NCBI GenBank assembly: GCA_002255495.1
Contig: NCAP01000001.1
Span: forward strand, 1 to 64,000
Reading direction: 5' to 3'
Source: Rhodospirillales bacterium 20-60-12
GTDB lineage: Bacteria; Pseudomonadota; Alphaproteobacteria; Acetobacterales; Acetobacteraceae
DNA length: 64,000 nt
Shown here: in pieces, positions 1-64,000 of the stretch
Layout of the letters: the number at the start of each line of letters is the position of its first letter
How positions within the stretch are numbered: the stretch's first letter is position 1
Made by a program: the position numbers and the translations under genes
Notes under the pieces: model-generated
Databases searched by the model: none
The model's input: only the letters and a program-made list of their open reading frames with translations
What the model was told of the DNA's origin: nothing

Positions 1-494
1 GGTCGTACAAATGGCTTGGTATAAACGTGTCCATCCTCATCTTCAGAACATCGATGAACGAAACTATCAACAACTAATCCGGAATGAAATTTTTCATGAT
101 TTGATGCACCGAAAGCTGTCCAATTCACAAGAATTTGACCTACATCCTGGTCAAATTCGGAAAGCCATTGATGCCAATTATCGACTAAGGGCACAAACAG
201 TTCGTCAGAATCTACGAAGAGAAACCAATCGCATTCAGGACCGAAACGCTTCATGGCATCTAAATATGCCTTATTCTGATATCTGGCGTCGGAAATAGGC
301 CAATTGACTAAGCGTACGTCGGCGATATGGCCAAATAAGGCAACAATTTCATCCGTTCGATCATTTGAACTATTATTATAAATTACAATAAAATCAAAAC
401 CTAAATTTATATAATGAGCAATCCACTCAGATATATCCCACTCTTCGTTCTTTATTATACAACAAACTGCCTTACGCTGACCATGATTTCCCAT
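1..494 (-). CDS. Glycosyltransferase family 92 / Glyco_tranf_2_4-like, 5' part only
   Basis: Reading the minus strand from ATG at 494 gives an uninterrupted frame of 164 codons that runs off the left edge of the window. The N-terminus reads AVCCIIKNEEWDISEWI, followed by LGFDFIVIYNNSSNDRTDEI and later DWFLFVDSDELFVP. NEE-W-EWI-HY, IYNNxSxD and the D-S-D-E metal/nucleotide-sugar motif (about residues 99-102) are the hallmarks of GT92/Glyco_tranf_2_4 glycosyltransferases. Codon use is clearly AT-richer than the yej genes next door, which suggests transfer. The C-terminal half is outside the window, so the domain architecture and substrate are unknown. No export signal is visible; a cytosolic transferase acting on a surface glycan is inferred. 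Confidence 0.8.
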   Translation of the reverse strand, partial: MGNHGQRKAVCCIIKNEEWDISEWIAHYINLGFDFIVIYNNSSNDRTDEIVALFGHIADVRLVNWPISDARYQNKAYLDAMKRFGPECDWFLFVDSDELFVPLVDNWHQWLSEFDQDVGQILVNWTAFGASNHEKFHSGLVVDSFVHRCSEDEDGHVYTKPFVR

Positions 495-503
495 TGAAGA
501 ATC

Positions 504-704
504 TCAATTTCTAAAATTCGCAAACCGTCGGATCATATCAAGCAACCCAAGCGGCGCAATAAAAGCAGAAAACTGGATAATTGGCGCACAATTAAGAGAG
601 TCACGAAGCATGTATAGAGCCCAATGACACAAACACCCCCGATCGGGATCGTAACATAAAACCGTCCCGAAATTCGTGAGCAATGCGCGCATATCCGCTC
701 CCAT
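504..704 (-). CDS. Small ORF, unknown (possible gene fragment)
   Basis: A 66-codon frame lies between yejB and the glycosyltransferase start, 14 bases after yejB and 9 bases before the GT. The product contains GTVLCYDPDRGCLCHWALYM and PLGLLDMIRRF. I do not recognise a family with certainty. The lower GC content matches the glycosyltransferase, not yejB. It could be a real short protein, or a remnant of a larger domain carried in with the GT. A frame at 7529-7723 has a loosely similar V-x-C-(Y/F)-D and PLGLL pattern. Confidence 0.3.
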   Translation of the reverse strand: MGADMRALLTNFGTVLCYDPDRGCLCHWALYMLRDSLNCAPIIQFSAFIAPLGLLDMIRRFANFRN

Positions 705-718
705 CTCCTACCGTCGCG

Positions 719-1774
719 TTACCCTCGCGCCGCGAAATCGATGCGTGGGTCGACGGCCATATACAGCAAATCGCCGATAATATGCATCACCAACCCGGCC
801 AGGGTATAGACGTAAAGTGTGCCGAACATAATCGGGTAGTCTCGCTGCAAAATCGCCTGGAAGCCCAGCAGGCCCAGGCCGTTGAGGGAGAAAATAATCT
901 CCACCAGCAAGGCCGAGGTGAATAAAATGGCAATGAAAGCCTGGGGGAAGCCGGCAATCACCAGCAACATGGCGTTGCGGAACACATGGCCGTACAGCAC
1001 CCGCGCCTCGCCTGCGCCCTTGGCGCGCGCGGTCAGCACATATAGTTTGTTGATCTCATCGAGGAAGGAATTCTTCACCAGCATGGTCAGGCTGGCGAAG
1101 CCGCCCACCGTCATCGCCAGGGTCGGCAGAACCATGTGCCAGGCATAATCGCCGATCAGCGCCAGCACCCCCTCATGGGCGGCATCGCCCGAAAGCAGCC
1201 CGCGCAGGGGAAACAGGCTGACCACGCCGCCGCCGGCGAGCAGCACGATCAGCAAAATGGCGAATAAAAACCCCGGCACCGCATAGCCCGCCAGAATGAT
1301 CAGGCTGGTCCAGAGATCGAACCGCGAGCCATCACGCACCGCCTTGCGGATGCCAAGCGGGATCGAGACCAGATAGACAATCAGCGTCGACCATAATCCC
1401 AGCGAAATAGACACCGGCAAACGCTGCAAAATCAACGACATGACCGATGCGCTCTGGAAAAAACTCTGGCCCAGATGAAACGTGATATCGTCGCGCAGCA
1501 TGATCAAAAAGCGCTGCCAGGCAGGCTTGTCGAAGCCGAACTGGCGGCGCAACTGCGCCTCGCTTGCCGCATCGAGCCCCTGCGCGCCCTGATACCGGCG
1601 GGTATTCTGCGGCATCGGCGCCGCGGCCTCACCCTGGGTTTGGTGATGCAGCTTGGCCATAATCTCTTCCACCGGGCCGCCGGGGGCGAATTGCACGACG
1701 ATGAAATTCAGCGCGATGATGCCAAACAGGGTCGGCACCAGAAGGGCGAGGCGCCGGAGCAGATACGGGATCAT
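719..1774 (-). CDS. yejB: Microcin C/oligopeptide-type ABC transporter permease YejB
   Basis: A 351-residue inner-membrane permease of the DppB/OppB type. It opens with MIPYLLRRLALLVPTLFGII, has the YejB-typical long periplasmic loop after helix 1 (PGGPVEEIMAKL onward), and ends DLLYMAVDPRIDFAARG, close to the E. coli YejB C-terminus, so it is full length. The permease EAA-loop region (TARAKGAGEARVLYGHVFRNA, about residues 248-268) contacts the ATPase in this family. Start ATG overlaps the binding-protein stop by four bases (ATGA), so the two are translationally coupled. The expected partners YejE (second permease) and YejF (ATPase) do not follow; a glycosyltransferase does. In characterised relatives the full transporter imports peptides such as microcin C. 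Confidence 0.9.
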   Translation of the reverse strand: MIPYLLRRLALLVPTLFGIIALNFIVVQFAPGGPVEEIMAKLHHQTQGEAAAPMPQNTRRYQGAQGLDAASEAQLRRQFGFDKPAWQRFLIMLRDDITFHLGQSFFQSASVMSLILQRLPVSISLGLWSTLIVYLVSIPLGIRKAVRDGSRFDLWTSLIILAGYAVPGFLFAILLIVLLAGGGVVSLFPLRGLLSGDAAHEGVLALIGDYAWHMVLPTLAMTVGGFASLTMLVKNSFLDEINKLYVLTARAKGAGEARVLYGHVFRNAMLLVIAGFPQAFIAILFTSALLVEIIFSLNGLGLLGFQAILQRDYPIMFGTLYVYTLAGLVMHIIGDLLYMAVDPRIDFAARG

Positions 1775-3606
1775 CGGCCACCCATCAGCGCTTTGCTCCG
1801 GGCCGCGCGCGCGGGGTCATACCACCAATTATTCAAATCAAACCCGACACGCGGCACCGCCCCGGGTGAGTCGGTCACCGTCGGCATGCCAAAGCGGTTC
1901 CAATAGGCAATGCGCAGCGAATTGCTGTGCCACCAGGGCACGACGATCCATTCATGAAGCAACAGCCGATCGAGCGCATGCACGGCGGTTTTGGCTTGAT
2001 GATGGGTGGGCGCTGCGATGAGGGCGGCAATCATCGCATCGATCGCGGGCGCGCAAATCCCGGTCAGGTTGGAACTGCCCGCCATATGCGCTGCCTTGCA
2101 ACCCCAATAGCCGGCCTGCTCGGTGCCGGGGAATTCGGATTGAGGGTAGTCAAACTGTGTCATGTCGAAATCAAAATCATTCAGCCGCCGCTCATACGTC
2201 GCCTCATCGGTGCTGCGCACGCTGGCATCGATGCCGAGCAATTTCAAATCCGCGACATAGGGGATCAAAATCCGGTCGAACGTGGGGTTATCGACGAGGA
2301 TTTCAAAGCGCATCTGCTGGCCCGCCGCATTGACCAGCTTGAAATGCCGCACATGCCAGCCGGCTTTGTTCAGCAGCGCCATCGCCTGTTCCAGCGCCGG
2401 TAAATTATAGCCCGAGCCATCGGTGACCGGCAGGCTGAAGGGTTCATTGAAGAGCGAGGCGGGCAAGGATGATTTGAACGGTGCAAGCAAGGCAAGCTCG
2501 CCCGGCGTTGGCAGGCCGGTTGAAGCCATGTCCGAATTGGCGAAAAAACTCTCGCTGCGGACATAGGAATGATAGAACAAAACCCGGTTCATCCACTGGA
2601 AATCGAACGCCAGCACCAGGGCGTGGCGGACATCGCGGTTGGCGAAGACCGGCCTGCGCACATTGAAATACAGGCCATACATGCCCACCGGCAGGCTGTA
2701 GGGCACAAGCCGGCGCACCACCGCACCCTTTTGCACCGCCGGAAAACCATAGTCGCTCGCCCAGGATTTGGCGGCATTTTCCAGCCGGAAATCCACCTGC
2801 CCCGCCTTGAAGGCCTGAAAGGCGACATTGGCATCGCGGAAATATTCGAATTTTTCCGTGGTGAAATTATACAGCCCGCGATCCGCCGGCAGGTCCGCCG
2901 CCCACCAATGTTTGACATGGGTGTAGGTGATCGACCGGCCGAGGGCAAAGGCCGAAATCTGATACGGTCCCGAGCCCGGCGGCGGGGTCGTAACCGGCAC
3001 GGTGAAATCCTTGCCCGCCCAGAAATGCGCCGGCAGAATATAGGCTTCGCCGATATTGAGCGGCAAAGTCCGGCTTGAGCCGGGTTTCAGCTTGAAGACG
3101 ATATGGGTGGGGTCGATCACATCGATGCTGGCAATGCCGGCATAATAGCTGCGGTAGAACGGCGCGCCCTGGTTGATCAATGTGTGAAAGGTCCAGGCGA
3201 CATCGGCTGCGGTGACCGGCACGCCATCGGAAAACCGTGCTGATTTATGCAAAGTGAAGCTCAATGTGAGGCCATCGGCACTGAGATCGACCGATTTCGC
3301 GAGGTCGCAATAAGCGGTGCCCGCCTCGCTGGCCGACGCCTTGAGCAGTCCCTGCCAGAGATTGAACACGCTCACCGGCGCCGTGCCGCGCAGTATGAAC
3401 GGGTTGAAATTGTCGAAATCCCCGACCACCGATTGCGTGATGCTGCCGCCCTTCGGCGCATCGGGGTCGGCATAGGGCAAATGGGTGAAGCCGGGTGCGG
3501 CGGCGACATGATCGAGCAGCGAAATATAATCTGCCGCCCGGGCCCACTTGAACGGGGCGAGCAGGACCAATGAGACGAGCAGCGCGCGCCCGACCGCGCT
3601 GATCAC
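1771..3606 (-). CDS. yejA: Extracellular solute-binding protein family 5 (YejA-like)
   Basis: A 611-residue periplasmic binding protein of the SBP family 5/DppA fold. The N-terminus is a Sec signal peptide ending near ARA-AD (residues 22-26). The mature part starts with DYISLLDHVAAAPGFTHLPY and continues with PDAPKGGSITQSVVGDFDNFNPF, the typical YejA-type beginning. The start is GTG at 3606, overlapping the hisN stop as GTGA. It should capture oligopeptides or peptide-like compounds and deliver them to a YejB/YejE permease. It sits in a four-gene minus-strand run with cytochrome c, hisN and yejB. Substrate is not deducible from sequence. Confidence 0.9.
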   Translation of the reverse strand: MISAVGRALLVSLVLLAPFKWARAADYISLLDHVAAAPGFTHLPYADPDAPKGGSITQSVVGDFDNFNPFILRGTAPVSVFNLWQGLLKASASEAGTAYCDLAKSVDLSADGLTLSFTLHKSARFSDGVPVTAADVAWTFHTLINQGAPFYRSYYAGIASIDVIDPTHIVFKLKPGSSRTLPLNIGEAYILPAHFWAGKDFTVPVTTPPPGSGPYQISAFALGRSITYTHVKHWWAADLPADRGLYNFTTEKFEYFRDANVAFQAFKAGQVDFRLENAAKSWASDYGFPAVQKGAVVRRLVPYSLPVGMYGLYFNVRRPVFANRDVRHALVLAFDFQWMNRVLFYHSYVRSESFFANSDMASTGLPTPGELALLAPFKSSLPASLFNEPFSLPVTDGSGYNLPALEQAMALLNKAGWHVRHFKLVNAAGQQMRFEILVDNPTFDRILIPYVADLKLLGIDASVRSTDEATYERRLNDFDFDMTQFDYPQSEFPGTEQAGYWGCKAAHMAGSSNLTGICAPAIDAMIAALIAAPTHHQAKTAVHALDRLLLHEWIVVPWWHSNSLRIAYWNRFGMPTVTDSPGAVPRVGFDLNNWWYDPARAARSKALMGGR

Positions 3607-4391
3607 CTCAAAACATCCAGGATCGCCGGCAACAAGGCCGGGTTGCCGACCGCCAGCACATCGCCACGACCCCCGATATCAAGCGCCCTGCCCTGCCAAT
3701 CGGTGATCGCGCCGCCCGCACCCTCGATCACCGGCACCAGAGCCGCCCAATCCCAGGGTTTCATCGTCGCTTCGGGAATCACATCGATCATGCCCAGAGC
3801 GAGCAGCCCATAAGCATAGGCATCGCCGCCCCAACTGGTCCGCCGCACGGACGCTTTCAGCCGCTCGAAGCGGGGTTTCTGGTCGGCGAGGAACATATCG
3901 GGGCTGGTGCAGGAGCATTCCGCCGCCGCCAGATCCGCGCAAAGCCGGGTGCCCACCTGCCCCGCGATTTTGCCCCCAGGGGCGATGAAGCGCGTTTTTT
4001 CGCCGCGCTGGCCAATCCAGCGCTCACCGCTGATCGGCTGGTCGATGATGCCCAGAATCGGCACATCATCTTCAAGCAGCGCGATCAATGTGCAGAAATG
4101 CGGCCGGCCGGTGATGAAGGCCCGCGTGCCGTCGATCGGGTCGATCACCCAAGTGAAGCGGCCGGCGGCCTCGGCCGCGGGAAATTCCTCGCCCAGCATG
4201 CCGAAGGAGGGGAAGCGGGCGGATAAGACGGCGCGGATGGCAAGCTCTGCCTCGCGGTCGGCTTTGGTAACCGGACTTTCGTCGCTTTTCATTTCGGCCG
4301 TCACCGGCTGGCGGAAATACGGGCGGATGACGGCGCCGGCGGCATCTGCCGCCGCCAGCGCCGTCTCGAGCCAGGCTGCCGCCTCGGTCAA
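3603..4391 (-). CDS. hisN: Inositol monophosphatase family, probable histidinol-phosphatase
   Basis: A 262-residue metal-dependent phosphatase. The metal-binding motifs are GEEF (residues 67-70), WVIDPIDGTRAF (81-92) and KPWDWAALVPVIEGAGG near the C-terminus, all intact. Within the IMPase superfamily, alphaproteobacterial proteins with the segment FITGRPHFCTLIAL are usually annotated as histidinol-phosphatase (EC 3.1.3.15), the penultimate step of histidine synthesis; inositol-1-phosphatase activity cannot be excluded. The start codon is TTG at 4391, eight bases after the cytochrome c stop. The gene overlaps the downstream binding protein by four bases, so it is in the same transcript. Confidence 0.85.
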   Translation of the reverse strand: MTEAAAWLETALAAADAAGAVIRPYFRQPVTAEMKSDESPVTKADREAELAIRAVLSARFPSFGMLGEEFPAAEAAGRFTWVIDPIDGTRAFITGRPHFCTLIALLEDDVPILGIIDQPISGERWIGQRGEKTRFIAPGGKIAGQVGTRLCADLAAAECSCTSPDMFLADQKPRFERLKASVRRTSWGGDAYAYGLLALGMIDVIPEATMKPWDWAALVPVIEGAGGAITDWQGRALDIGGRGDVLAVGNPALLPAILDVLR

Positions 4392-4399
4392 TGAACCGG

Positions 4400-5329
4400 T
4401 TACTGACCCGGCAATTTTGCCGGGCTGTCAGAGAGAGAATTCAGATAGGCGATGACATTAGCGCGCATCTGATTGGGCTTGATTCCCGGATAGCCCATGC
4501 GAGTGCCCGGCGCGTAAGTGGTCGGCGCGTAGAGCCACGCATTCAGCTCATGCGGCGTCCAGTTGCCAGTCGCTTTCGCCTGGACGGCGGAGGAGTAGTT
4601 ATAGCCCGGTGTCGCGAACATTTTGGCGCCGACAACGCCATAGAGATTCGGGCCGACCCCGGCCGCACCGCCTTTATTGAGTGAATGGCAGGCCTGGCAT
4701 TGCTGCTGCACAAAGGCCTGGCCCGCCGAGATATCGGCGGTGGCGTAAAGCTTGGCGATCGAGGGCACGCCCGGCGCCGCCCCCGCACCCGCCGCCGGCA
4801 GCGCGATCGGGGTGGCGGCTAGAGTGCGCAAATAGGCAACCACATCGGCGCGGGTCTGGGTGCTTTTGATGCCCGGATAACCCATGCGCGTGCCCGCGGC
4901 ATAGGCTTTGGGGTCATATAGCCAAGCGCCCATGTCCTCATAGTCCCAGGTGCCATTGCTATGCGCTTTGACCGCGCTGGAGAAATTATAGCCGGCCTTC
5001 TGGAAGCGCGGCGCGCCCATTACGCCGTAAAGATTCGGGCCGATGCCGTTGGCGCCGCCCGGTGTGAGCGAATGGCAGGCGCTGCATTGCTGCTGCACGA
5101 AAGCCTGACCCTTGGAAACATCGGCGGTGGCGATCAGCGAGGAGATCTCCGGCACGGCGGATGCGGCCTGTTCGGAGGCCAGCGTGATCATGTGGCTCAT
5201 TTTATGCGGCTCTTGCGGGCCGATATAATCGTGAAAGTGAGTGCCGACCCAAACCACGAGGCCCGCGGCGAGCGCGAAGCCCAGCACCTTGTTCAGCAAC
5301 AGAGGATCTCGACCGGCTTTACTGCTCAT
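4400..5329 (-). CDS. Membrane-anchored c-type cytochrome with two tandem haem domains
   Basis: A 309-residue protein starting at ATG 5329 (MSSKAGRDPLLLNKV); a longer reading to 5374 has no support. One N-terminal membrane helix (LGFALAAGLVVWVGTHF) acts as an uncleaved anchor. Two class I cytochrome c domains follow, each with a haem attachment site (CSACHS, CQACHS) and an axial methionine in TRMGYPGIK. The two halves are near-duplicates (both contain GQAFVQQQC, GPNLYGV, AWLY and AGTRMGYPG or PGTRMGYPG). The usual Rhodospirillales protein next to kdsB and pheA has a single CycM-like domain, so this looks like an internal duplication. Likely role: electron transfer from the bc1 complex to an oxidase. 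Confidence 0.9.
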   Translation of the reverse strand: MSSKAGRDPLLLNKVLGFALAAGLVVWVGTHFHDYIGPQEPHKMSHMITLASEQAASAVPEISSLIATADVSKGQAFVQQQCSACHSLTPGGANGIGPNLYGVMGAPRFQKAGYNFSSAVKAHSNGTWDYEDMGAWLYDPKAYAAGTRMGYPGIKSTQTRADVVAYLRTLAATPIALPAAGAGAAPGVPSIAKLYATADISAGQAFVQQQCQACHSLNKGGAAGVGPNLYGVVGAKMFATPGYNYSSAVQAKATGNWTPHELNAWLYAPTTYAPGTRMGYPGIKPNQMRANVIAYLNSLSDSPAKLPGQ

Positions 5330-5424
5330 TCTACCTATCACCACAGCTATATTTGCACGATGCTCTATAGCCATTTAGGGACAGCGGACAAGCAGCCAAG
5401 CGTATTATTCCCCGGAGAACCTGC

Positions 5425-6165
5425 ATTTCATCCCCGATCATCATCATTCCCGCCCGCATGGCCTCGACCCGTCTGCCCGGCAAAATTCTGGCGGATATCG
5501 GCGGCTTACCCATGATCATCCATGTGCTGCGCCGGGCCCAGGAAGCCGATTTAGGGCCGGTTGCGGTCGCCTGCGCTGAGCAGAATGTTGCCGAGTTGGT
5601 CCGTGCGGCCGGCGGGATGGCCGTGCTGACCGACCCTGGCCTGCCCAGCGGATCGGACCGGATTGCCGCCGCCCTAACGCAGATCGACCCGGCCGGGCGG
5701 CACGATATGGTGGTCAATCTGCAAGGCGATCTGCCGCTGATCGACCCGCTGATGCTGACCAGCCTGGTCGCGGCTTTGGCCGAGGCTGACTTCGACATCG
5801 CAACCCTCGTCGCGCCGATCACCAGTGACGAGGAGCGCGCGGCAAGCTCGGTGGTGAAAGCGGTTTGTGCGTTCCCAACCGGCGCCACGGTGGCGCCGGC
5901 TTTGTATTTCTCGCGCGCCGCAGTGCCCTGGGGGGATGGGCCGCTATTTCATCATATCGGGGTTTATGCCTATCGTCGGGCAGCCTTGCAGCGTTTTGTC
6001 GGCCTCGCTGAATCGGCCCTCGAACGGCGCGAAAAACTCGAACAATTACGCGCCCTGGAAGCCGGCATGAGAATCGCCTGCGCCCTGGTCGACCACGCAC
6101 CCTTCGGCATCGATACCCAAGCCGACCTCGAACGCGCCCGCCAGACATGGAAAGCAAGACAGTGA
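5425..6165 (+). CDS. kdsB: 3-deoxy-manno-octulosonate cytidylyltransferase, apparent ATT start
   Basis: KdsB activates Kdo with CTP (EC 2.7.7.38) for lipopolysaccharide inner-core synthesis in the cytoplasm. The nucleotide-binding motif IIIIPARMASTRLPGK straddles the first ATG (5458), so starting there would lose the essential PAR segment. The frame is open upstream to a TAG at 5368-5370 but contains no ATG, GTG or TTG. ATT at 5425 lies six bases after GGAGA (5414-5418) and gives the family-typical N-terminus SSPIIIIPAR, for a normal length of 246 residues. Other motifs include NLQGDLPLIDP and HIGVYAYRR. It overlaps pheA by four bases if pheA starts at GTG 6162. Confidence 0.9.
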   Translation: MSSPIIIIPARMASTRLPGKILADIGGLPMIIHVLRRAQEADLGPVAVACAEQNVAELVRAAGGMAVLTDPGLPSGSDRIAAALTQIDPAGRHDMVVNLQGDLPLIDPLMLTSLVAALAEADFDIATLVAPITSDEERAASSVVKAVCAFPTGATVAPALYFSRAAVPWGDGPLFHHIGVYAYRRAALQRFVGLAESALERREKLEQLRALEAGMRIACALVDHAPFGIDTQADLERARQTWKARQ

Positions 6166-7013
6166 GCCCCAGCAATATGATCGCCTTTCAAGGCCGGCCC
6201 GGCGCGTATTCCGACCTCGCGTGCCGCACTGCCTTTCCGTCCATGGCAAGCCTGCCCTGCGAGACATTCGAACAAGCGATTGAAGCCGTGCGCGACGGGG
6301 CGGCGAATTTGGCCATGTTGCCGACCGAGAATTCCCTGGCAGGCCGGGTGCCGGATATGCATCATTTGCTGCCCAATAGCGGGCTGTCGATCATTGCCGA
6401 ACATTTCCAGCGGGTTGAGCATTGCCTGCTGGCACCCAAAGGGGCCGCACTCACCGACATCAAGCGACTGCACTCCCACGCGGTGGCACTCGGGCAAATC
6501 CGCACCCTGATCCGCACACTCGGCGCGACCCCGATGATCGAGGCGGATACAGCGGGTTCCGCCGAATTGGTGGCGCGCTGGAACAATAAGGAGGACGCCG
6601 CCATCGCCTCCTCCCTCGCCGCGGACATCTACGGGCTCGACATCCTCCGCCATAATGTCGAGGACGCGGCACATAACACCACCCGGTTCTACGTCATGGC
6701 CAGGCACGCCGAACCGATCAAGCCCGATACGCCCAACCTGATGACCAGTTTTGTCTTCCGGGTGCGCAACGTGCCGGCCGCCTTGTTCAAAGCACTCGGC
6801 GGATTTGCGACCAATAACGTCAACATGACCAAGCTCGAAAGCTACATGGTCGGCGGCCAGTTCACAGCCACCCAGTTTCTCGCCGAAATCGACGGCCATC
6901 CGGATCATGCGAACGTCAAACTCGCCATGGAGGAATTGGCGTTCTTCTCGAACGAAATTAAAATTCTCGGCACCTACAAAGCCGCCGCCTTCCGCCTGAA
7001 CCAGCGCGGATGA
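6162..7013 (+). CDS. pheA: Prephenate dehydratase
   Basis: Converts prephenate to phenylpyruvate (EC 4.2.1.51) in phenylalanine synthesis. The catalytic domain starts IAFQGRPGAYSDLACRTAFP and carries the conserved HNTTRFYVM (TRF) motif near residue 174. The C-terminal ACT domain (about residues 195-280, NVPAALFKALGGFATNNVNMTKLES) normally binds phenylalanine for feedback inhibition. GTG at 6162 overlaps the kdsB stop as GTGA, with GGAAAG at 6149-6154; ATG at 6147 or 6177 are alternatives. There is no chorismate mutase domain, so this is the monofunctional bacterial type. Confidence 0.92.
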   Translation: MSPSNMIAFQGRPGAYSDLACRTAFPSMASLPCETFEQAIEAVRDGAANLAMLPTENSLAGRVPDMHHLLPNSGLSIIAEHFQRVEHCLLAPKGAALTDIKRLHSHAVALGQIRTLIRTLGATPMIEADTAGSAELVARWNNKEDAAIASSLAADIYGLDILRHNVEDAAHNTTRFYVMARHAEPIKPDTPNLMTSFVFRVRNVPAALFKALGGFATNNVNMTKLESYMVGGQFTATQFLAEIDGHPDHANVKLAMEELAFFSNEIKILGTYKAAAFRLNQRG

Positions 7014-7058
7014 TAAGGCGGGGTTGCAGGGATAAGGGACGTCTTTTTTGAAAACCAT

Positions 7059-7077
7059 GCGCAAAAAACTTTTGCGC
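7059..7077. repeat. Inverted repeat downstream of pheA
   Basis: GCGCAAAA (7059-7066) and TTTTGCGC (7070-7077) form a perfect 8-bp stem with a 3-base loop, preceded by a T-run at 7043-7048. It may stop pheA transcription, although no classical U-run follows. A similar A/T-rich hairpin lies at 7924-7947. Confidence 0.5.
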
Positions 7078-7185
7078 TGTTTGGGGCTGTGGCTTGTTAG
7101 GGTCGTGACTTTGGGTGTGGAGACGGGCTGACAGTCTCACAACCCAGAGGCGGGCCGACGGCCGCGAATGTGAAACACGGCAACT

Positions 7186-7482
7186 ATGTTTGTCGCGCGC
7201 GTTGTCCGTTCAAAATTGGAGGAATTCCAGGGGGTCAGGTCAGCGCTTGTAAATACACTAAGTCTGCAATATCAAACAAGGATGTTTCAGGCTCGTTGGA
7301 AGTTAAACTGGAAGCGGTTTTGGATTTCTTTTCTGGGGGGCGCAGCAGTAGTTGCCGCAGTTCAATATTTCTTTTTCTTCTACTTCGGCGAAGACCCGAA
7401 ATGGCTGGAATTTGTCACTAACGGCGCTTGGACGTTAACGGTAGCCGTGGCTCCCGGTTTTTGGTCAAAAAAGCGGCGCTAA
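7186..7482 (+). CDS. Hypothetical small membrane protein
   Basis: A 98-codon frame with one convincing transmembrane helix (FWISFLGGAAVVAAVQYFFFF, about residues 45-65) followed by FGEDPKWLEF and a short basic tail GFWSKKRR. ATG at 7282 would give a 66-residue version containing the whole helix and preceded by AAGG, but with almost no spacing. No family is recognised. The surrounding DNA is less GC-rich than neighbouring operons. It stands alone between pheA and the gene-poor spacer, so function cannot be inferred. Confidence 0.4.
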   Translation: MFVARVVRSKLEEFQGVRSALVNTLSLQYQTRMFQARWKLNWKRFWISFLGGAAVVAAVQYFFFFYFGEDPKWLEFVTNGAWTLTVAVAPGFWSKKRR

Positions 7483-8004
7483 CCTATAAGCATAAAATTT
7501 TTTGTATCAAACCAGTCATAACCGCCAATTAGACGGACGGTCGACCTAAGTAATAGTGCAGTAATAGTGCGCTGGTATCGCCCGTAGAGACATCAAAGCA
7601 GCGCACACTCAAACACATGAGCAACCCAAGAGGAGAAATGCGCTTATTGCTCAGAAAAACCGGCCGTAAAATCAGTGTGGCTGAATCGTAGATCCAACCT
7701 GATCGGATATAGTTTCTCGCCAAAATATAAGCTGGAGCGTTTCCGATCTGATTTCACGAATATGCCGTATCATGTATTTTCATCATGCCCCAGATTATTA
7801 CGAGCGGCGGTGAAACTTCACTGAGGGAGCCTGGGACATAGGCAATGGGTAAATTGATGGGTAGCGCTTCACTTACCCATCCTACGGCGTAACAGCGCGG
7901 TTCAAATTAAAAAAGTCTTTTTGTTTCTTTTTGTTCACAAAAAGAAATTCTACCCGGCTAACATCGCCTTAAAAAACAGGGAGCCGAGGCTCCCTGTTTT
8001 TGGT
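7483..8004. other. Gene-poor spacer with degraded-looking DNA
   Basis: About 520 bases with no convincing gene. It contains a 64-codon minus-strand frame (7529-7723; PLGLLMCLSVRCFDVSTGD) loosely resembling the 504-704 frame, a near-direct repeat TAATAGTGCAGTAATAGTGC at 7550, an inverted repeat TTTCTTTTTG/CAAAAAGAAA (7924-7933 and 7938-7947), and the cox terminator at 7971-8001. Base composition is lower in GC than the flanks. Confidence 0.5.
7971..8001 (-). terminator. Rho-independent terminator of the cox operon
   Basis: ACAGGGAGC (7976-7984) and GCTCCCTGT (7989-7997) form a strong hairpin with a CGAG loop. A-run 7971-7976 provides the U-run for minus-strand transcripts leaving coxM, and T-run 7997-8001 makes it bidirectional. 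Confidence 0.8.
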
Positions 8005-8796
8005 TCAGGCGGCAGCGACGGCGCGGGCGGCCATGACACCGACCAGATGGGCGCGGTAGGCAGCACTGCCGTGAATGTCGGCGTTCATCATGTCGGCCGG
8101 TGTGGTGACGGATTTGATGGCATCCGGCGTAAACGAGGTGCTCAGGGCCGCTTCCATGGCGGCATGGCGGAACACGCCGTTCTGGCCCGCACCGGTCACG
8201 GCGACGCGCACGCCTTTGGCGGTTTTGGCAACGAATACGCCGACCATGGCGTAGCGCGATGCCGGGTTGGGGAATTTCGCGTAGGCTGCGCGTTCGGCCA
8301 TCGGAAATTCAACGGCGGTGATGATTTCGCCGGGCTCCAGAGCGGTGGCGAACATGCCCTGAAAATAATCATCGGCCGCGACTTTACGCTGATTGGTGTG
8401 AATTGTCGCACCCAGAGCCAGAACCGCGGAGGGGTAGCAGGCCGAGGGATCGTTATTGGCGAGCGAGCCGCCGATGGTGCCGCGCGAGCGGACCTGACGG
8501 TCACCGATATTATTTGCCAGATGCGCCAAGGCCGGGATGGCTTTTTTGACCTCGGGGGATGAGGCGACGGTTGCGTGCGTCGTCATTGCACCGATGATCA
8601 GTTTATCGCCCTCGAGCTTGATGCCTGACAGACCGGCCGCCGACAGATCGACCACGGCGGAAGGCTTGTTCAAGCGCTGCTTGAGAACGGGAATGAAGGT
8701 CATGCCGCCGGCGAGGGCTTTTGCCTCGCCGTCAGCGCCCAGCATTTTCACCGCATCGGCCACGGAACCTGGTTTGTGGTAGGAAAAATCATACAT
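8005..8796 (-). CDS. coxM: Molybdenum hydroxylase FAD subunit, CoxM-like
   Basis: A 263-residue medium subunit of the xanthine dehydrogenase/CO dehydrogenase family. It starts MYDFSYHKPGSVADAV and holds both FAD pyrophosphate-binding signatures, AGGMTFIP (residues 34-41) and TIGGSLANNDP (about 112-122). It passes electrons from the iron-sulfur subunit to an acceptor. It is the last gene of coxS-coxL-coxM, 17 bases after coxL. The S-L-M order is that of form II operons; form I CO dehydrogenases are M-S-L. A terminator follows directly. Confidence 0.92.
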   Translation of the reverse strand: MYDFSYHKPGSVADAVKMLGADGEAKALAGGMTFIPVLKQRLNKPSAVVDLSAAGLSGIKLEGDKLIIGAMTTHATVASSPEVKKAIPALAHLANNIGDRQVRSRGTIGGSLANNDPSACYPSAVLALGATIHTNQRKVAADDYFQGMFATALEPGEIITAVEFPMAERAAYAKFPNPASRYAMVGVFVAKTAKGVRVAVTGAGQNGVFRHAAMEAALSTSFTPDAIKSVTTPADMMNADIHGSAAYRAHLVGVMAARAVAAA

Positions 8797-8813
8797 GATC
8801 AGAATTCCTTCGT

Positions 8814-11195
8814 TTATTCAGCGGCCATCTTGAGCGTATGGGCATTGATGATGCCCCAGATTTTAGCAGGCGTCGCCGGCATATCCAAATGCCGCACGTC
8901 GTAATCGCGCAACGCATCGACCACCGCGTTGATCACCGCCGGCGGACTGCCGATGGCGCCCACCTCGCCGACCCCTTTGGCGCCGAGCGGGTTGTGGGTG
9001 CACATGGTTGATTCAGTGCCGACCAGAATATTCGGCAAATCATCCGCGCGCGGCATGGTGTAATCCATCATCGAGCCGGACAGAAGCTGGCCGGATTCGT
9101 CGTAGATGGCGTGTTCGAGCAGAGCCTGGCCAATACCCTGCGCGATGCCGCCTTGCACCTGGCCTTCGACGATCATGGGATTAATCACGCGACCGACGTC
9201 GTCGACGGCGGTGAAATTGATCACCGCGACCGTGCCGGTATTCGGATCGATCTCGACCTCGCAGATATGGCACCCACCCGGATAGGTGAAGTTTTTCGGA
9301 TCGTAGAAGGCGGTTTCTTCAAGGCCTGGCTCAAGTTCCTCGATCGGGTAGTTGTGCGGCACATAGGCGGTCAGTGAAATCTCGGCGAAGGCTTTGGATT
9401 TGTCGGTGCCGGTGACAGTGAATTTACCGTCCTTGAATTCCACGTCATCGAGGGAGGCTTCCATCAAATGGGCGGCAATTTTGCGGCCTTTGAGGATGAT
9501 TTTATCCATCGCCTTGACCATGGCCGAGCCGCCGACCGAGAGCGAACGGCTGCCATAGGTGCCCATGCCGAACGGCACTTTGCTGGTGTCGCCGTGAACA
9601 ATCTCGATCTGATTGAACGGGATTCCGAGCTGATCGGCGACGAGTTGGGCAAAAGTCGTCTCATGGCCCTGACCGTGCGAGTGGGCGCCGGTAAAGACCG
9701 TCACTGATCCGGTCGGATGGACACGGATATTTGCGACCTCGTAGAGACCCGCCCGTGCGCCGAGCGCGCCGGCGACGGCCGAAGGTGCGATGCCGCAGGC
9801 TTCGACATAGGTGGACATGCCGATACCGCGCAATTTGCCCTTCGCGGCAGCCGCTTTACGACGCGCCTCGAAGCCGTCGTAATCGGCCATGCGCAGGCAT
9901 TCGCGCAATGTGGTCTGATAGTCGCCGCTGTCATATTGCAGTGCGATCGGGGTTTGATACGGAAACGCGTCCGCGGGGATGAAGTTTTTACGGCGGATTT
10001 CAACCCGGTCCATGCCCAAATCGCGCGCTGCGACATCGACGATACGCTCAAGCAGGAAGGTCGCTTCCGGCCGGCCCGCACCACGATACGCATCGACCGG
10101 CACGGTATGGGTAAACACCGCCTTTACCTGCGCGTAAATTGCGGGTGTGGTGTAAACTCCGGCGAGCAAGGTCGCGGAGAGATAAGTCGGCACCGAGGGG
10201 GCGAAGGTGGACAGATACGCACCCATATTGGCCAGGGTTTCCACGCGCAGGCCGAGGAATTTTCCGTCCTCCGCCACCGCCAGCTCGGCATGCGAGACAT
10301 GGTCCCGGCCATGAGCGTCGGTGATGAAACTCTCCGAGCGGTCCGCGGTCCATTTGATCGGCCGCAGCACTTTCGCTGCCGCCCAGGTGAGGGCTGCCTC
10401 TTCTGCGTAATGAAAGATTTTCGAGCCGAACCCGCCGCCGACATCGGGGGCGACGACACGCAATTTATGCTCGGGAATATGCAGCACGAAAGCGCCCATC
10501 AACAGCCGAATGACATGCGGGTTCTGGCTGGTCGTGTGCAGCGTATATTCACCCGATGAGATGTCATACTCGCTGATCGCAGCCCGCGGTTCCATCGCAT
10601 TGGGGACCAGGCGGTTATTGGTCAGATCGAGCTTGATAATCTTGAAGGCATTGGCGAAAGCGGCCTCGGTCGCGGCTTTGTCGCCGATATGCCAATCAAA
10701 GCAGACATTGCTCGCCACATCGTCATGCACCAGGGGCGCGCCGGGCGCGATGGCGGCCCGCACATCGGAGATGCCGCCCAGTTCCTCGAACTCGATATTG
10801 ATCGCCTCGGCGGCGTCTTTCGCTTGCTGTTTGGTCTCGGCGACCACCATGGCAATCGGGTCACCGACATGGCGCACTTTGTCGATCGCCAACACCGGAT
10901 GCATCGGCTCGGCCATCGGTGAGCCGTCCTTATTATGGATTTGCCAGCCGCAGGGCACACCGCCCACACCTTCGGCGGCGAGATCAGCGCCTGTGAAAAT
11001 GGCGACGACACCGGCCATTTTAGAGGCGGCTGCGATGTCGATGGATTTTATCCGCGCATGCGGCGAATCAGAGCGTCTGAACACAGCATGGGTTTGCCCC
11101 GGGCGGTTCATATCGTCGGTATAGTGGCCCTTGCCCGACAAAAACCGGTGATCTTCAACCCGCTTCACCGAAGCGCCGATGCCATCAACAATCAT
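8814..11195 (-). CDS. coxL: Molybdenum hydroxylase large subunit, CoxL form II
   Basis: A 793-residue molybdopterin-cytosine-dinucleotide subunit carrying the active site. N-terminal [22 protein letters not shown] and DVGGGFGSK are family signatures. The active-site loop reads AYRGAGRPE (about residues 367-375); form I CO dehydrogenase has AYRCSFR with the Cu/Mo-ligating cysteine, which is missing here. The C-terminal [21 protein letters not shown] segment contains the catalytic glutamate of the superfamily. The protein is therefore a form II enzyme, whose physiological substrate is unsettled: true CO oxidation is doubtful, and oxidation of an aldehyde or heterocycle is possible. It lies between coxS (77-base gap) and coxM. 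Confidence 0.93.
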
Positions 11196-11272
11196 GTCCG
11201 TTCCTTTGTCATATTTTATTTTTGTGAAACTTCAGCGGGTCCGCTTGGACAGACCCGCTTTATCGAGATTTT

Positions 11273-11770
11273 TTACTCGGCAGCGATAGGCATTTCCTTG
11301 CCATGCATAACAAACCAGGCGGCGTGGATGGCTTTCACGATGTTGTGATAGCCGGTGCAACGGCAGATATTTCCCTCGAGGCCGTGGCGGATTTGTTCTT
11401 CGCTCAGGCCATCGGGGTGGCTGTTCACCAGATCGATCGCGCTCATCACCATGCCGGGCGTACAATAACCGCATTGCAGGGCATGGTGCTCGCGAAACAT
11501 TTCCTGCATCGGGTGCAATTTGCCGTCCGCCGATGCCAGGCCCTCGATGGTGGTGACATGCGCGCCTGCGGCCTGAACCGCGAGCATGGTGCAGGATTTC
11601 ACCGATTTGCCGTCAACTTCCACCACGCACGCGCCGCATTGGCTGGTGTCGCACCCGACATGCGTGCCGGTCAGATGCAGCTTTTCCCGCAGCAATTCGA
11701 CCAATAATGTACGCGACTCGACTTCTGCCGATGCCGGTTTGCCGTTCACCGTGAGACTGATTTGAGGCAT
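11273..11770 (-). CDS. coxS: Molybdenum hydroxylase iron-sulfur subunit, CoxS-like
   Basis: A 165-residue two-cluster ferredoxin subunit. The plant-type [2Fe-2S] domain has C40, C45, C48 and C60; the second [2Fe-2S] cluster uses C100, C103, C136 and C138 (CGYCTPG...ICRCTG). Start ATG 11770 follows GGGAGGGG; a longer frame to 12034 is a shadow and would cross the divergent gtrA. It shuttles electrons from the Mo site of CoxL to the FAD of CoxM. It is the first gene of the operon. The promoter must lie in the 148 bases shared with gtrA. No maturation genes (coxD, coxE, coxG) are adjacent. Confidence 0.93.
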
Positions 11771-11918
11771 TCGCCCCTCCCTTATTTCTGATTGCCGGAC
11801 GTCGGCGACTGACCAAAGATGACGAAGGCAATGTGATCCACCACTCTGCACATGGTCAAGTGGCCAAAACCGACAAGTCCGTCTGGACAATAAATAGTGA
11901 CGGTCCATAACCCCCGCC

Positions 11919-12347
11919 ATGACGCTTATTGACAGCATCACCAACGTTCTGCCGCCACGATACCGCAGCCACGGGGGCGAATTCATTCGCTTCGGGATCG
12001 TCGGCAGCCTTGGCTTCGTCGTCGACACGGCCACCGTCTATTCATTGCGCGGATGGTTGGGGCTATATGTTTCAGCGACTATATCGTTCCTGGTCGCCGC
12101 CAGCTTTAACTGGCTGCTCAACCGGCTTTGGAGCTTTCGCGGCCGCGCGCATGATGCGGCCCATATCCAATGGCTGCGCTTCCTGCTCGCCAACATGGTT
12201 GGGTTTATTTTGAATCGCGGCACGTTTTTCATCCTCACCGCTGCCTCACCGTTCATTTATGCCAACCCGGTCATTGCCGTCGCGGCCGGATCGCTCGCCG
12301 GGCTCGGGGTTAACTTTATCCTTTCCAAACGGTTTGTATTTCGTTAA
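11919..12347 (+). CDS. GtrA-like family membrane protein
   Basis: A 142-residue protein with four predicted transmembrane helices and the GtrA signature [20 protein letters not shown] near the N-terminus, ending [11 protein letters not shown] as the family typically does. GtrA proteins are linked to translocation of polyprenyl-phosphate-linked sugars across the inner membrane for surface polysaccharide modification. It diverges from coxS and precedes a polyprenyl-phosphate sugar transferase and two GT2 genes, which supports a glycan role. A second GtrA domain occurs fused to a GT2 at 22323-23423. Confidence 0.88.
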
Positions 12348-12433
12348 CAGTGGTAACAACTCTGGGTAGCGTAATGAATTTGACCCAGGCGCGATAAGCC
12401 AACGGCATTTCGTTGCATTGCGGGAGGATTGCG

Positions 12434-13858
12434 ATGGCACAGCCTGATCATATCGGGATCGACACGTCGTTTTCCTTGCCGTCACAGGCGCTGCATGCAG
12501 CAAAAAATGACGGATCCCAATGGGCTTATTCGATCAGCCAGATGGTCGTGGTGATCATTCTCGATGGTTTTGCCGCCTACGGCGGCCCGATGATGGCGCG
12601 CGGGCTGATCGCGGGGGCACCGATCGGGCTGCAATTTAAGATCGTGACCGATTATCTTGTTATCGCAACAATTGCACTAACGGCCTTGACCGCCCATGAC
12701 CGGTTCAGCCACCCGTTTTTGGCCGCCCCTAAGCTTGTCCGCGCGGCCTGCATCGCCCACGGCCTGATCGTCGGGCAGGCGATATTGGGTGGCGATGCCT
12801 CCTTCATCGGCGGCCGCTTTGTGCTCACAAGCCTCGCCTGCAGCATCATGCTGTTGATGGCGTCACGATTATTCGTCTCGGTGCTGCCCTTCGCCCCGAG
12901 CACGCCCCGGCGCGTTGCGGTGATCGGCGGCGCGGCCTTGGGGGCGCAGCGCCTTGCCGCGCTGCGCGATGGGCTGAGCGAACCGCTGATGATGGATATC
13001 GGGCATCTGGCGGACGCGACGCAGCGGGCGATCGAGGCCCAAATCCATACCCACGGCATCGAGGAGATCATCCTGGTTCATGATCCCCATGCCGGTCAGG
13101 CCGGGCGAGATCATATCGCCGGCCTGCTGGCAGCCCTCGCGGACCAACCGGTGCGGGTGCGTCTCGCGATCGATCTGGCAGCGGATATTCCCGCACTCAC
13201 GATCAGCAAGGCCGCGACATTACGGCTCGTCACCTTGCTTGACCAACCTTTCTCGCGCGGCGCGTTGATCTATAAGCGGCTGCTCGATATCACGCTGGCT
13301 TTGCCGCTGCTGTTGCTGGCGGCACCTTTGATGGGTTTGGTGGCTTTGGCCGTGAGGCGAACCGGGCCGGCCTTGTTCCGGCAAACGCGCATCGGCGTGA
13401 ACGGCAAAGGTTTCACTGTGCTGAAATTCCGCACGATGCAAGTGAGCGAGGCTGGGCAGCCGGGCGAGGTGGTGCAAGCCGTGCGCGGCGATAAGCGCGT
13501 GACCGCGCTCGGCGCCTTTTTGCGCCGCGCCTCGATCGATGAATTGCCGCAACTGATCAATGTGCTGCGCGGCGAGATGTCGTTGGTCGGGCCGCGCCCC
13601 CACGCGCCGGGCACGTTGGCCGGCGGCCGCAGTTTTGAATCATTGCTCGATCTGTATGCGGTACGGCACCGGGTTAAACCCGGCCTGACCGGTCTGGCGC
13701 AGGTGCGCGGCCTGCGCGGTGAGACCGATGGCGCGGAGAACCTGACATTACGCGTGGCGAGCGATCTTGAATATATCGAAACATGGTCACCCTGGCTTGA
13801 TTGGATTATTCTGTTTCGCACCGTTGCGCTGGTCGCAGGCGGGCGGAATGCGTATTGA
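12434..13858 (+). CDS. Polyprenyl-phosphate sugar-1-phosphate transferase (exopolysaccharide initiation)
   Basis: A 474-residue membrane protein of the WcaJ/PssY/GumD-like polyisoprenyl-phosphate hexose-1-phosphate transferase family. N-terminal helices (residues 30-150) are followed by a Rossmann-like CoA-binding-type region (VAVIGGAALGAQRLAAL) and a C-terminal bacterial sugar transferase domain with LKFRTMQV and RRASIDELPQLINVLRGEM plus SLVGPRPHAP. It transfers a sugar phosphate from a UDP-sugar to undecaprenyl phosphate, the first step of a repeat unit. ATG 12434 is preceded by GGGAGGA. The following GT2 gene begins before its stop. The sugar specificity cannot be read from sequence. Confidence 0.9.
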   Translation: MAQPDHIGIDTSFSLPSQALHAAKNDGSQWAYSISQMVVVIILDGFAAYGGPMMARGLIAGAPIGLQFKIVTDYLVIATIALTALTAHDRFSHPFLAAPKLVRAACIAHGLIVGQAILGGDASFIGGRFVLTSLACSIMLLMASRLFVSVLPFAPSTPRRVAVIGGAALGAQRLAALRDGLSEPLMMDIGHLADATQRAIEAQIHTHGIEEIILVHDPHAGQAGRDHIAGLLAALADQPVRVRLAIDLAADIPALTISKAATLRLVTLLDQPFSRGALIYKRLLDITLALPLLLLAAPLMGLVALAVRRTGPALFRQTRIGVNGKGFTVLKFRTMQVSEAGQPGEVVQAVRGDKRVTALGAFLRRASIDELPQLINVLRGEMSLVGPRPHAPGTLAGGRSFESLLDLYAVRHRVKPGLTGLAQVRGLRGETDGAENLTLRVASDLEYIETWSPWLDWIILFRTVALVAGGRNAY

Positions 13859-14852
13859 TCGGCCATACCGCTTCGGCTTGCCGCCGGCGGCCATAGGGGG
13901 GCGCAGTTTGGCTGAGGAGACCGAGCTTGATCTGCGCATCGCAGTGCTGATCCCCTGCCATAATGAACAGGCGGCGATTGCGCAGGTCGTGGCGGATTTC
14001 GCCGCAGCACTGCCGCGGGCCCGCCTTATCATGTGCGATAATAACTCAACAGACGACACGGTGGCCCGCGCCCGGGCGGCGGGGGCAGAAATTCGCCATG
14101 AGCGGATGCAAGGCAAAGGCCATGTGGTGCGGCGGATGTTCGCCGATATCGAGGCGGATATATTCATCATCGTCGATGGCGATGGCACATACCGCGCCGC
14201 CGATGCGCCCTTGATGGTGCGATTATTGTGCAGCGAACATCTCGACATGGTCACCGCCACACGGCGCAGCGCCGATGATGCGGCATGGCGTGCCGGACAT
14301 CGCTGGGGCAACCGGGCGATCAGCTTCATGGTGCGGTTTCTGTTCGGCAATCGCATCGATGACCTGCTTTCCGGATATCGCGTGTTTTCCCGCCGTTTTG
14401 TGAAATCCTTTCCGGCTCTGGCGGCGGGATTTGAAATAGAGACCGAATTCTCGGTGCACGCGCTCGAGCTTGATATGCCGATCGGCCAGATCGAAAGCCG
14501 CTACGGCGCGCGCCAGCCCGGCTCGGCATCGAAACTGCGGACCTATGCCGATGGCTGGCGCATCGGCATGACGATTCTAACCTTGCTGCGCGACCAGCGG
14601 CCTTTGCTGTTTTTCGGCCTGGCCGGATGCCTCTTGCTGCTTGCCGGTTTCGGCTTGGGTCTCCCTGTCATCGGCGAATATCTCCACACGGGGCTGGTGC
14701 CGCGCTTACCCACCGCGGTGCTCGCCACCGGGCTGATTCTGATCGCCTGCCTGTCATTCACCTGCGGGCTGGTGCTCGATTCGGTGGCACGCGGCCGTAA
14801 GGAGGCCAAGCGCCTGGCCTATTTGAGCGTGCCGGCCGCCGGCGAACGCTGA
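13848..14852 (+). CDS. Glycosyltransferase family 2, DPM1/GtrB-like with C-terminal helices
   Basis: A 334-residue GT2 enzyme. The nucleotide-sugar site includes VLIPCHNEQAAIAQVV, DNNSTDDTVARAR and the DGD metal motif in FIIVDGDGTY; LLSGYRVFSRRFVKSFP is typical of polyprenyl-phosphate-sugar synthases. Two C-terminal hydrophobic segments (LLFFGLAGCLLLLAGFGLGL and the region around GLILIACLSFTCGLV) anchor it. It likely makes a lipid-linked sugar donor or extends the glycan begun by the upstream transferase. Start ATG 13848 overlaps the upstream stop by 11 bases; the next gene overlaps its stop as TGATG. Confidence 0.88.
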   Translation: MRIDRPYRFGLPPAAIGGRSLAEETELDLRIAVLIPCHNEQAAIAQVVADFAAALPRARLIMCDNNSTDDTVARARAAGAEIRHERMQGKGHVVRRMFADIEADIFIIVDGDGTYRAADAPLMVRLLCSEHLDMVTATRRSADDAAWRAGHRWGNRAISFMVRFLFGNRIDDLLSGYRVFSRRFVKSFPALAAGFEIETEFSVHALELDMPIGQIESRYGARQPGSASKLRTYADGWRIGMTILTLLRDQRPLLFFGLAGCLLLLAGFGLGLPVIGEYLHTGLVPRLPTAVLATGLILIACLSFTCGLVLDSVARGRKEAKRLAYLSVPAAGER

Positions 14853-15832
14853 TGGAGCAGCCGGTGCTGATCGCCGGCCGCGCACCGCAGGAATGCAGCG
14901 TTTATGACGCCGATATTTGCATATTGAGCCATTTGCGGCTGGCGGAGACATGCGCCGCCATCGCCTCCGCCCGCGCGCAAACCGGTCTCACACGGCATAT
15001 TTTCGTGCTCGACCAAGGCTCCCCCGCCGCCCATTGCACGGCACTTGCCGCGATCATCGGCGATGCGCCGGATATTGCTTTATTCAGTCTCGCACAGAAT
15101 CACGGCGTCGGCGCGGGCCGCAACAGGCTGGCCGGCTTGGGCCACGGGCGGGTGATCATCGGGCTTGATAATGATGCGCAATTTGCTGAGCCCGGCGTGG
15201 CGGCGCGTGCGGTGCGGCGCTTGGCCGCTGCACCCGATCTGGCGGTGATCGGGTTTCGCATCATGGCGGCGGACCAAGTGAGCCTTGATCTGACAAGCTG
15301 GGGTTATCCGCGCCGGCTGCTCGCACAGGCGCACGAGCTTTTTGCCTGCCACACATTCGTCGGCGCAGGCCACGCCATTGCGCGCGCGGCATGGGTGATG
15401 ACCGGCGGATATGACGAGGGTTTTTTCTTCACCTGGGAGGAATATGAATTCGCGCTGCGCGCCATCGCGCAAGGCTGGCGGCTGGAATATCACGGCGACC
15501 TCGCGATCATTCACGCGGTGGCGGCCGAAGCGCGGGTGACTTGGCAAAGCGGGCGGTGGCGGCAATTCGTCCGCAACCGGCTGCTGATTGCCCATGATTG
15601 GCAAAATGCGCCCTGGCGCGAGCGTTACGCGGTGCGGCTGCTGTTCTACGCGCTGCGCGGCCTGGTTCTGGGCCTGCCGGGCCCGACCTTGCAGGCCTTT
15701 GCCGAGGCGCGCCGAATGGCGGCAAACCGCCCGCCCCGGCCGATGGACGCTGCGATGCGCCGGCAACTGCAAGGCCGCCAGAGCCGCCGACCCGGCCCGC
15801 ATAGCGCGACGGGACCAGTGCATTTGCACTAA
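14852..15832 (+). CDS. Glycosyltransferase family 2, rhamnosyltransferase-like
   Basis: A 326-residue soluble GT2 protein. It has an N-terminal ILSHLRLAETCAAIASARAQ, the loop QNHGVGAGRNRLAGLGHGRV, the acidic IGLDNDAQF corresponding to the DXD site, and GYDEGFFFTWEEYEFALRAI, where the family has its catalytic region. Start ATG overlaps the previous stop (TGATG), so it is coupled to the exopolysaccharide block. No membrane segment is apparent. The acceptor and sugar donor are unknown. It is the last gene of the block; the CsbD gene follows after about 100 bases with its own ribosome-binding site. Confidence 0.85.
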   Translation: MEQPVLIAGRAPQECSVYDADICILSHLRLAETCAAIASARAQTGLTRHIFVLDQGSPAAHCTALAAIIGDAPDIALFSLAQNHGVGAGRNRLAGLGHGRVIIGLDNDAQFAEPGVAARAVRRLAAAPDLAVIGFRIMAADQVSLDLTSWGYPRRLLAQAHELFACHTFVGAGHAIARAAWVMTGGYDEGFFFTWEEYEFALRAIAQGWRLEYHGDLAIIHAVAAEARVTWQSGRWRQFVRNRLLIAHDWQNAPWRERYAVRLLFYALRGLVLGLPGPTLQAFAEARRMAANRPPRPMDAAMRRQLQGRQSRRPGPHSATGPVHLH

Positions 15833-15935
15833 TATTTTCAGTGTATTTCGCTCTGATTTGATACGTAACCGTCGATTATCTCTGCATCCATCGCCGGTGC
15901 GATTACGCACGGGCAACCTGACAAAGGAGCTCAAA

Positions 15936-16121
15936 ATGGTCGATAAAAACCGCATTGAAGGCGCTGCCAAGCAAGTCAAAGGCAGCATCAAGGAAGCCGT
16001 CGGCAAAGTGACCGGCGATGCCAAACTGCAAACCGAAGGTCAGATCGAGAAGACCGAAGGTAAAGTGCAGAGCCATGTCGGTGTCGCAAAGGACGCCGTG
16101 CGCGACGCTTTGAAGAAATAA
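15936..16121 (+). CDS. CsbD family stress-response protein
   Basis: A 61-residue hydrophilic, lysine-rich protein with the CsbD pattern NRIEGAAKQVKGSIKEAVGK and repeated GK-x-x-x-x-Q/E stretches. ATG 15936 follows AAAGGAGC at good spacing; a longer frame upstream runs through the glycosyltransferase in another frame and is not real. In Bacillus, csbD is under general-stress control; the molecular role is unknown. It pairs here with a GlsB/YeaQ-type gene 187 bases downstream, another general-stress family. Confidence 0.92.
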   Translation: MVDKNRIEGAAKQVKGSIKEAVGKVTGDAKLQTEGQIEKTEGKVQSHVGVAKDAVRDALKK

Positions 16122-16308
16122 TCACGGGCACCGCGTCGTCCCGGAGCTTGGCCCGTTCAGGCGCCATATTCCGGGCGGCGCCGTGCACATTCTATCCCGT
16201 GGCGCGGGACAAATTCTCAATCAATTGGGCGGTCAATGAGGGCGATGGATATCGAACCCGCCGGTTCGGTCCGTAGCTTTATTGGCCTCGTTTTACGGAG
16301 TCTCAAAC

Positions 16309-16569
16309 ATGTCCATCATCGCTTGGCTGCTGCTGGGTCTCATTGCCGGGTTCATTGCCAGCAAAATCATCAATCGGCAGGGTGAAGGCCTTTTGCTCGA
16401 TATCGTGCTCGGGATCATCGGCGCCGTCGTCGGCGGGTTTATTTTCAACGCGCTAGGGGCGGTCGGTGTGACCGGATTCAATGTCTATAGCCTGATCGTT
16501 GCGGTCACCGGCGCGATTGTGGTTCTGGTGATCTATCACGCTTTGATCGGCCGCCGACGGGTTCTCTGA
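16309..16569 (+). CDS. GlsB/YeaQ/YmgE family stress membrane protein
   Basis: An 86-residue integral membrane protein (Transgly_assoc family) with three hydrophobic segments: IIAWLLLGLIAGFIASKII, the glycine-rich LLLDIVLGIIGAVVGGFIF and LIVAVTGAIVVLVIYHALIG. ATG 16309 is preceded by ACGGAG. Proteins of this family are widespread in Proteobacteria, often induced by stress, and of unknown biochemical function; the transglycosylase name is historical. It follows csbD and is closed by a strong terminator. Confidence 0.9.
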   Translation: MSIIAWLLLGLIAGFIASKIINRQGEGLLLDIVLGIIGAVVGGFIFNALGAVGVTGFNVYSLIVAVTGAIVVLVIYHALIGRRRVL

Positions 16570-16640
16570 TCGGGGTGGCCGCTCGGCTTGCTTTGATTGG
16601 GCAAACCGGTTGCCGCACGCGCTTTCGGCATAAGATAAGG

Positions 16641-16668
16641 CCAGGGCATCGTTTGCCCTGGTTTTTTT
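16641..16668 (+). terminator. Rho-independent terminator after the GlsB-like gene
   Basis: CCAGGGC (16641-16647) and GCCCTGG (16655-16661) pair around a 7-base loop and are followed by seven T residues (16662-16668), a textbook intrinsic terminator. Confidence 0.88.
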
Positions 16669-16736
16669 ATGTGCGATGTTCGACAAGTGACGCAGAGAAA
16701 CGCGGCACAGCAGAACGGGCAGGGTTGAGTAGGAAT

Positions 16737-17591
16737 ATGGATATCATCGAGTCCTGTGCGGAAGCCTTCATTATCCATCGTCCATCGGTGCAGACCGCGC
16801 CGATCGTGCTCGCATCCGCCCATTCCGGCCGCTGCTACCGGCCCGATTTCATTGAATCGGCACGGCTCGAAGGCCTCGCTTTGCGGCGCAGCGAGGATAG
16901 TTTTGTCGATGAATTATTCGCCGCCGGCCCGGATCTCGGTGTGCCATTGCTCTGCGCCACATTCCCGCGCGCTTTTTGCGACGCGAATCGGGAAGCATGG
17001 GAATTGGACCCATCGATGTTCGAGGACGCGCTACCCGCCCATGTGAATGCGGCAAGCCCCCGTGTGGCCGCCGGACTGGGCACGATTGCCCGCGTCGTCT
17101 CCTCGGGTGAGGCGATTTACCGGCATAAATTGCGCTTTGCCGAAGCCGAATGGCGAATTGACCAATTCTGGCAGCCTTATCACCGCGCTTTGGCGGATCT
17201 GATCAGTGAAACACGCGCGCGGTTTGGCGCCTGCCTGGTTCTGGATTGCCATTCCATGCCCGGCCATCATGGTGTGGCCCCGTCGATCGACATTGTTTTG
17301 GGCGACGCGCATGGCACGACATGCGGGCGCCGCGTGACCAATCTGGTCGAATCGACCCTGCGCGAGGATGGGTTTAGCGTGCGTCGCAATGAGCCCTATG
17401 CCGGAGGCTATGTGACACGGCATTATGGCAAGCCGCGCGAAGGCGTGCATGTGCTGCAGCTGGAAATTGCCCGCCCGCTTTATATGAATGAGCGCCTGAT
17501 CGAGAAATCCGCCTGTTTCGCGCGCATACAAGGAGCGATGAGCGGGCTGACCGCCATTCTGGCCGCGCATATTCAGGCTTTGCTGCGCTAA
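16737..17591 (+). CDS. N-formylglutamate amidohydrolase family protein
   Basis: A 284-residue zinc-dependent amidohydrolase of the FGase fold. The region APIVLASAHSGRCYRPDFI, the metal-site motif LVLDCHSMPGHH (about residues 165-176) and the C-terminal LQLEIARPLYMNE are family features. Known members deformylate N-formylglutamate (HutG, histidine degradation), but no hut genes are nearby, so another amide substrate is possible. The true start is ATG 16737 after AGGA; an upstream-extended frame crosses the terminator at 16641-16668 and is unlikely. It is transcribed alone. Confidence 0.85.
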   Translation: MDIIESCAEAFIIHRPSVQTAPIVLASAHSGRCYRPDFIESARLEGLALRRSEDSFVDELFAAGPDLGVPLLCATFPRAFCDANREAWELDPSMFEDALPAHVNAASPRVAAGLGTIARVVSSGEAIYRHKLRFAEAEWRIDQFWQPYHRALADLISETRARFGACLVLDCHSMPGHHGVAPSIDIVLGDAHGTTCGRRVTNLVESTLREDGFSVRRNEPYAGGYVTRHYGKPREGVHVLQLEIARPLYMNERLIEKSACFARIQGAMSGLTAILAAHIQALLR

Positions 17592-17625
17592 ACCGGCGAA
17601 GGCCGACTGGCCGGATAAAAAAAGA

Positions 17626-17645
17626 GGCGGCGCTTGCGCGCCGCC
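17626..17645. repeat. GC-rich hairpin after the amidohydrolase gene
   Basis: GGCGGCGC and GCGCCGCC (8-bp perfect stem, TTGC loop) are preceded by seven A residues, so a terminator would work best on the minus strand, where no gene is present. Its role for the upstream plus-strand gene is unclear. Confidence 0.5.
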
Positions 17646-17862
17646 AAGTTTAGGGAGGAAACGTCCAAGAAAGCAAACAAAGTGACGTATCACCGTGTTG
17701 CTTCATCTTTATACGACTGCCCAACATGGATTGCAAGAACTATTTTGCAGTGCAGCATAGCAAATTTCGGGTTTCTCCGAGATGCGGTCAAAAGATCGCT
17801 GTAACGTCAGTCACAAAAGCCTTGATAACCAACAATTAACCATATCCGGCGATAATCAGGGG

Positions 17863-18666
17863 ATGTCCTGTTTGCGCCTAGTGAGCTTGGTTTTACTGAT
17901 CGGCATGTCCATAAGCTCGGCATGGGCGAACGATATCTATGGTGATCCGACTTCCGGTGTTGCGTCACCGCAGGCCCAGTGTCAGGCCGCGATATCAACG
18001 GCCGAACAGGCATCCGCCCTGCCGGCGGGGTTGCTGGGCGCTATCGCCACCGTTGAATCGGGCCGCCCGCAACCCGGCAACACCGCCCTCGCCCCTTGGC
18101 CCTGGACGATTGATGCCGCCGGTGTCGGCCATTTCTACCCGACCAAGCAGGCAGCGATGGCGGCGGCGGCGGCGTTTCAGAGCCAGGGGATCACCTCGCT
18201 CGATATCGGCTGCCTGCAAATCAATCTGCAACAGCACCCAAATGCGTTCGCATCGCTGGACGCGGCGTTCGACCCGCTGAGCAATGCGCTTTACGCGGCC
18301 GGGTTTCTGAACCGCCTGCATGATCAATTCGCCGACTGGACGGGCGCCATCGGCGCCTATCATTCGCAAACCCCGGCCTTGGCGCAGCCTTATGCGGCCC
18401 AGGTCAGCGCCATTTGGCAGCACGCCCCGCCGCCTGTCTTGGCCGTGCGCATCATCCCGCCTGCTGTTGGTCCGGGCGCGATTGCGCCGCTTTCGGGTCT
18501 GGCCGGCTTATTGCCGGCACGCTGGCCCGCGGGTGGTTTCCAGTTCTCGAGCCCTGGATCACACCCTGCCATGATCGGCTTGCCGGCCGCGTTGGCGTCG
18601 GCAGGGCGCGGCCTTGCGGCCTATCGCGCGCGCCCGATTCTCATTGCCGGCCGGCCTGCGGGTTAA
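17863..18666 (+). CDS. Lytic transglycosylase SLT-domain protein, exported
   Basis: A 267-residue protein with a Sec signal peptide (residues 1-22, ending SSAWA). The lysozyme-like domain has the catalytic glutamate in LLGAIATVESGR, then LDIGCLQINLQQHPNAF and TGAIGAYHSQ, the order seen in goose-type/SLT lytic transglycosylases that cleave peptidoglycan with anhydromuramyl release. A proline- and alanine-rich C-terminal tail of about 90 residues has no recognised domain. A longer frame to 17782 lacks a signal peptide, so ATG 17863 is preferred. Such stand-alone enzymes often open the wall for flagella, pili or secretion systems; motA/motB lie about 8 kb downstream. Confidence 0.85.
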   Translation: MSCLRLVSLVLLIGMSISSAWANDIYGDPTSGVASPQAQCQAAISTAEQASALPAGLLGAIATVESGRPQPGNTALAPWPWTIDAAGVGHFYPTKQAAMAAAAAFQSQGITSLDIGCLQINLQQHPNAFASLDAAFDPLSNALYAAGFLNRLHDQFADWTGAIGAYHSQTPALAQPYAAQVSAIWQHAPPPVLAVRIIPPAVGPGAIAPLSGLAGLLPARWPAGGFQFSSPGSHPAMIGLPAALASAGRGLAAYRARPILIAGRPAG

Positions 18667-18748
18667 GCAGCTCGCGCCCCCCTTTACCTGGGGCATCCCG
18701 CCCCCTACAAGCGGTTTTGCAAACGCCGTGTGATTTGCAAACCCCGGC

Positions 18749-18840
18749 GGAGGGGTGGCCGAGAGGCTGAAGGCGGCGGTTTGCTAAACCGTTATAGGTG
18801 TTAAAACCTATCGTGGGTTCGAATCCCATCCCCTCCGCCA
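18749..18840 (+). tRNA. tRNA-Ser (GCU)
   Basis: A 92-base tRNA including encoded CCA. The acceptor stem GGAGGGG pairs with CCCCTCC, the anticodon stem is GCGGT/ACCGT with loop TTGCTAA (anticodon GCT at 18783-18785), a long variable arm (ATAGG/CCTAT) marks a class II serine tRNA, and the T arm carries GGTTCGAATCC. It reads AGC and AGU codons. An AT-rich stretch starts directly at its 3' end. Confidence 0.97.
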
Positions 18841-19488
18841 ATAAATTTCCACTAACACATTGTTTTAATTCTGTATTTTTTCAATCGTTTAGCGTTTTAA
18901 ATCAAATTTGACACCAAACGGGAATGATTTGGCGTTATACAGGGCGAGATCGTGTTCGGCCGTGCCGACATTTGGTAATCGTTTAGTCATTTGAGGCTGG
19001 GTTACCCTAAAAGCACTTCCCCCGGTGCAAGCGCAGGTGTCGTGAGCTGCATTTGAGGATGAGGGTTTCCTCTTTCATTGCTCGAATCAGCCCGTTATGT
19101 TGCCACAATAGAGAGGCAGGAAACGATGCCGACAACTACTATTTGACCTTTGTTCACGCTGGCGTCGTCGGCCCAAGGTCAGGCAAGTCATCAGATTAGC
19201 AACAGCGCGCTTGCTCAGTTTCGGAGGTACGGTTTCCGCCCCGAACACCTCAGATCACGCCATGCTTTGAACAAATAAACCAGACTCGGATCAGCGACGA
19301 CAATGCCTACCACGACGCGATGGTGCAGCATTGTCTAAAAACGGTAAGCCCCCCCCTATGTGTTTTACTTGCGCGGATTAGAAATTATTTGACACGCGCA
19401 TTGGTCGGCAAGGCCCTTACTGTCGTTACTTTTTACAGTCATATTTCTGAACAATACCAACCAGTTGTAAAACCACATTATTTTTGTT
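18841..19488. other. Gene-free AT-rich region downstream of tRNA-Ser
   Basis: About 650 bases without a convincing gene. The first 100 bases are strongly AT-rich. Around 19290-19340 a short plus-strand stretch reads ISDDNAYHDAMVQHCLKT and may be a gene remnant. ACTGT/ACAGT at 19419-19439 (5-bp arms, 11-base spacer) lies about 50 bases upstream of the sigma-54 promoter and could be an activator site. No integrase or full insertion sequence is visible. Confidence 0.5.
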
Positions 19489-19503
19489 TGGCATCAATCT
19501 TGC
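19489..19503 (+). promoter_or_regulatory. Sigma-54 (RpoN) promoter for the PEP-CTERM gene
   Basis: TGGCATCAATCTTGC matches the sigma-54 -24/-12 consensus TGGCAC-N5-TTGC with one mismatch and exact GG-to-GC spacing. It lies 81 bases upstream of ATG 19584. PEP-CTERM genes are known to be controlled by RpoN with the PrsK/PrsR two-component system in exosortase bacteria. Confidence 0.85.
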
Positions 19504-19583
19504 GTGTCATCAACGTGGGCATGTCGGTTCGAAAAATATAATTTCGGATTGTGCTTGCCTTATGTATCAAACAGGAGTCGTGG

Positions 19584-20135
19584 ATGAAAAAGATTGTTCT
19601 AACGTTAGCTATATTAGCAGGGTTAACGGCGTCTGCGTCAGCCTATGCCGACGTGTATACTCCAGCGACAAGCGTCACTTACAACACGATCGGACGTGAC
19701 TTTACAATAACCGATAATGGCAGCGCCAATATCTATGTTGCTCCGGGCCAGGCTTTTACTTTGACCGGCAACTGGTCTATTGGAAACGTGAACACAAGTT
19801 ATTGCCCATCTTGTGTCATACAGCTCTACCTTGCAGGTATGTCACCTTTGAATGGTCAAGCCGATCTCTTTAGTGGTGAAATCACCCATAATAATATGGC
19901 AAGCGGCTCTTACTCATTGACACTGACTGCGCCAACCACCTCCGGTAATTACTATTATGCCGGTGGCGCTTCAACCTTGAATTACAATTACGTCCCGGTG
20001 AGCGGAGCGCCCAACGCTGATGGCCTGATAAACTACAAAATCAACGTGCCCGAACCTGGCAGTCTCGTTCTTCTCGGGACAGGCCTTCTCTTTCTCGGTA
20101 TGGCAGCACGGAAACGCAAAACGTCAGATATCTGA
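19584..20135 (+). CDS. PEP-CTERM sorting-domain exported protein
   Basis: A 183-residue secreted protein. Residues 1-23 form a Sec signal peptide (MKKIVLTLAILAGLTASASA, then YA-DV). The C-terminus is a classical PEP-CTERM tripartite signal: VPEPGSLVLLG, a hydrophobic helix and the basic AARKRK. Exosortase would cleave at PEP and hand the protein to the outer surface or extracellular matrix. The body is Ser/Thr/Asn/Tyr-rich with a Cys pair in SYCPSCVIQ, and has no known enzymatic domain. ATG 19584 follows AGGAG. Base composition is far lower in GC than neighbouring genes. Exosortase and PrsK/PrsR genes are not in the window. Confidence 0.93.
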   Translation: MKKIVLTLAILAGLTASASAYADVYTPATSVTYNTIGRDFTITDNGSANIYVAPGQAFTLTGNWSIGNVNTSYCPSCVIQLYLAGMSPLNGQADLFSGEITHNNMASGSYSLTLTAPTTSGNYYYAGGASTLNYNYVPVSGAPNADGLINYKINVPEPGSLVLLGTGLLFLGMAARKRKTSDI

Positions 20136-20152
20136 GACTTTAGGCGATTGGT

Positions 20153-20178
20153 ACGGTTACCCATCGAGTGGGAACCGT
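20153..20178. terminator. Hairpin between convergent PEP-CTERM and DUF3667 genes
   Basis: ACGGTTACCCA (20153-20163) pairs with TGGGAACCGT (20169-20178) with one bulged base. No clear T-run follows, so terminator function is tentative. Confidence 0.4.
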
Positions 20179-20334
20179 TCCATTCTCAACTCCAGACCGA
20201 GAATTTACGCGTATGCAGTGAGCCGCGCGGCAGCTGGTGGACATTTACAATCGGCTACTTGCCGATTCCACAACATTTTGTTGCGGCCTTGCGATCGATC
20301 AGCGTCGCGACGATTTATATTGTCACGCTTGGAC

Positions 20335-21180
20335 TCAGCCGCGCAGGCTGAGATAGGCGACGGCGAACCAGATCATCAGCAAGCTGAGATAAGATGCCGA
20401 AAGCCCCACCGCCAGCATCGCCATGCGCAGTAATGTCCGGCCGGCCGCGCCGCCATACACGCCGCGCAGATGGCCGAACAGATGCACCGGCAAAGTGAGA
20501 AACACCAGCAGCCCAAGCCAGCCGAGATTGTCGGGCAGGACCAGATTGACAGCCATGATGATAAAGAAAAACGACAGCGCATGCATGGCAAAAATCAAAT
20601 GATCATAAAGCGGCATATGACGCGGCCAATACAGCAACCACAGCAGCAGGGCTGCAATCGGCACTGTCAGAAATCCAAAAATCTCCGCACTGCTGCGCAA
20701 TGTCTCGAGATATAAAGGGCCATGCGTGTGAATGAAATTCCCTATCGGCACCAGCCACGCCAAATGCGGCGGCAGCTTCATCACCTGGCCATGGGGCGGA
20801 CGGAACTCGACATTCACATTCCGGTCCGCAATGAACAAAAAAACCACCAAGATGATCAGAAATAATTGCAGCGGCGCCACCTGGCTCATGCGCCGCCCAG
20901 CGAGATAATCGCGCGTCAAGCGGCCGGGATGAAAAGCGAGGCGGCGTAACGTCGTCATCACTTTGCCGTCAAGGTCCGTGAAATGCGCCAGCGCCTCCAA
21001 AATCAGCTTGCCGATCGAACGATGCGCCATCTCGCCATGCTGGCCGCACTGATCGCACCAGGGCCCCCGGCGCAGGGCACCGCAATTGGCACAGAGCGGT
21101 GCAGGCAGGTTCAGGCCCGTCCTGCTTGGCTGGAGAAAAAGGCCGGGTCGATTTTCAGTTTGGCGAGCGCCTGGCGCCAT
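20335..21180 (-). CDS. DUF3667 family zinc-ribbon membrane protein
   Basis: An N-terminal zinc ribbon (CANCGALRRGPWCDQCGQ) precedes IGKLILEALAHFTDLDGKVM and FHPGRLTRDYLAGRRMSQVAPLQLFLI, the DUF3667 core, then five or so transmembrane segments. Function is unknown. The start is uncertain: ATG 21180 overlaps the YqgE gene by 70 bases, while CTG 21114 directly at the YqgE stop would be the minimal start keeping the zinc ribbon. It follows yqgE on the same strand and is probably co-transcribed. Confidence 0.85.
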   Translation of the reverse strand: MAPGARQTENRPGLFLQPSRTGLNLPAPLCANCGALRRGPWCDQCGQHGEMAHRSIGKLILEALAHFTDLDGKVMTTLRRLAFHPGRLTRDYLAGRRMSQVAPLQLFLIILVVFLFIADRNVNVEFRPPHGQVMKLPPHLAWLVPIGNFIHTHGPLYLETLRSSAEIFGFLTVPIAALLLWLLYWPRHMPLYDHLIFAMHALSFFFIIMAVNLVLPDNLGWLGLLVFLTLPVHLFGHLRGVYGGAAGRTLLRMAMLAVGLSASYLSLLMIWFAVAYLSLRG

Positions 21181-21674
21181 TTGCCGCCATGATCGGTGCC
21201 GAAAATCATCGCTTCGTCCGCCGGGACGTTCAACCATGCGTTCTGGCGGATTTCATGATCCAGCTGGCCCGCATCCCAACCCGCATAGCCGAGCGCGAGC
21301 AGGCAATGCTCAGGTCCGCCGCCCTCGGCAATGGCTTGCAGAATATCCAGACTCGCGGTCAATTTATGCGCCTCATCCACCACCATGCTGGCCGGCGAAC
21401 TCCACTCAGCGCTATGCAGCACGAAACCCCGCCCGCTATCGACCGGGCCGCCGGCGCATAGCGCAATCTGCCGGCTCGGCGGGTTGGGCAGAATATTCAA
21501 CTGCTTGAGCAAATCATCAAAGCGCGGTTTGGTCACCGGGCGATTGACGATCACGCCCATCGCCCCCTCGCTCGAATGGGCGCACATATAAATCACGCTT
21601 TGGTTGAAGCGCGGATCGGTCATGGTGGGCATGGCGACCAATAATTGGCCGGTCAGAAACATCTCGTCACTCAT
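21111..21674 (-). CDS. YqgE/AlgH family protein
   Basis: A 187-residue cytoplasmic protein. The start FLTGQLLVAMPTMTDPRFNQSVIYMCAHS and the segment GAMGVIVNRP are diagnostic of the UPF0301 family (E. coli YqgE, Pseudomonas AlgH); GYAGWDAGQLDHEI is also conserved. The AlgH name comes from an alginate regulatory phenotype, but the biochemical function is unresolved. It heads a two-gene minus-strand unit with the DUF3667 gene. Confidence 0.93.
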   Translation of the reverse strand: MSDEMFLTGQLLVAMPTMTDPRFNQSVIYMCAHSSEGAMGVIVNRPVTKPRFDDLLKQLNILPNPPSRQIALCAGGPVDSGRGFVLHSAEWSSPASMVVDEAHKLTASLDILQAIAEGGGPEHCLLALGYAGWDAGQLDHEIRQNAWLNVPADEAMIFGTDHGGKWRQALAKLKIDPAFFSSQAGRA

Positions 21675-21841
21675 CCTATGATTCTGGCGTGCAGGCGCGT
21701 CGGGCGCAAGTGGATTGATCAGGCCACCCAGGTCCGCCAGGTGAGGGTGAGCAAGCGCGGCTTCACGAGTGCGGCTGGTTCGGCTACCAAGACTTGGATT
21801 TTCAAAGCTTATCCGGCGCGGCCGGCAAGGAGATATGGGTG

Positions 21842-22321
21842 ATGATCAAAATCGGCGACACGATTCCGGCGATGAAACTCATGACAGCGACGGCAGAAGG
21901 CCCACGCGAGGTCGATACCGGCGAGTTGTTCGCCGGCCATAAAGTCGTGATGTTCGCCGTGCCGGGCGCTTTCACCCCCACCTGCAGCGCCAAGCACCTG
22001 CCCGGCTTTCTCGAACATGCCGCCGCCTTTAAGGCCAAGGGCGTCGAGCGGATTATCTGCCTCGCCGTGAACGACGCTTTCGTGCTCGGCGCCTGGGCGA
22101 AGGAACAGAAATCGGGCGATCAGATCATTATGCTCGCCGATGGATCGGGCGCTTTCACCAAGGCACTCGGGCTCGAGCTTGATCTGGTGGCGCGCGGCCT
22201 GGGAGTGCGCAGCCAGCGTTTCGCTTTGATCGCGCAGGACGGCAAAGTCACGCATCTGGCGGTCGAACAGGCTGGCGGCTTTGATGTCAGCCGCGCCGAG
22301 GCGGTTCTCGAAGCCCTGTAA
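21842..22321 (+). CDS. Peroxiredoxin, Prx5/PMP20 type
   Basis: A 159-residue thiol peroxidase that reduces H2O2 or organic hydroperoxides, probably with glutathione/glutaredoxin. The peroxidatic cysteine is C48 in PGAFTPTCSAKHLPGF; KGVERIICLAVNDAFVLGAW is also typical. ATG 21842 (with an in-frame GTG just before it) lies nine bases after GGAG. A minus-strand reading over the same region is a shadow. The next gene starts at or just before its stop, so the two may be in one transcript. Confidence 0.92.
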   Translation: MIKIGDTIPAMKLMTATAEGPREVDTGELFAGHKVVMFAVPGAFTPTCSAKHLPGFLEHAAAFKAKGVERIICLAVNDAFVLGAWAKEQKSGDQIIMLADGSGAFTKALGLELDLVARGLGVRSQRFALIAQDGKVTHLAVEQAGGFDVSRAEAVLEAL

Positions 22322-22322
22322 T

Positions 22323-23423
22323 TTGTCGCCCGAACCGGCCACGGGCACGACCATTTCGGTGGTCGTGCCCTGCTATAATGAGCGCGATAATGTGGCACCG
22401 ATGATCGCCCTTTTATCCGCTGCCCTGACCGGCATCGCCTGGGAGGTCATATTCGTCGATGACGATAGCCCCGACGGCACGTCCGACCAGGTGCGCGCCA
22501 TCGCCGCCACCGACCCCAGGGTCCGCTGCATCCGCCGGATCGGCCGGCGCGGCCTGTCATCGGCGGTGATCGAAGGGGCACTTTCATCCTCAGCCACCTA
22601 TGTCGCGGTCATCGATGGCGATTTGCAGCATGACGAAACATGCCTGCCGGTGATGCTTCAAGCCGCTGAGCGCGGCGCGGACCTGGTGATCGGCTCGCGC
22701 CATGTGCAAGGTGGCGATGCCGCCGGGTTGAGCTCAAGCGCGCGGGCACGATTGTCCGACGCGGGTATTCGCATCGCCCAGGCGATTTTGCCGGTGAAAT
22801 TGTCCGACCCGATGAGCGGGTTTTTCCTGCTCCGCCGAGATCTGTTCGAACGGCGCGCCCGCCGCCTGACCGGTCAGGGATTCAAAATCCTGCTCGATCT
22901 GGTTCTGGCCGCGCCGGACAAACTCAACATCGTCGAAGTGCCGTATAAATTCCGCCCACGCCAGGCCGGGCAAAGCAAGCTCGATGCGCTGGTGCTGGCC
23001 CAGTTCGCCGGCTTGCTGATCGATAAAACCCTGCGTGGTACTGTGCCTTTGCGGTTCATCGTGTTCGCCATGGTCGGGCTGTTCGGCGTCGGGGTGAATT
23101 TGCTGATCCTGAGCATTGCGCGCCATGCCGGCTTGAGCTTCACCAGCGCTCAGACCATCGGCACGATCGTTGCGATGGTGGCGAATTTTCAGCTCAATAA
23201 TCAGCTCACTTATCGCGCACAGCGGCTGCGCGGACCGAAATTCATTCGCGGGCTGATTCTGTTCATGCTGGTCTGCGGGCTCGGCGCGATTGCCAATATC
23301 GGCATCGCCAATGCGCTCTATGCCGAAAATGCCGGCGGCCTGCCCGCCGGTGCGGCGGGTGCGGCGGTGGGTGTGGTGTGGAATTACGCCGTCTCGGCCA
23401 CCTTGGTCTGGCGGGTCAGGTGA
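22323..23423 (+). CDS. GT2 polyprenyl-phosphate sugar synthase fused to GtrA domain
   Basis: Residues about 10-230 form a DPM1-like GT2 domain: ISVVVPCYNERDNV, VIFVDDDSPDGT, AVIDGDLQHDE and SDPMSGFFLLRRDLF. Residues about 240-366 form a four-helix GtrA domain (LRFIVFAMVGLFGVGVNLLIL ... WNYAVSATLVWRVR). The fusion joins synthesis and presumed flipping of a polyprenyl-phosphate sugar. The start is ambiguous: TTG 22323 directly follows the peroxiredoxin stop, and ATG 22284 lies within it. The following GT39 starts as GTGA on its stop. Together they resemble Arn-like lipid A or glycan modification modules. Confidence 0.87.
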   Translation: MSPEPATGTTISVVVPCYNERDNVAPMIALLSAALTGIAWEVIFVDDDSPDGTSDQVRAIAATDPRVRCIRRIGRRGLSSAVIEGALSSSATYVAVIDGDLQHDETCLPVMLQAAERGADLVIGSRHVQGGDAAGLSSSARARLSDAGIRIAQAILPVKLSDPMSGFFLLRRDLFERRARRLTGQGFKILLDLVLAAPDKLNIVEVPYKFRPRQAGQSKLDALVLAQFAGLLIDKTLRGTVPLRFIVFAMVGLFGVGVNLLILSIARHAGLSFTSAQTIGTIVAMVANFQLNNQLTYRAQRLRGPKFIRGLILFMLVCGLGAIANIGIANALYAENAGGLPAGAAGAAVGVVWNYAVSATLVWRVR

Positions 23424-24829
23424 ACAGGCTGGCGCTGACGGCACTTCTGGGGCTTACAATCCTGCGCCTGCTCATGGCCCATGCCGTGCCGCTCACGCCC
23501 GATGAAGCTTATTACACGATCTGGTCGCAGCATTTGCAGGCCGATTATTACGACGACGCGCCGATGATCGCCTATTGGATCCATCTGGGCATTGTCCTGG
23601 TCGGGCGCAGCGCGCTCGGCGTCCGGCTGGTCGGCCCGCTCGCGGCGGCGTGTGGCTCGGTTCTGCTCTGGCGCGCGGGCGAGGATATGTTCCCCGGCCG
23701 GCAAGTCGGGCTGACCGCCGCAGCACTCCTCAACGCGACTTTGATGCTCGGTGCGGGCAGCGTGCTGATGACGCCCGACACGCCGCTACTGTTTTTCTGG
23801 ACGGCGACTTTGGCCGCCATGGCCCGCTTCATCGCCAGCGGGCAGGATCGTTGGCTGCTGGTCGCGGGCGTCCTGGCCGGGGCTGCCATGCTGTCGAAAT
23901 ATACCGGCTTGCTGCTGGTCGCGGCGATCGGGCTGTGGCTGCTGACCAACCCGCAAGGCCGCGCCGCCCTGCGCCGCCCCGCCGCCTGGGCCGGATTGGC
24001 TTTGGCGGGCTTGCTGTGCCTGCCGATGATCGTCTGGAATATCGAATATCACGAGGTGAGTTTTCTCAAACAGGGCGGTCGGGTCGCGCAATTCGCGCCG
24101 GGCAGCGCGCTGAACCATCTGGGCGAATTGATCGGCGGCCAGATGGGCCTTGCAACACCGCTTATTTTTGCCCTGATGGCAGTGGGCGTGTGGCGCGCGG
24201 CACGTGGCGGGCCGGCCGGGCGCCTGCTCGCCTGGCTGGTGATCGTGCCGGGGGCGTTATTTATCGAGCATGTGTTGAGCGGGCGCGTGCAAGCCAATTG
24301 GCCGGCGATTCTCTACCCCGCCGCCGCCCTTGCCGCTGCGTCCTGCTATGCGGGCCGGCACACCTTGATCGGCCTCGCTCTGGCCAGCGGTTTGGCTGTC
24401 ACGCTGCTGGTCTATGGGCAGGTGATCTACGGCGTCCTGCCCATCCCGCCGCAGCGTGACCCCGTCGCCTTGCAGCTGGCCGGTTGGTCGCGGCTGGCTC
24501 ACACGGTGGCAAATCGGCTGAGTGCCGAGAATGCCGATTATGTCGCAGCCGACGATTACGCAACCGCCGCCGAGTTGGCCTGGCACATGCCGCCCGATAC
24601 GGTCATTCTGGTCCATGGCGGGCGCTGGGCTTATTTCGGCTTGCCGGTCGCGCGGGATCTGACCGACCGCGCGGGCCTGCTGGTGCAGAAATCCGACCGC
24701 CCGCCGCCGGCCTTTCCAGCCCTGCCGGCGGGTGATGCGCAGCGGCTGAAATTCGGCGTGCCGGTCGCGCGCTATCACCTGTTCCGGGTCTCCTTGCCGG
24801 CTCCTGCTTACGTGCTGAAAGCCCCCTGA
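23420..24829 (+). CDS. Glycosyltransferase family 39/ArnT-like membrane transferase
   Basis: A 469-residue polytopic membrane protein with about eleven hydrophobic segments. The N-terminal periplasmic loop has PLTPDEAYYTIWSQHL and YDDAPMIAYWIHLG; the D-E and D-D acidic pairs are the catalytic features of PMT/ArnT-type enzymes using polyprenyl-phosphate sugars. GTG 23420 overlaps the upstream GT2-GtrA stop. A downstream PLP-enzyme gene overlaps its stop (TGATG). It probably transfers the sugar made by the upstream enzyme to lipid A, a glycan or a protein in the periplasm; the acceptor is unknown. Confidence 0.85.
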   Translation: MNRLALTALLGLTILRLLMAHAVPLTPDEAYYTIWSQHLQADYYDDAPMIAYWIHLGIVLVGRSALGVRLVGPLAAACGSVLLWRAGEDMFPGRQVGLTAAALLNATLMLGAGSVLMTPDTPLLFFWTATLAAMARFIASGQDRWLLVAGVLAGAAMLSKYTGLLLVAAIGLWLLTNPQGRAALRRPAAWAGLALAGLLCLPMIVWNIEYHEVSFLKQGGRVAQFAPGSALNHLGELIGGQMGLATPLIFALMAVGVWRAARGGPAGRLLAWLVIVPGALFIEHVLSGRVQANWPAILYPAAALAAASCYAGRHTLIGLALASGLAVTLLVYGQVIYGVLPIPPQRDPVALQLAGWSRLAHTVANRLSAENADYVAADDYATAAELAWHMPPDTVILVHGGRWAYFGLPVARDLTDRAGLLVQKSDRPPPAFPALPAGDAQRLKFGVPVARYHLFRVSLPAPAYVLKAP

Positions 24830-25812
24830 TGGGCACACCGACCTTGCCCACGCCCGACGACGTGCTGGCCGCCCAGCGCCGCATCACGCCCTATATCATC
24901 CAGACACCGATGCTGCGCCACGACCTGCTCGACCGGCTCACCGGCGGGACCATTTTGCTCAAGGCCGAGCCCTTGCAGCGCACCGGCAGTTTCAAATTGC
25001 GCGGCGCCACCAACGCGCTGCGGCTGCTGCCCACAGCGGCGCGCGCGCATGGCGTCGTGACCTATTCATCGGGCAATCATGGCCAGGCCATTGCCTGTGC
25101 GGCCGCCGCGCTGGATATGCAGGCGACCATCGTGATGCCGGCCGACGCGCCGGCGATCAAACAGGATGCCACAGCGCGCTTTGGTGCGCGGATCGTGACG
25201 TTCGACCGGATGCGGGAAAATCGCGAGGCGATTGCAACGGAAATCGCAAAATCAGCAGGCGCCATCCTGATCCCGCCTTATGACCATGCGGACGTGATCG
25301 CGGGGCAAGGCAGTGCGGCTTTGGAACTCGCCGCCGACGCCGCGGCGATTGGGCGAGGGATGGATGCGCTGCTGGTTTGCACCGGCGGCGGCGGGCTGAC
25401 TGCGGGGTGCGCGCTGGCGATGCAGGCTGCCTCCCCCGCTACGGCGATATTCGCCGTCGAGCCGGAGGGCTGGGACGATACGGCCCGCTCGCTCGCCGCG
25501 GATATGCGGCTTGCCAATGACCGCACAGGCTCGATGCTGTGCGATGCCCTGCTCGCGCCCGAACCCGGCACGCTGACCTTTGCCATCAACCGGCTTTATC
25601 TCGCGGGTGGCCTGGTGGTGACAGACGAGGAGGTAAAAGCCGCGATGCGCTTTGCCGCCTTGCATCTGAAACTGGTCGTTGAGCCCGGCGGCGCGGTGGC
25701 GTTGGCGGCAGTGCTCGCCGGCAAGATCGACGCCAAGAGCCGGGTCATCGGCGTCGTAATCTCAGGTGGCAATGCCGACCCCGCTTTGCTGTCGGCCGTT
25801 CTCGCTGGATAG
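24829..25812 (+). CDS. PLP-dependent threonine/serine dehydratase
   Basis: A 327-residue fold-type II PLP enzyme. Lysine in TGSFKLRGATNAL binds PLP, SSGNHGQAIACAAAAL is the asparagine loop, and CTGGGGLTAGCALA the glycine-rich phosphate cup. There is no C-terminal ACT regulatory domain, so it is not the feedback-inhibited biosynthetic IlvA; catabolic threonine dehydratase, hydroxyaspartate dehydratase or serine racemase are options. VVISGGNADP at the end is typical of the short group. It overlaps the GT39 gene by one base, so it probably shares the transcript, with no obvious functional link. Confidence 0.88.
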   Translation: MGTPTLPTPDDVLAAQRRITPYIIQTPMLRHDLLDRLTGGTILLKAEPLQRTGSFKLRGATNALRLLPTAARAHGVVTYSSGNHGQAIACAAAALDMQATIVMPADAPAIKQDATARFGARIVTFDRMRENREAIATEIAKSAGAILIPPYDHADVIAGQGSAALELAADAAAIGRGMDALLVCTGGGGLTAGCALAMQAASPATAIFAVEPEGWDDTARSLAADMRLANDRTGSMLCDALLAPEPGTLTFAINRLYLAGGLVVTDEEVKAAMRFAALHLKLVVEPGGAVALAAVLAGKIDAKSRVIGVVISGGNADPALLSAVLAG

Positions 25813-25880
25813 ATTTTCTTAATCTCACTTTGTCATGCTGCGTTCCGGCATAACCCACGGACAGGCGGCAACACACAGAC

Positions 25881-26954
25881 ATGGCGGGCAATACAGGTCA
25901 GGGCCAAGGCGGCAAAGCGGGCGGCAAATCCGGAAACCAAAAAGGCGGCAAAGGCGGTGCCAATGGCCGGCCGAATATCATCATCCGCAAGGAGGAGGTG
26001 GTCGAAGGCGGCCATCATGGCGGTGCCTGGAAGGTTGCCTACGCCGATTTCGTGACCGCCATGATGGCGTTTTTTCTGCTGATGTGGCTGATCAACGCAA
26101 CCACCGAGGCCCAGCGCATCGGGCTTGCCGATTATTTCAGCCAGGCAAATGTGCTCAATCGCGGCGCCTCGGGCGAAGGCAAGCCGTTCGGTGGCCACAC
26201 CCCCTTCGACAAGGGCGCGCTGGCGTCCGATCGGGGCGCGGTGCGGGTGATGCCCGGTCCATCGCCGGTTCCCGCCGAAGCTGCACGCTTGCCCGAGAGC
26301 CAGACGCTGCCGCACCCCGCCAAACCGGCCACCCCGCCTTTGCCAAGCCCGCCTTTGCTGCCCCCCGCGGCGGCGGGCAGCGCGCCCAAGCCACTCGCCC
26401 CCGCCGGCCCAAGCCTCGAGGGATCATCGCCCAAAGCCTTGCTCGCGGCGGCGGCCGCGCTGGAGACTCATCAATTCGATCAGGCAGCGCATCAAGTTCG
26501 CGCCGCCATCCAGGCCGATCCTTTATTGGCGGCGCTGGGCAAGCAGATCGCTGTTGATGAAACGCCGCAGGGTTTGCGCATACAGATCATGGATGCCCAT
26601 GGCCAGCCGATGTTCGCTCTTGGTTCGGCCGCGCCCAATCAGGCGACGCAGATTTTGCTGCGCAAAATCGCCCCGATCCTGATTAAACTGAACCATAATA
26701 TTTCGATTTCAGGCTATACCGATGCAGCACCTTATGCGAGCGCGGGCCGCAGCAATTGGGATTTGTCGGTCGAGCGGGCCAATGCAACCCGGCAATTACT
26801 GCTCGATGCCGGCCTTGCCGAAGCGCGGATCAGTGAAGTCACGGGCTATGCGGACCGGCATTTGCTGCTGCCGACCACGCCTTTGGCGGCAGGCAATCGC
26901 CGGGTGGCCATCATGGTCCTGCGCGACCCCACGGGTGCCGTGCCCGCGCCATGA
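25881..26954 (+). CDS. motB: Flagellar motor stator protein MotB
   Basis: A 357-residue stator subunit. The single transmembrane helix AWKVAYADFVTAMMAFFLLMW carries the proton-binding aspartate D56. The N-terminus before it is unusually long (about 48 residues) and Gly/Lys-rich. A Pro/Ala-rich linker (about residues 115-190) leads to an OmpA-like peptidoglycan-binding domain with NISISGYTDAAPY and LSVERANATRQLLLDAG. It anchors the stator to the wall. motA follows after 13 bases, so the order is motB-motA, reversed relative to enteric bacteria. No other flagellar genes are in the window. Confidence 0.93.
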   Translation: MAGNTGQGQGGKAGGKSGNQKGGKGGANGRPNIIIRKEEVVEGGHHGGAWKVAYADFVTAMMAFFLLMWLINATTEAQRIGLADYFSQANVLNRGASGEGKPFGGHTPFDKGALASDRGAVRVMPGPSPVPAEAARLPESQTLPHPAKPATPPLPSPPLLPPAAAGSAPKPLAPAGPSLEGSSPKALLAAAAALETHQFDQAAHQVRAAIQADPLLAALGKQIAVDETPQGLRIQIMDAHGQPMFALGSAAPNQATQILLRKIAPILIKLNHNISISGYTDAAPYASAGRSNWDLSVERANATRQLLLDAGLAEARISEVTGYADRHLLLPTTPLAAGNRRVAIMVLRDPTGAVPAP

Positions 26955-26967
26955 TGCGGGTTTCATC

Positions 26968-27837
26968 ATGCTGACATTTGGTGGCATCGGCTTTTTGCTC
27001 GCCTGCGTATTCGGGACATTCATCGTCACCGGCGGCGCGATCGGGCCGTTGATGAAATCCATGCCGTTTGAATTTCTGACCATCGGCGGTGCCGCGATCG
27101 GCACATTTGTCGCCGGCAATTCGATGCATGACCTCAAGCACACGATGGGCGGCTTCAAAAAGATTCTCAAAGGCAGTGTCTATCACAAGGCGCAATATGT
27201 CGATCTGCTGTGCCTGCTTTATTTTCTGGTGCGGTTGAGCTCGACGAAAGGTGCGATGGCCCTGGAAAACCACATCGAAAAGCCTGAGGACAGCCCGATT
27301 TTCCAGCATTTTCCTGACATTTTGGCGAATGAACGGGCTACATTGATGATCTGCGATTATCTGCGCATGGTCGGCATGAATGCTGATGATCCGCACCAGA
27401 TCGAGGACATCATGGCGCGCGAGCTGAAAAAAACATTGCTGGAGGAATTGCACGGCGCACATGCTTTGCAGGTCATGGCGGATGGCCTGCCAGCATTGGG
27501 CATCGTCGCCGCCGTGCTCGGGGTGATCAAAACCATGGCGCATATCAGCCAGCCGCCCTCGGTGCTTGGCGAGATGATCGGCGATGCGCTGACCGGCACG
27601 TTTCTGGGCGTTTTATTGGCTTATGGCGTGGTCGCGCCATGTTCGGTGCGCATGCGCAGCGTGGTGGAGGAGGATGCGAAATATTCCGAAGTGATCCGGG
27701 CCGTGCTGGTTGCGCATTTGCACGGCAACGCCCCGCAGGTCAGTGTTGAGACCGGTCGGAAAATGGTGCCCAACCAATATATGCCGAGCTTTCAGGAACT
27801 GGAGGAAGCCGAGCAGGCTTTGCAGATTGCGCTATGA
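26968..27837 (+). CDS. motA: Flagellar motor stator protein MotA
   Basis: A 289-residue proton-channel subunit with four transmembrane helices. It starts MLTFGGIGFLLACVFGTFIV, has EFLTIGGAAIGTFVAGNS, a large cytoplasmic loop with RATLMICDYLRM that contacts the rotor, and the helix pair around ALGIVAAVLGVIKTM and GTFLGVLLAYGVVAP with conserved prolines. ATG 26968 is the first in-frame start after the motB stop; an upstream extension is in motB territory and is a shadow. It works in a MotA/MotB stator at the inner membrane. Confidence 0.94.
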   Translation: MLTFGGIGFLLACVFGTFIVTGGAIGPLMKSMPFEFLTIGGAAIGTFVAGNSMHDLKHTMGGFKKILKGSVYHKAQYVDLLCLLYFLVRLSSTKGAMALENHIEKPEDSPIFQHFPDILANERATLMICDYLRMVGMNADDPHQIEDIMARELKKTLLEELHGAHALQVMADGLPALGIVAAVLGVIKTMAHISQPPSVLGEMIGDALTGTFLGVLLAYGVVAPCSVRMRSVVEEDAKYSEVIRAVLVAHLHGNAPQVSVETGRKMVPNQYMPSFQELEEAEQALQIAL

Positions 27838-27852
27838 CCGGCCGGGCCGCGC

Positions 27853-28377
27853 TCACGCCGGATGATCATCGCCGGCGGCCTCGTCCAACGCCCGCTGCAT
27901 GTAGACGACATCGAGCCAGCGCTCGAATTTATAACCGACTTTGCGCAATTGCCCGACTTTCTGAAAACCGAGCGAAGCATGCACGCCGACCGAGCCGATA
28001 TTCTCCGAATCCCCGATCACGGCAATCATTTGCCGAAAGCCGGCGGCCTGCGCATCGATCAGTAATTGCGCGACGATCGCTTTGCCGACCCCCTGCCCGC
28101 GCACATTGTCGCGCACATAAACGCTGTCCTCAGCGGTGAAACGGTAAGCGGAGCGCTGATGAAATTGCTGAAAATAACCAAAGCCGACCAGTTCGGAGCC
28201 ATCGCGCGCGACCAGCCAGGACCAGCCGGCGGCGCAGACTTTTTCAAATCGTTCGGTCATTTGCTCAAGCGTCGGTGGCGTTTCCTCGAAGCTGCCTGTG
28301 CCCACCAAAACGTGATGGGCGTAAATCGCCTGGCATTCGGCGAGGTCTTGCAAGCTGCCGGCGGAAATGACGATCAT
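27853..28377 (-). CDS. GNAT N-acetyltransferase, phosphinothricin acetyltransferase-like
   Basis: A 174-residue acetyltransferase. SFEETPPTLEQMTERF and SVYVRDNVRGQGVGKAIVAQLL (the acetyl-CoA motif R/Q-x-x-G-x-G) plus SLGFQKVGQLRKVGYKF match the Pat/Bar/YwnH group that acetylates amino groups of small molecules such as phosphinothricin or methionine sulfoximine. ATG 28377 is chosen because earlier residues are not family-like. It is convergent with motA (15-base gap) and divergent from the type I secretion ABC gene. Confidence 0.87.
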   Translation of the reverse strand: MIVISAGSLQDLAECQAIYAHHVLVGTGSFEETPPTLEQMTERFEKVCAAGWSWLVARDGSELVGFGYFQQFHQRSAYRFTAEDSVYVRDNVRGQGVGKAIVAQLLIDAQAAGFRQMIAVIGDSENIGSVGVHASLGFQKVGQLRKVGYKFERWLDVVYMQRALDEAAGDDHPA

Positions 28378-28658
28378 GATACTTCTGGTGCTCCGTCTAT
28401 GGCGAATCGCGCTGCTACGGTCATGCCATGGACCGGTAGGACAATGCCAGACCATAGCCGGCCGACCGCTTGCCACCGCCCGTCACATCCCTCCGCGGCG
28501 GCGCAAAATATGAGCAAAATATTGCATTGCAGCATATTCATGACAAAACTGTTTGAAAACAGGAAATTTACTGCTAGCAGCCACTGCTGAGTGGTGAATA
28601 TGCTATAGGCGATTAGTCGCCAAAAGCGTTGAGCTGAACCGAAAGGGCGGATTGCCTT
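28378..28658. promoter_or_regulatory. Divergent intergenic region upstream of the secretion cluster
   Basis: A 281-base spacer, AT-rich in its right half. It contains the near-palindromes CTGTTTGAAAACAG (about 28549-28562) and GGCGATTAGTCGCC (about 28608-28621), and a TATGCTATAG -10-like stretch about 60 bases before the ABC start. A GAAAGGGCGGA ribosome-binding site precedes the ABC start. It probably holds the promoter for the plus-strand cluster. Confidence 0.45.
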
Positions 28659-30944
28659 ATGGATGATACAATAATCGGTCCGGATCATACGGGCCCGCAG
28701 CACGGCAATGGCGGCGATCAGGCCCATGTCGACGCGGCTTCGATCGGCACCGGCAACGGACCGCTCCATGTCCGTATCGCCGCCGTGATGGCCGTGGCAC
28801 GCTTCCACGGGGTCGATCTCGACCCGACGGCCTTGCGGCTGGATGCGAACGAAACCGCACCCACCCCGCCGGTGCTGGTCGAATGGCTCAAGGAAGGTGG
28901 CCTGTGGGCGCGCGGCATTCACATCAATTGGCGCCAATTGCTCAAAACCGAGACCAACTCGCCGATCCTGCTGCTGTTGAAGGATGGCGGTGCGGCCATG
29001 GTGATCGCTACCGATCGCAGCCGCGGCGTGATTTTCGTGCGCGATCCCCGCGCGCCGCAAGGTGCCGCTCCCGTCCCTGTCGATGAACTGCAATTGCGCC
29101 AAGTTTGGGACGGCGCGGTATTGCTCGTCCGTGCCTCGCGCGATGGCCGCGAATCAGAACCGCCGTTCAATCTGTCGTTGCTGGCCAACATGGTCTGGAT
29201 CGAAAAAAAGATCCTGCGCGATGTGGCGGTCGGGTCGATTACACTGACCATTCTGAGCATCGTGCCGATTCTGATGATCATGACCGTGATCAACACGGTG
29301 GTCGTGTATCACAGCATGAATACCCTGATCCTGGTGATCCTGGTCGTCGTCGCCTGCCTTATTTTTGAGATGATCCTCAGTTGGGGTCGACGCCTCCTGC
29401 TTGTAATCCTCTCGACCAGGCTCGATGCACGGTTGAATTTGATGATTTTTGACCGGTTGCTGACCTTGCCGATCGAGTTCTTCGAACGCAACCAGGCCGG
29501 TGAACTCTCCTACAAAGTCGCCCAAGCCTACCGCGTGCGCGACTTTTTGACCGGCAAATTGCTCAGCACCTTCATCGACATGTTCATGGTCGTCCTGATC
29601 CTGCCGATCCTGTTCTACATGGACGCGTTTCTGGCCTGGACCGTGCTGATCGCCGCCGCCTGCATCGCCATCATCATCGCCGCCTTCCTGCCCCCGCTCG
29701 CCCGCCTGACCGGCGAGATCATCCAGGCGGAATCGGCTAAAGGCTCGATCATGGTGGAGACGCTGTACGGCATCCGCACCGTGAAATCGCTGTCGCTGGA
29801 AAGTGCCCGGGCCTCGGAATGGGACACCAGAGTGGCCGATGTGAGTGCCCTGAACCTGAAAATGGGCAAGCTCAGCAACTGGCCGATGGTCATGGCCATG
29901 CCCTTCGAGCGCTATACGCAAAGCGGCGTGCTGGCCTTGGGCGCCTATATGGCGATTTCCTCGAACAACCCCCTGATCCTGGGCGGGCTGATCGGCTTCA
30001 TGCTGCTCGGCGGCCGCGTTGCCGGCCCGCTGGTCGGTGTGGCGCGCTTGATCCAGGATGTGCAGGAAGCCCGTGCGGCCTTGGCCATGATCGGCTGGGT
30101 GCTCAACCGTCCCTCCGAACGCCGCGCGCTCAATAACGGTTTGCGGCCGAAATTCGAGGGCGCGGTCGAGTTCGACAATGTGACCTTCACCTACGAGGGA
30201 ACGAAAAACCCAGCCCTCGATAAGGTCAGCTTCTCGGTGCCGGCCGGCACCATGCTGGGCCTCGTCGGCAAATCGGGTTCGGGTAAATCGACCATCACGC
30301 GGCTGCTGCAGGGCATCAACCGGGATTATTCGGGTGCGGTGAAAATCGACGGCACCGAATTGCGTGAAATCAATCTGCGGCATTTGCGGCGCAGCTTCGG
30401 TGTCGTGCTGCAGGATAATTTTCTCTTCCGCGGCTCGGTGCGTGACAATATCATCGCCGGCCGTCCGGGATTATCCTTCGAGGACGCCATTCGCGCCGCA
30501 CGGCTTGCAGGCGCCGAGGAATTTATTGAACGCCTGCCGCACGGCTATGAAACCTGGGTTGAAGAAGGCTCGCCCAATCTTTCGGGCGGCCAGAAACAGC
30601 GCCTGGCGATTGCCCGCGCGCTGATCTCCGATCCGCGCATCCTGATCCTGGATGAAGCGACCAGCGCGCTCGATCCGGAAAGCGAGGCGCTGGTGAATGC
30701 CAATCTGCTGCGCATCGCCACCGGCCGCACCATGGTCATCGTCTCGCACCGGCTGTCATCGCTGGTGAATTGCGATGCCATCATGGTCATGGAACGCGGC
30801 CGCCAGATCGATATCGGACCACACACCCAGCTTCTCGAAACCTGCGGGATCTACCGGCATCTTTGGTCGCAACAGAACCGCCACATGGAAAATCAGGGAG
30901 GCCGTCATGCTTCGCCTACTCCGACGCTCGCCCAAGGCGACTAA
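28659..30944 (+). CDS. Type I secretion ABC transporter with C39-like domain
   Basis: A 761-residue HlyB/LapB-type exporter. Residues about 40-165 resemble a C39 peptidase domain but lack the catalytic cysteine (HVRIAAVMAVARFHG), so it is the non-cleaving CLD form that binds substrates such as RTX proteins. Residues about 190-470 are the six-helix transmembrane domain. The nucleotide-binding domain has GLVGKSGSGKST (about 534-545), LSGGQKQRLAIARAL (about 640) and ILILDEATSALD (about 660). It overlaps the HlyD-like adaptor gene by 38 bases. An outer-membrane TolC and a substrate are not in sight. It is the first gene of the secretion-glycosyltransferase cluster. Confidence 0.9.
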   Translation: MDDTIIGPDHTGPQHGNGGDQAHVDAASIGTGNGPLHVRIAAVMAVARFHGVDLDPTALRLDANETAPTPPVLVEWLKEGGLWARGIHINWRQLLKTETNSPILLLLKDGGAAMVIATDRSRGVIFVRDPRAPQGAAPVPVDELQLRQVWDGAVLLVRASRDGRESEPPFNLSLLANMVWIEKKILRDVAVGSITLTILSIVPILMIMTVINTVVVYHSMNTLILVILVVVACLIFEMILSWGRRLLLVILSTRLDARLNLMIFDRLLTLPIEFFERNQAGELSYKVAQAYRVRDFLTGKLLSTFIDMFMVVLILPILFYMDAFLAWTVLIAAACIAIIIAAFLPPLARLTGEIIQAESAKGSIMVETLYGIRTVKSLSLESARASEWDTRVADVSALNLKMGKLSNWPMVMAMPFERYTQSGVLALGAYMAISSNNPLILGGLIGFMLLGGRVAGPLVGVARLIQDVQEARAALAMIGWVLNRPSERRALNNGLRPKFEGAVEFDNVTFTYEGTKNPALDKVSFSVPAGTMLGLVGKSGSGKSTITRLLQGINRDYSGAVKIDGTELREINLRHLRRSFGVVLQDNFLFRGSVRDNIIAGRPGLSFEDAIRAARLAGAEEFIERLPHGYETWVEEGSPNLSGGQKQRLAIARALISDPRILILDEATSALDPESEALVNANLLRIATGRTMVIVSHRLSSLVNCDAIMVMERGRQIDIGPHTQLLETCGIYRHLWSQQNRHMENQGGRHASPTPTLAQGD

Positions 30945-32343
30945 CGGCGAGGGCACTGCCGACCCTTCCGGCATTGCCCTGGCCAGCCCCGCCATGATTG
31001 GCGATACCCCGCTCGCGCTGCTGGAATTCCAGTCACCGACCGCGGCTGTCATCGCCACACCGATCCCGCCGGTGACCCGCTCGACGGTCTATGTCGTGAC
31101 GGCTCTGATCGCCACTTTGCTGATTATTGCCAGCACCGTGAAGGTCAGCCGGCTGGTCACCGCGCATGGTAAATTGGTCACTCAAGCCTCGACCATCGTG
31201 CTGCAGCCTTTCGCCACGTCGATCGTGCAGAGCATTGATGTGAGCGATGGCGAAGTGGTGCGCAAAGGCCAATTACTGGCCCGCCTGAACCCCACTTTCG
31301 CCGACGCCGATCTGAAATCGCTGCAAGAACAGCGCGACCAGCTTAGCGCCGAGGATGCGCGGCTCGTCGCCGAGACATCCGGCACCGATTACACGGCCGA
31401 TCCGAAAAACCCCGCCTCCGCATTGCAGGCCGCCATTTTTACTCAGGAAACCGCCGAGCATAATTTTACCCTGGAGAATTACGCGCAGAAAATCGCCGAA
31501 TTGCAGGCGGTCATTGCGCGCAGCAATGCAGAGGCCGATTTTTATCGCAAGCGTGTCGGTGTGGCGAGCGATGTCGAGGGCATGCGCAAAGAGCTGCAAA
31601 AATTGCAGGTCGGCAGCAAATTGAATTCACTGATCGCCACTGACGACCGGTTGAATGTTGCAACCTCGCTGGCCGATGCCACCGCCACCGCCACCGCTTC
31701 GGAACGCGATCTGGCGGCTCAGCGGGCCGAGCGTGACGCCTATCAGCAGAAATGGCAGGCCGATGCCTCACAGCAATTGGCCGAAACCAATGATAAACTG
31801 GCGCAAACCGAGCAATTACTGAACAAGGCCAGCCTGCAGAACCAGTTGGTTGTGTTGCGCGCCCCGCGTGATTCCGTGGTGCTCAATGTCGCGCACGTGT
31901 CGGTGGGTTCGGTCATGCAATCGGGCGAGCAACTGATCTCGCTGGTGCCGATCGATGCACCTTTGTCGATCGAGGCGGATATCAGCGGCACCGATTCCGG
32001 TTATGTGCATGCCGGCGAAAAAGTCACCGTCAAGCTCGATACGCTGCCGTTCCTGCAATATGGCTCGGCGCGGGGCATGGTTAAATCGATCAGCCCGGAT
32101 AGTTTCAGCCCGCAAGCCTCGCCGGCCGAAGGCGGCTCCACCCTGCCCGATAAGCCGACCAATTTGTTCTATCGTGGCAATATCACGCTCGATGAATTGC
32201 TCCTGCACGATACGCCGCCCGGCTTTCGTCTGATGCCCGGCATGCCGGTCGAGGCGGATATCAAAGTCGGTCAGCATACGATCATGCAATATTTCATCAG
32301 TAAGGTTCTGCCCGTCGCCTATAGCAGCTTGCACGAGCCTTAG
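30907..32343 (+). CDS. HlyD family type I secretion periplasmic adaptor
   Basis: A 478-residue membrane fusion protein. One transmembrane helix (VYVVTALIATLLIIASTVKV, about residues 62-81) is followed by GKLVTQASTIVLQPFATSIVQ, a lipoyl/barrel-sandwich half, a long coiled coil (about 140-300, rich in Q, E and A) and the second half with LRAPRDSVVLNVAHVSVGSV. The C-terminus ends VEADIKVGQHTIMQYFISKVL, typical of HlyD/AprE proteins. ATG 30907 follows GGGAGG and overlaps the ABC gene. It bridges the ABC exporter to an outer-membrane channel encoded elsewhere. Confidence 0.92.
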   Translation: MLRLLRRSPKATNGEGTADPSGIALASPAMIGDTPLALLEFQSPTAAVIATPIPPVTRSTVYVVTALIATLLIIASTVKVSRLVTAHGKLVTQASTIVLQPFATSIVQSIDVSDGEVVRKGQLLARLNPTFADADLKSLQEQRDQLSAEDARLVAETSGTDYTADPKNPASALQAAIFTQETAEHNFTLENYAQKIAELQAVIARSNAEADFYRKRVGVASDVEGMRKELQKLQVGSKLNSLIATDDRLNVATSLADATATATASERDLAAQRAERDAYQQKWQADASQQLAETNDKLAQTEQLLNKASLQNQLVVLRAPRDSVVLNVAHVSVGSVMQSGEQLISLVPIDAPLSIEADISGTDSGYVHAGEKVTVKLDTLPFLQYGSARGMVKSISPDSFSPQASPAEGGSTLPDKPTNLFYRGNITLDELLLHDTPPGFRLMPGMPVEADIKVGQHTIMQYFISKVLPVAYSSLHEP

Positions 32344-32537
32344 AGGATGCATGGTTTGACCCGGGAATTGGACGATTCAGGACGAGGCATGGCGGCATGA
32401 TCCGTCCGCTCGACCGTATCGCGGCCCTCTCGCCGCCGCGCGCTCTGGCGCGCGGGCTTGAATTGCTCAAAGCGGGCGAGGCCGCACGGGCGATGAAGCT
32501 GCTCGCGGTCGCTGCCGAAGCCGGGCTCACCGAGGCG

Positions 32538-32540
32538 TAG
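32538..32540 (+). other. In-frame amber codon interrupting the Sel1-repeat gene
   Basis: The frame from ATG 32397 (MIRPLDRIAALSPPRALARG) stays in phase with the Sel1 protein starting at 32655. The only interruption is TAG at codon 48. The flanking residues AEAGLTEA-stop-FQVGTCYFEGIG show a Sel1 consensus with glutamine expected at that position, so CAG to TAG is the simplest change. Confidence 0.85.
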
Positions 32541-32654
32541 TTTCAGGTCGGCACCTGCTATTTTGAGGGTATCGGCGCGCCGCGCAACCAGCTTGAAGCC
32601 ACCCGCTGGTTCGCCCGTGCGGCCGATGCGGGTCATGTCGAAGCGCAATGTCGC

Positions 32655-34178
32655 ATGGCGACCCTGCATTTGTTCGGTGTGGCAGGGAAAACGAATGCCG
32701 GCGCGGTCGGCCTGTTCAGCGCCACGATCGCCCCTGAAGGCAGTGCGACAGCCGATTACGAAGGCGCCCTGCAATGGGCACAACGCGCCGCCGAAGCAGG
32801 CTCGGCCGATGGGCAATCGCTGCTCGGCTATATTTACAGCAATGGCCCCGCAACATTGCGCGACGAGACGCAGGCGGAACACTGGTATCGGCTCTCTGCC
32901 GCTCAGAACTGGCCGCAGGGCAAGCTCGGCTATGGTATTTTGATGATGCGCAGAGCTCACACCGGCGAAGCCTCGGTGGCTGCGATGCGCGATATTGAAG
33001 CCGCCGCCGCCGCCAATCTACCGACGGCGCATTATTATCTCGGGGTGATATTCGAACAGGCGATCGGGGTTTTGCCCGATCTGCCGCGCGCGCTGAACCA
33101 TTATCACAAAGCCGCCGAACACGGCATTCGCAACGCCCAGGCGAAGCTCGGCGTGATGATGATGTCGGGCCAGGGTGGCAAGGCCAATCTGCTGGAGGGC
33201 GAATCGTGGCTGCGCCGTGCCGCCCTCGCGGGCGACCCTGAAGCCGCTGCCCTGGTCGGTGATCTCTATGCCCGTGGCGGCGAATTACCGCCCAATTACG
33301 CCGAAGCCGCCATGTGGTTCCAGCGCGCCGCCGACGCCGGGCATAAAACCGCCGCCCGCGCACTCGGCATGCTGTATCTCACTGGCGCCGGCGTCTCGCG
33401 TGACCCGGAGGAAGCCGCCCGCTGGCTGCAACGCGCCGCCGAAGCCGGGGACAGCAAAGCCCGCGTCGATATCGGCAATCTGATGCTGGCCGGCGAAGTG
33501 CCCAATCAACTCACCGATCCGGCGCCGATCCATGAATGGTTCGAGCAGGCCGCCGAGGCCGGCGATTTGGTCGGCGCATTCAATTACGGCGTCTGTCTGG
33601 CCCAAGGGGTCGGCGTCAAGCAGGATGAAACAAAAGCCGCCTTCTGGCTGCGCAGGGCTGCCGACGGCGTGGTCAATGCGCAATATTGGTATGGCCGCAT
33701 GCTGCTCGAAGGCCGTGGCGTGCCCGCCGATGCCGAGGCTGCTGCCTCCTGGATCAAGCGCGCCGCCGATGTCGGCATGATTGAAGCCATAGCGACATAC
33801 GCGGAAATGCTGGTCAATGGCCGCGGCGTGCCGCGCGACCATGAAGCCGCCCGGCAATTATTCGAGCGCGCCGCCCGCGCGGGGCATGCCGGCGCCATGT
33901 TCGCGCTCGGCGCCCTGTATGGCGGCGGCCACGACATCCCGACCGATCGGGCGCAGGCCCTGACCTGGTTCCGCGCCAGTGCCGAAACCGGGCATGCGCT
34001 CGCGCAATTGATGTATGGCCGCTATCTGCGCAAAGGGCTGGCCGGTCCGGTAGATCTGCATCAGGCTAAAATCTGGCTGCACCGCGCTTTATCGAGCGGT
34101 ATCGAAGACGCCAAAGCCGATCTAGCGGACATCGCCGCCGCGCAGGATCCTGCCCCGACACGCGCCGCCGGGGATTGA
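32655..34178 (+). CDS. Sel1-repeat protein, 5' part separated by a stop codon
   Basis: 507 residues made almost entirely of about twelve Sel1-like (TPR-related) repeats with the pattern A-x-x-W-x-x-x-A-A-x-x-G and LG-x-x-Y-x-x-G-x-G-V (for example AAMWFQRAADAGHKTAARAL, LYLTGAGVSRDPEEAARW). Upstream repeats remain in frame back to ATG 32397, but a TAG at 32538-32540 splits the gene. Translation may restart at ATG 32655, giving a shortened protein, or the locus may be a pseudogene. Sel1 proteins are scaffolds for protein complexes, often at the envelope. No signal peptide is visible. It lies between the type I secretion genes and a double glycosyltransferase. Confidence 0.8.
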   Translation: MATLHLFGVAGKTNAGAVGLFSATIAPEGSATADYEGALQWAQRAAEAGSADGQSLLGYIYSNGPATLRDETQAEHWYRLSAAQNWPQGKLGYGILMMRRAHTGEASVAAMRDIEAAAAANLPTAHYYLGVIFEQAIGVLPDLPRALNHYHKAAEHGIRNAQAKLGVMMMSGQGGKANLLEGESWLRRAALAGDPEAAALVGDLYARGGELPPNYAEAAMWFQRAADAGHKTAARALGMLYLTGAGVSRDPEEAARWLQRAAEAGDSKARVDIGNLMLAGEVPNQLTDPAPIHEWFEQAAEAGDLVGAFNYGVCLAQGVGVKQDETKAAFWLRRAADGVVNAQYWYGRMLLEGRGVPADAEAAASWIKRAADVGMIEAIATYAEMLVNGRGVPRDHEAARQLFERAARAGHAGAMFALGALYGGGHDIPTDRAQALTWFRASAETGHALAQLMYGRYLRKGLAGPVDLHQAKIWLHRALSSGIEDAKADLADIAAAQDPAPTRAAGD

Positions 34179-34230
34179 TGGGCAAGCAGACTGATCGGGT
34201 AACGACAATGCGGCGATCTCTGCCCCGCCC

Positions 34231-37200
34231 ATGACATCGCCCGGCCGATCCATCGTCAAACCAGCCGAACTCGCAGCCGCCGCCTGGACAGCAGGCTTGC
34301 AGGAGATGGCTGCGCAGAATTACTCGACCGCGATTGCCTGGCTCGAACGGGTCCGACGGCTCGCCCGTGACGACCCGCGCCCGCGCCTTGATCTGGCGCT
34401 GGCTTATCGCGCCGCCGGCCGTGGCGCGGCGGAGGCGGAATTCCAGGCTCTTGCCACCACTTACAATCTCGCGGCCGCCTGGCTCGGCATCGTATCGTGC
34501 CGGCACCAGACGGGCGATCATGCAGGGGCGGCAGCCGCATTGGGCCATCTACTCGCCCGCTCGATCATGCCGGCCGATGCCAGCTTTGCCCAAACCGCGA
34601 CCATGCTCGCTGAAGCGAGCGGGGCGCCTGGCTGGTGCGGCATCACTGCGGGCGGGCAATTGCGGATCAGCGCAACCGCGACGCCGCAAATCACCGCCGA
34701 TGGCCGCAAGCTGACACTGACCAAAGCCCGCGGCGGCTTGTATGACCTACCGCCAAGCGCCCGCACGGCCCGCCTGCTGAGTGTCACCTGCGCAGGCGCT
34801 TCTTTGCTGGGCTCGCCTTTGGATATGCTCGCGTTGCATCGGATCGACGGCATCGTGGCGGCCGATCAGGGCGGCATCAGCGGCTGGGCCGCCTGGCCTG
34901 CTTGTGCGTCCGCCAAGCCCGAACTTTATCTCAAGGACGCCAAGGGCCGGACACGCCGCATCGATCTCGGCGCGGAACTCCCGGTTGACCTCGCGCAACC
35001 ATTCGCCACCCGCTACGCTTTCGCGCTTGATCAAGCTTCTTTGCACGGATTGACGGCGCCGCTGCATGTCATGGGCGCGGACCAGCGCCCACTGATGGGC
35101 AGCCCGCTCGATCCGCAAGCCGAGATCAAAGCCGCCTATGCCATCGCCGCGTCGGTCAATCGAAAAGCCGCGCGCATTCCCAGCCGCGCCGCGATTCCGG
35201 CCGATATCATCGGCCCGCCGCCTGCGAAAACCCCCAAGCGGGCGAAACTGGCGGTCATCGTCCCGGTCTATCGCGGGCTTGCGACCACTATCGCCTGCCT
35301 GCAAGCTTTGTTCGCGGCGCGCGAAGGGGCTGACATCATCATCATCGATGATGGCTCGCCCGAGCCTTCATTGAGCCGCCATGTCGCAGAATACGCAGCC
35401 ATCCAAGGCGTCACTTTGATCCGCAACCGGCAAAATCGCGGCTTTCCGGCAGCGGTGAATGCCGGGCTGGCCGCTGCCGCCCGGCTACCGGGCAAACGCG
35501 ATGTTTTGCTCCTCAACAGCGACACTTTGCTGCCGCCCGGCGCACTGGGCCGGCTTACCGATGCGGCCTATCGCACGCCCGCGACCGGCACGGTGACAGC
35601 TTTATCCAACGACGCCACCATTCTGAGCTACCCTGACCCGACCGGCGGCAACCCTGCACCTGATCTGCCCGGCACTATCGCGCTGGACCGGCTGGCGGCG
35701 AAAACCAATCGCCAATTATCGATCGAGATCCCGACCGCCATCGGGTTTTGTATGGTTATCCGCCATGATTGCCTGGCCGCCACAGGCTTGTTCCGCACGG
35801 ATGTTTTTGCCCAAGGCTATGGCGAAGAAAATGATTTCTGCATCCGCGCGCGGCATTTGGGCTATCGCCATATGGCGGCGATGGATGTGTTCGTCGCGCA
35901 TCATGGCAGCGTGTCGTTCGGCCTGGCGGGCCGTGCGCTGGCGGCGCGGAATATCGATATACTGAATCGGCTGCACCCCGGCTACGACCAATTGATTGCC
36001 GATTTCATCGCCGCCGACCCGCTTGCCGCCGCGCGGCGCAAGCTCGATGAAGCCCGGCTGCGCCGCGCAGCACAGGGCAAGCGCAGCGTATTGCTGATAT
36101 CGCACGATCATGGCGGCGGCGTTGCCCGCATCATTGCCGAACGTATGGCGCGCTACCGCGATGACGGCCTGCTGCCCGTGTTGATCGGCCCGTCTTTCCC
36201 CGATGAAGCCATGTTCGAACGCGGCTACGGCCTGAGCCGGATCAGCACCAAACCGCAGGCGGATTACCCGAATTTGACCTATGATCTGCCGCGTGAAGCG
36301 CCGGCCCTGCACGCCTTGCTGCGCCGGCTGAAGCCCGATCATGCCCAATTGCATCATTCCCTCGGCCAGCACCCGAGCATCCGCGACCTCGCCCATGAAC
36401 TCGGCATAGCGCAGGATATCGTGGTTCATGATTATGCCGCCTTCTGCCCCCGGGTAAATCTGATCGGCGCCGGCCGGCGCTATTGCGGCGAGCCGGCGAT
36501 TGCACAATGCACAATCTGCGTCGCGGATGAAGGCAACGAAATTGCCGAGGCGATTTCACCCGCCGATTTGCGCGCCCGCTCAGCCGGTGAATTCGCGCGC
36601 GCCCGGCGCATCGCCGTGCCTTCGGCGGACGCCGCAAAGCGCCTCGCCCGGCATTTTCCCTCTCTCAGCGCGATTCAACTTGACGTGACGCCGTGGGAAA
36701 ATGACGAACTCGATTTCTCCCTCCGCCCCCCGCCCGGTCCGCGTGCGCCCCGGCGCATCGCGGTCATCGGCGGCATCGGCCCGGCCAAGGGCTATGATGT
36801 TTTGCGCGACTGCGCGCGCGACGCCGCCAGCCGCAACCTGCCGCTCTCCTTCGTGCTCATCGGCGCCAGTGAGGATGATCAACGCCTGATCGATACCGGG
36901 CGCGTCTTCATCACCGGTGCCTATCAGGAGGGCGAAGCGGCTGGGCTATTGCGCCAGCATCAGGCGGATTTGTGCTTCCTGCCCTCGATCTGGCCTGAAA
37001 CCTGGTGCTTCACCCTGAGCGAGGCCTGGCGCGGCGGCTGCTACGTGATCGGGTTCGATCTGGGTGCGCCGGCCGCGCGTCTGGCGGCCACACAGCGTGG
37101 CCATTTATTGCCGCTCGGCCTGCCGACCGCGCGGATCAATGACATCCTGCTTGCGTGGCAGCCTGATTTGCGCAATCTCAACCAAACGCCGTTACCTTCG

Positions 37201-37269
37201 AAGTCAGTCAACATTCTTCGCCCTCACTTAACAAATCAAACACGAGAGTCATCCAATGGCCAAATCTGA
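34231..37269 (+). CDS. Large two-domain glycosyltransferase (GT2 plus GT4)
   Basis: 1012 residues. Residues 1-110 are an alpha-helical, TPR-like segment (LAAAAWTAGLQEMAAQNYST). Residues about 335-580 are a GT2 domain: LAVIVPVYRGLATTIACLQA, IIIIDDGSPEPS, VLLLNSDTLLPPG (DxD-like) and YGEENDFCIRARHLGYRHM. Residues about 615-970 look like a GT4 enzyme: LLISHDHGGGVARIIAERM, RRIAVIGGIGPAKGYDVLRD and LPSIWPETWCFTLSEAWRGG with the E-x7-E-like donor site. Such double enzymes build polysaccharide or modify proteins. The intervening region (about 110-330) has no recognised domain. It overlaps the next gene by 14 bases. No membrane helices, so it probably works in the cytoplasm before export. Confidence 0.87.
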   Translation: MTSPGRSIVKPAELAAAAWTAGLQEMAAQNYSTAIAWLERVRRLARDDPRPRLDLALAYRAAGRGAAEAEFQALATTYNLAAAWLGIVSCRHQTGDHAGAAAALGHLLARSIMPADASFAQTATMLAEASGAPGWCGITAGGQLRISATATPQITADGRKLTLTKARGGLYDLPPSARTARLLSVTCAGASLLGSPLDMLALHRIDGIVAADQGGISGWAAWPACASAKPELYLKDAKGRTRRIDLGAELPVDLAQPFATRYAFALDQASLHGLTAPLHVMGADQRPLMGSPLDPQAEIKAAYAIAASVNRKAARIPSRAAIPADIIGPPPAKTPKRAKLAVIVPVYRGLATTIACLQALFAAREGADIIIIDDGSPEPSLSRHVAEYAAIQGVTLIRNRQNRGFPAAVNAGLAAAARLPGKRDVLLLNSDTLLPPGALGRLTDAAYRTPATGTVTALSNDATILSYPDPTGGNPAPDLPGTIALDRLAAKTNRQLSIEIPTAIGFCMVIRHDCLAATGLFRTDVFAQGYGEENDFCIRARHLGYRHMAAMDVFVAHHGSVSFGLAGRALAARNIDILNRLHPGYDQLIADFIAADPLAAARRKLDEARLRRAAQGKRSVLLISHDHGGGVARIIAERMARYRDDGLLPVLIGPSFPDEAMFERGYGLSRISTKPQADYPNLTYDLPREAPALHALLRRLKPDHAQLHHSLGQHPSIRDLAHELGIAQDIVVHDYAAFCPRVNLIGAGRRYCGEPAIAQCTICVADEGNEIAEAISPADLRARSAGEFARARRIAVPSADAAKRLARHFPSLSAIQLDVTPWENDELDFSLRPPPGPRAPRRIAVIGGIGPAKGYDVLRDCARDAASRNLPLSFVLIGASEDDQRLIDTGRVFITGAYQEGEAAGLLRQHQADLCFLPSIWPETWCFTLSEAWRGGCYVIGFDLGAPAARLAATQRGHLLPLGLPTARINDILLAWQPDLRNLNQTPLPSKSVNILRPHLTNQTRESSNGQI

Positions 37270-38098
37270 AGCTGCTCCTGCCGTCGCTGCGCAACCCGGC
37301 GAACAACGCCCTGGCGTCGTCCAGGAATTGAAGGTCACCGGCCATCTGATGACCCTCGATACCGGTCTGTTCTGTATCATCAACGAAGCCAACCCGAATG
37401 CTGCTTCATTCGGCGGTCTGCCGGGCGTGCGCGTCTCGCCCCCGCCGATCGATCCACGCGGCGTGGAAATCTCCGGCTTTCGCCCCGATGGTTGGCTGTC
37501 GGCCAATGGTGACGCGGCCTTGGTCAAAATCCCCAACGGTCCCTCGCAAATTCTTGTCACCGTCTATCAAATGCCCAACATGGCGGACGCCGCACCCCGC
37601 TTGCAGGTGATGCAATTGCTCAACGGTGCCGCGGCCCCGGCCCAACCGGCACGCGCCCCCGAAGTGATGGACGTGCTGGCGCATATTCAAACGCGTGGCG
37701 ATGTCGGATCGAAATTCGGCGAATGGCTCGGCGAACCCGGCAGCCAGAATTGGATCGAGGGCTTTGCCGTCGCCGCCCCGGCCGGCATTGCCGCCACCGA
37801 CATCTCATATCAGGCGGTGCTCGGCCGCGGCTGGCTCTCGCCCTGGGTCGAAGCCGGGCAATATTGCGGCAGCCGGGGCATGGCCCTGCCCTTGCTCGGC
37901 CTGCGGGTGCGCCTGCAAGGCGAGGCCGCCGAACAATATGACGTGGTGTGCGAAGCAAGCTTCGTCGATGGTCTGAAAGCTGGCCCGGTCGGCAATGACG
38001 AAACCTGCGAAGCCCCGAGCCTCGCTGCCCTTGAAGCGATCAAAATTACCCTGGTCCCGCTCACCAAAACCCGCCAGACCGGCCGCGGCCGCCGTTGA
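37256..38098 (+). CDS. Unknown protein with ChW-like repeats
   Basis: A 280-residue protein. The N-terminal 100 residues (ELKVTGHLMTLDTGLFCIIN, FGGLPGVRVSPPPIDPRGVEI) match no family I recognise. The C-terminal part resembles clostridial hydrophobic-with-tryptophan (ChW) repeats: ISYQAVLGRGWLSPWVEAGQ, then YCGSRGMALPLLGLRVRLQG, and a degenerate second copy ending LAALEAIKITLVPL. No signal peptide is visible, so if exported it would need the type I system encoded upstream; that is inference. It sits between two glycosyltransferase genes and starts inside the preceding one. Confidence 0.75.
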   Translation: MAKSEAAPAVAAQPGEQRPGVVQELKVTGHLMTLDTGLFCIINEANPNAASFGGLPGVRVSPPPIDPRGVEISGFRPDGWLSANGDAALVKIPNGPSQILVTVYQMPNMADAAPRLQVMQLLNGAAAPAQPARAPEVMDVLAHIQTRGDVGSKFGEWLGEPGSQNWIEGFAVAAPAGIAATDISYQAVLGRGWLSPWVEAGQYCGSRGMALPLLGLRVRLQGEAAEQYDVVCEASFVDGLKAGPVGNDETCEAPSLAALEAIKITLVPLTKTRQTGRGRR

Positions 38099-38123
38099 GC
38101 ATGACCCTGGAGCTGCACGCGAC

Positions 38124-39440
38124 GTGAGATTTCTCTTCGTTCACCAGAATTTTCCGGGGCAATATCTGCATATCGTGCGTAATCTCGTGGCCGAAGGCGG
38201 TCACGAGATTTTATTCATGACCGAGCCGAACCGCAATAATATCGTCGGTGTACGCAAAGTCACTTATGCCCGCCCGCCTTCCACCCACGCCATCATTCAC
38301 CCCGACGCCCGCGAATTCGAGCTCGCCATGCGCCGCGCCGAGGCAGCCCTCTCAGGCGGCAAGCAAATCAAGGCGCTCGGCTTTCAACCCGACATCATCA
38401 TCGGCCATCATGGCTGGGGCGAATTGCTCAGCCTGTGCGATTTGTTCCCCGGCGTGCCGATCCTGGGCTATTTCGAGTTTTATTATCGCTCAAACGGCGG
38501 CGATGTGAATTTCGACCCCGAATTCCCCATCCCGATGGAACGCTTCGGTGCCGTGCGCGCGAAAAACGCCGTCAACCATCTCGCCCTTACACTGGGCCAT
38601 CATGGCCAGACCCCGACCATTGCCCAATGGCACACCTACCCCGACTGGGCGCAAAAACTGATGACGGTCATCCAGGAAGGGGTCAATCTCGAACAATGCA
38701 GCCCCAACCCGGCCGGCCGCCGGCAGGCTTTGACCATAGGCTCCATGAAAGTGACGGCACGGCAAAAACTCGTCACCTTCGTGGCCCGCAATCTCGAACC
38801 CTATCGCGGCTTTCACACGCTGATGCGGGCATTGCCAAAAATTCTCGACGAACGCAGCGATGTCGTCGTCTCGATCGTCGGTGGCGATGAAGTCAGCTAC
38901 GGCGCCATGCCCGATCAAGGCGGCAGCTGGCGCGAGGTGATGCTCGCCGAACTCGCCGGCAAACTCGATCTCTCGCGCATCCATTTCCACGGCAAAGTGC
39001 CCTACGAGCAGCATCTGGCACTGCTCAAACGCTCGGATGCACATATCTATCTGTCATACCCCTTCGTCGCCTCATGGTCGCTGCGCGAAGCCATGGCCGT
39101 AGGTTGCACCATCATCGGCTCAGACACCGAAACCGTCACCGAATTCATCCATGACGGCGAAACCGGCCTGATCACGCCCGGCCTTAACCCCAAAGCCCTC
39201 GCTCTACGCACACTCGAAGCCCTCGAAGACAAAAAACTCGCAACCCGCCTCGGCCAAAATGCCCGGCAATTCGCCGTCAAACATCTCGATCTCGCCGATT
39301 ATCTCACCCGCTACCGCGCCGAAATCGAACGCGTCACCGGCAAACAACTCGCCCCTCCCTCGCTCATACCCACCCGAAAATCGAGCGGCGGGACAGTAAG
39401 GCCAAAGGGCTCCGCCCTTTTGAAACCCGCCAGGGGATAA
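38124..39440 (+). CDS. Glycosyltransferase family 4
   Basis: A 438-residue cytoplasmic GT4/GT-B enzyme. Its start RFLFVHQNFPGQYLHIVRNL belongs to the Glyco_trans_4_3 group. The donor half holds VARNLEPYRGFHTLMRALP, IHFHGKVPYEQHLALLK and LSYPFVASWSLREAMAVGCT with the conserved E, then GLITPGLNPKALA. GTG 38124 is preferred; a longer frame overlaps the ChW-like gene and lacks similarity. The last 20 or so codons run into an intergenic palindromic repeat (39404-39489), giving an odd tail SGGTVRPKGSALLKPARG. It ends the secretion-glycosyltransferase cluster. Confidence 0.88.
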   Translation: MRFLFVHQNFPGQYLHIVRNLVAEGGHEILFMTEPNRNNIVGVRKVTYARPPSTHAIIHPDAREFELAMRRAEAALSGGKQIKALGFQPDIIIGHHGWGELLSLCDLFPGVPILGYFEFYYRSNGGDVNFDPEFPIPMERFGAVRAKNAVNHLALTLGHHGQTPTIAQWHTYPDWAQKLMTVIQEGVNLEQCSPNPAGRRQALTIGSMKVTARQKLVTFVARNLEPYRGFHTLMRALPKILDERSDVVVSIVGGDEVSYGAMPDQGGSWREVMLAELAGKLDLSRIHFHGKVPYEQHLALLKRSDAHIYLSYPFVASWSLREAMAVGCTIIGSDTETVTEFIHDGETGLITPGLNPKALALRTLEALEDKKLATRLGQNARQFAVKHLDLADYLTRYRAEIERVTGKQLAPPSLIPTRKSSGGTVRPKGSALLKPARG

Positions 39441-39489
39441 TCCCCTGGACCCTGGTACGGCTCTCAGCAAAAAGGGGCAGAGCCCCTTT
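39404..39489. repeat. Triple hairpin between convergent genes
   Basis: Three perfect inverted repeats in tandem: AAAGGGC/GCCCTTT (39404-39420), CCAGGGGA/TCCCCTGG (39430-39448) and AAAGGGGC/GCCCCTTT (39471-39489). This is a GC-rich palindromic spacer of a kind I associate with Acetobacteraceae. It probably terminates both the GT4 gene and the amidase gene. Confidence 0.75.
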
Positions 39490-39506
39490 GCTTCGCTACC
39501 CGCCGC

Positions 39507-40349
39507 TCACATATTTGTCAGGGCGTATTTGCGGGCGAGGAACCAGGCATCGACGGCGGTTTTCATCGACTCGGCGATGCGTGTCCGGAAGGCGGGGGTG
39601 CGCAATTCGGCTTCATCTTGGGGGTTCGAGAGGAAGGCTGTTTCGACCAGGACGCTGGGGATGGCGGAGGATTGCAGGACGGCGAAGGTGGCGTGCCGGG
39701 CTGGGTTATTCAGCATATCGACATTTTTCGACAGGGCATTGATCATATGTTGTTGCAGGACGCGCGATTCCAGTTTGGTGCTGTGCTGCATGAGGCTGAA
39801 CAGGATTTTCGCGACATCGGGTGAGACGCCGCGGAAGCTGGGATTGGCCAATTTTTCGACGCTATTTTCCGATGTCGCGATTTTGGCGGCCAGCGCGTCG
39901 GAGGCTTGATCGGAGAATGTATAGACGCTGGCGCCGCGCACGACATCGTTTGGCGAGACGGAATTGGCGTGGATGGAGAGAAACACGGCCGCTTTATGTC
40001 GCTCGGCGATATCCACCCGGGTTTGCAGCGGGATGAAAATATCGGTCGCGCGGGTCATCACGACGTCGTAGCCGGAGCGGATGAGGGTATCTTTGAGGTC
40101 ATAGGCGGCGGCGAGGGCGATGTTTTTTTCATAGAGATTGCCCGACCCGATACAGCCCGGGTCGTGCCCGCCATGACCGGGATCGATGACCACCAGCCGG
40201 TCGGTATCGGCAAGGCGGGTGGCGGGCCGGGAGAGCAGGCGGCGCTGTCCGGTTTCGGCGGCCCGCGCGAGGCCGCTGCGCATCCAGACCGGCAACATGA
40301 TGGTTGCCTTGACCCCTGCGTCCAGAAAGAACCGTCGTGAAAACGCCAT
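39507..40349 (-). CDS. N-acetylmuramoyl-L-alanine amidase, Tat-exported
   Basis: A 280-residue Amidase_3 zinc enzyme that removes stem peptides from peptidoglycan, as AmiA and AmiC do at division. It begins with the twin-arginine signal SRRFFLDAG. Zinc ligands and catalysis are seen in VVIDPGHGGHDPG, LYEKNIALA, FLSIHANSV and SVLVETAFLSN. ATG 40349 follows GGGAGT; a longer N-terminus would put residues before the Tat motif. There is no AMIN or LysM domain, so it is a simple catalytic unit. It is convergent with the GT4 gene. Confidence 0.93.
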   Translation of the reverse strand: MAFSRRFFLDAGVKATIMLPVWMRSGLARAAETGQRRLLSRPATRLADTDRLVVIDPGHGGHDPGCIGSGNLYEKNIALAAAYDLKDTLIRSGYDVVMTRATDIFIPLQTRVDIAERHKAAVFLSIHANSVSPNDVVRGASVYTFSDQASDALAAKIATSENSVEKLANPSFRGVSPDVAKILFSLMQHSTKLESRVLQQHMINALSKNVDMLNNPARHATFAVLQSSAIPSVLVETAFLSNPQDEAELRTPAFRTRIAESMKTAVDAWFLARKYALTNM

Positions 40350-40551
40350 GTGACTCCCAGCCTTTGACCCAAAAACGCCGAACTTCAACTATGTCTGATC
40401 CAGAGACATGTCATCCGATGAGCTTGGCATTATCGAATTAAACTGATCGGATCTTGATCCAGGATAACAAAATTCACCGAGTTCGGCCTTAAGATCAAAA
40501 GCTAATAGCATGAGAATAAATGATTTAACAATATTTTAGATGCCGGGCCTG

Positions 40552-40992
40552 TCAAGCCTGCGATTTTAGAAATCTCACAAAGGCCCGCAGCGTGATGTCC
40601 GAGACGTGATGTTCCATGCCTTCGGCGTCCGCTTCGGCGGTTTCGAGCGGCACGCCGATCGCCTGTAATAACGCGACCATCACCCGATGACGTGCGTGAA
40701 CGCGTGCGGCCAGGGCCTGGCCTTCGTCGGTCAGAAACACGCCGCGATAGGGTTTGGAGGTGGCCAGGCCCTCGCGTTTCAGCCGGTTGATGCTTTTCAC
40801 TGCGGTCGGGTGCGAAACGCCGAGCCGGCGCGCAATATCGATCGGCCGGGCTTCGCCGTTGATGCTCAGCAGATCGGCGATCAATTCAACATAATCCTCA
40901 AGCAGCGCCGTTGCTTGCGCGTTGCGGGTTTTACCGAAGCGCCGCGCCTGGGTCGGCTCCGTTGGTAGTTCGGGCGCTCGTTTACTGACCAT
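40552..40992 (-). CDS. mntR: DtxR/MntR-type metal-dependent regulator
   Basis: A 146-residue regulator with an N-terminal winged helix: DYVELIADLLSINGEARPIDIARRLGVSHPTAVKSINRLKR. A dimerisation domain follows with the metal-ligand residues in AEADAEGMEHHVSDITLRAF (E, H, H). MntR proteins repress manganese uptake when Mn(II) is bound. It diverges from a small membrane gene and an Nramp-like transporter, with a palindrome over their promoter. ATG 40992 has GGAG upstream. Confidence 0.9.
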   Translation of the reverse strand: MVSKRAPELPTEPTQARRFGKTRNAQATALLEDYVELIADLLSINGEARPIDIARRLGVSHPTAVKSINRLKREGLATSKPYRGVFLTDEGQALAARVHARHRVMVALLQAIGVPLETAEADAEGMEHHVSDITLRAFVRFLKSQA

Positions 40993-41047
40993 GCCTCACT
41001 CCATATCAACCACAATAAATCACAAACAAATCTGAAAACCAAGCCGA

Positions 41048-41075
41048 TTGACGAAATTAAAGCCAAGGCTATACT
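41048..41075 (+). promoter_or_regulatory. Sigma-70 promoter of the Nramp operon
   Basis: TTGACG (41048-41053), 16-base spacer, TATACT (41070-41075). The predicted start of transcription near 41082 is two bases before ATG 41084, so the mRNA may be leaderless. TATAAT at 41075-41080 is an alternative -10. Confidence 0.7.
41057..41074. promoter_or_regulatory. Putative MntR operator
   Basis: TTAAAGCC AA GGCTATAC is an imperfect palindrome (6 of 8 positions symmetric) overlapping the spacer and -10 element. The right half resembles the E. coli MntR half-site GGCTATGTT. It lies between mntR and the transporter operon. Confidence 0.65.
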
Positions 41076-41083
41076 ATAATGGT

Positions 41084-41293
41084 ATGGATACAGAGCTCAC
41101 CTCGCCTGCCGAAACCTTGCCGCCAACGGCTCTGCAAATCGCCGCCGGCCAATATGCGGCCCGCCGCAATATTGTCTTTCAGCGTGTGAAGCTCTCGCCT
41201 TTGATGCGTATCATGCTGTGGTCCTTACGGATTTATGTGGTGGTGATGCTGGCGGTTGTGGTCATTCAACTGAGCAGGTTGATCCGGCCTTGA
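41084..41293 (+). CDS. Small membrane protein upstream of the Nramp-like gene
   Basis: A 69-residue protein with one C-terminal transmembrane helix (IMLWSLRIYVVVMLAVVVIQL) preceded by a positive stretch AARRNIVFQRVK. The ATG lies two bases after the predicted transcription start. Its stop overlaps a TTG start for the Nramp-like gene (TTGA), implying translational coupling. I know no family. A helper or leader for the transporter is inference. Confidence 0.6.
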   Translation: MDTELTSPAETLPPTALQIAAGQYAARRNIVFQRVKLSPLMRIMLWSLRIYVVVMLAVVVIQLSRLIRP

Positions 41294-42627
41294 ACCAACC
41301 GGCACCTCCTATTCTGCACGAGGATTTCGACCGCGCGCAGGATCATTTGAAAATCGTCGCCGCACGTGGCACTCGGCAACGCGGATGGAATAGCCGGTTG
41401 CTATGGCTGCTGATCGGCCCAGGCATTTTGGCGTTCCTCGGTGAGAATGATGCGCCGAGCATGCTCTCTTACGCCGCCACCGGCGCGCAATTCGGCATCG
41501 GATTCTTTCTGCCTTTCGTGATTCTGACCTTCGCCATCGGCTTTGTCGTGCAGGAGATGGCCGGGCGCATAGGGGCTGCCACTGGGCAGGGCCATGCAGC
41601 GCTGATTTTCGCCCGGTTCGGCAAATTCTGGGGCGGCTTTGCGATGCTCGATCTGGCGGCGGGCAATTTTCTGACCTTGGTCGCTGAATTCATCGGTATT
41701 CGTGCGGGCCTCGGTTTTTTTGGTGTTCCACCGGCACTCGCGGTCGGCGGCAGTATTGTCCTGATCGCGCTTGCTGTCTCCACCTCGCGCTATTGGACCT
41801 GGGAGCGCATCACCATGGTGCTGGCGCTCGGCAATGCGGTGTTCGTGCCTGTTGCCCTTCTGGCCAAGCCGGATTGGCATCAGGTCGGGTCTGCCTTGGT
41901 CACCTGGAGCCCGCTGCATGGCGGCTTCAAACCCGACACCATAACCTTGATGGTTGCCGATATCGGCGCCACCGTGACCCCCTGGATGTTGTTTTTCCAG
42001 CAAGGCGCCGTTGCCGATAAAGGGCTCACCGCCAGCGAAATCGGCGGCGCCCGGCTCGATACCATCATCGGCGCCGTGCTCGCCGCCGGCTTTGCGATCG
42101 CCTCGATCATTGCGACAGCGCCGTTATTCAGCCACGGGATCAGTGCGGCGAATTTTCAGGCCGCGCAATTCGCCGAGGCGCTGATGCCCTATATCGGCCA
42201 TACCGGTGCGGCCTTATTCGCCATCGGTATTTTTGAAGCGGGCCTGGTCGCTGCCATCACCATTTCCACCTCGTCGGCCTATGCCTATGGCGAGGTCACC
42301 GGCAGCGCGCATGGCATGAACAGCTCGATCCGCGATGGCTGGCCGTTTTATCTGGTTCTGCTGGGCTCGGTATGCACCGCCGGCGGCCTGATCCTGATCC
42401 CTGGCGCGCCGCTGGAGGACATCATCATTCTGGTCAATGTGGTCGCCACATTGGCAATGCCCCCTGCCCTGCTGTTTTTAATCACGCTGGCCAATGACCG
42501 CGAAGTGATGGGCGAGCATCGTAACGGCCTATGGTGGAACATTGCCGGGGTCACGGTGACCATATTCATGATCCTGAGCGGCCTGCTCTACGCCCTCACC
42601 GTGCTGATGCCTCATCTATTTGGATAG
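41290..42627 (+). CDS. Nramp-related divalent metal transporter
   Basis: A 445-residue membrane protein with about eleven helices. Helix 1 reads GPGILAFLGENDAPSMLSYA in place of the canonical DPGN loop; helix 6 reads TVTPWMLFFQQGAVADKG, where true MntH proteins have a metal-binding M-P-H. It therefore belongs to a diverged Nramp branch. Adjacent mntR and its operator suggest Mn(II) uptake, but Fe or Mg cannot be excluded. Start TTG 41290 on the upstream stop is preferred. A long inverted repeat follows the stop. Confidence 0.82.
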   Translation: MNQPAPPILHEDFDRAQDHLKIVAARGTRQRGWNSRLLWLLIGPGILAFLGENDAPSMLSYAATGAQFGIGFFLPFVILTFAIGFVVQEMAGRIGAATGQGHAALIFARFGKFWGGFAMLDLAAGNFLTLVAEFIGIRAGLGFFGVPPALAVGGSIVLIALAVSTSRYWTWERITMVLALGNAVFVPVALLAKPDWHQVGSALVTWSPLHGGFKPDTITLMVADIGATVTPWMLFFQQGAVADKGLTASEIGGARLDTIIGAVLAAGFAIASIIATAPLFSHGISAANFQAAQFAEALMPYIGHTGAALFAIGIFEAGLVAAITISTSSAYAYGEVTGSAHGMNSSIRDGWPFYLVLLGSVCTAGGLILIPGAPLEDIIILVNVVATLAMPPALLFLITLANDREVMGEHRNGLWWNIAGVTVTIFMILSGLLYALTVLMPHLFG

Positions 42628-42658
42628 AGCGTGATCGTTTTACAACGACACGTTCTAT
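42624..42658. repeat. Inverted repeat at the Nramp stop codon
   Basis: ATAGAGCGTG (42624-42633) and CACGTTCTAT (42649-42658) match in 9 of 10 positions. The left arm includes the TAG stop. It forms the first of two adjacent stem-loops before znuA. Confidence 0.6.
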
Positions 42659-42670
42659 ATTCATTCTGTC

Positions 42671-42727
42671 GATCAATCTCATAGATTGAGCTGGAGATAA
42701 GCGATTCCAGCTCAATCTATATTGATC
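42671..42727. repeat. Long hairpin between the Nramp-like gene and znuA
   Basis: ATAGATTGAGCTGGA (42681-42695) and TCCAGCTCAATCTAT (42706-42720) are a perfect 15-bp stem with a 10-base loop. GATCAAT (42671-42677) and ATTGATC (42721-42727) extend it past a 3-base bulge. No T-run follows. A palindromic intergenic element or mRNA-stability structure is likely. Confidence 0.75.
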
Positions 42728-42753
42728 TCACCACCGCATTGACTGATTTGCGT

Positions 42754-42767
42754 TATGTTATAACATA
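42754..42767. promoter_or_regulatory. Zur-type operator upstream of znuA
   Basis: TATGTTATAACATA is a perfect 14-bp palindrome 14 bases before the znuA ATG. It agrees with the ATGTTATAACAT core of alphaproteobacterial Zur boxes, and a Fur-family gene of the Zur type faces the operon. Confidence 0.8.
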
Positions 42768-42781
42768 TCGTTGAAAAGGGC

Positions 42782-43672
42782 ATGGAGAGTGGTGTGCTGA
42801 CATATTTCCGCGTGATCGGCTTGGCACTCGCCCTCGGTGCTCCGGTGTGCTGTGCGGCTGCCCCGGTTCATATCGTCGCGGCTGAGAATTTCTATGGCAA
42901 TGTCGCAAGCCAGATTGCCGGCGATCAGGCGCAGATCACCTCGATCCTGAACAACCCGAACGAGGACCCGCATCTTTTCGAAGTGAGCCCGCAAGGGGCG
43001 CGGCAGATCGCGCGCGCCCAGATCGTGATTTACAGCGGCATCGATTATGATCCCTGGATCGACGGCTTGCTGCGCGCGACCAAATCCAGCGTGCGCCAGA
43101 TCATCGATGTCGCAAGCCTGATCGGCCGCAAGCCCGGCGATAACCCGCATATCTGGTATGATCCGGCGACGATGGCGGCGTTTGCCCGCGCCCTAGCCGC
43201 CGATCTGACCGCCGACGACCCGGCCCATCAAGCGCTCTATCAGCAGAATCTGGCGGCATTCACGCAAAGCCTGCACCACCTCACCGCCCAGATCGGCCAA
43301 TTACGCGGCAAATATGCCGGCCTGCCGGTTGCCGCGACCGAACCCGTTTTCGGCTATATGGCAAGCGCTCTGGGCCTGGACATGCATGAAGCGGGTTTTC
43401 AATTGGCCGTGATGAATAATACCGAACCCTCGGCTGCTGAGGTTGGGCGGTTTGAGGATGATCTGCGGCTGCATAAAGTCCGGCTCTTCATTTATAACAG
43501 CCAGGCGACCGATCCTGCCGCGCAATCGATGCTGGCGATCGCCCGCAAAAGCCATATCCCGGTGATCGGGGTGACCGAAACTATGCCGGCGGGCGTGGAT
43601 TACCAAGGCTGGATGAGCAACCAACTGACGGCGCTGGATCATGCGCTCGGCGGCGATAAAACCGCGCCATGA
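42782..43672 (+). CDS. znuA: Zinc ABC transporter substrate-binding protein
   Basis: A 296-residue cluster A-I binding protein. The signal peptide runs about residues 1-27 (GLALALGAPVCCAAAP). Metal ligands are likely the histidines in NEDPHLFEV and GDNPHIWYDP plus later residues around AATEPVFGYMA. It lacks the His-rich acidic loop of many ZnuA proteins. Zinc is inferred from the Zur box and zur gene. GTG 42794 is an alternative start. znuC overlaps its end by four bases, so all three transporter genes are coupled. Confidence 0.88.
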   Translation: MESGVLTYFRVIGLALALGAPVCCAAAPVHIVAAENFYGNVASQIAGDQAQITSILNNPNEDPHLFEVSPQGARQIARAQIVIYSGIDYDPWIDGLLRATKSSVRQIIDVASLIGRKPGDNPHIWYDPATMAAFARALAADLTADDPAHQALYQQNLAAFTQSLHHLTAQIGQLRGKYAGLPVAATEPVFGYMASALGLDMHEAGFQLAVMNNTEPSAAEVGRFEDDLRLHKVRLFIYNSQATDPAAQSMLAIARKSHIPVIGVTETMPAGVDYQGWMSNQLTALDHALGGDKTAP

Positions 43673-44445
43673 TGCAGGCGGACAAGGCTGCCGCCTGCCA
43701 TGGGCTGCGGATTGAACTCGGCGGCAGGGTCGTGCTGGAGCATGTGTCCTTCGCCATTGAGCAAGGCGAATTCGTCGGTCTGCTCGGCCCGAACGGCGCG
43801 GGCAAAACCTCGCTGCTGCGGGTCATGCTCGGCCTGCTGGCACCGGCTGCCGGGCAGGTCGAGATTCTCGGCGGCAGCCCGGCTGCCCGCCGGTCCGCCA
43901 TCGGCTATGTGCCGCAAATCCGCACCAATCCGGCGGGGCTGAGCTTGAGCGCGCGCGATTTCGTCGCCGCCGCGGCGGGGGGCAGCCGGTGGGGGCTGCC
44001 GATTTTGAGCAAATCAGACAGGGCGGATGTCGAACAGGCGCTGGATCTGGTCGGCGGCGCGGCGCTGGCCGACCGGCCGCTCGGCTCGCTCTCGGGCGGC
44101 GAGCGCCAGCGCCTGTTGCTGGCCCAGGCGCTGCTCGGCCGGCCGCGCTTGCTGCTGTTGGATGAGCCTTTGGTCAATCTTGATCCGCACCGCCAGCGCG
44201 ACGTGGTGGAACTGGTCCAGAAACTCCAGCGCCAATACAAGCTCGCCGTGCTGTTCAGCGCGCATGATCTGAACCCGCTGCTGGGTGCGATGGACCGGGT
44301 GCTTTATCTGGGCGGCGGCCAGGCGGTGATCGGCAATGTGGGTGAGGTCATCAACGGCCCTGTCCTGACCAGGCTCTACGGCTCGCCGATCGAGGTGATG
44401 CATGCCGGGGCACGGATTTTTGTCGTCCCCGGGGCGCAGCCATGA
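43669..44445 (+). CDS. znuC: Zinc ABC transporter ATP-binding protein
   Basis: A 258-residue ATPase. Walker A is GLLGPNGAGKTSLLR (about residues 38-52), the signature LGSLSGGERQRLLLAQAL (about 142) and Walker B RLLLLDEPLVNLDPH (about 163). It powers metal uptake through ZnuB. ATG 43669 overlaps the znuA stop and its own stop overlaps znuB (ATGA). Confidence 0.93.
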   Translation: MMQADKAAACHGLRIELGGRVVLEHVSFAIEQGEFVGLLGPNGAGKTSLLRVMLGLLAPAAGQVEILGGSPAARRSAIGYVPQIRTNPAGLSLSARDFVAAAAGGSRWGLPILSKSDRADVEQALDLVGGAALADRPLGSLSGGERQRLLLAQALLGRPRLLLLDEPLVNLDPHRQRDVVELVQKLQRQYKLAVLFSAHDLNPLLGAMDRVLYLGGGQAVIGNVGEVINGPVLTRLYGSPIEVMHAGARIFVVPGAQP

Positions 44446-45260
44446 GCATGTTCCAATATGATTTCATGGATAACGCCTTCGCCGCCGCGAGCATTGTCGC
44501 ACTCGTCGCCGGGCTGGTCGGATATTTTCTGGTCCTGCGCGCGCAGACTTTTGCCGGCCATGCGCTGGCCCATGTCGGTTTCACCGGCGCGACCGGGGCG
44601 GTGCTGATCGGCGTCTCGCCGCTTTGGGGCCTGGTCAGCGTCACCATCGCGGGTGGGATTTTGATGGGATTTCTCGGCGAGAAACTCGCCCACCGCGATG
44701 TCGCGATCGGCATCGTGCTCTCGATGTCGCTCGGGCTTGGTTTGTTGTTCCTGCATTTTTTCACCGCCTATGCGACGCAGGTGACCGCTTTGCTGTTCGG
44801 CAATGTGTTGGGGGTGGATTTGCCGACCTTGCGGGCGCTGGCTGTGCTCGGTCTGGTCAGTATGGCCGGGCTCGCGGTCATCTCGCGCCCTCTGCTATTC
44901 GCCAGCCTGCAGCCCGAACTGGCCGAGGCGAAGGGGCTGCGCCTGCGGCTGCTTTCGGTCCTGTTTCTCGCCATCGTGGGATTGGCGACCGCCGAATGCG
45001 CACAGATTGTCGGGGTATTGCTGGTTTTTACGCTGATGGTCGGGCCAGCCGCGGCGGCGCAGAAAATCACCAGCCGCTTGTTTGCCGGCCTCACATTGGC
45101 GGTGCTCTTCGCGCTGATCGAGGCCTGGCTGGGGCTGACCCTGGCATTCTACAGCAATTGGCCGAGCAGTTTCTGGATTACCGCCTTGAGCAGCCTGATT
45201 TACGTGCTCTGCCTGCTTGCCGCTTCAGGGCGCACGCGCCAGCACGCAGTCGGCGCATAA
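44442..45260 (+). CDS. znuB: Zinc ABC transporter permease
   Basis: A 272-residue ABC-3 family permease with seven to nine helices. It starts MSMFQYDFMDNAFAAASIVALVAGLVG and has the conserved FAGHALAHVGFTGA and AQIVGVLLVFTLMVGPAAAA segments. The last 36 bases overlap the 3' end of the zur gene on the opposite strand, so the two transcripts are antisense at their ends. Confidence 0.93.
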   Translation: MSMFQYDFMDNAFAAASIVALVAGLVGYFLVLRAQTFAGHALAHVGFTGATGAVLIGVSPLWGLVSVTIAGGILMGFLGEKLAHRDVAIGIVLSMSLGLGLLFLHFFTAYATQVTALLFGNVLGVDLPTLRALAVLGLVSMAGLAVISRPLLFASLQPELAEAKGLRLRLLSVLFLAIVGLATAECAQIVGVLLVFTLMVGPAAAAQKITSRLFAGLTLAVLFALIEAWLGLTLAFYSNWPSSFWITALSSLIYVLCLLAASGRTRQHAVGA

Positions 45261-45692
45261 TCCCTCGACCTCGACGGTCGAGAATTCAGCGCGGAAATGA
45301 TGCGCCTCGGCGGCGCGGCGGACGACGTCCGAAATCGTATGGTCGTCCATTTCAGTCACAGCCTTGCATCGCAGGCAGATCAAAAATTGCACCGGGTGCA
45401 TATGCATCCCCGATTCGGCGCAGGCGATAAAGGCGTTCAGCCGCTCGATCCGGTGGATCAGATGCTGTTCAAGCAGAAACTCAAGCGCACGATAGACGGT
45501 CGGCGGGGCTGCTTTGGCGCGGGTTTGCTGGAGTTGTTCGAGTAATTGATACGCCGTGACCGGCCGGTCCACCTGCAGGATCAAGGCCAGAATGTCGCGC
45601 CTCAGGTCGGTGAAGCGCAATTGCCGCGCGGCACAGTCCGACGCGGCGGCCGCCAACCGCTCATCCAGCCAAGCCTGCGTCCGTTTATGCAT
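45225..45692 (-). CDS. zur: Fur family regulator, probable Zur
   Basis: A 155-residue regulator. The N-terminal winged helix includes RLTDLRR-like LRFTDLRRDILALILQVDRPVTAYQLLEQ in outline, then PPTVYRALEFLLEQHLIHR. The metal site has HMHPVQFLICLRCKAV and the C-terminal CADC, the structural-zinc cysteine pairs. Zur represses zinc uptake when zinc is plentiful. The convergent overlap with znuB and the Zur-type box upstream of znuA point to zinc, but a Fur or Mur role is not strictly excluded. Confidence 0.87.
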   Translation of the reverse strand: MHKRTQAWLDERLAAAASDCAARQLRFTDLRRDILALILQVDRPVTAYQLLEQLQQTRAKAAPPTVYRALEFLLEQHLIHRIERLNAFIACAESGMHMHPVQFLICLRCKAVTEMDDHTISDVVRRAAEAHHFRAEFSTVEVEGLCADCVLARAP

Positions 45693-45795
45693 CGTCGAAT
45701 CCCGTCTGACTGCTTATCCTGTCAGCACCCATCTGGACATGCGGGGACCCGCAAGGCAAATGGGGGGTCTCATTTCACAAGGACTACCCTGCTCG

Positions 45796-46053
45796 ATGAC
45801 CCCTTTAGAAATTGACCGCGTGCAATCTTATCTGCGCCGCCTGTTCGGCACCGAAGAGATCCGCGTCATTGCCCCGGCCAAGGCCGGATTATCGGTTGAA
45901 CTGGCGGTGGCTGGCGAAATCGTCGGCACCATCCATAAGGATGTGGATGACGGCGAAACCTCGTTTGCCTTGACCATGATGATCCTGGAAGACGATTTGC
46001 CCAAGGGGCCACGCCCGGCGCTGGCACCAACCTCGGGCAAACGCCGGCCATAG
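45796..46053 (+). CDS. DUF3126 family protein
   Basis: An 85-residue small cytoplasmic protein: IDRVQSYLRRLFGTEEIRVI, then DGETSFALTMMILEDDL, ending in a short basic tail. DUF3126 is found in Alphaproteobacteria, with unknown function. ATG 45796 is the conserved start; a longer frame overlaps zur. It lies 78 bases upstream of grpE. Confidence 0.88.
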   Translation: MTPLEIDRVQSYLRRLFGTEEIRVIAPAKAGLSVELAVAGEIVGTIHKDVDDGETSFALTMMILEDDLPKGPRPALAPTSGKRRP

Positions 46054-46131
46054 ATTTTTTTATCACGATTGCAGACCGGATCCGCCTTGAATGCGCTTGC
46101 GATCCGGCCTGGCGCAACCTACGTGGCGAAC

Positions 46132-46749
46132 ATGACAGAGACATCAGATCATCAGCACCAGTCGAACGACGATCCCTCGGCGGCTGGTCAAAATCAAGCG
46201 CCGCACAGCCCTGAACAGGTGATGCAGGCGGCCGTCGCCCACATCGCCGATCTTGAGGCCGAGCGCGACGAGATGAAAAATAAATGGATGCGCGCGGAAG
46301 CCGAAATGGCCAATTTGCGCACCCGCACCAAGCGTGAGGTGGAAGAAGCCCGGCTTTATGCGGTGCAGAAATTCGCCCGCGACGTGGCTGAAGCGGCCGA
46401 GAATCTGCGCCGTGGCTTGACCAGCCTGCCCAAACCGGCGGCTGACGAGCCCGAAATGGTGACCAAATTGCGCGAAGGTTTTGAGGGCGTGGAACGCGCG
46501 TTCATGGGCCTGCTGGAGCGCAACGGCATCACCCGGACCGACCCGACCGGTGCCGCCTTCGATGCCAATTTACATCAGGCGATGGCCGAACAGGAAACCG
46601 CCGAATATCCGCCCGGCACCATCGTGCAGGCCTGGACCAATACCTGGACGCTGAACGGCCGCCTGCTGAAGCCGGCCATGGTCGTCGTCAGCAAAAGCCC
46701 TTCCAGCGATGCCGCCTCACAAAATAGCGGCGTGAACACGACCGCTTGA
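46132..46749 (+). CDS. grpE: Nucleotide exchange factor GrpE
   Basis: A 205-residue co-chaperone that releases ADP from DnaK. A long coiled coil (about residues 35-90; ADLEAERDEMKNKWMRAEAEM) is followed by the beta-domain with the family signature near DANLHQAMAEQETAEYPPGT and IVQAWTNTWTLNGRLLKPAMV. Start ATG 46132. It lies 137 bases upstream of dnaK; hrcA, often its neighbour, is absent. Confidence 0.93.
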   Translation: MTETSDHQHQSNDDPSAAGQNQAPHSPEQVMQAAVAHIADLEAERDEMKNKWMRAEAEMANLRTRTKREVEEARLYAVQKFARDVAEAAENLRRGLTSLPKPAADEPEMVTKLREGFEGVERAFMGLLERNGITRTDPTGAAFDANLHQAMAEQETAEYPPGTIVQAWTNTWTLNGRLLKPAMVVVSKSPSSDAASQNSGVNTTA

Positions 46750-46886
46750 GGCAAAGCGGAAAATATTTTGTGCGTAACACCTGCGGGCCTTGTGCCCAAG
46801 GGTGAGGTTGAATACCTAAATATCATCTCAAAAGGGACGCCTCCGGTGCTTCGGGCCGGTCGTATCCGCTGAACAGGAGCTATATC

Positions 46887-48800
46887 ATGAGTAAAGTAAT
46901 CGGAATCGATTTGGGCACCACCAATTCATGCGTCGCGATCATGGAGGGCAAGGATGTCCGCGTGATCGAGAATGCCGAAGGTGCCCGTACCACCCCCAGC
47001 ATGGTCGCCATCAGCGACAGCGGTGAACGCCTCGTCGGCCAGTCCGCGAAACGTCAGGCCGTGACCAACCCGACCAATACGCTTTACGCGGTCAAGCGCC
47101 TGATCGGCCGCCGCTTCGATGACCCGATGGTCGGCAAGGACAAGGGCCTGGTGCCGTTTCCCATCGTCAAGGCAGATAACGGCGATGCCTGGGTGGAAGC
47201 CCGTGGCGAGCGCTACGCACCGAGCCAGGTCAGCTCTTTCATCCTGACCAAAATGAAGGAAACCGCCGAAGCCTATCTCGGCGAAACCGTGACCCAGGCG
47301 GTGATTACCGTGCCGGCCTATTTCAATGACGCCCAGCGCCAGGCGACCAAGGATGCCGGCCGCATCGCCGGTCTGGATGTGCTGCGCATCATCAATGAAC
47401 CGACAGCGGCGGCGCTGGCTTACGGCATGGATAAAAAACATGCCGGCACTATCGCCGTTTACGATCTTGGCGGCGGCACGTTCGACGTCTCGGTGCTCGA
47501 GCTGGGCGATGGCGTGTTCGAAGTGAAATCCACCAATGGCGATACCTTCCTCGGCGGTGAAGATTTCGACGCCCGCGTGATCGATTATCTGGCCGATGAA
47601 TTCAAGCGCGAACAGGGTATTGATCTGCGCCGCGACAAGCTGGCTTTGCAACGCCTGAAGGAAGCCGCGGAAAAGGCAAAAATCGAGCTTTCCTCCTCCA
47701 AGGAAACCGAAATCAACCTGCCCTTTATCACCGCGGACGCGACCGGACCAAAACATCTGGTGATGAAACTCACCCGTGCTAAACTCGAAAGCCTGGTCGA
47801 TGATCTGATCGCCCGCACGCTTGAGCCCTGCAAAGCCGCATTGAAGGATGCCGGGGTGACGGCTGGTGAGATTGACGAGGTCATTCTCGTCGGCGGTATG
47901 ACGCGGATGCCCAAGGTCATTGAGCTAGTGAAACAATTCTTTGGCAAGGAACCGGCGCGCAACGTCAATCCTGATGAAGTCGTGGCCATTGGCGCTGCAA
48001 TCCAGGGCGCCGTTCTCAAAGGCGACGTGAAGGATGTGCTGCTGCTCGATGTGACGCCGCTCTCGCTCGGCATCGAAACATTGGGTGGTGTATTCACCCG
48101 CTTGATCGACCGCAACACGACCATTCCGACCAAGAAATCGCAGGTGTTTTCGACCGCCGATGACAATCAAACCGCGGTGACCATTAAAGTGTTCCAGGGC
48201 GAACGCGAAATGGCCGCCGACAATAAATTGCTCGGCAATTTCGACCTGACCGGAATCCCCGGTGCGCCGCGCGGCGTGCCGCAGATCGAGGTGACGTTCG
48301 ATATCGATGCCAACGGCATTGTCGCGGTGCAGGCGAAAGACAAAGCCACCGGCAAGGAACAGCAGATCCGCATCCAGGCCTCGGGCGGTCTGTCGGATGC
48401 CGATATCGAGAAAATGGTGCGCGAAGCTGAAGCCAATGCCGAATCCGACAAGGCCAAGCGGGAATTCGTCGATGCCAAGAACGGTGCGGACAGCCTGATC
48501 CATCAGACTGAAAAGACCATCAAGGAAGCCGGCGATAAAATCTCCGCTCAGGACAAGGGCGAAGCCGAAGCCGCTATCAACGCTGCTCGCTCCGCGCTCG
48601 AGGGCTCGGATCTGGAGGCGTTGAAACAAGCGACCGAGCGCCTGACGCAGGTCTCCATGCGGATTGGCGAGGCGATGTATAAGGCTCAGGCCGAAGCACC
48701 GCAGGCCGAAGGCCAGCCCGGTGCGGAAGCGGCGCCAAGCGGCGAGAAAGTCGTCGATGCCGATTTCGAGGAAGTTGACGATAAGAAGAAATCCGCCTGA
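46887..48800 (+). CDS. dnaK: Chaperone DnaK (Hsp70)
   Basis: A 637-residue ATP-dependent chaperone of normal length. The ATPase domain has [35 protein letters not shown] and [17 protein letters not shown]; the linker [16 protein letters not shown] leads to the substrate-binding domain and helical lid, ending [17 protein letters not shown] 46887 follows CAGGAG. It acts with GrpE and DnaJ in protein folding and heat stress. No CIRCE element was found upstream. Confidence 0.98.
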
Positions 48801-48820
48801 GCATTTGCGATCACTGAATG

Positions 48821-48852
48821 GCGGGGCCGGGCATGCAAATGCCCTGCCCCGC
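48821..48852 (+). terminator. Hairpin between dnaK and dnaJ
   Basis: GCGGGGC-C-GGGCAT and ATGCCC-T-GCCCCGC (48821-48834 and 48839-48852) form a 13-bp stem with one mismatch and a GCAA loop, followed by TTT. It may attenuate transcription or protect the dnaK mRNA end so that dnaJ is made at lower levels. Confidence 0.7.
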
Positions 48853-48876
48853 TTTCATCCGTTTTAGGGCCTGAAT

Positions 48877-50013
48877 ATGGCGAAGCAAGATTATTACGCA
48901 GCACTCGGCGTACAACGCGGCGCCAGCGCCGACGAACTGAAAAAAGCCTATCGCAAGCAGGCGATGCAGTTTCACCCCGATCGTAACCCGGGCGACAAGA
49001 CCGCCGAGGCGAAGTTCAAGGAAATCAACGAAGCCTATGACGTGCTGAAGGATGATCAGAAACGTGCCGCCTATGATCGCTTCGGCCATGCCGCGTTCGA
49101 GCAGGGCGGCGGACAGGCCGGCGGCTTCGGGTTTGAAGGCGGCATCGGCGATATTTTCGAACAGATGTTCGGCGACATGATGGGCGGCCGGCGCGGCGGC
49201 GGCGGTGGCGGCGGGCAGAGAGCGGGTGCGGATATTCGCGCGGGCGTGGAAATTTCTCTCGAAGAAGCATTCGCCGGCACGAAATCGCAGGTGCGGGTGC
49301 CAACGCGTCTCGCGTGCGATGCGTGCGCGGGTACGGGTTCGACCGATAAATCAGCCTCCAACGACACCTGCACCACTTGCGGCGGCGCGGGCCGTGTACG
49401 CGCCCAGCAAGGCTTCTTTCTGGTCGAGCGCACCTGCCCGACCTGCGGCGGCTCGGGGCGCACTGTGCGCAATCCCTGCCGGGTTTGCGGCGGTACCGGC
49501 ACGGTGCCGCGCGAGCGCACCCTGGCAGTACAAATTCCCGCCGGCGTCGAGGATGGCACGCGCATCAGGCTCGCCGGCGAAGGCGAGGCAGGTGGTAAAG
49601 GTGCTGCACCGGGCGATCTTTACGTACACGTCACGGTCAAGCCGCATAATATTTTTCAGCGCGACGGGGCGAATATATTCTGCCGGGTGCCACTGCGCAT
49701 GACTCAGGCGGCTCTGGGCGGTGAAATCGAAGTTCCCGCCATCGATGGCAGCCGGGCGAAGGTCAAAATCCCCGCCGGCACGCAAACCGGCGATCAGTTC
49801 CGGCTGCGCGGTAAAGGCTTTTCGGTGTTGCGCAGCGCGCAGCGGGGCGACATGTATATCCAGGTCGCGGTTGAGACGCCGCAAAATCTGACCCGCAAGC
49901 AACGCGAGCTGCTCGAATCATTCGAGACCGAGGGCGAGTCGCACGCTACGGGAAGCCCGGAACATGAAGGTTTTTTCGCCAAAGTGCGTGACTTTTTCGA
50001 AGGGCGCTCCTAA
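48877..50013 (+). CDS. dnaJ: Chaperone DnaJ (Hsp40)
   Basis: A 378-residue co-chaperone. The J domain (residues 1-70) contains the HPD triad in [10 protein letters not shown] Gly/Phe-rich region (about 75-115) is followed by the zinc-binding domain with four CxxCxGxG-type motifs ([32 protein letters not shown]) and the C-terminal client-binding domain. It stimulates DnaK ATPase. It is co-directional with dnaK after a 76-base spacer with a hairpin. Confidence 0.97.
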
Positions 50014-50028
50014 TCCGCTACGTCTCAA

Positions 50029-50054
50029 GCGGGGCCCGATCAAGGCCGCCCCGC
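50029..50054. terminator. Bidirectional terminator dnaJ/psiE-like
   Basis: GCGGGGC (50029-50035) and GCCCCGC (50048-50054) pair between the convergent dnaJ and PsiE-family genes; the right arm lies in the last codons of the latter. Confidence 0.5.
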
Positions 50055-50540
50055 ACGCACATGATCCTCGCGGTCCATGACGTAATAAACGATGCCGAGA
50101 AATAAAATCGCAATGGCGTAAGAGACAATCACCAGCGGCGATAATTTCTCGACATCGATGATGATGAATTTGCGGGCGATGGCCAATATGGAAATCAATA
50201 AAATGGTTTTCGCCTTGAAAATATGGCTCTTGTTGATCAGCGAATAATAGACGGTGTGATTGAATTCCAGCGCGATGATGATGGTGATGATGTTGCCGAA
50301 AATCGTCAGGAACAAACTCTGATCATTCTGCACCAGCGTGCCGGCCAGCGCCAATTCGATCACGTCGGCGACCAGATTATACAAAGCAACGATGATCGCG
50401 AGCACGATGAACACGCCGATGATGATGCCGACCGCCTGCTCGAATAATCCGTAGAGCCGTACACCCCTGACGCGTGTCAGGCGGAGGAAATTAGGCTCAT
50501 GCGATGATTCAGGTTTGGCCGTCTCGTCCGATTTGTCCAT
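50040..50540 (-). CDS. PsiE family membrane protein
   Basis: A 166-residue protein with four transmembrane helices, beginning with a hydrophilic 30-residue tail. EQAVGIIIGVFIVLAIIVAL, ALEFNHTVYYSL and FKAKTILLISILAIARKFIII match the phosphate-starvation-inducible E (PsiE) family. Function is unknown. It stands alone, convergent with dnaJ and divergent from a lipoprotein gene. Confidence 0.85.
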   Translation of the reverse strand: MDKSDETAKPESSHEPNFLRLTRVRGVRLYGLFEQAVGIIIGVFIVLAIIVALYNLVADVIELALAGTLVQNDQSLFLTIFGNIITIIIALEFNHTVYYSLINKSHIFKAKTILLISILAIARKFIIIDVEKLSPLVIVSYAIAILFLGIVYYVMDREDHVRAGRP

Positions 50541-50665
50541 GATCCACTCCCGCCCTGTTCTCGCAGATTTAACCTTCTATAGTGACAAAATGTAAGACCC
50601 TGTTGATTATCAGATGAAAAAGCCGAAACTCTGCAATTCCATCCGAACTGTTATATGGGTCCATA

Positions 50666-51223
50666 ATGAGGCATGTAAAATCTTTCAGCGTTCTAACCTT
50701 AGGGCTTGGCCTGGCAGCCTGCACGGTGGCACCGCCCAGCGGTCCGAGCATCGTGGCGATGCCCGGCAGAGGCAAATCACTGAGCGCCTTTCAACAGGAT
50801 GATTATACCTGCCGCAATTATGCCAATGACCGCGTGGGCGGCCAGGCGCCCGCGCAAGCCGCGAGCAACGCTGCTGTGGGCAGTGCTGTGGTCGGCACGG
50901 CGCTGGGTGCTGCAGCCGGCGCCTTGATCGGTTCGGCCAGCGGGGCTGCCGGTGGTGGCGCTGCAGTCGGTGCTGGGCTAGGTCTGCTTTTGGGCAGTTC
51001 GGCCGGCGCGGATAACGCCCAATATTCTGCAGACTCGCTTCAACGGAGCTATGACATCGCCTATGCCCAATGCATGGAGGCCAACGGCGAACGAATCGCG
51101 CGACCGCAAGCAGCACCCGCTTACGGATACGGCTACGGGCCTTATGGCGACGCGCCTCCCCCCGTCTATTACGCCCCACCACCCGGCTATTATCCTTACG
51201 GCGCTTACCCAGCCCCTTACTGA
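50666..51223 (+). CDS. Glycine-zipper lipoprotein (YMGG-like)
   Basis: A 185-residue lipoprotein. The lipobox is LGLAAC with the modified cysteine at C19. Residues about 70-115 are an alternating Gly/Ala glycine-zipper helix (VGTALGAAAGALIGSASGAA). The C-terminal 40 residues are Tyr/Pro/Gly-rich repeats (YGYGYGPYGDAPPP). Such proteins reside in the outer membrane or periplasm, with unknown roles. The TonB-family gene starts inside its 3' end. Confidence 0.82.
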   Translation: MRHVKSFSVLTLGLGLAACTVAPPSGPSIVAMPGRGKSLSAFQQDDYTCRNYANDRVGGQAPAQAASNAAVGSAVVGTALGAAAGALIGSASGAAGGGAAVGAGLGLLLGSSAGADNAQYSADSLQRSYDIAYAQCMEANGERIARPQAAPAYGYGYGPYGDAPPPVYYAPPPGYYPYGAYPAPY

Positions 51224-52076
51224 TCCGCCGCCGCTCGACAGCGCCGCCATAGACTTCCGCCTGCCGCCGCCCGCCGCGCGCGGCAGGCGACCTGGGGCAC
51301 TCATTATCTCGCTGCTGATGCATGCCGGCCTCTTTGCCTTGCTGATTTTCGCCTACCGACATCACCATGACATGACGATGTCCTCGGCCCCTGGCATCGC
51401 CGTCGTGTTCCAGGGCGGCGAGGCGAAAACCCAGGCGCCGAAAGCAACGCGCCATGGCCAGCCCGAACTGGCGCAAAACCCCGTGCCCGCTACGCCGCCC
51501 GCACCGCCTGAGGCCTCCGCGCCGCAAGTGCGTTTGCAATCGCCAGAGCCGGAAACCGAACCCTTGCCGGCCCCGTTGCAACCGCCGCCACCACCGACCA
51601 AGCAAGCCATCGCCAAAGCGGTGAAAGTGCCGCCGCATAAAACGGCGCCGTATATGCGGATGGACCATTTTTCCTATAACAGCGCCCGGCCCGCGCCGCC
51701 GCTCAACCCTGGCCATCCGGGGATGAATTTACAGCTCAGCCAGTCCGATCTTGACCAGAACGGGCCGGAGATCACTTTCCACGGACATGTCGGGGCGGAT
51801 TGGGAACGCGAGTTCACCGACTGGGTGAACGCCCATAAATATTATCCGCAAGCCGCCGCCGATCAAGGCCAGAGCGGCAGCGTGGAGGTCCATCTCGTGG
51901 TCACCCGCGATGGGCATGTAAAAGTGCTGCAACTTGAGAGCAGTTCGGGCAAACCCTTGCTCGACATGGCCTGGTTCGGCCTGTTCCGCGACGCCGATTT
52001 GCCGCCCTTTCCGCCCAATACCAAGGCCCAGGACGTCACGATCGATGCCAGGATGCATTTCATCCTGATCAGGTGA
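51144..52076 (+). CDS. TonB family protein
   Basis: 310 residues from ATG 51144: one N-terminal transmembrane helix (LIISLLMHAGLFALLIFAY, about residues 53-71), a Pro-rich periplasmic linker (about 110-190) and a C-terminal TonB-like domain with WEREFTDWVNAHKYYP, GSVEVHLVVTRDGHVKVLQL and AWFGLFRDADLPPFP. It should couple inner-membrane energy to outer-membrane receptors, although ExbB/ExbD are not adjacent. The start overlaps the lipoprotein gene by 80 bases because the frame has no later ATG, GTG or TTG before the helix. The 3' end overlaps nuoN by eight bases. Confidence 0.82.
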   Translation: MATRLPPSITPHHPAIILTALTQPLTDPPPLDSAAIDFRLPPPAARGRRPGALIISLLMHAGLFALLIFAYRHHHDMTMSSAPGIAVVFQGGEAKTQAPKATRHGQPELAQNPVPATPPAPPEASAPQVRLQSPEPETEPLPAPLQPPPPPTKQAIAKAVKVPPHKTAPYMRMDHFSYNSARPAPPLNPGHPGMNLQLSQSDLDQNGPEITFHGHVGADWEREFTDWVNAHKYYPQAAADQGQSGSVEVHLVVTRDGHVKVLQLESSSGKPLLDMAWFGLFRDADLPPFPPNTKAQDVTIDARMHFILIR

Positions 52077-53508
52077 GCGCCTTCAACAAATTGATCAAAG
52101 GTTGGGGATCGACGCCAAACACCACCGTGAGCACCCCGATCGATACGAGGGTAACCCGGCCGAGCCACGAAATCTCACCCCGCCCCGACAACGCAATCAT
52201 CGCATCCTGCCGGCGCGCCATGACCACGATGATGCGCAAATAATAATATAACCCGATGATGCTGGTGCCGATCAGCACGCCGGTGAGGAGTTTCATATCC
52301 GCGCTCACGCCCGAGGCCATGACATATATTTTCGCCATGAAGCCGATTGCCGGCGGCACACCCGCCAACGACAGGATGATGAAGGTCATGATCGCGGCAA
52401 GCCAAGGGCGCGACCAGAACAGGCCCTGGAAATCATCCAGCCGATCGCAATCGCGCGCGGCTTCACCGCGCGACAAAATACTGATTACCCCGAAGGCGCC
52501 GATGACGCTGATGGCATACATGACCAGATAAAAACTCACCGCCATACGACCGAGTGCACCCGGCACCAGCAAGGCCACCAGCAAATATCCCAGATGCGCG
52601 ATTGACGAATAGGCCAGGAGCCGCTTGAGGTTTTCCTGCATCAAGGCGAGCAGATTACCGACCAGCATGGAGGCCACTGCAATGCCGGCAATGATGTCCG
52701 CGATTTTCGGATCGAGTATCGCGCCGTTCTGCCCAACCGCACGCATCACCACCGCCAGCACCGCAATTTTCGACACCACCGCAAGAAACGCCGCGGCGGG
52801 TGCGGGCGCACCGGCAAAAATATCCGGCGCCCACATGTGAAACGGCACCAGGGATAATTTGAAGCCCGAGGCTGTACCCATCAATGCCAATCCGCTGATC
52901 ACCATAACGGTGTCATCCAACGTCACGGTGTGCCCTGCCAACAACGCATCAAAACCCAGCGTGCCGCGGCCGACATAAATCAGCGCCATACCGAACAGCA
53001 TGAATGCCGAGGACACGCCGGAGAGAATAAGGTATTTCAGCCCGGCTTCCACCGATTCAGGGCGCCTGCGCGGATAAGCGATCATGCCGATCAGCGATAA
53101 TGTCATGGTCTCCAGGCCGAGAAACAGCGAGGCCAGATTATTCGCCGCCGCCAATGCCACCGCCCCCAGAATGCCGGTGAGAATCAGCAGATAAAATTCC
53201 TCGCGGATGATATCCTCATTAGCCTGGAAATAAGTATAGGCGAGCACCACGACAGCCAGGCCCGCTGCCAATATCAATGCAACAAAGCCCAGCGCATAGG
53301 CGTTGAACACGAACAGGCTGGAGAATGCGGCGGATGACGCGCCGAGGGCCAGATTCACACTGAGCAGGGAAACGCCAAGTGCCGCCGCAGTGAAGCCCGC
53401 TATCAACTCGTGCGAACGCCGCACGATCAGCAGGAGCATGCCAAGCGGCACGGCGGCCGTGAGGATCAGAAGCGGCAAAGCGGCCGTGAAATTCATGCCC
53501 TGGGTCAT
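52069..53508 (-). CDS. nuoN: NADH-quinone oxidoreductase subunit N
   Basis: A 479-residue antiporter-like membrane subunit of complex I with about fourteen helices. VLALMQENLKRLLAYSSIAHLGYLL in outline carries the channel lysines, and YPRRRPESVEAGLKYLILSGVSSAFML is a NuoN hallmark. It is the last gene of the operon; its stop overlaps the convergent tonB-like gene. The start overlaps nuoM by four bases. Confidence 0.95.
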   Translation of the reverse strand: MTQGMNFTAALPLLILTAAVPLGMLLLIVRRSHELIAGFTAAALGVSLLSVNLALGASSAAFSSLFVFNAYALGFVALILAAGLAVVVLAYTYFQANEDIIREEFYLLILTGILGAVALAAANNLASLFLGLETMTLSLIGMIAYPRRRPESVEAGLKYLILSGVSSAFMLFGMALIYVGRGTLGFDALLAGHTVTLDDTVMVISGLALMGTASGFKLSLVPFHMWAPDIFAGAPAPAAAFLAVVSKIAVLAVVMRAVGQNGAILDPKIADIIAGIAVASMLVGNLLALMQENLKRLLAYSSIAHLGYLLVALLVPGALGRMAVSFYLVMYAISVIGAFGVISILSRGEAARDCDRLDDFQGLFWSRPWLAAIMTFIILSLAGVPPAIGFMAKIYVMASGVSADMKLLTGVLIGTSIIGLYYYLRIIVVMARRQDAMIALSGRGEISWLGRVTLVSIGVLTVVFGVDPQPLINLLKALT

Positions 53509-54998
53509 CGCGTCAACATCGCCAACACCGGCGCCGACTGCATATTGGCAAGGCCGGCCTCGGCCAGTTCGAAAATGGGCTGTGGATAGACCCCCATCAC
53601 AATGACACCGGCGGCCAAGATCGCCATCAAGCCGATCTCTCTGCGACCGAGATCATGGCCATGCCGCGGAACAGCCGCCTGCCCATGAAAAGCCCGCTGG
53701 ATGGCGATGAGTGAATAAATCGCCGCCGGGATCAACCCGACCGCTGCGGCAATGGCAAAATTAGGATTATGGGCAAAAACGCCGAGCAGGATTAAAAACT
53801 CGCCAACGAAATTGCCCAATCCAGGCAATCCCATCGACGCCAGGACGAATAATGTCCCGAGTGCGGATAATTTCGGCAAATCGGTCCATAGCCCGCCCAT
53901 GCGCCGCAGATCACGCGAGTGGATACGATGCTGGATCAGCCCGACAACGATGAACAATGCCCCGGTGCTGAGCCCATGGGCAATCATCAGGGCTACGGCT
54001 CCTTGCAGTGCCAGCGCCGAGAAACTGAAAACACCGATCATCACGAAGCCCATATGGCTGATCGAGGAATAGGCAACCAAGCGCTTGAGATCATCCTGCG
54101 CGAAGGCAATAATCGCGGCATAGAAAATACCGATGGCACCGAGCCACATGGCATAAGGGGCCATCTCATGGGCGGCGGCCGGAAACAGCGGCAAGACAAA
54201 TCTGAGCAGCCCATAGCCACCGGTTTTCAACAGAACGCCAGCCAGCACGACCGAGCCCGCCGTAGGTGCCTCGGTGTGGGTCTCAGGCAGCCAGGTATGA
54301 AATGGAAATACCGGCAATTTGACCGCGAAGCCCATGAAGAATCCGAGCGCGATCAATAACTCCGTCAGATTTGTCATATGCGTATTCAAAAGCGCAAAAT
54401 AATTGAATGTCAGGTTGCCGGTATTCTGCAAATGTACGAATGCCAATGCCAGGATACCCGCCAGCATCAGCAACCCGCTGCCCTGGGTAAACAGAAAAAA
54501 CTTCACCGCCGCACGCATCCGGTTTTCATGGCCCCAGAGCGCGACGATGAAATATGTCGGAACCAACATCAATTCCCAGAAGAAAAAAAACAAAAACAGA
54601 TCAAACGCAATGAACACACCGATGGTGCCGGCAAGGCACCACAATAAATTCGCGTGAAAAAATCCAATCCGCTCATCGATCTCCGTCCAGGACACGATAA
54701 CGGCGAGAATGCCGAGCCCGACCGTCAATGCCACCAGCAACCAACTCAACCCGTCGATACCAAGCCGGAAATCGATTCCCAAAGTCGGAATCCAAGGGCC
54801 ATCGAACGCCGCCAACCAATGGCCCTGACCCAGAATGCCCGCCGGCGCCAACCCGTGCAGCATCGGCAGCAGGATCAGCACATCCAGCAGCAAAGCAGCG
54901 ACACTGATCCAGCGCGGCAATACAGGATGCAGCCGCTCAGCCGGCCATGCCAGACAGCCACCGAAGCTCGGGATTAATAACAACCAAACCAAATTCAT
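53505..54998 (-). CDS. nuoM: NADH-quinone oxidoreductase subunit M
   Basis: A 497-residue proton-pumping subunit. GVFIAFDLFLFFFFWELMLVPTYFI and FHTWLPETHTEAPTAGSVVLAG are diagnostic, with the key Glu and Lys of the antiporter fold. ATG 54998 overlaps the nuoL stop (ATGA); a longer frame to 55046 lies inside nuoL. It forms the middle of the membrane arm. Confidence 0.95.
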   Translation of the reverse strand: MNLVWLLLIPSFGGCLAWPAERLHPVLPRWISVAALLLDVLILLPMLHGLAPAGILGQGHWLAAFDGPWIPTLGIDFRLGIDGLSWLLVALTVGLGILAVIVSWTEIDERIGFFHANLLWCLAGTIGVFIAFDLFLFFFFWELMLVPTYFIVALWGHENRMRAAVKFFLFTQGSGLLMLAGILALAFVHLQNTGNLTFNYFALLNTHMTNLTELLIALGFFMGFAVKLPVFPFHTWLPETHTEAPTAGSVVLAGVLLKTGGYGLLRFVLPLFPAAAHEMAPYAMWLGAIGIFYAAIIAFAQDDLKRLVAYSSISHMGFVMIGVFSFSALALQGAVALMIAHGLSTGALFIVVGLIQHRIHSRDLRRMGGLWTDLPKLSALGTLFVLASMGLPGLGNFVGEFLILLGVFAHNPNFAIAAAVGLIPAAIYSLIAIQRAFHGQAAVPRHGHDLGRREIGLMAILAAGVIVMGVYPQPIFELAEAGLANMQSAPVLAMLTR

Positions 54999-56866
54999 GA
55001 AAACACCATCACCGCTAAAGTCGCCAGCGAACCCGCGGCAATCCATCCGGCATAGCGCCGCAACTGACCCGTTTGGGTGTGTCGCAAGCTGCGATGCAAC
55101 TGCCTGGCCACGCGCGCCAGTGAATCGAACAGCCGATCGACCGGATCATCGCGCAGGACCGCCGACAACACGAAAAAGGGCTTGACGAAAGTGACGTTAT
55201 AAAGCCCATCGAAGCCAAAACCGCCAGCCATGAAGCGCCGCAACACACTTGGTTGCACCTCACTCTGACGTTGCCAGAAACCCGCCTTGAACAGAGCAAA
55301 CGCCACCGCCAGACCCAATAACGGGGCAAGCATGCCCGCCGCTATAATCGCCCATCCCGGCGATCCGGCAACGACACCACCGACGGCGCTGGCCAAAAAG
55401 GCCGATAGATGCGTGGCACCACCCAGATAATCCGGCGTTTCAAGCCACCCTGCCCCGAGAGCGCCAGCCGCCAAAAGCACCAGCGGCACGGTCATCCGCA
55501 GGCCATAATGGCCCGATATCTCGGTTTTCAGCGGGCCGAAAAATACCAGGAAAACCGCCCTGAAAATATAAGTGGATGTGATGATCGCGCAGATGATACC
55601 GGCGAGCCATAGCAATTGGCCGGCATGAGGCACCTGCCACACAGCGCCTAAAATCATGTCCTTACTGAAGAAGCCGGCGCTGATCACCGGCAAGGCGGCG
55701 AGCGACATGCTGCCGATCAAAAAGCACCAGAAGGCGAGTGGAATTTCACGCCGCAATCCGCCCATGCGAAACATATTCTGCTCGTGATGCAGGCGCGAGG
55801 CGATGGCACCGGCGGAGAGAAACAATAACGCCTTGAACACAGCGTGCGTAAGAAAATGAAACATCGCGGCCGACCAGGCCCCAATCCCCACCGCCAGAAA
55901 CATATAACCGATCTGGCTGATCGTTGAATAAGCCAAAACCCGCTTGATATCCGATTGCACGATGGCCGCGAGTGAGGCCAACAATAAGGTCGCTGCCCCT
56001 ATGCAGGCAGTCGAGAGCATGACGACCGGTGCCAGCTCAAACAGCACATGCGTGCGGACGATCAGATAAACCCCCGCTGTCACCATGGTTGCCGCATGGA
56101 TCAACGCGCTGACAGGTGTCGGGCCTGCCATGGCATCGGGGAGCCAGGCTTGAAACGGCAATTGCGCGGATTTACCAAGCCCGCCGATCAACAATAATGC
56201 ACATACCAAGCTGGGCATGGCACCACCCACATGCCAAATCGTTGTCGCCTGCTGCAATGCAGGCTGGATATGCAAGGTTCCCAATTGCAGCGCCATGATC
56301 ACAAGCCCGATGATCATGGCGGTATCGGCTATGCGCGTGACGATGAATGATTTGCGCGCCGCCACACCATTTGCCGGATCCTGATACCAGAACCCGACCA
56401 GCAAATAACTGCACACGCCCACCCCTTCCCAGCCGACGAACAGGACCAGCATGTTATCCGCCAGTATCAGCAGCAGCATGGCGGCGACGAACAGATTGAG
56501 ATAGGCGAAATACCGGCTATATCCTGCCTCCTCCGCCATATATTCCGACGAGAATACATGGATCAGAAAGCCGATCACCGTCACCACAACCATCATCAGC
56601 AGAGACAGCGGATCCAGATATAATCCGAATGATGCGCGAAACCCATCGATATCGATCCAATGCCACCAGGAAACCGCCAGTAAATGCTGGGCCGGCGGTG
56701 CCGCAAGAAATTGCGCCAGAATACCGCATGAGATGATCGCCGCGAGGCCAATGCTGATCGAGCCGATTGCACCCGCCATCCGCTCGCTCATCCGCCCTCC
56801 CGCCACACCAAGCAAAGCGGCGCTGAACAGAGGTAGGGCCGGAACCAGAGACAACCAATGATCCAT
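54995..56866 (-). CDS. nuoL: NADH-quinone oxidoreductase subunit L
   Basis: A 623-residue terminal proton-pumping subunit. It has about sixteen helices plus the long lateral helix near the C-terminus (about residues 520-590). MLVLFVGWEGVGVCSYLLVGFW and PFQAWLPDAMAGPTPVSALIHA are hallmarks. The start lies two bases after the nuoK stop. Confidence 0.96.
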   Translation of the reverse strand: MDHWLSLVPALPLFSAALLGVAGGRMSERMAGAIGSISIGLAAIISCGILAQFLAAPPAQHLLAVSWWHWIDIDGFRASFGLYLDPLSLLMMVVVTVIGFLIHVFSSEYMAEEAGYSRYFAYLNLFVAAMLLLILADNMLVLFVGWEGVGVCSYLLVGFWYQDPANGVAARKSFIVTRIADTAMIIGLVIMALQLGTLHIQPALQQATTIWHVGGAMPSLVCALLLIGGLGKSAQLPFQAWLPDAMAGPTPVSALIHAATMVTAGVYLIVRTHVLFELAPVVMLSTACIGAATLLLASLAAIVQSDIKRVLAYSTISQIGYMFLAVGIGAWSAAMFHFLTHAVFKALLFLSAGAIASRLHHEQNMFRMGGLRREIPLAFWCFLIGSMSLAALPVISAGFFSKDMILGAVWQVPHAGQLLWLAGIICAIITSTYIFRAVFLVFFGPLKTEISGHYGLRMTVPLVLLAAGALGAGWLETPDYLGGATHLSAFLASAVGGVVAGSPGWAIIAAGMLAPLLGLAVAFALFKAGFWQRQSEVQPSVLRRFMAGGFGFDGLYNVTFVKPFFVLSAVLRDDPVDRLFDSLARVARQLHRSLRHTQTGQLRRYAGWIAAGSLATLAVMVFS

Positions 56867-56868
56867 GA

Positions 56869-57177
56869 TCAGTCTCGCAACATGGTGGCGTCGTCGATAT
56901 CAAGCGTCCTCAACTGGCCGCGGATGCGCAGTACCAGCACCAGGCCGACAGCAATCTCGGCAGCTGCCAGATTGAGCAGAAGCACCAGCATGATCTGACC
57001 ATCCGGTTGCCCCCAGCGCGCGCCGCCGGCGACAAACATGAGACCCGCCGCATTCAACATGATTTCAATACACATGAGAACGAAAATCAGATTGCGCCGG
57101 GCCAGCAAACCACCCAGGCCGAGGACGAATAATATCCCGCTGAGCGCAACAGGCATTTGCCAAGGAAGGTCCATCAT
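56869..57177 (-). CDS. nuoK: NADH-quinone oxidoreductase subunit K
   Basis: A 102-residue, three-helix membrane subunit. GLGGLLARRNLIFVLMCIEIMLNAAGL in outline contains the conserved glutamate of helix 2, and LNLAAAEIAVGLVLVL the second one in helix 3. It overlaps nuoJ by four bases. Confidence 0.96.
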   Translation of the reverse strand: MMDLPWQMPVALSGILFVLGLGGLLARRNLIFVLMCIEIMLNAAGLMFVAGGARWGQPDGQIMLVLLLNLAAAEIAVGLVLVLRIRGQLRTLDIDDATMLRD

Positions 57178-57692
57178 GGCGCTCCTTTGTTGCGCGCGAC
57201 GGGTTCTGTGACACGGCCCAAATGATAGGCGGCGAACAAGGCTGCCATCAGCAGCATCGATGCGAGTTCGACAGCCGGCAGATAGGTCGTCAACATGCTC
57301 GCCCCGACCATCTGCGCATCGATGACATGAGCCGGCTCGCTGCTCGGCCCGGTATGCATCACCACATAGCCAAACTCGGTCGCCAGCACGCAGGCCAACG
57401 CCACAGGTACCAGCCAGATTTTGCCGCTCATCCAGCTGCGTTCACGCTTTTCCGACGATTTATCCAAACTGAGCATCATCACCACGAAGAGAAACAGCAC
57501 CATGATGGCACCGGCATAAATAATGACTTCGAGTGCTGCGGCGAACGGTGCGCCAAGGCTGAAAAACACACCCGCCATGCTCAATAACGACAGCACCATA
57601 AACAGCAGACCATGCACGGGGTTGGTCCGTGTGATTGCCAATAATGTGGTCATCACGCTCAGGCCGGCCGAAATCAGAAATACCGCATTCAT
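57174..57692 (-). CDS. nuoJ: NADH-quinone oxidoreductase subunit J
   Basis: A 172-residue membrane subunit with five helices. [20 protein letters not shown] and [19 protein letters not shown], with the conserved Y-A-G-A motif, identify it. It overlaps nuoI and nuoK by four bases each. Confidence 0.95.
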
Positions 57693-58207
57693 GGCATCAA
57701 TCCGCGCGCATCGACCGGTGGCGCTTCGTTCAGTGCCTCACCTTTGGCCTTGCCGCGCACGCTCACACCGGCCACCCGGTAGAAATTATAATCCGGCACC
57801 TTGCCGGTGCCAGAAATGAGAAGATGCTCTTTCTCGTAAACCAAATCGCTGCGGCGATACTCGCTCATTTCAAAATCCGGCGTCAGCTGGATTGCCGATG
57901 TCGGACAAGCCTCCTCACAAAGACCGCAGAAAATACAGCGCGAGAAATTTATTCTGAAATGCTCGGGCGTCCAATCACCCTCAATGCTCGATTTCTGTAA
58001 ACTGATGCAATCAGACGGGCACACCGCCGCGCAAAGATAGCACGAAACGCAGCGCTCCTCCCCATCGGGGTCGCGCGTCAATATAATCCGGCCCCGAAAA
58101 CGCGGGGATAGATAGGGCTTTTGTTCCGGATATTGAATCGTCTCGGTCTTATGAAACAAATGCAGAAAGGTGAACCACAATGTCCGGAGTGAACTGTAAA
58201 TATACAT
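57689..58207 (-). CDS. nuoI: NADH-quinone oxidoreductase subunit I, E. coli-like
   Basis: A 172-residue ferredoxin-like subunit with two [4Fe-4S] motifs: [15 protein letters not shown] and [12 protein letters not shown]. The flanks [16 protein letters not shown] and [20 protein letters not shown] closely follow the E. coli protein; typical alphaproteobacterial NuoI differs around the first cluster and the C-terminus. It carries clusters N6a and N6b. It begins 18 bases after nuoH. Confidence 0.95.
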
Positions 58208-58225
58208 CTCTTTTCCCTGCCTCCT

Positions 58226-59185
58226 TTATGCCGGCACGCTGAGAATGAGCGCCCCGGTGACAGCGACATTGATGATCGACAATGGCAGCATCAATTTCCA
58301 TCCATAGGACATGAGCTGATCATAACGAGGGCGCGGTAGTGCTGCGCGCAGCAAAATGAAAAAACCGATGAACAACGAAATTTTCAGCATAAACCAGAAG
58401 ATCGGTGGCAAGAACGGCCCGTTCCAGCCGCCGAAAAACAATATGACGGTAATCGACGAAATCAAAACAATAGAGGCATATTCTCCGACGAAGAACATGC
58501 CGAACTTCATGCTCGAATATTCGGTATGAAACCCGGCTCCCAACTCGTTCTCACCCTCGGGCAAATCGAACGGCAGACGATGCGCCTCGGCAATGCCGGC
58601 GATCAAGAACATGATGAAGCCGAAGAATTGCGGCACCACAAACCATAAATGCCGCTGTGCCTCGACTATTTTCACGAGGTCAAAACTGCCCGATTGCATC
58701 ACCACGCCGATCAGCGCGAGGCCCATGAAGACCTCGTAACTGATCATCTGCGCGGCCGCGCGCATGCCGCCGATCAGTGCAAATTTACTGTTCGATGCCC
58801 AACCCGCCAACACCACGCCATAGACTGTCAAAGATGTCATGCCGAGGAAGAACAGCACGCCGATATTCAAATGTCCGGCAATACCAATTCCCGGCGTAAG
58901 TGGCAGCACGGCAAAAGCCAGCAGAACGGTGACCAGAACAATGGCCGGCGCCAGGACAAATATCACCGGCTCCACAAAGCTTGGCGTCCAATCCTGCTTG
59001 AAGAATATTTTGATCATATCCGCCACAACCTGCAGGCTGCCTTCCCAGCCGACCCTGTTGGGCCCGAGCCGATCCTGCCAGAACCCCAGCAACCGGCGTT
59101 CGACAAATGTCAAAAACGCCGCCAATGTCACGATCGACAACAAAAGGGCGACCGAGATGCCGATATCGATGAGGATTTCAACCAT
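58226..59185 (-). CDS. nuoH: NADH-quinone oxidoreductase subunit H
   Basis: A 320-residue subunit forming part of the quinone chamber. [20 protein letters not shown] near the N-terminus and [20 protein letters not shown] are hallmarks. ATG 59185 overlaps the nuoG stop by eight bases; a longer frame to 59350 lies within nuoG and is rejected. Confidence 0.95.
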
Positions 59186-61865
59186 CGGCGCGCGCCGTGA
59201 TATGACGCACCTGGCCGTGAACCGGCCCGGGCAGAGGCGGTTGGCCGGGATAGCCGGCGACGATCTGCACCACGTGATCCGGCAAATGATCGTCGATTTC
59301 GGTGACAAGGCGCATGCAAGCACCTTGGGTAACATAGTCCATCGTCGCACCTTCGGTGATCTGATGGAGTGCGGCGGTATGAATATTCATCGATGCGCTC
59401 GGCACAGCCATCCGTGCTTCAATGGCCGGCGATAACGCGCTCAATTCTTCGCCGCCGAATACCGGCAGACAGGGGATAAAGAGCAGCACAGCAGGCTCGG
59501 CCGGACTGATCGTCACGGGCCAATACCCGGATGAGTCTTGGTCCTGCCCGCCCAGTTTCACGCCCTCATCGCCATGGCGCAGGGAGCCACCGATTTCGCT
59601 TTGAAATTTATTCACCGACTGCACGGAATTCCACCCTGGCGACCAGAAGAACGGCACCGGAACGCCGGCTTGCGCGCCGTGATATCCTTCCATCGACGTC
59701 GCAAACGGTGAATATTCGTTCGAAGGTGGCGCTTGCTCCTGCACATCATGATGGGCGTTGACCGCGGTGCGGCCGCTATAACGGTGCGGTTGACTTGCGG
59801 GCTGAATCCCTTCGATCCGAAACGCCGCATCGAGACCGACCTCAACGATATGCTCCAGCCCTTCAACCGTTCCAGACATAACACGCACCAGCGCCGACAA
59901 GGTGGGCCAGTCACCGATATTCGCCGCATCACGTAATAGCTGCCAAGCCGGCAGCGAAGGTGTTTGGCGGAATATTGCTTTGTAGAATCTCTGCGCCCGG
60001 CCTTCCTGATTGACGACGATGCCATCCGACTCCGCCATGCTCGCCACCGGCAAAACAAGACCTGCCTGCGCTGTGGTCTGCGTCTCGATATGATCGAGCA
60101 CCGTCACGGAACCCGCCTGTTTGAAAGCCCGATCGAGCAGATCATGCGGGAAACGACGATATAAATCATTCTCCAGAACGACGATATTTGCCGAACCTGC
60201 CGCCAAAGGCTCAAAACACGCCGACATCCGTCCGCCGCCCAACAAGGCAAGGCCAACCGCATTAACCTCCGGTGCAATGAACGACAAGCGGGCCTGCTTG
60301 CCACGGCGCATCAGCGCTTCGACAATATTGGCGGCAGCACGCAGCGCATCGGCATCGCCGGTCATGCATCCCACCACAATCAGCGGTCGCTCGGCAGCCA
60401 ACAACGCTGCGGCCATCTGCTCAACCTGCATCGGCATGATGCCGGGCATATCCGCACAAGGCGGCGCCTGCGGATCGATCGCGTGGGCAATCATGGCAGC
60501 GCGGGCAATCGCCTCATCGGGCCGCACGCGCAATGTAAGCCACGCGACATCGTCAAGCTCGGTCGCGGCCGGCGACATGATCATCAACGCGCCAGGCGTT
60601 TCGCACCCGTTATCGCGCACCGAAATATCCTGCCAAAGCGGGATCGCGTTGCGATTGGCGCGCGCATGCACCCCCGCACTGCCCGCCTGACGCAATGCCA
60701 ATGCAAGCCTGGGCGCCGTCTCCGATGGATCTTCGCCGATGATCAGCACCGAATCCGCTTGCTCAACATCACGCACGCTCGCCACTGTCATGCGCGCGCT
60801 GCGGATCAACCGGGCCGCAACATCCAGCATATCATAGGCGGTGTCATGGATGCCGAGATAGAAATTCTCCGGCCCGACAATCGTCCGCAACGCGAAATTG
60901 GACTCGAGTGAGGCGCGCGGCGACCCGATCCCGATCAGATCGGGCGTTGCCAGCACGCGCGCGAGCGCGGCACGCGCCTCATTGACCGCGAGCTCGGCGG
61001 AACCCGCAAGGCGGGCGCTGCGGAGTGTATGCTCGCTCTGCACATAATCGGCGCCAAAGCGGCCGCGATCACATAAGAAATACCCATTCACCGCATCATT
61101 ATAGCGATTGACGACCCGCCGTAATTCGCCTTCGCGTTCCTGCAGCGTGACATTGCATCCGACAGCGCAATGGCCGCACACCGATGCCGTGCCGCGCATA
61201 TCCCATTTGCGCCGGAATTTCTTTGAAAACGGCTTATCGACGAACACACCGGTTGGGCAGATTTCAACAAGATTGCCGGCAAACGGGCTCTCCAAAGCGC
61301 CCTCGCTCGCGCGCCCGAAATAGATATTCGCCCGCGAGCCGAACACGCCGAAATCATCGCCGCCCGCGTAATCACGGTAGAATCGCACGCAACGATAGCA
61401 GCCAATGCACCGGTTCATTTCATGCTTGATGAACGGGCCCAGATTCTGATTGAGATGCGTGCGCTTTTGGAATTCGTAGCGGCGCCCGCTATGGCCGGTC
61501 ATCACCGCCATATCCTGCAAATGGCACTCACCACCCACCTCGCACACCGGACAATCATGCGGGTGATTGGCCAACACCATCTCAACGACCGATTCGCGTA
61601 ACGCTGCCACTTCGCGTTCAGCAATCGAAACCCGCATGCCTTCGCGCAATTTTGTCATGCAGGACATGACGATCTGACCAACCTGATCGTCATCGTCTCG
61701 ATAGACCCGCACGGCGCATTGCCGGCATGAACCGACCGCACCGAGTGCGGGGTGCCAACAAAAATACGGGATATCGGCATTCACCGAGAGGCTTGCTTGC
61801 AGCAGATTCTGGTCCGGTTGAACCTCGACCGCGCGGCCATCAATGATCAATTTTACCATCGTCAA
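59178..61865 (-). CDS. nuoG: NADH-quinone oxidoreductase subunit G, long N7-containing type
   Basis: An 895-residue subunit. The N-terminal [2Fe-2S] motif is [15 protein letters not shown], then [19 protein letters not shown] and [20 protein letters not shown] for N4/N5. VCGHCAVGC (about residues 225-235) plus a cysteine at about 263 in [11 protein letters not shown] supply the extra N7 [4Fe-4S] cluster, present in E. coli and Thermus but absent from usual alphaproteobacterial and mitochondrial forms (about 690 residues). The remaining 600 residues are molybdopterin-oxidoreductase-like. The start overlaps nuoF by four bases. Confidence 0.95.
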
Positions 61866-63142
61866 GTCCAGCCACAGGATTTGGTATGGATATGCTGCTC
61901 AAACTCGGCGCGAAAATAAGTCAATCCGCTCACCAGTGACGCCATGGCCCCTGGTGCTAGAGCGCAAAATGTCCGCCCCGGACCGAGCGTGCCCGCAATA
62001 TCGTCCAATAATGCAAGGTCCGACATCTCGCCTTGTCCCGACTCAATTTTAGCCAGAATCCGCTCCACCCAGGGCAAACCGTCCCGGCAGGGGGCGCACC
62101 AGCCGCAGGATTCCTGGGCGAAAAAATGCTGCAAATTATGCAACATCCCGACCGGGCAAGTCCGATCATCCAGAATAATCGCCGTTCCGGTTCCAAGCCG
62201 GCTTCCCGCCTTGGCCACACCGGCAAAGCTCAGCGGGATATCGAGCTGATCATCGAGCAGAAACGCCGTCGACGCACCGCCCGGCAAAACCGCACGCAAC
62301 TGATACCCTTCGCGCATGCCGCCTGCATGTTCGATCAGGTCATTAAGCGTGGTGCCCATCGGCAATTCAAACGTTCCAGGCGATTTCACGCGGCCGCTCA
62401 CGCCGTATATTTTGGTCCCCGACTCACCATCGAGGCCGAGCGATTTATACCAATCCACGCCGCGCAGAACGATATGGGGAATATTGCAGATGGTCTCGAC
62501 ATTATTGACCACTGTGGGGCGCCCCCACAGGCCGCTGATCTGCGGGAAAGGCGGCTTGGCCCGCGGCACGGCGCGGCGGCCTTCGAGCGAATTGAGTAAG
62601 GCGGTTTCCTCACCGCAAATATAGCGCCCTGCCCCGCCATGAACATGAATTTCCAAATCATATGAACTGCCCAGAATATTCCGACCAAGCAGCCCCGCGT
62701 CCCGCGCCGCGCCGATGGCGCTCTCAAGCCGCGTGATCGCGGTGCCATATTCACCGCGGACAAAGATATAGGATATATCAGCTTGAATCGCATAAGCTGA
62801 GAGAATGATCCCCTCGATCATTTGATGAGGGTCGCCCTCCAGCAACAAACGATCCTTGAACGTGCCGGGCTCCATTTCATCGGCGTTGATGACCAGATAG
62901 CGCGGACCGGGATCAGCTTTAGGATCGGGCATCAATTGCCATTTGCGCCCCGCCGAAAACCCGCCACCGCCGCGACCACCCAAACCCGATTGGATGACCA
63001 TCTCGACCAGATCAGCCGGCGCCACGCGGCCCAATGTTTGCCGCACAGCCTCATAACCGCCGGCAGCCTGATAGGCGTGCAAACCCATCGGCGGCGTATT
63101 TGGCTTTATGTTTTTTGTCAGCGGACGTTCCAATGTCATCAT
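61862..63142 (-). CDS. nuoF: NADH-quinone oxidoreductase subunit F
   Basis: A 426-residue NADH- and FMN-binding subunit. GLGGRGGGGFSAGRKWQLMP (about residues 54-73) binds NADH/FMN; EYGTAITRLESAI and GAGRYICGEETALLNSLEGR are conserved; ESCGWCAPCRDG (about 345-356) with a later cysteine holds the N3 [4Fe-4S] cluster. The start is ATG 63142, or ATG 63139, three bases after the nuoE stop. Confidence 0.96.
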   Translation of the reverse strand: MMTLERPLTKNIKPNTPPMGLHAYQAAGGYEAVRQTLGRVAPADLVEMVIQSGLGGRGGGGFSAGRKWQLMPDPKADPGPRYLVINADEMEPGTFKDRLLLEGDPHQMIEGIILSAYAIQADISYIFVRGEYGTAITRLESAIGAARDAGLLGRNILGSSYDLEIHVHGGAGRYICGEETALLNSLEGRRAVPRAKPPFPQISGLWGRPTVVNNVETICNIPHIVLRGVDWYKSLGLDGESGTKIYGVSGRVKSPGTFELPMGTTLNDLIEHAGGMREGYQLRAVLPGGASTAFLLDDQLDIPLSFAGVAKAGSRLGTGTAIILDDRTCPVGMLHNLQHFFAQESCGWCAPCRDGLPWVERILAKIESGQGEMSDLALLDDIAGTLGPGRTFCALAPGAMASLVSGLTYFRAEFEQHIHTKSCGWT

Positions 63143-63145
63143 CTT

Positions 63146-63634
63146 TCAGTCGGGTGGTTCTAATATGCCGGGTAACTGGCCGGGTTCGACATCGCCGAAA
63201 AGCCGGTCATCGATCATCATCGCCGGTGCATGATCGCAATGACCAAGGCAGACGATCGGCAGCAATGTGTAGCGCCCATCGGTGCTCGTCTCGCCCTGTC
63301 GGATGCCGATCAGATCCTGGATTTTCCGAGCAATTTTATCCCGCCCCAACATCCAGCACGTGACGCTGTCGCAGAGATAAATAACCTTCTCGCCAACAGG
63401 CTTGCGGAAGATCAGGTTATAGAATGTCGCCACTTCATCAAGCTCGGCAGGAGACATATCGAGCAGCACCGCTATCGCCTCCAACGATTGGTCGCTGACA
63501 TAGCCGTGCCTGGCCTGCATATATTTCAGCGCATCGATACAGGCCGCGCGCTTATGCGGATAATGCCCGACGATTTCGCCTAAGGCTGCGATATCTGCAG
63601 GCGTCAGATGCATTTTTTCCTCAGCGATCGACAT
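63146..63634 (-). CDS. nuoE: NADH-quinone oxidoreductase subunit E
   Basis: A 162-residue thioredoxin-like subunit with the N1a [2Fe-2S] cluster: CDSVTC and [29 protein letters not shown] and [14 protein letters not shown] match the E. coli form closely. The start ATG 63634 overlaps the nuoCD stop by 14 bases; ATG 63613 is a possible alternative. Confidence 0.95.
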
Positions 63635-64000
63635 CGGCCATCACGAAATCAATGCTGCCGATGATCGCAATCAGATCGGCCAGAAACGCGCCACGGCTGA
63701 TCAGCGGGACAAACTGCAAATGATTGAACGAAGGGGTGCGAATACGCACGCGATAGGGCGCGGTATTGCCGTCGCTGACAAGATAATAGGTGTTCAGCCC
63801 CTTGGTGGCCTCGATTGTCACACTCGCTTCGCCCGGCGGGATCACGGCACCCCAACTGGCGTTGAGAAAATGCGGGATCATCGAATCGATGTCGTGCAGC
63901 ATCAACTCACGCGGCATGGGCATGGCCAGAGGGTGCATCGCCTTGACCGGTCCGGGCGGCATGTGATCCAGGCATTGCTTGATAATCCGCAAGCTCTGGC
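63621..64000 (-). CDS. nuoCD: NADH-quinone oxidoreductase subunit D or fused CD, C-terminal part
   Basis: An open frame entering from the right edge encodes the last 126 residues of Nuo[54 protein letters not shown] and the end [13 protein letters not shown] follow the E. coli NuoCD C-terminus almost residue for residue. The 49-kDa subunit lines the quinone site. Whether NuoC is fused upstream lies beyond the window; fusion is expected from the E. coli-like character of the operon. Confidence 0.93.

Follow-up and report, generated by a model that had tools for sequence, protein, structure and literature searches.

The promoter that precedes a PEP-CTERM gene in the window (the whole stretch of DNA that was analysed, 64 kb in length) is very probably a sigma-54 promoter under the control of PrsR that belongs to the XrtA/PEP-CTERM system, to judge from its sequence and from the genes found with it; bending of the DNA by integration host factor (IHF) is a proposed part of this switch. 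Three DNA elements, namely motif 1, an IHF-like site and a -24/-12 promoter, are present in conserved order and at conserved positions (Table 1), and all the genes of the proposed switch are present in the genome.

The window promoter and the sorting system of the genome

Table 1. Parts of the promoter region and the gene downstream, with positions in the window
Feature	Position	Strand	Basis
Sigma-54 (RpoN) promoter TGGCATCAATCTTGC, -24 GG / -12 GC	19489-19503	+	Read from sequence; rpoN in genome
Motif 1, predicted PrsR binding site TGTCGTTACTTTTTACA, consensus TGTCRG-N5-TTTACA	19421-19437	+	Sequence and score
IHF-like site CAACCAGTTGTAA, 7/9 against YAANNNNTTGATW, its first base 31 nt ahead of the TGG of the sigma-54 site	19458-19470	+	Score and position
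Predicted start of transcription, 12 nt downstream of the C in GC	19515	+	Inferred from -24/-12 convention
PEP-CTERM gene, 183 aa	19584-20135	+	PF07589, TIGR02595

The intergenic stretch upstream of the PEP-CTERM gene extends for some 740 bp, back to a tRNA-Ser gene at 18749-18840. Direct reading gives ACTGT at 19419-19423 and, after 11 nt, ACAGT at 19435-19439, and motif 1 scores 14 of 15. A gap of 51 nt separates the end of motif 1 from the sigma-54 site and a further 80 nt lie between the terminal TTGC of that site and the ATG at 19584, which is preceded by AGGAG. From the tRNA gene through the PEP-CTERM gene (18840-20140) the G+C content is approximately 0.45-0.50, compared with about 0.6 in the surrounding DNA, and this low-G+C stretch beside a tRNA gene is possibly an acquired segment.

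The product carries an N-terminal signal sequence, read by eye, and a C-terminal VPEPGSLVLLGTGLLFLGMAARKRK, and has the PEP motif, transmembrane stretch and basic cluster of a sorting substrate at this end; it scores 27.8 bits against PF07589 (cut-off 20.7) and 25 against TIGR02595 (cut-off 16). No relatives of the 183-aa protein were found in a scan of a collection of genome contigs, a single-sequence structure model was poor (mean pLDDT 39.6), and outside its sorting signal the protein is, as far as its sequence tells, an orphan whose body has no family assignment.

The genome (2.97 Mb in 152 contigs, 94% complete) contains four PEP-CTERM genes, one in the window (contig C5) and one each on C64, C113 and C119. 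The initial annotation had placed an RpoN promoter in front of a PEP-CTERM gene, which the Pfam and NCBIfam matches bear out, and had expected exosortase, prsK and prsR to lie elsewhere in the genome, where all three were indeed found. Exosortase A (XrtA) is encoded on C74 (TIGR03109, 269 bits, cut-off 208) in a cluster of typical content, in which a deacetylase (TIGR03006), a FemAB protein (TIGR03019) and a Stp1-type glycosyltransferase (TIGR03087) pass their cut-offs and an ATPase (TIGR03015) and an outer membrane protein (TIGR03016) match below theirs. On C119 there is a row of genes for PrsT (409 bits, cut-off 312), PrsR (629 bits, cut-off 503), PrsK (467 bits, cut-off 300) and a glycosyltransferase (TIGR03013), every one over its cut-off, and RpoN is encoded on C104 (390 bits, cut-off 277). 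The genes for IHF alpha and IHF beta are both present and over cut-off; that for IHF beta lies on C113 (13224-13762), just ahead of another PEP-CTERM gene's cassette and divergent from it. An operon for a soluble di-iron monooxygenase lies beside the XrtA cluster (C74, 7044-15218); it encodes two PF02332 hydroxylase proteins, a flavin/2Fe-2S reductase and a Cpn60-type chaperonin and is accompanied by a DhaR-like sigma-54 activator, a gene content that suggests an ability to grow on short alkanes or compounds related to them.

Motif 1 and the sigma-54 site as a pair

Lone sigma-54-like matches are common, TGGCAYN5YTGC occurring at 64 places in the genome, and an explanation by chance has to be considered for both sequence matches. 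However, the pair of motif 1 and sigma-54 site in the window scores 1.90 out of 2.00, higher than every one of 2060 dinucleotide-shuffled upstream regions, the best of which reached 1.64, and each of the genome's four PEP-CTERM genes is preceded by the pair, the gap being 51 nt on C5, 62 nt on C113, 51 nt on C119 and 52 nt on C64; the suggestion that the pair would recur before other PEP-CTERM genes was thus confirmed at the remaining three of three. Chance matching as the source of the pair is strongly disfavoured, and its probability may be regarded as very small. In a scored scan for the pair the window cassette was the sole place in the 64 kb to exceed 1.62. Throughout the 2.97 Mb of the genome the pattern TTTACA-N42-72-TGGCA-N7-TGC has four matches, of which three precede PEP-CTERM genes and the fourth lies on C24, and a reversed control of the same pattern gave no matches in the whole genome. 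Beyond the four PEP-CTERM genes, no comparably strong cassette was found in the window, the fetched contigs or 30 other TGGCAYN5YTGC loci.

A total of 103 PEP-CTERM genes from this genome and 16 relatives was tested, and 59 of them outscored the best of the 2060 shuffled regions. In the relatives examined motif 1 takes the form TGTCRG-N5-TTTACA, and the ACTGT-N11-ACAGT described by the initial annotation, which is present where it was reported, is the outer part of this conserved element, which is not a simple inverted repeat. Cassettes were found at 58 of 92 PEP-CTERM genes in PrsR-positive genomes compared with one of 12 in PrsR-negative genomes, genes within a genome being non-independent, and it is this co-occurrence that points to a regulatory role for PrsR. 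The promoter could instead be sigma-54-dependent and driven by another enhancer-binding protein, six of which (NtrC, NtrX, FlbD-like, PspF and two further activators, one of them DhaR-like) are encoded in the genome besides PrsR, and NifA sites (TGT-N10-ACA; PMC6296734) look like motif 1 in its outer bases. However, motif 1 follows PEP-CTERM genes and the presence of PrsR (see also PMC1569441), and control by another activator is considered improbable. A NifA-type site in particular is rejected, as the TGT-N11-ACA spacing is unlike that of NifA and none of the activators examined scored over the NifA cut-off.

Two relatives are without a PrsR match. In one (G019) there were 15 PEP-CTERM matches, no PrsR over cut-off and a cassette at none of the four genes tested, and in the other (G004) PrsR is absent from the draft, yet one cassette is perfect; control of a different kind may account for this, or contigs may be missing. 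Beyond the relatives, the strict cassette was found in at least 119 stretches of named genomes and, among the matches listed, it is carried by Acidiphilium rubrum, Acidisphaera, Elioraea and Rhodopila, and also by Massilia, Thauera, Thiobacillus, Sphingomonadaceae and Desulfuromonadaceae. A PEP-CTERM region in a genome of the host's family matches a record of an Acetobacteraceae bacterium without difference over five 200-mers. The host thus belongs to the Acetobacteraceae, as had been supposed when the window was taken to extend this type of control to that family, but the advance is a modest one, since the alphaproteobacterium Rhodospirillum rubrum was already in the 2006 set; given that named Acetobacteraceae carry the cassette, the extension is real but unsurprising.

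An IHF-like site in the spacer and two classes of spacing

When the spacers were aligned on the sigma-54 site, conserved columns reading YAA-N4-TTGAWW became apparent from 31 nt before the TGG, flanked by A/T-rich sequence on the side where it is expected, and these columns fit the published IHF consensus YAANNNNTTGATW (PMC5963220). In the family set 25 of the 59 spacers have at most one mismatch to the consensus, compared with 2.8 expected from shuffles, and 18 of these lie exactly at -31. As the idea of IHF had come from the family set, it was tested on named genomes (a few of the named records being the same genomes as those of the family set) using the pattern YAA-N4-TTGATW at a position fixed beforehand, -31 +/- 1. 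Among the matches listed, 30 of 81 cassettes scored at least 8/9, compared with 0.32 expected, and 14 were perfect 9/9 matches, compared with 0.01 expected. For the betaproteobacteria alone the figure was 12 of 24 cassettes among the matches listed at 8/9 or better (0.09 expected), and the gamma- and deltaproteobacterial cassettes among the matches listed numbered eight, too few to judge. None of the 29 other TGGCAYN5YTGC sites of the genome reaches an 8/9 match. A site for IHF at a fixed place in this switch has apparently not been described before; in the portion of the open-access literature covered by the search, no paper was found that connects IHF, under its short or its full name, with the promoters of PEP-CTERM genes.

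Within the genome the promoters on C5, C113 and C119 each have a 7/9 match exactly at -31, and by the same scoring the promoter on C64 has no IHF-like site. That the window site is only 7/9 and that C64 is without one both count against the preferred explanation, and the two mismatches in the TTGATW half of the window site, together with the lack of a middle element at one of the four promoters, would suit a reading in which this element is the site of some other protein, or a mere intrinsic bend or A/T-rich stretch. This reading seems unlikely, however, as the conserved columns agree with the published consensus and have the A/T-rich sequence on the side expected for IHF, perfect matches recur at a fixed place far more often than expected, and both subunits of IHF are encoded in the genome.

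The spacing of the cassette is also constrained. Among at least 154 distinct cassettes, in the named-genome part of which gaps were sought solely at 46-66 nt, the gap from motif 1 to the TGG was 49-54 nt in 29, 58-66 nt in 120 and longer in five, with no gaps of 55-57 nt, so that there are two classes approximately one helical turn apart. The IHF-like site remains at about -31 in both classes, and it is therefore motif 1 that shifts, by roughly a turn of the helix, while the IHF-like and sigma-54 sites stay in place as a pair. Such a shift is a prediction of looping with a face-of-helix constraint.

Proposed mechanism and comparison with known systems

In the mechanism proposed, the membrane kinase PrsK, on sensing a signal, would bring about phosphorylation of PrsR, which would bind motif 1 at a distance of approximately 51 nt from the -24 element, on its upstream side. 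IHF, bound at the middle site, would bend the DNA such that PrsR could touch the RNA polymerase with sigma-54 and the promoter would open; the PEP-CTERM protein would then be made, exported by Sec and finally processed by the exosortase XrtA. Binding of motif 1 by PrsR, binding by IHF, looping and the standing of the product as an XrtA substrate are what we infer from the arrangement of sites and genes. More generally, it is likely that the PEP-CTERM regulons of alpha- and betaproteobacteria have in common a three-part enhancer of fixed geometry, with a PrsR site in one of two helical-phase positions, an IHF site from -31 and a sigma-54 promoter, and that expression of exosortase substrates is therefore IHF-dependent. 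For floc and biofilm bacteria this amounts to a prediction that their PEP-CTERM regulons depend on IHF.

The closest parallel is the PEP-CTERM region with PrsK, PrsR and PrsT described by Haft et al. in 2006 (PMC1569441), who found a motif 1 of 17 nt with TTTACA at its end, a spacer with a mean of 62.8 nt (S.D. 10.6, range 32-92) and a 17-nt sigma-54 motif 2, and who proposed PrsR as the probable binder of motif 1. This arrangement precedes 99 of 167 proteobacterial PEP-CTERM genes and was seen in 13 proteobacteria, among them R. rubrum with its single PEP-CTERM gene. The window has the same order of motif 1, spacer (51 nt, within their range), sigma-54 site and start codon, the last of which lay on average 71 nt from motif 2 in their set. 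Their account gives a mean spacer and no conserved spacer element, whereas here there are an IHF-like site and two helical-phase classes. The pepA gene of Aquincola tertiaricarbonis (PMC9850573) is likewise a PEP-CTERM gene with a -24/-12 promoter and an enhancer-like sequence upstream; its promoter has been mapped and its transcription needs RpoN1, and plasmid-borne prsK or prsK-prsR did not complement the mutant. It differs in coming from a betaproteobacterium, in having an experimental start site and in that IHF is unmentioned.

The order of activator site, IHF site and -24/-12 promoter is that of known sigma-54 promoters at which IHF assists, for instance those of Vibrio hcp/tssD2 (PMC5963220) and of the CbrB targets of Pseudomonas (PMC6296734), and the interval from IHF site to sigma-54 site is 16 bp in V. 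fluvialis (PMC5963220) compared with 18 nt here. Those promoters involve other activators and other genes, and the action of IHF, inferred here, was shown there by mutants. The switch itself, by which a two-component system activates surface proteins that an exosortase handles, has been known since 2006 and the window promoter belongs to it, with the consequence that an orphan surface-protein gene can be assigned to a defined regulon. Within the literature searched it is the IHF-like site and the two spacing classes that appear to be new, and together they turn a loose pair of motifs into a precise architecture for annotating PEP-CTERM regulons.
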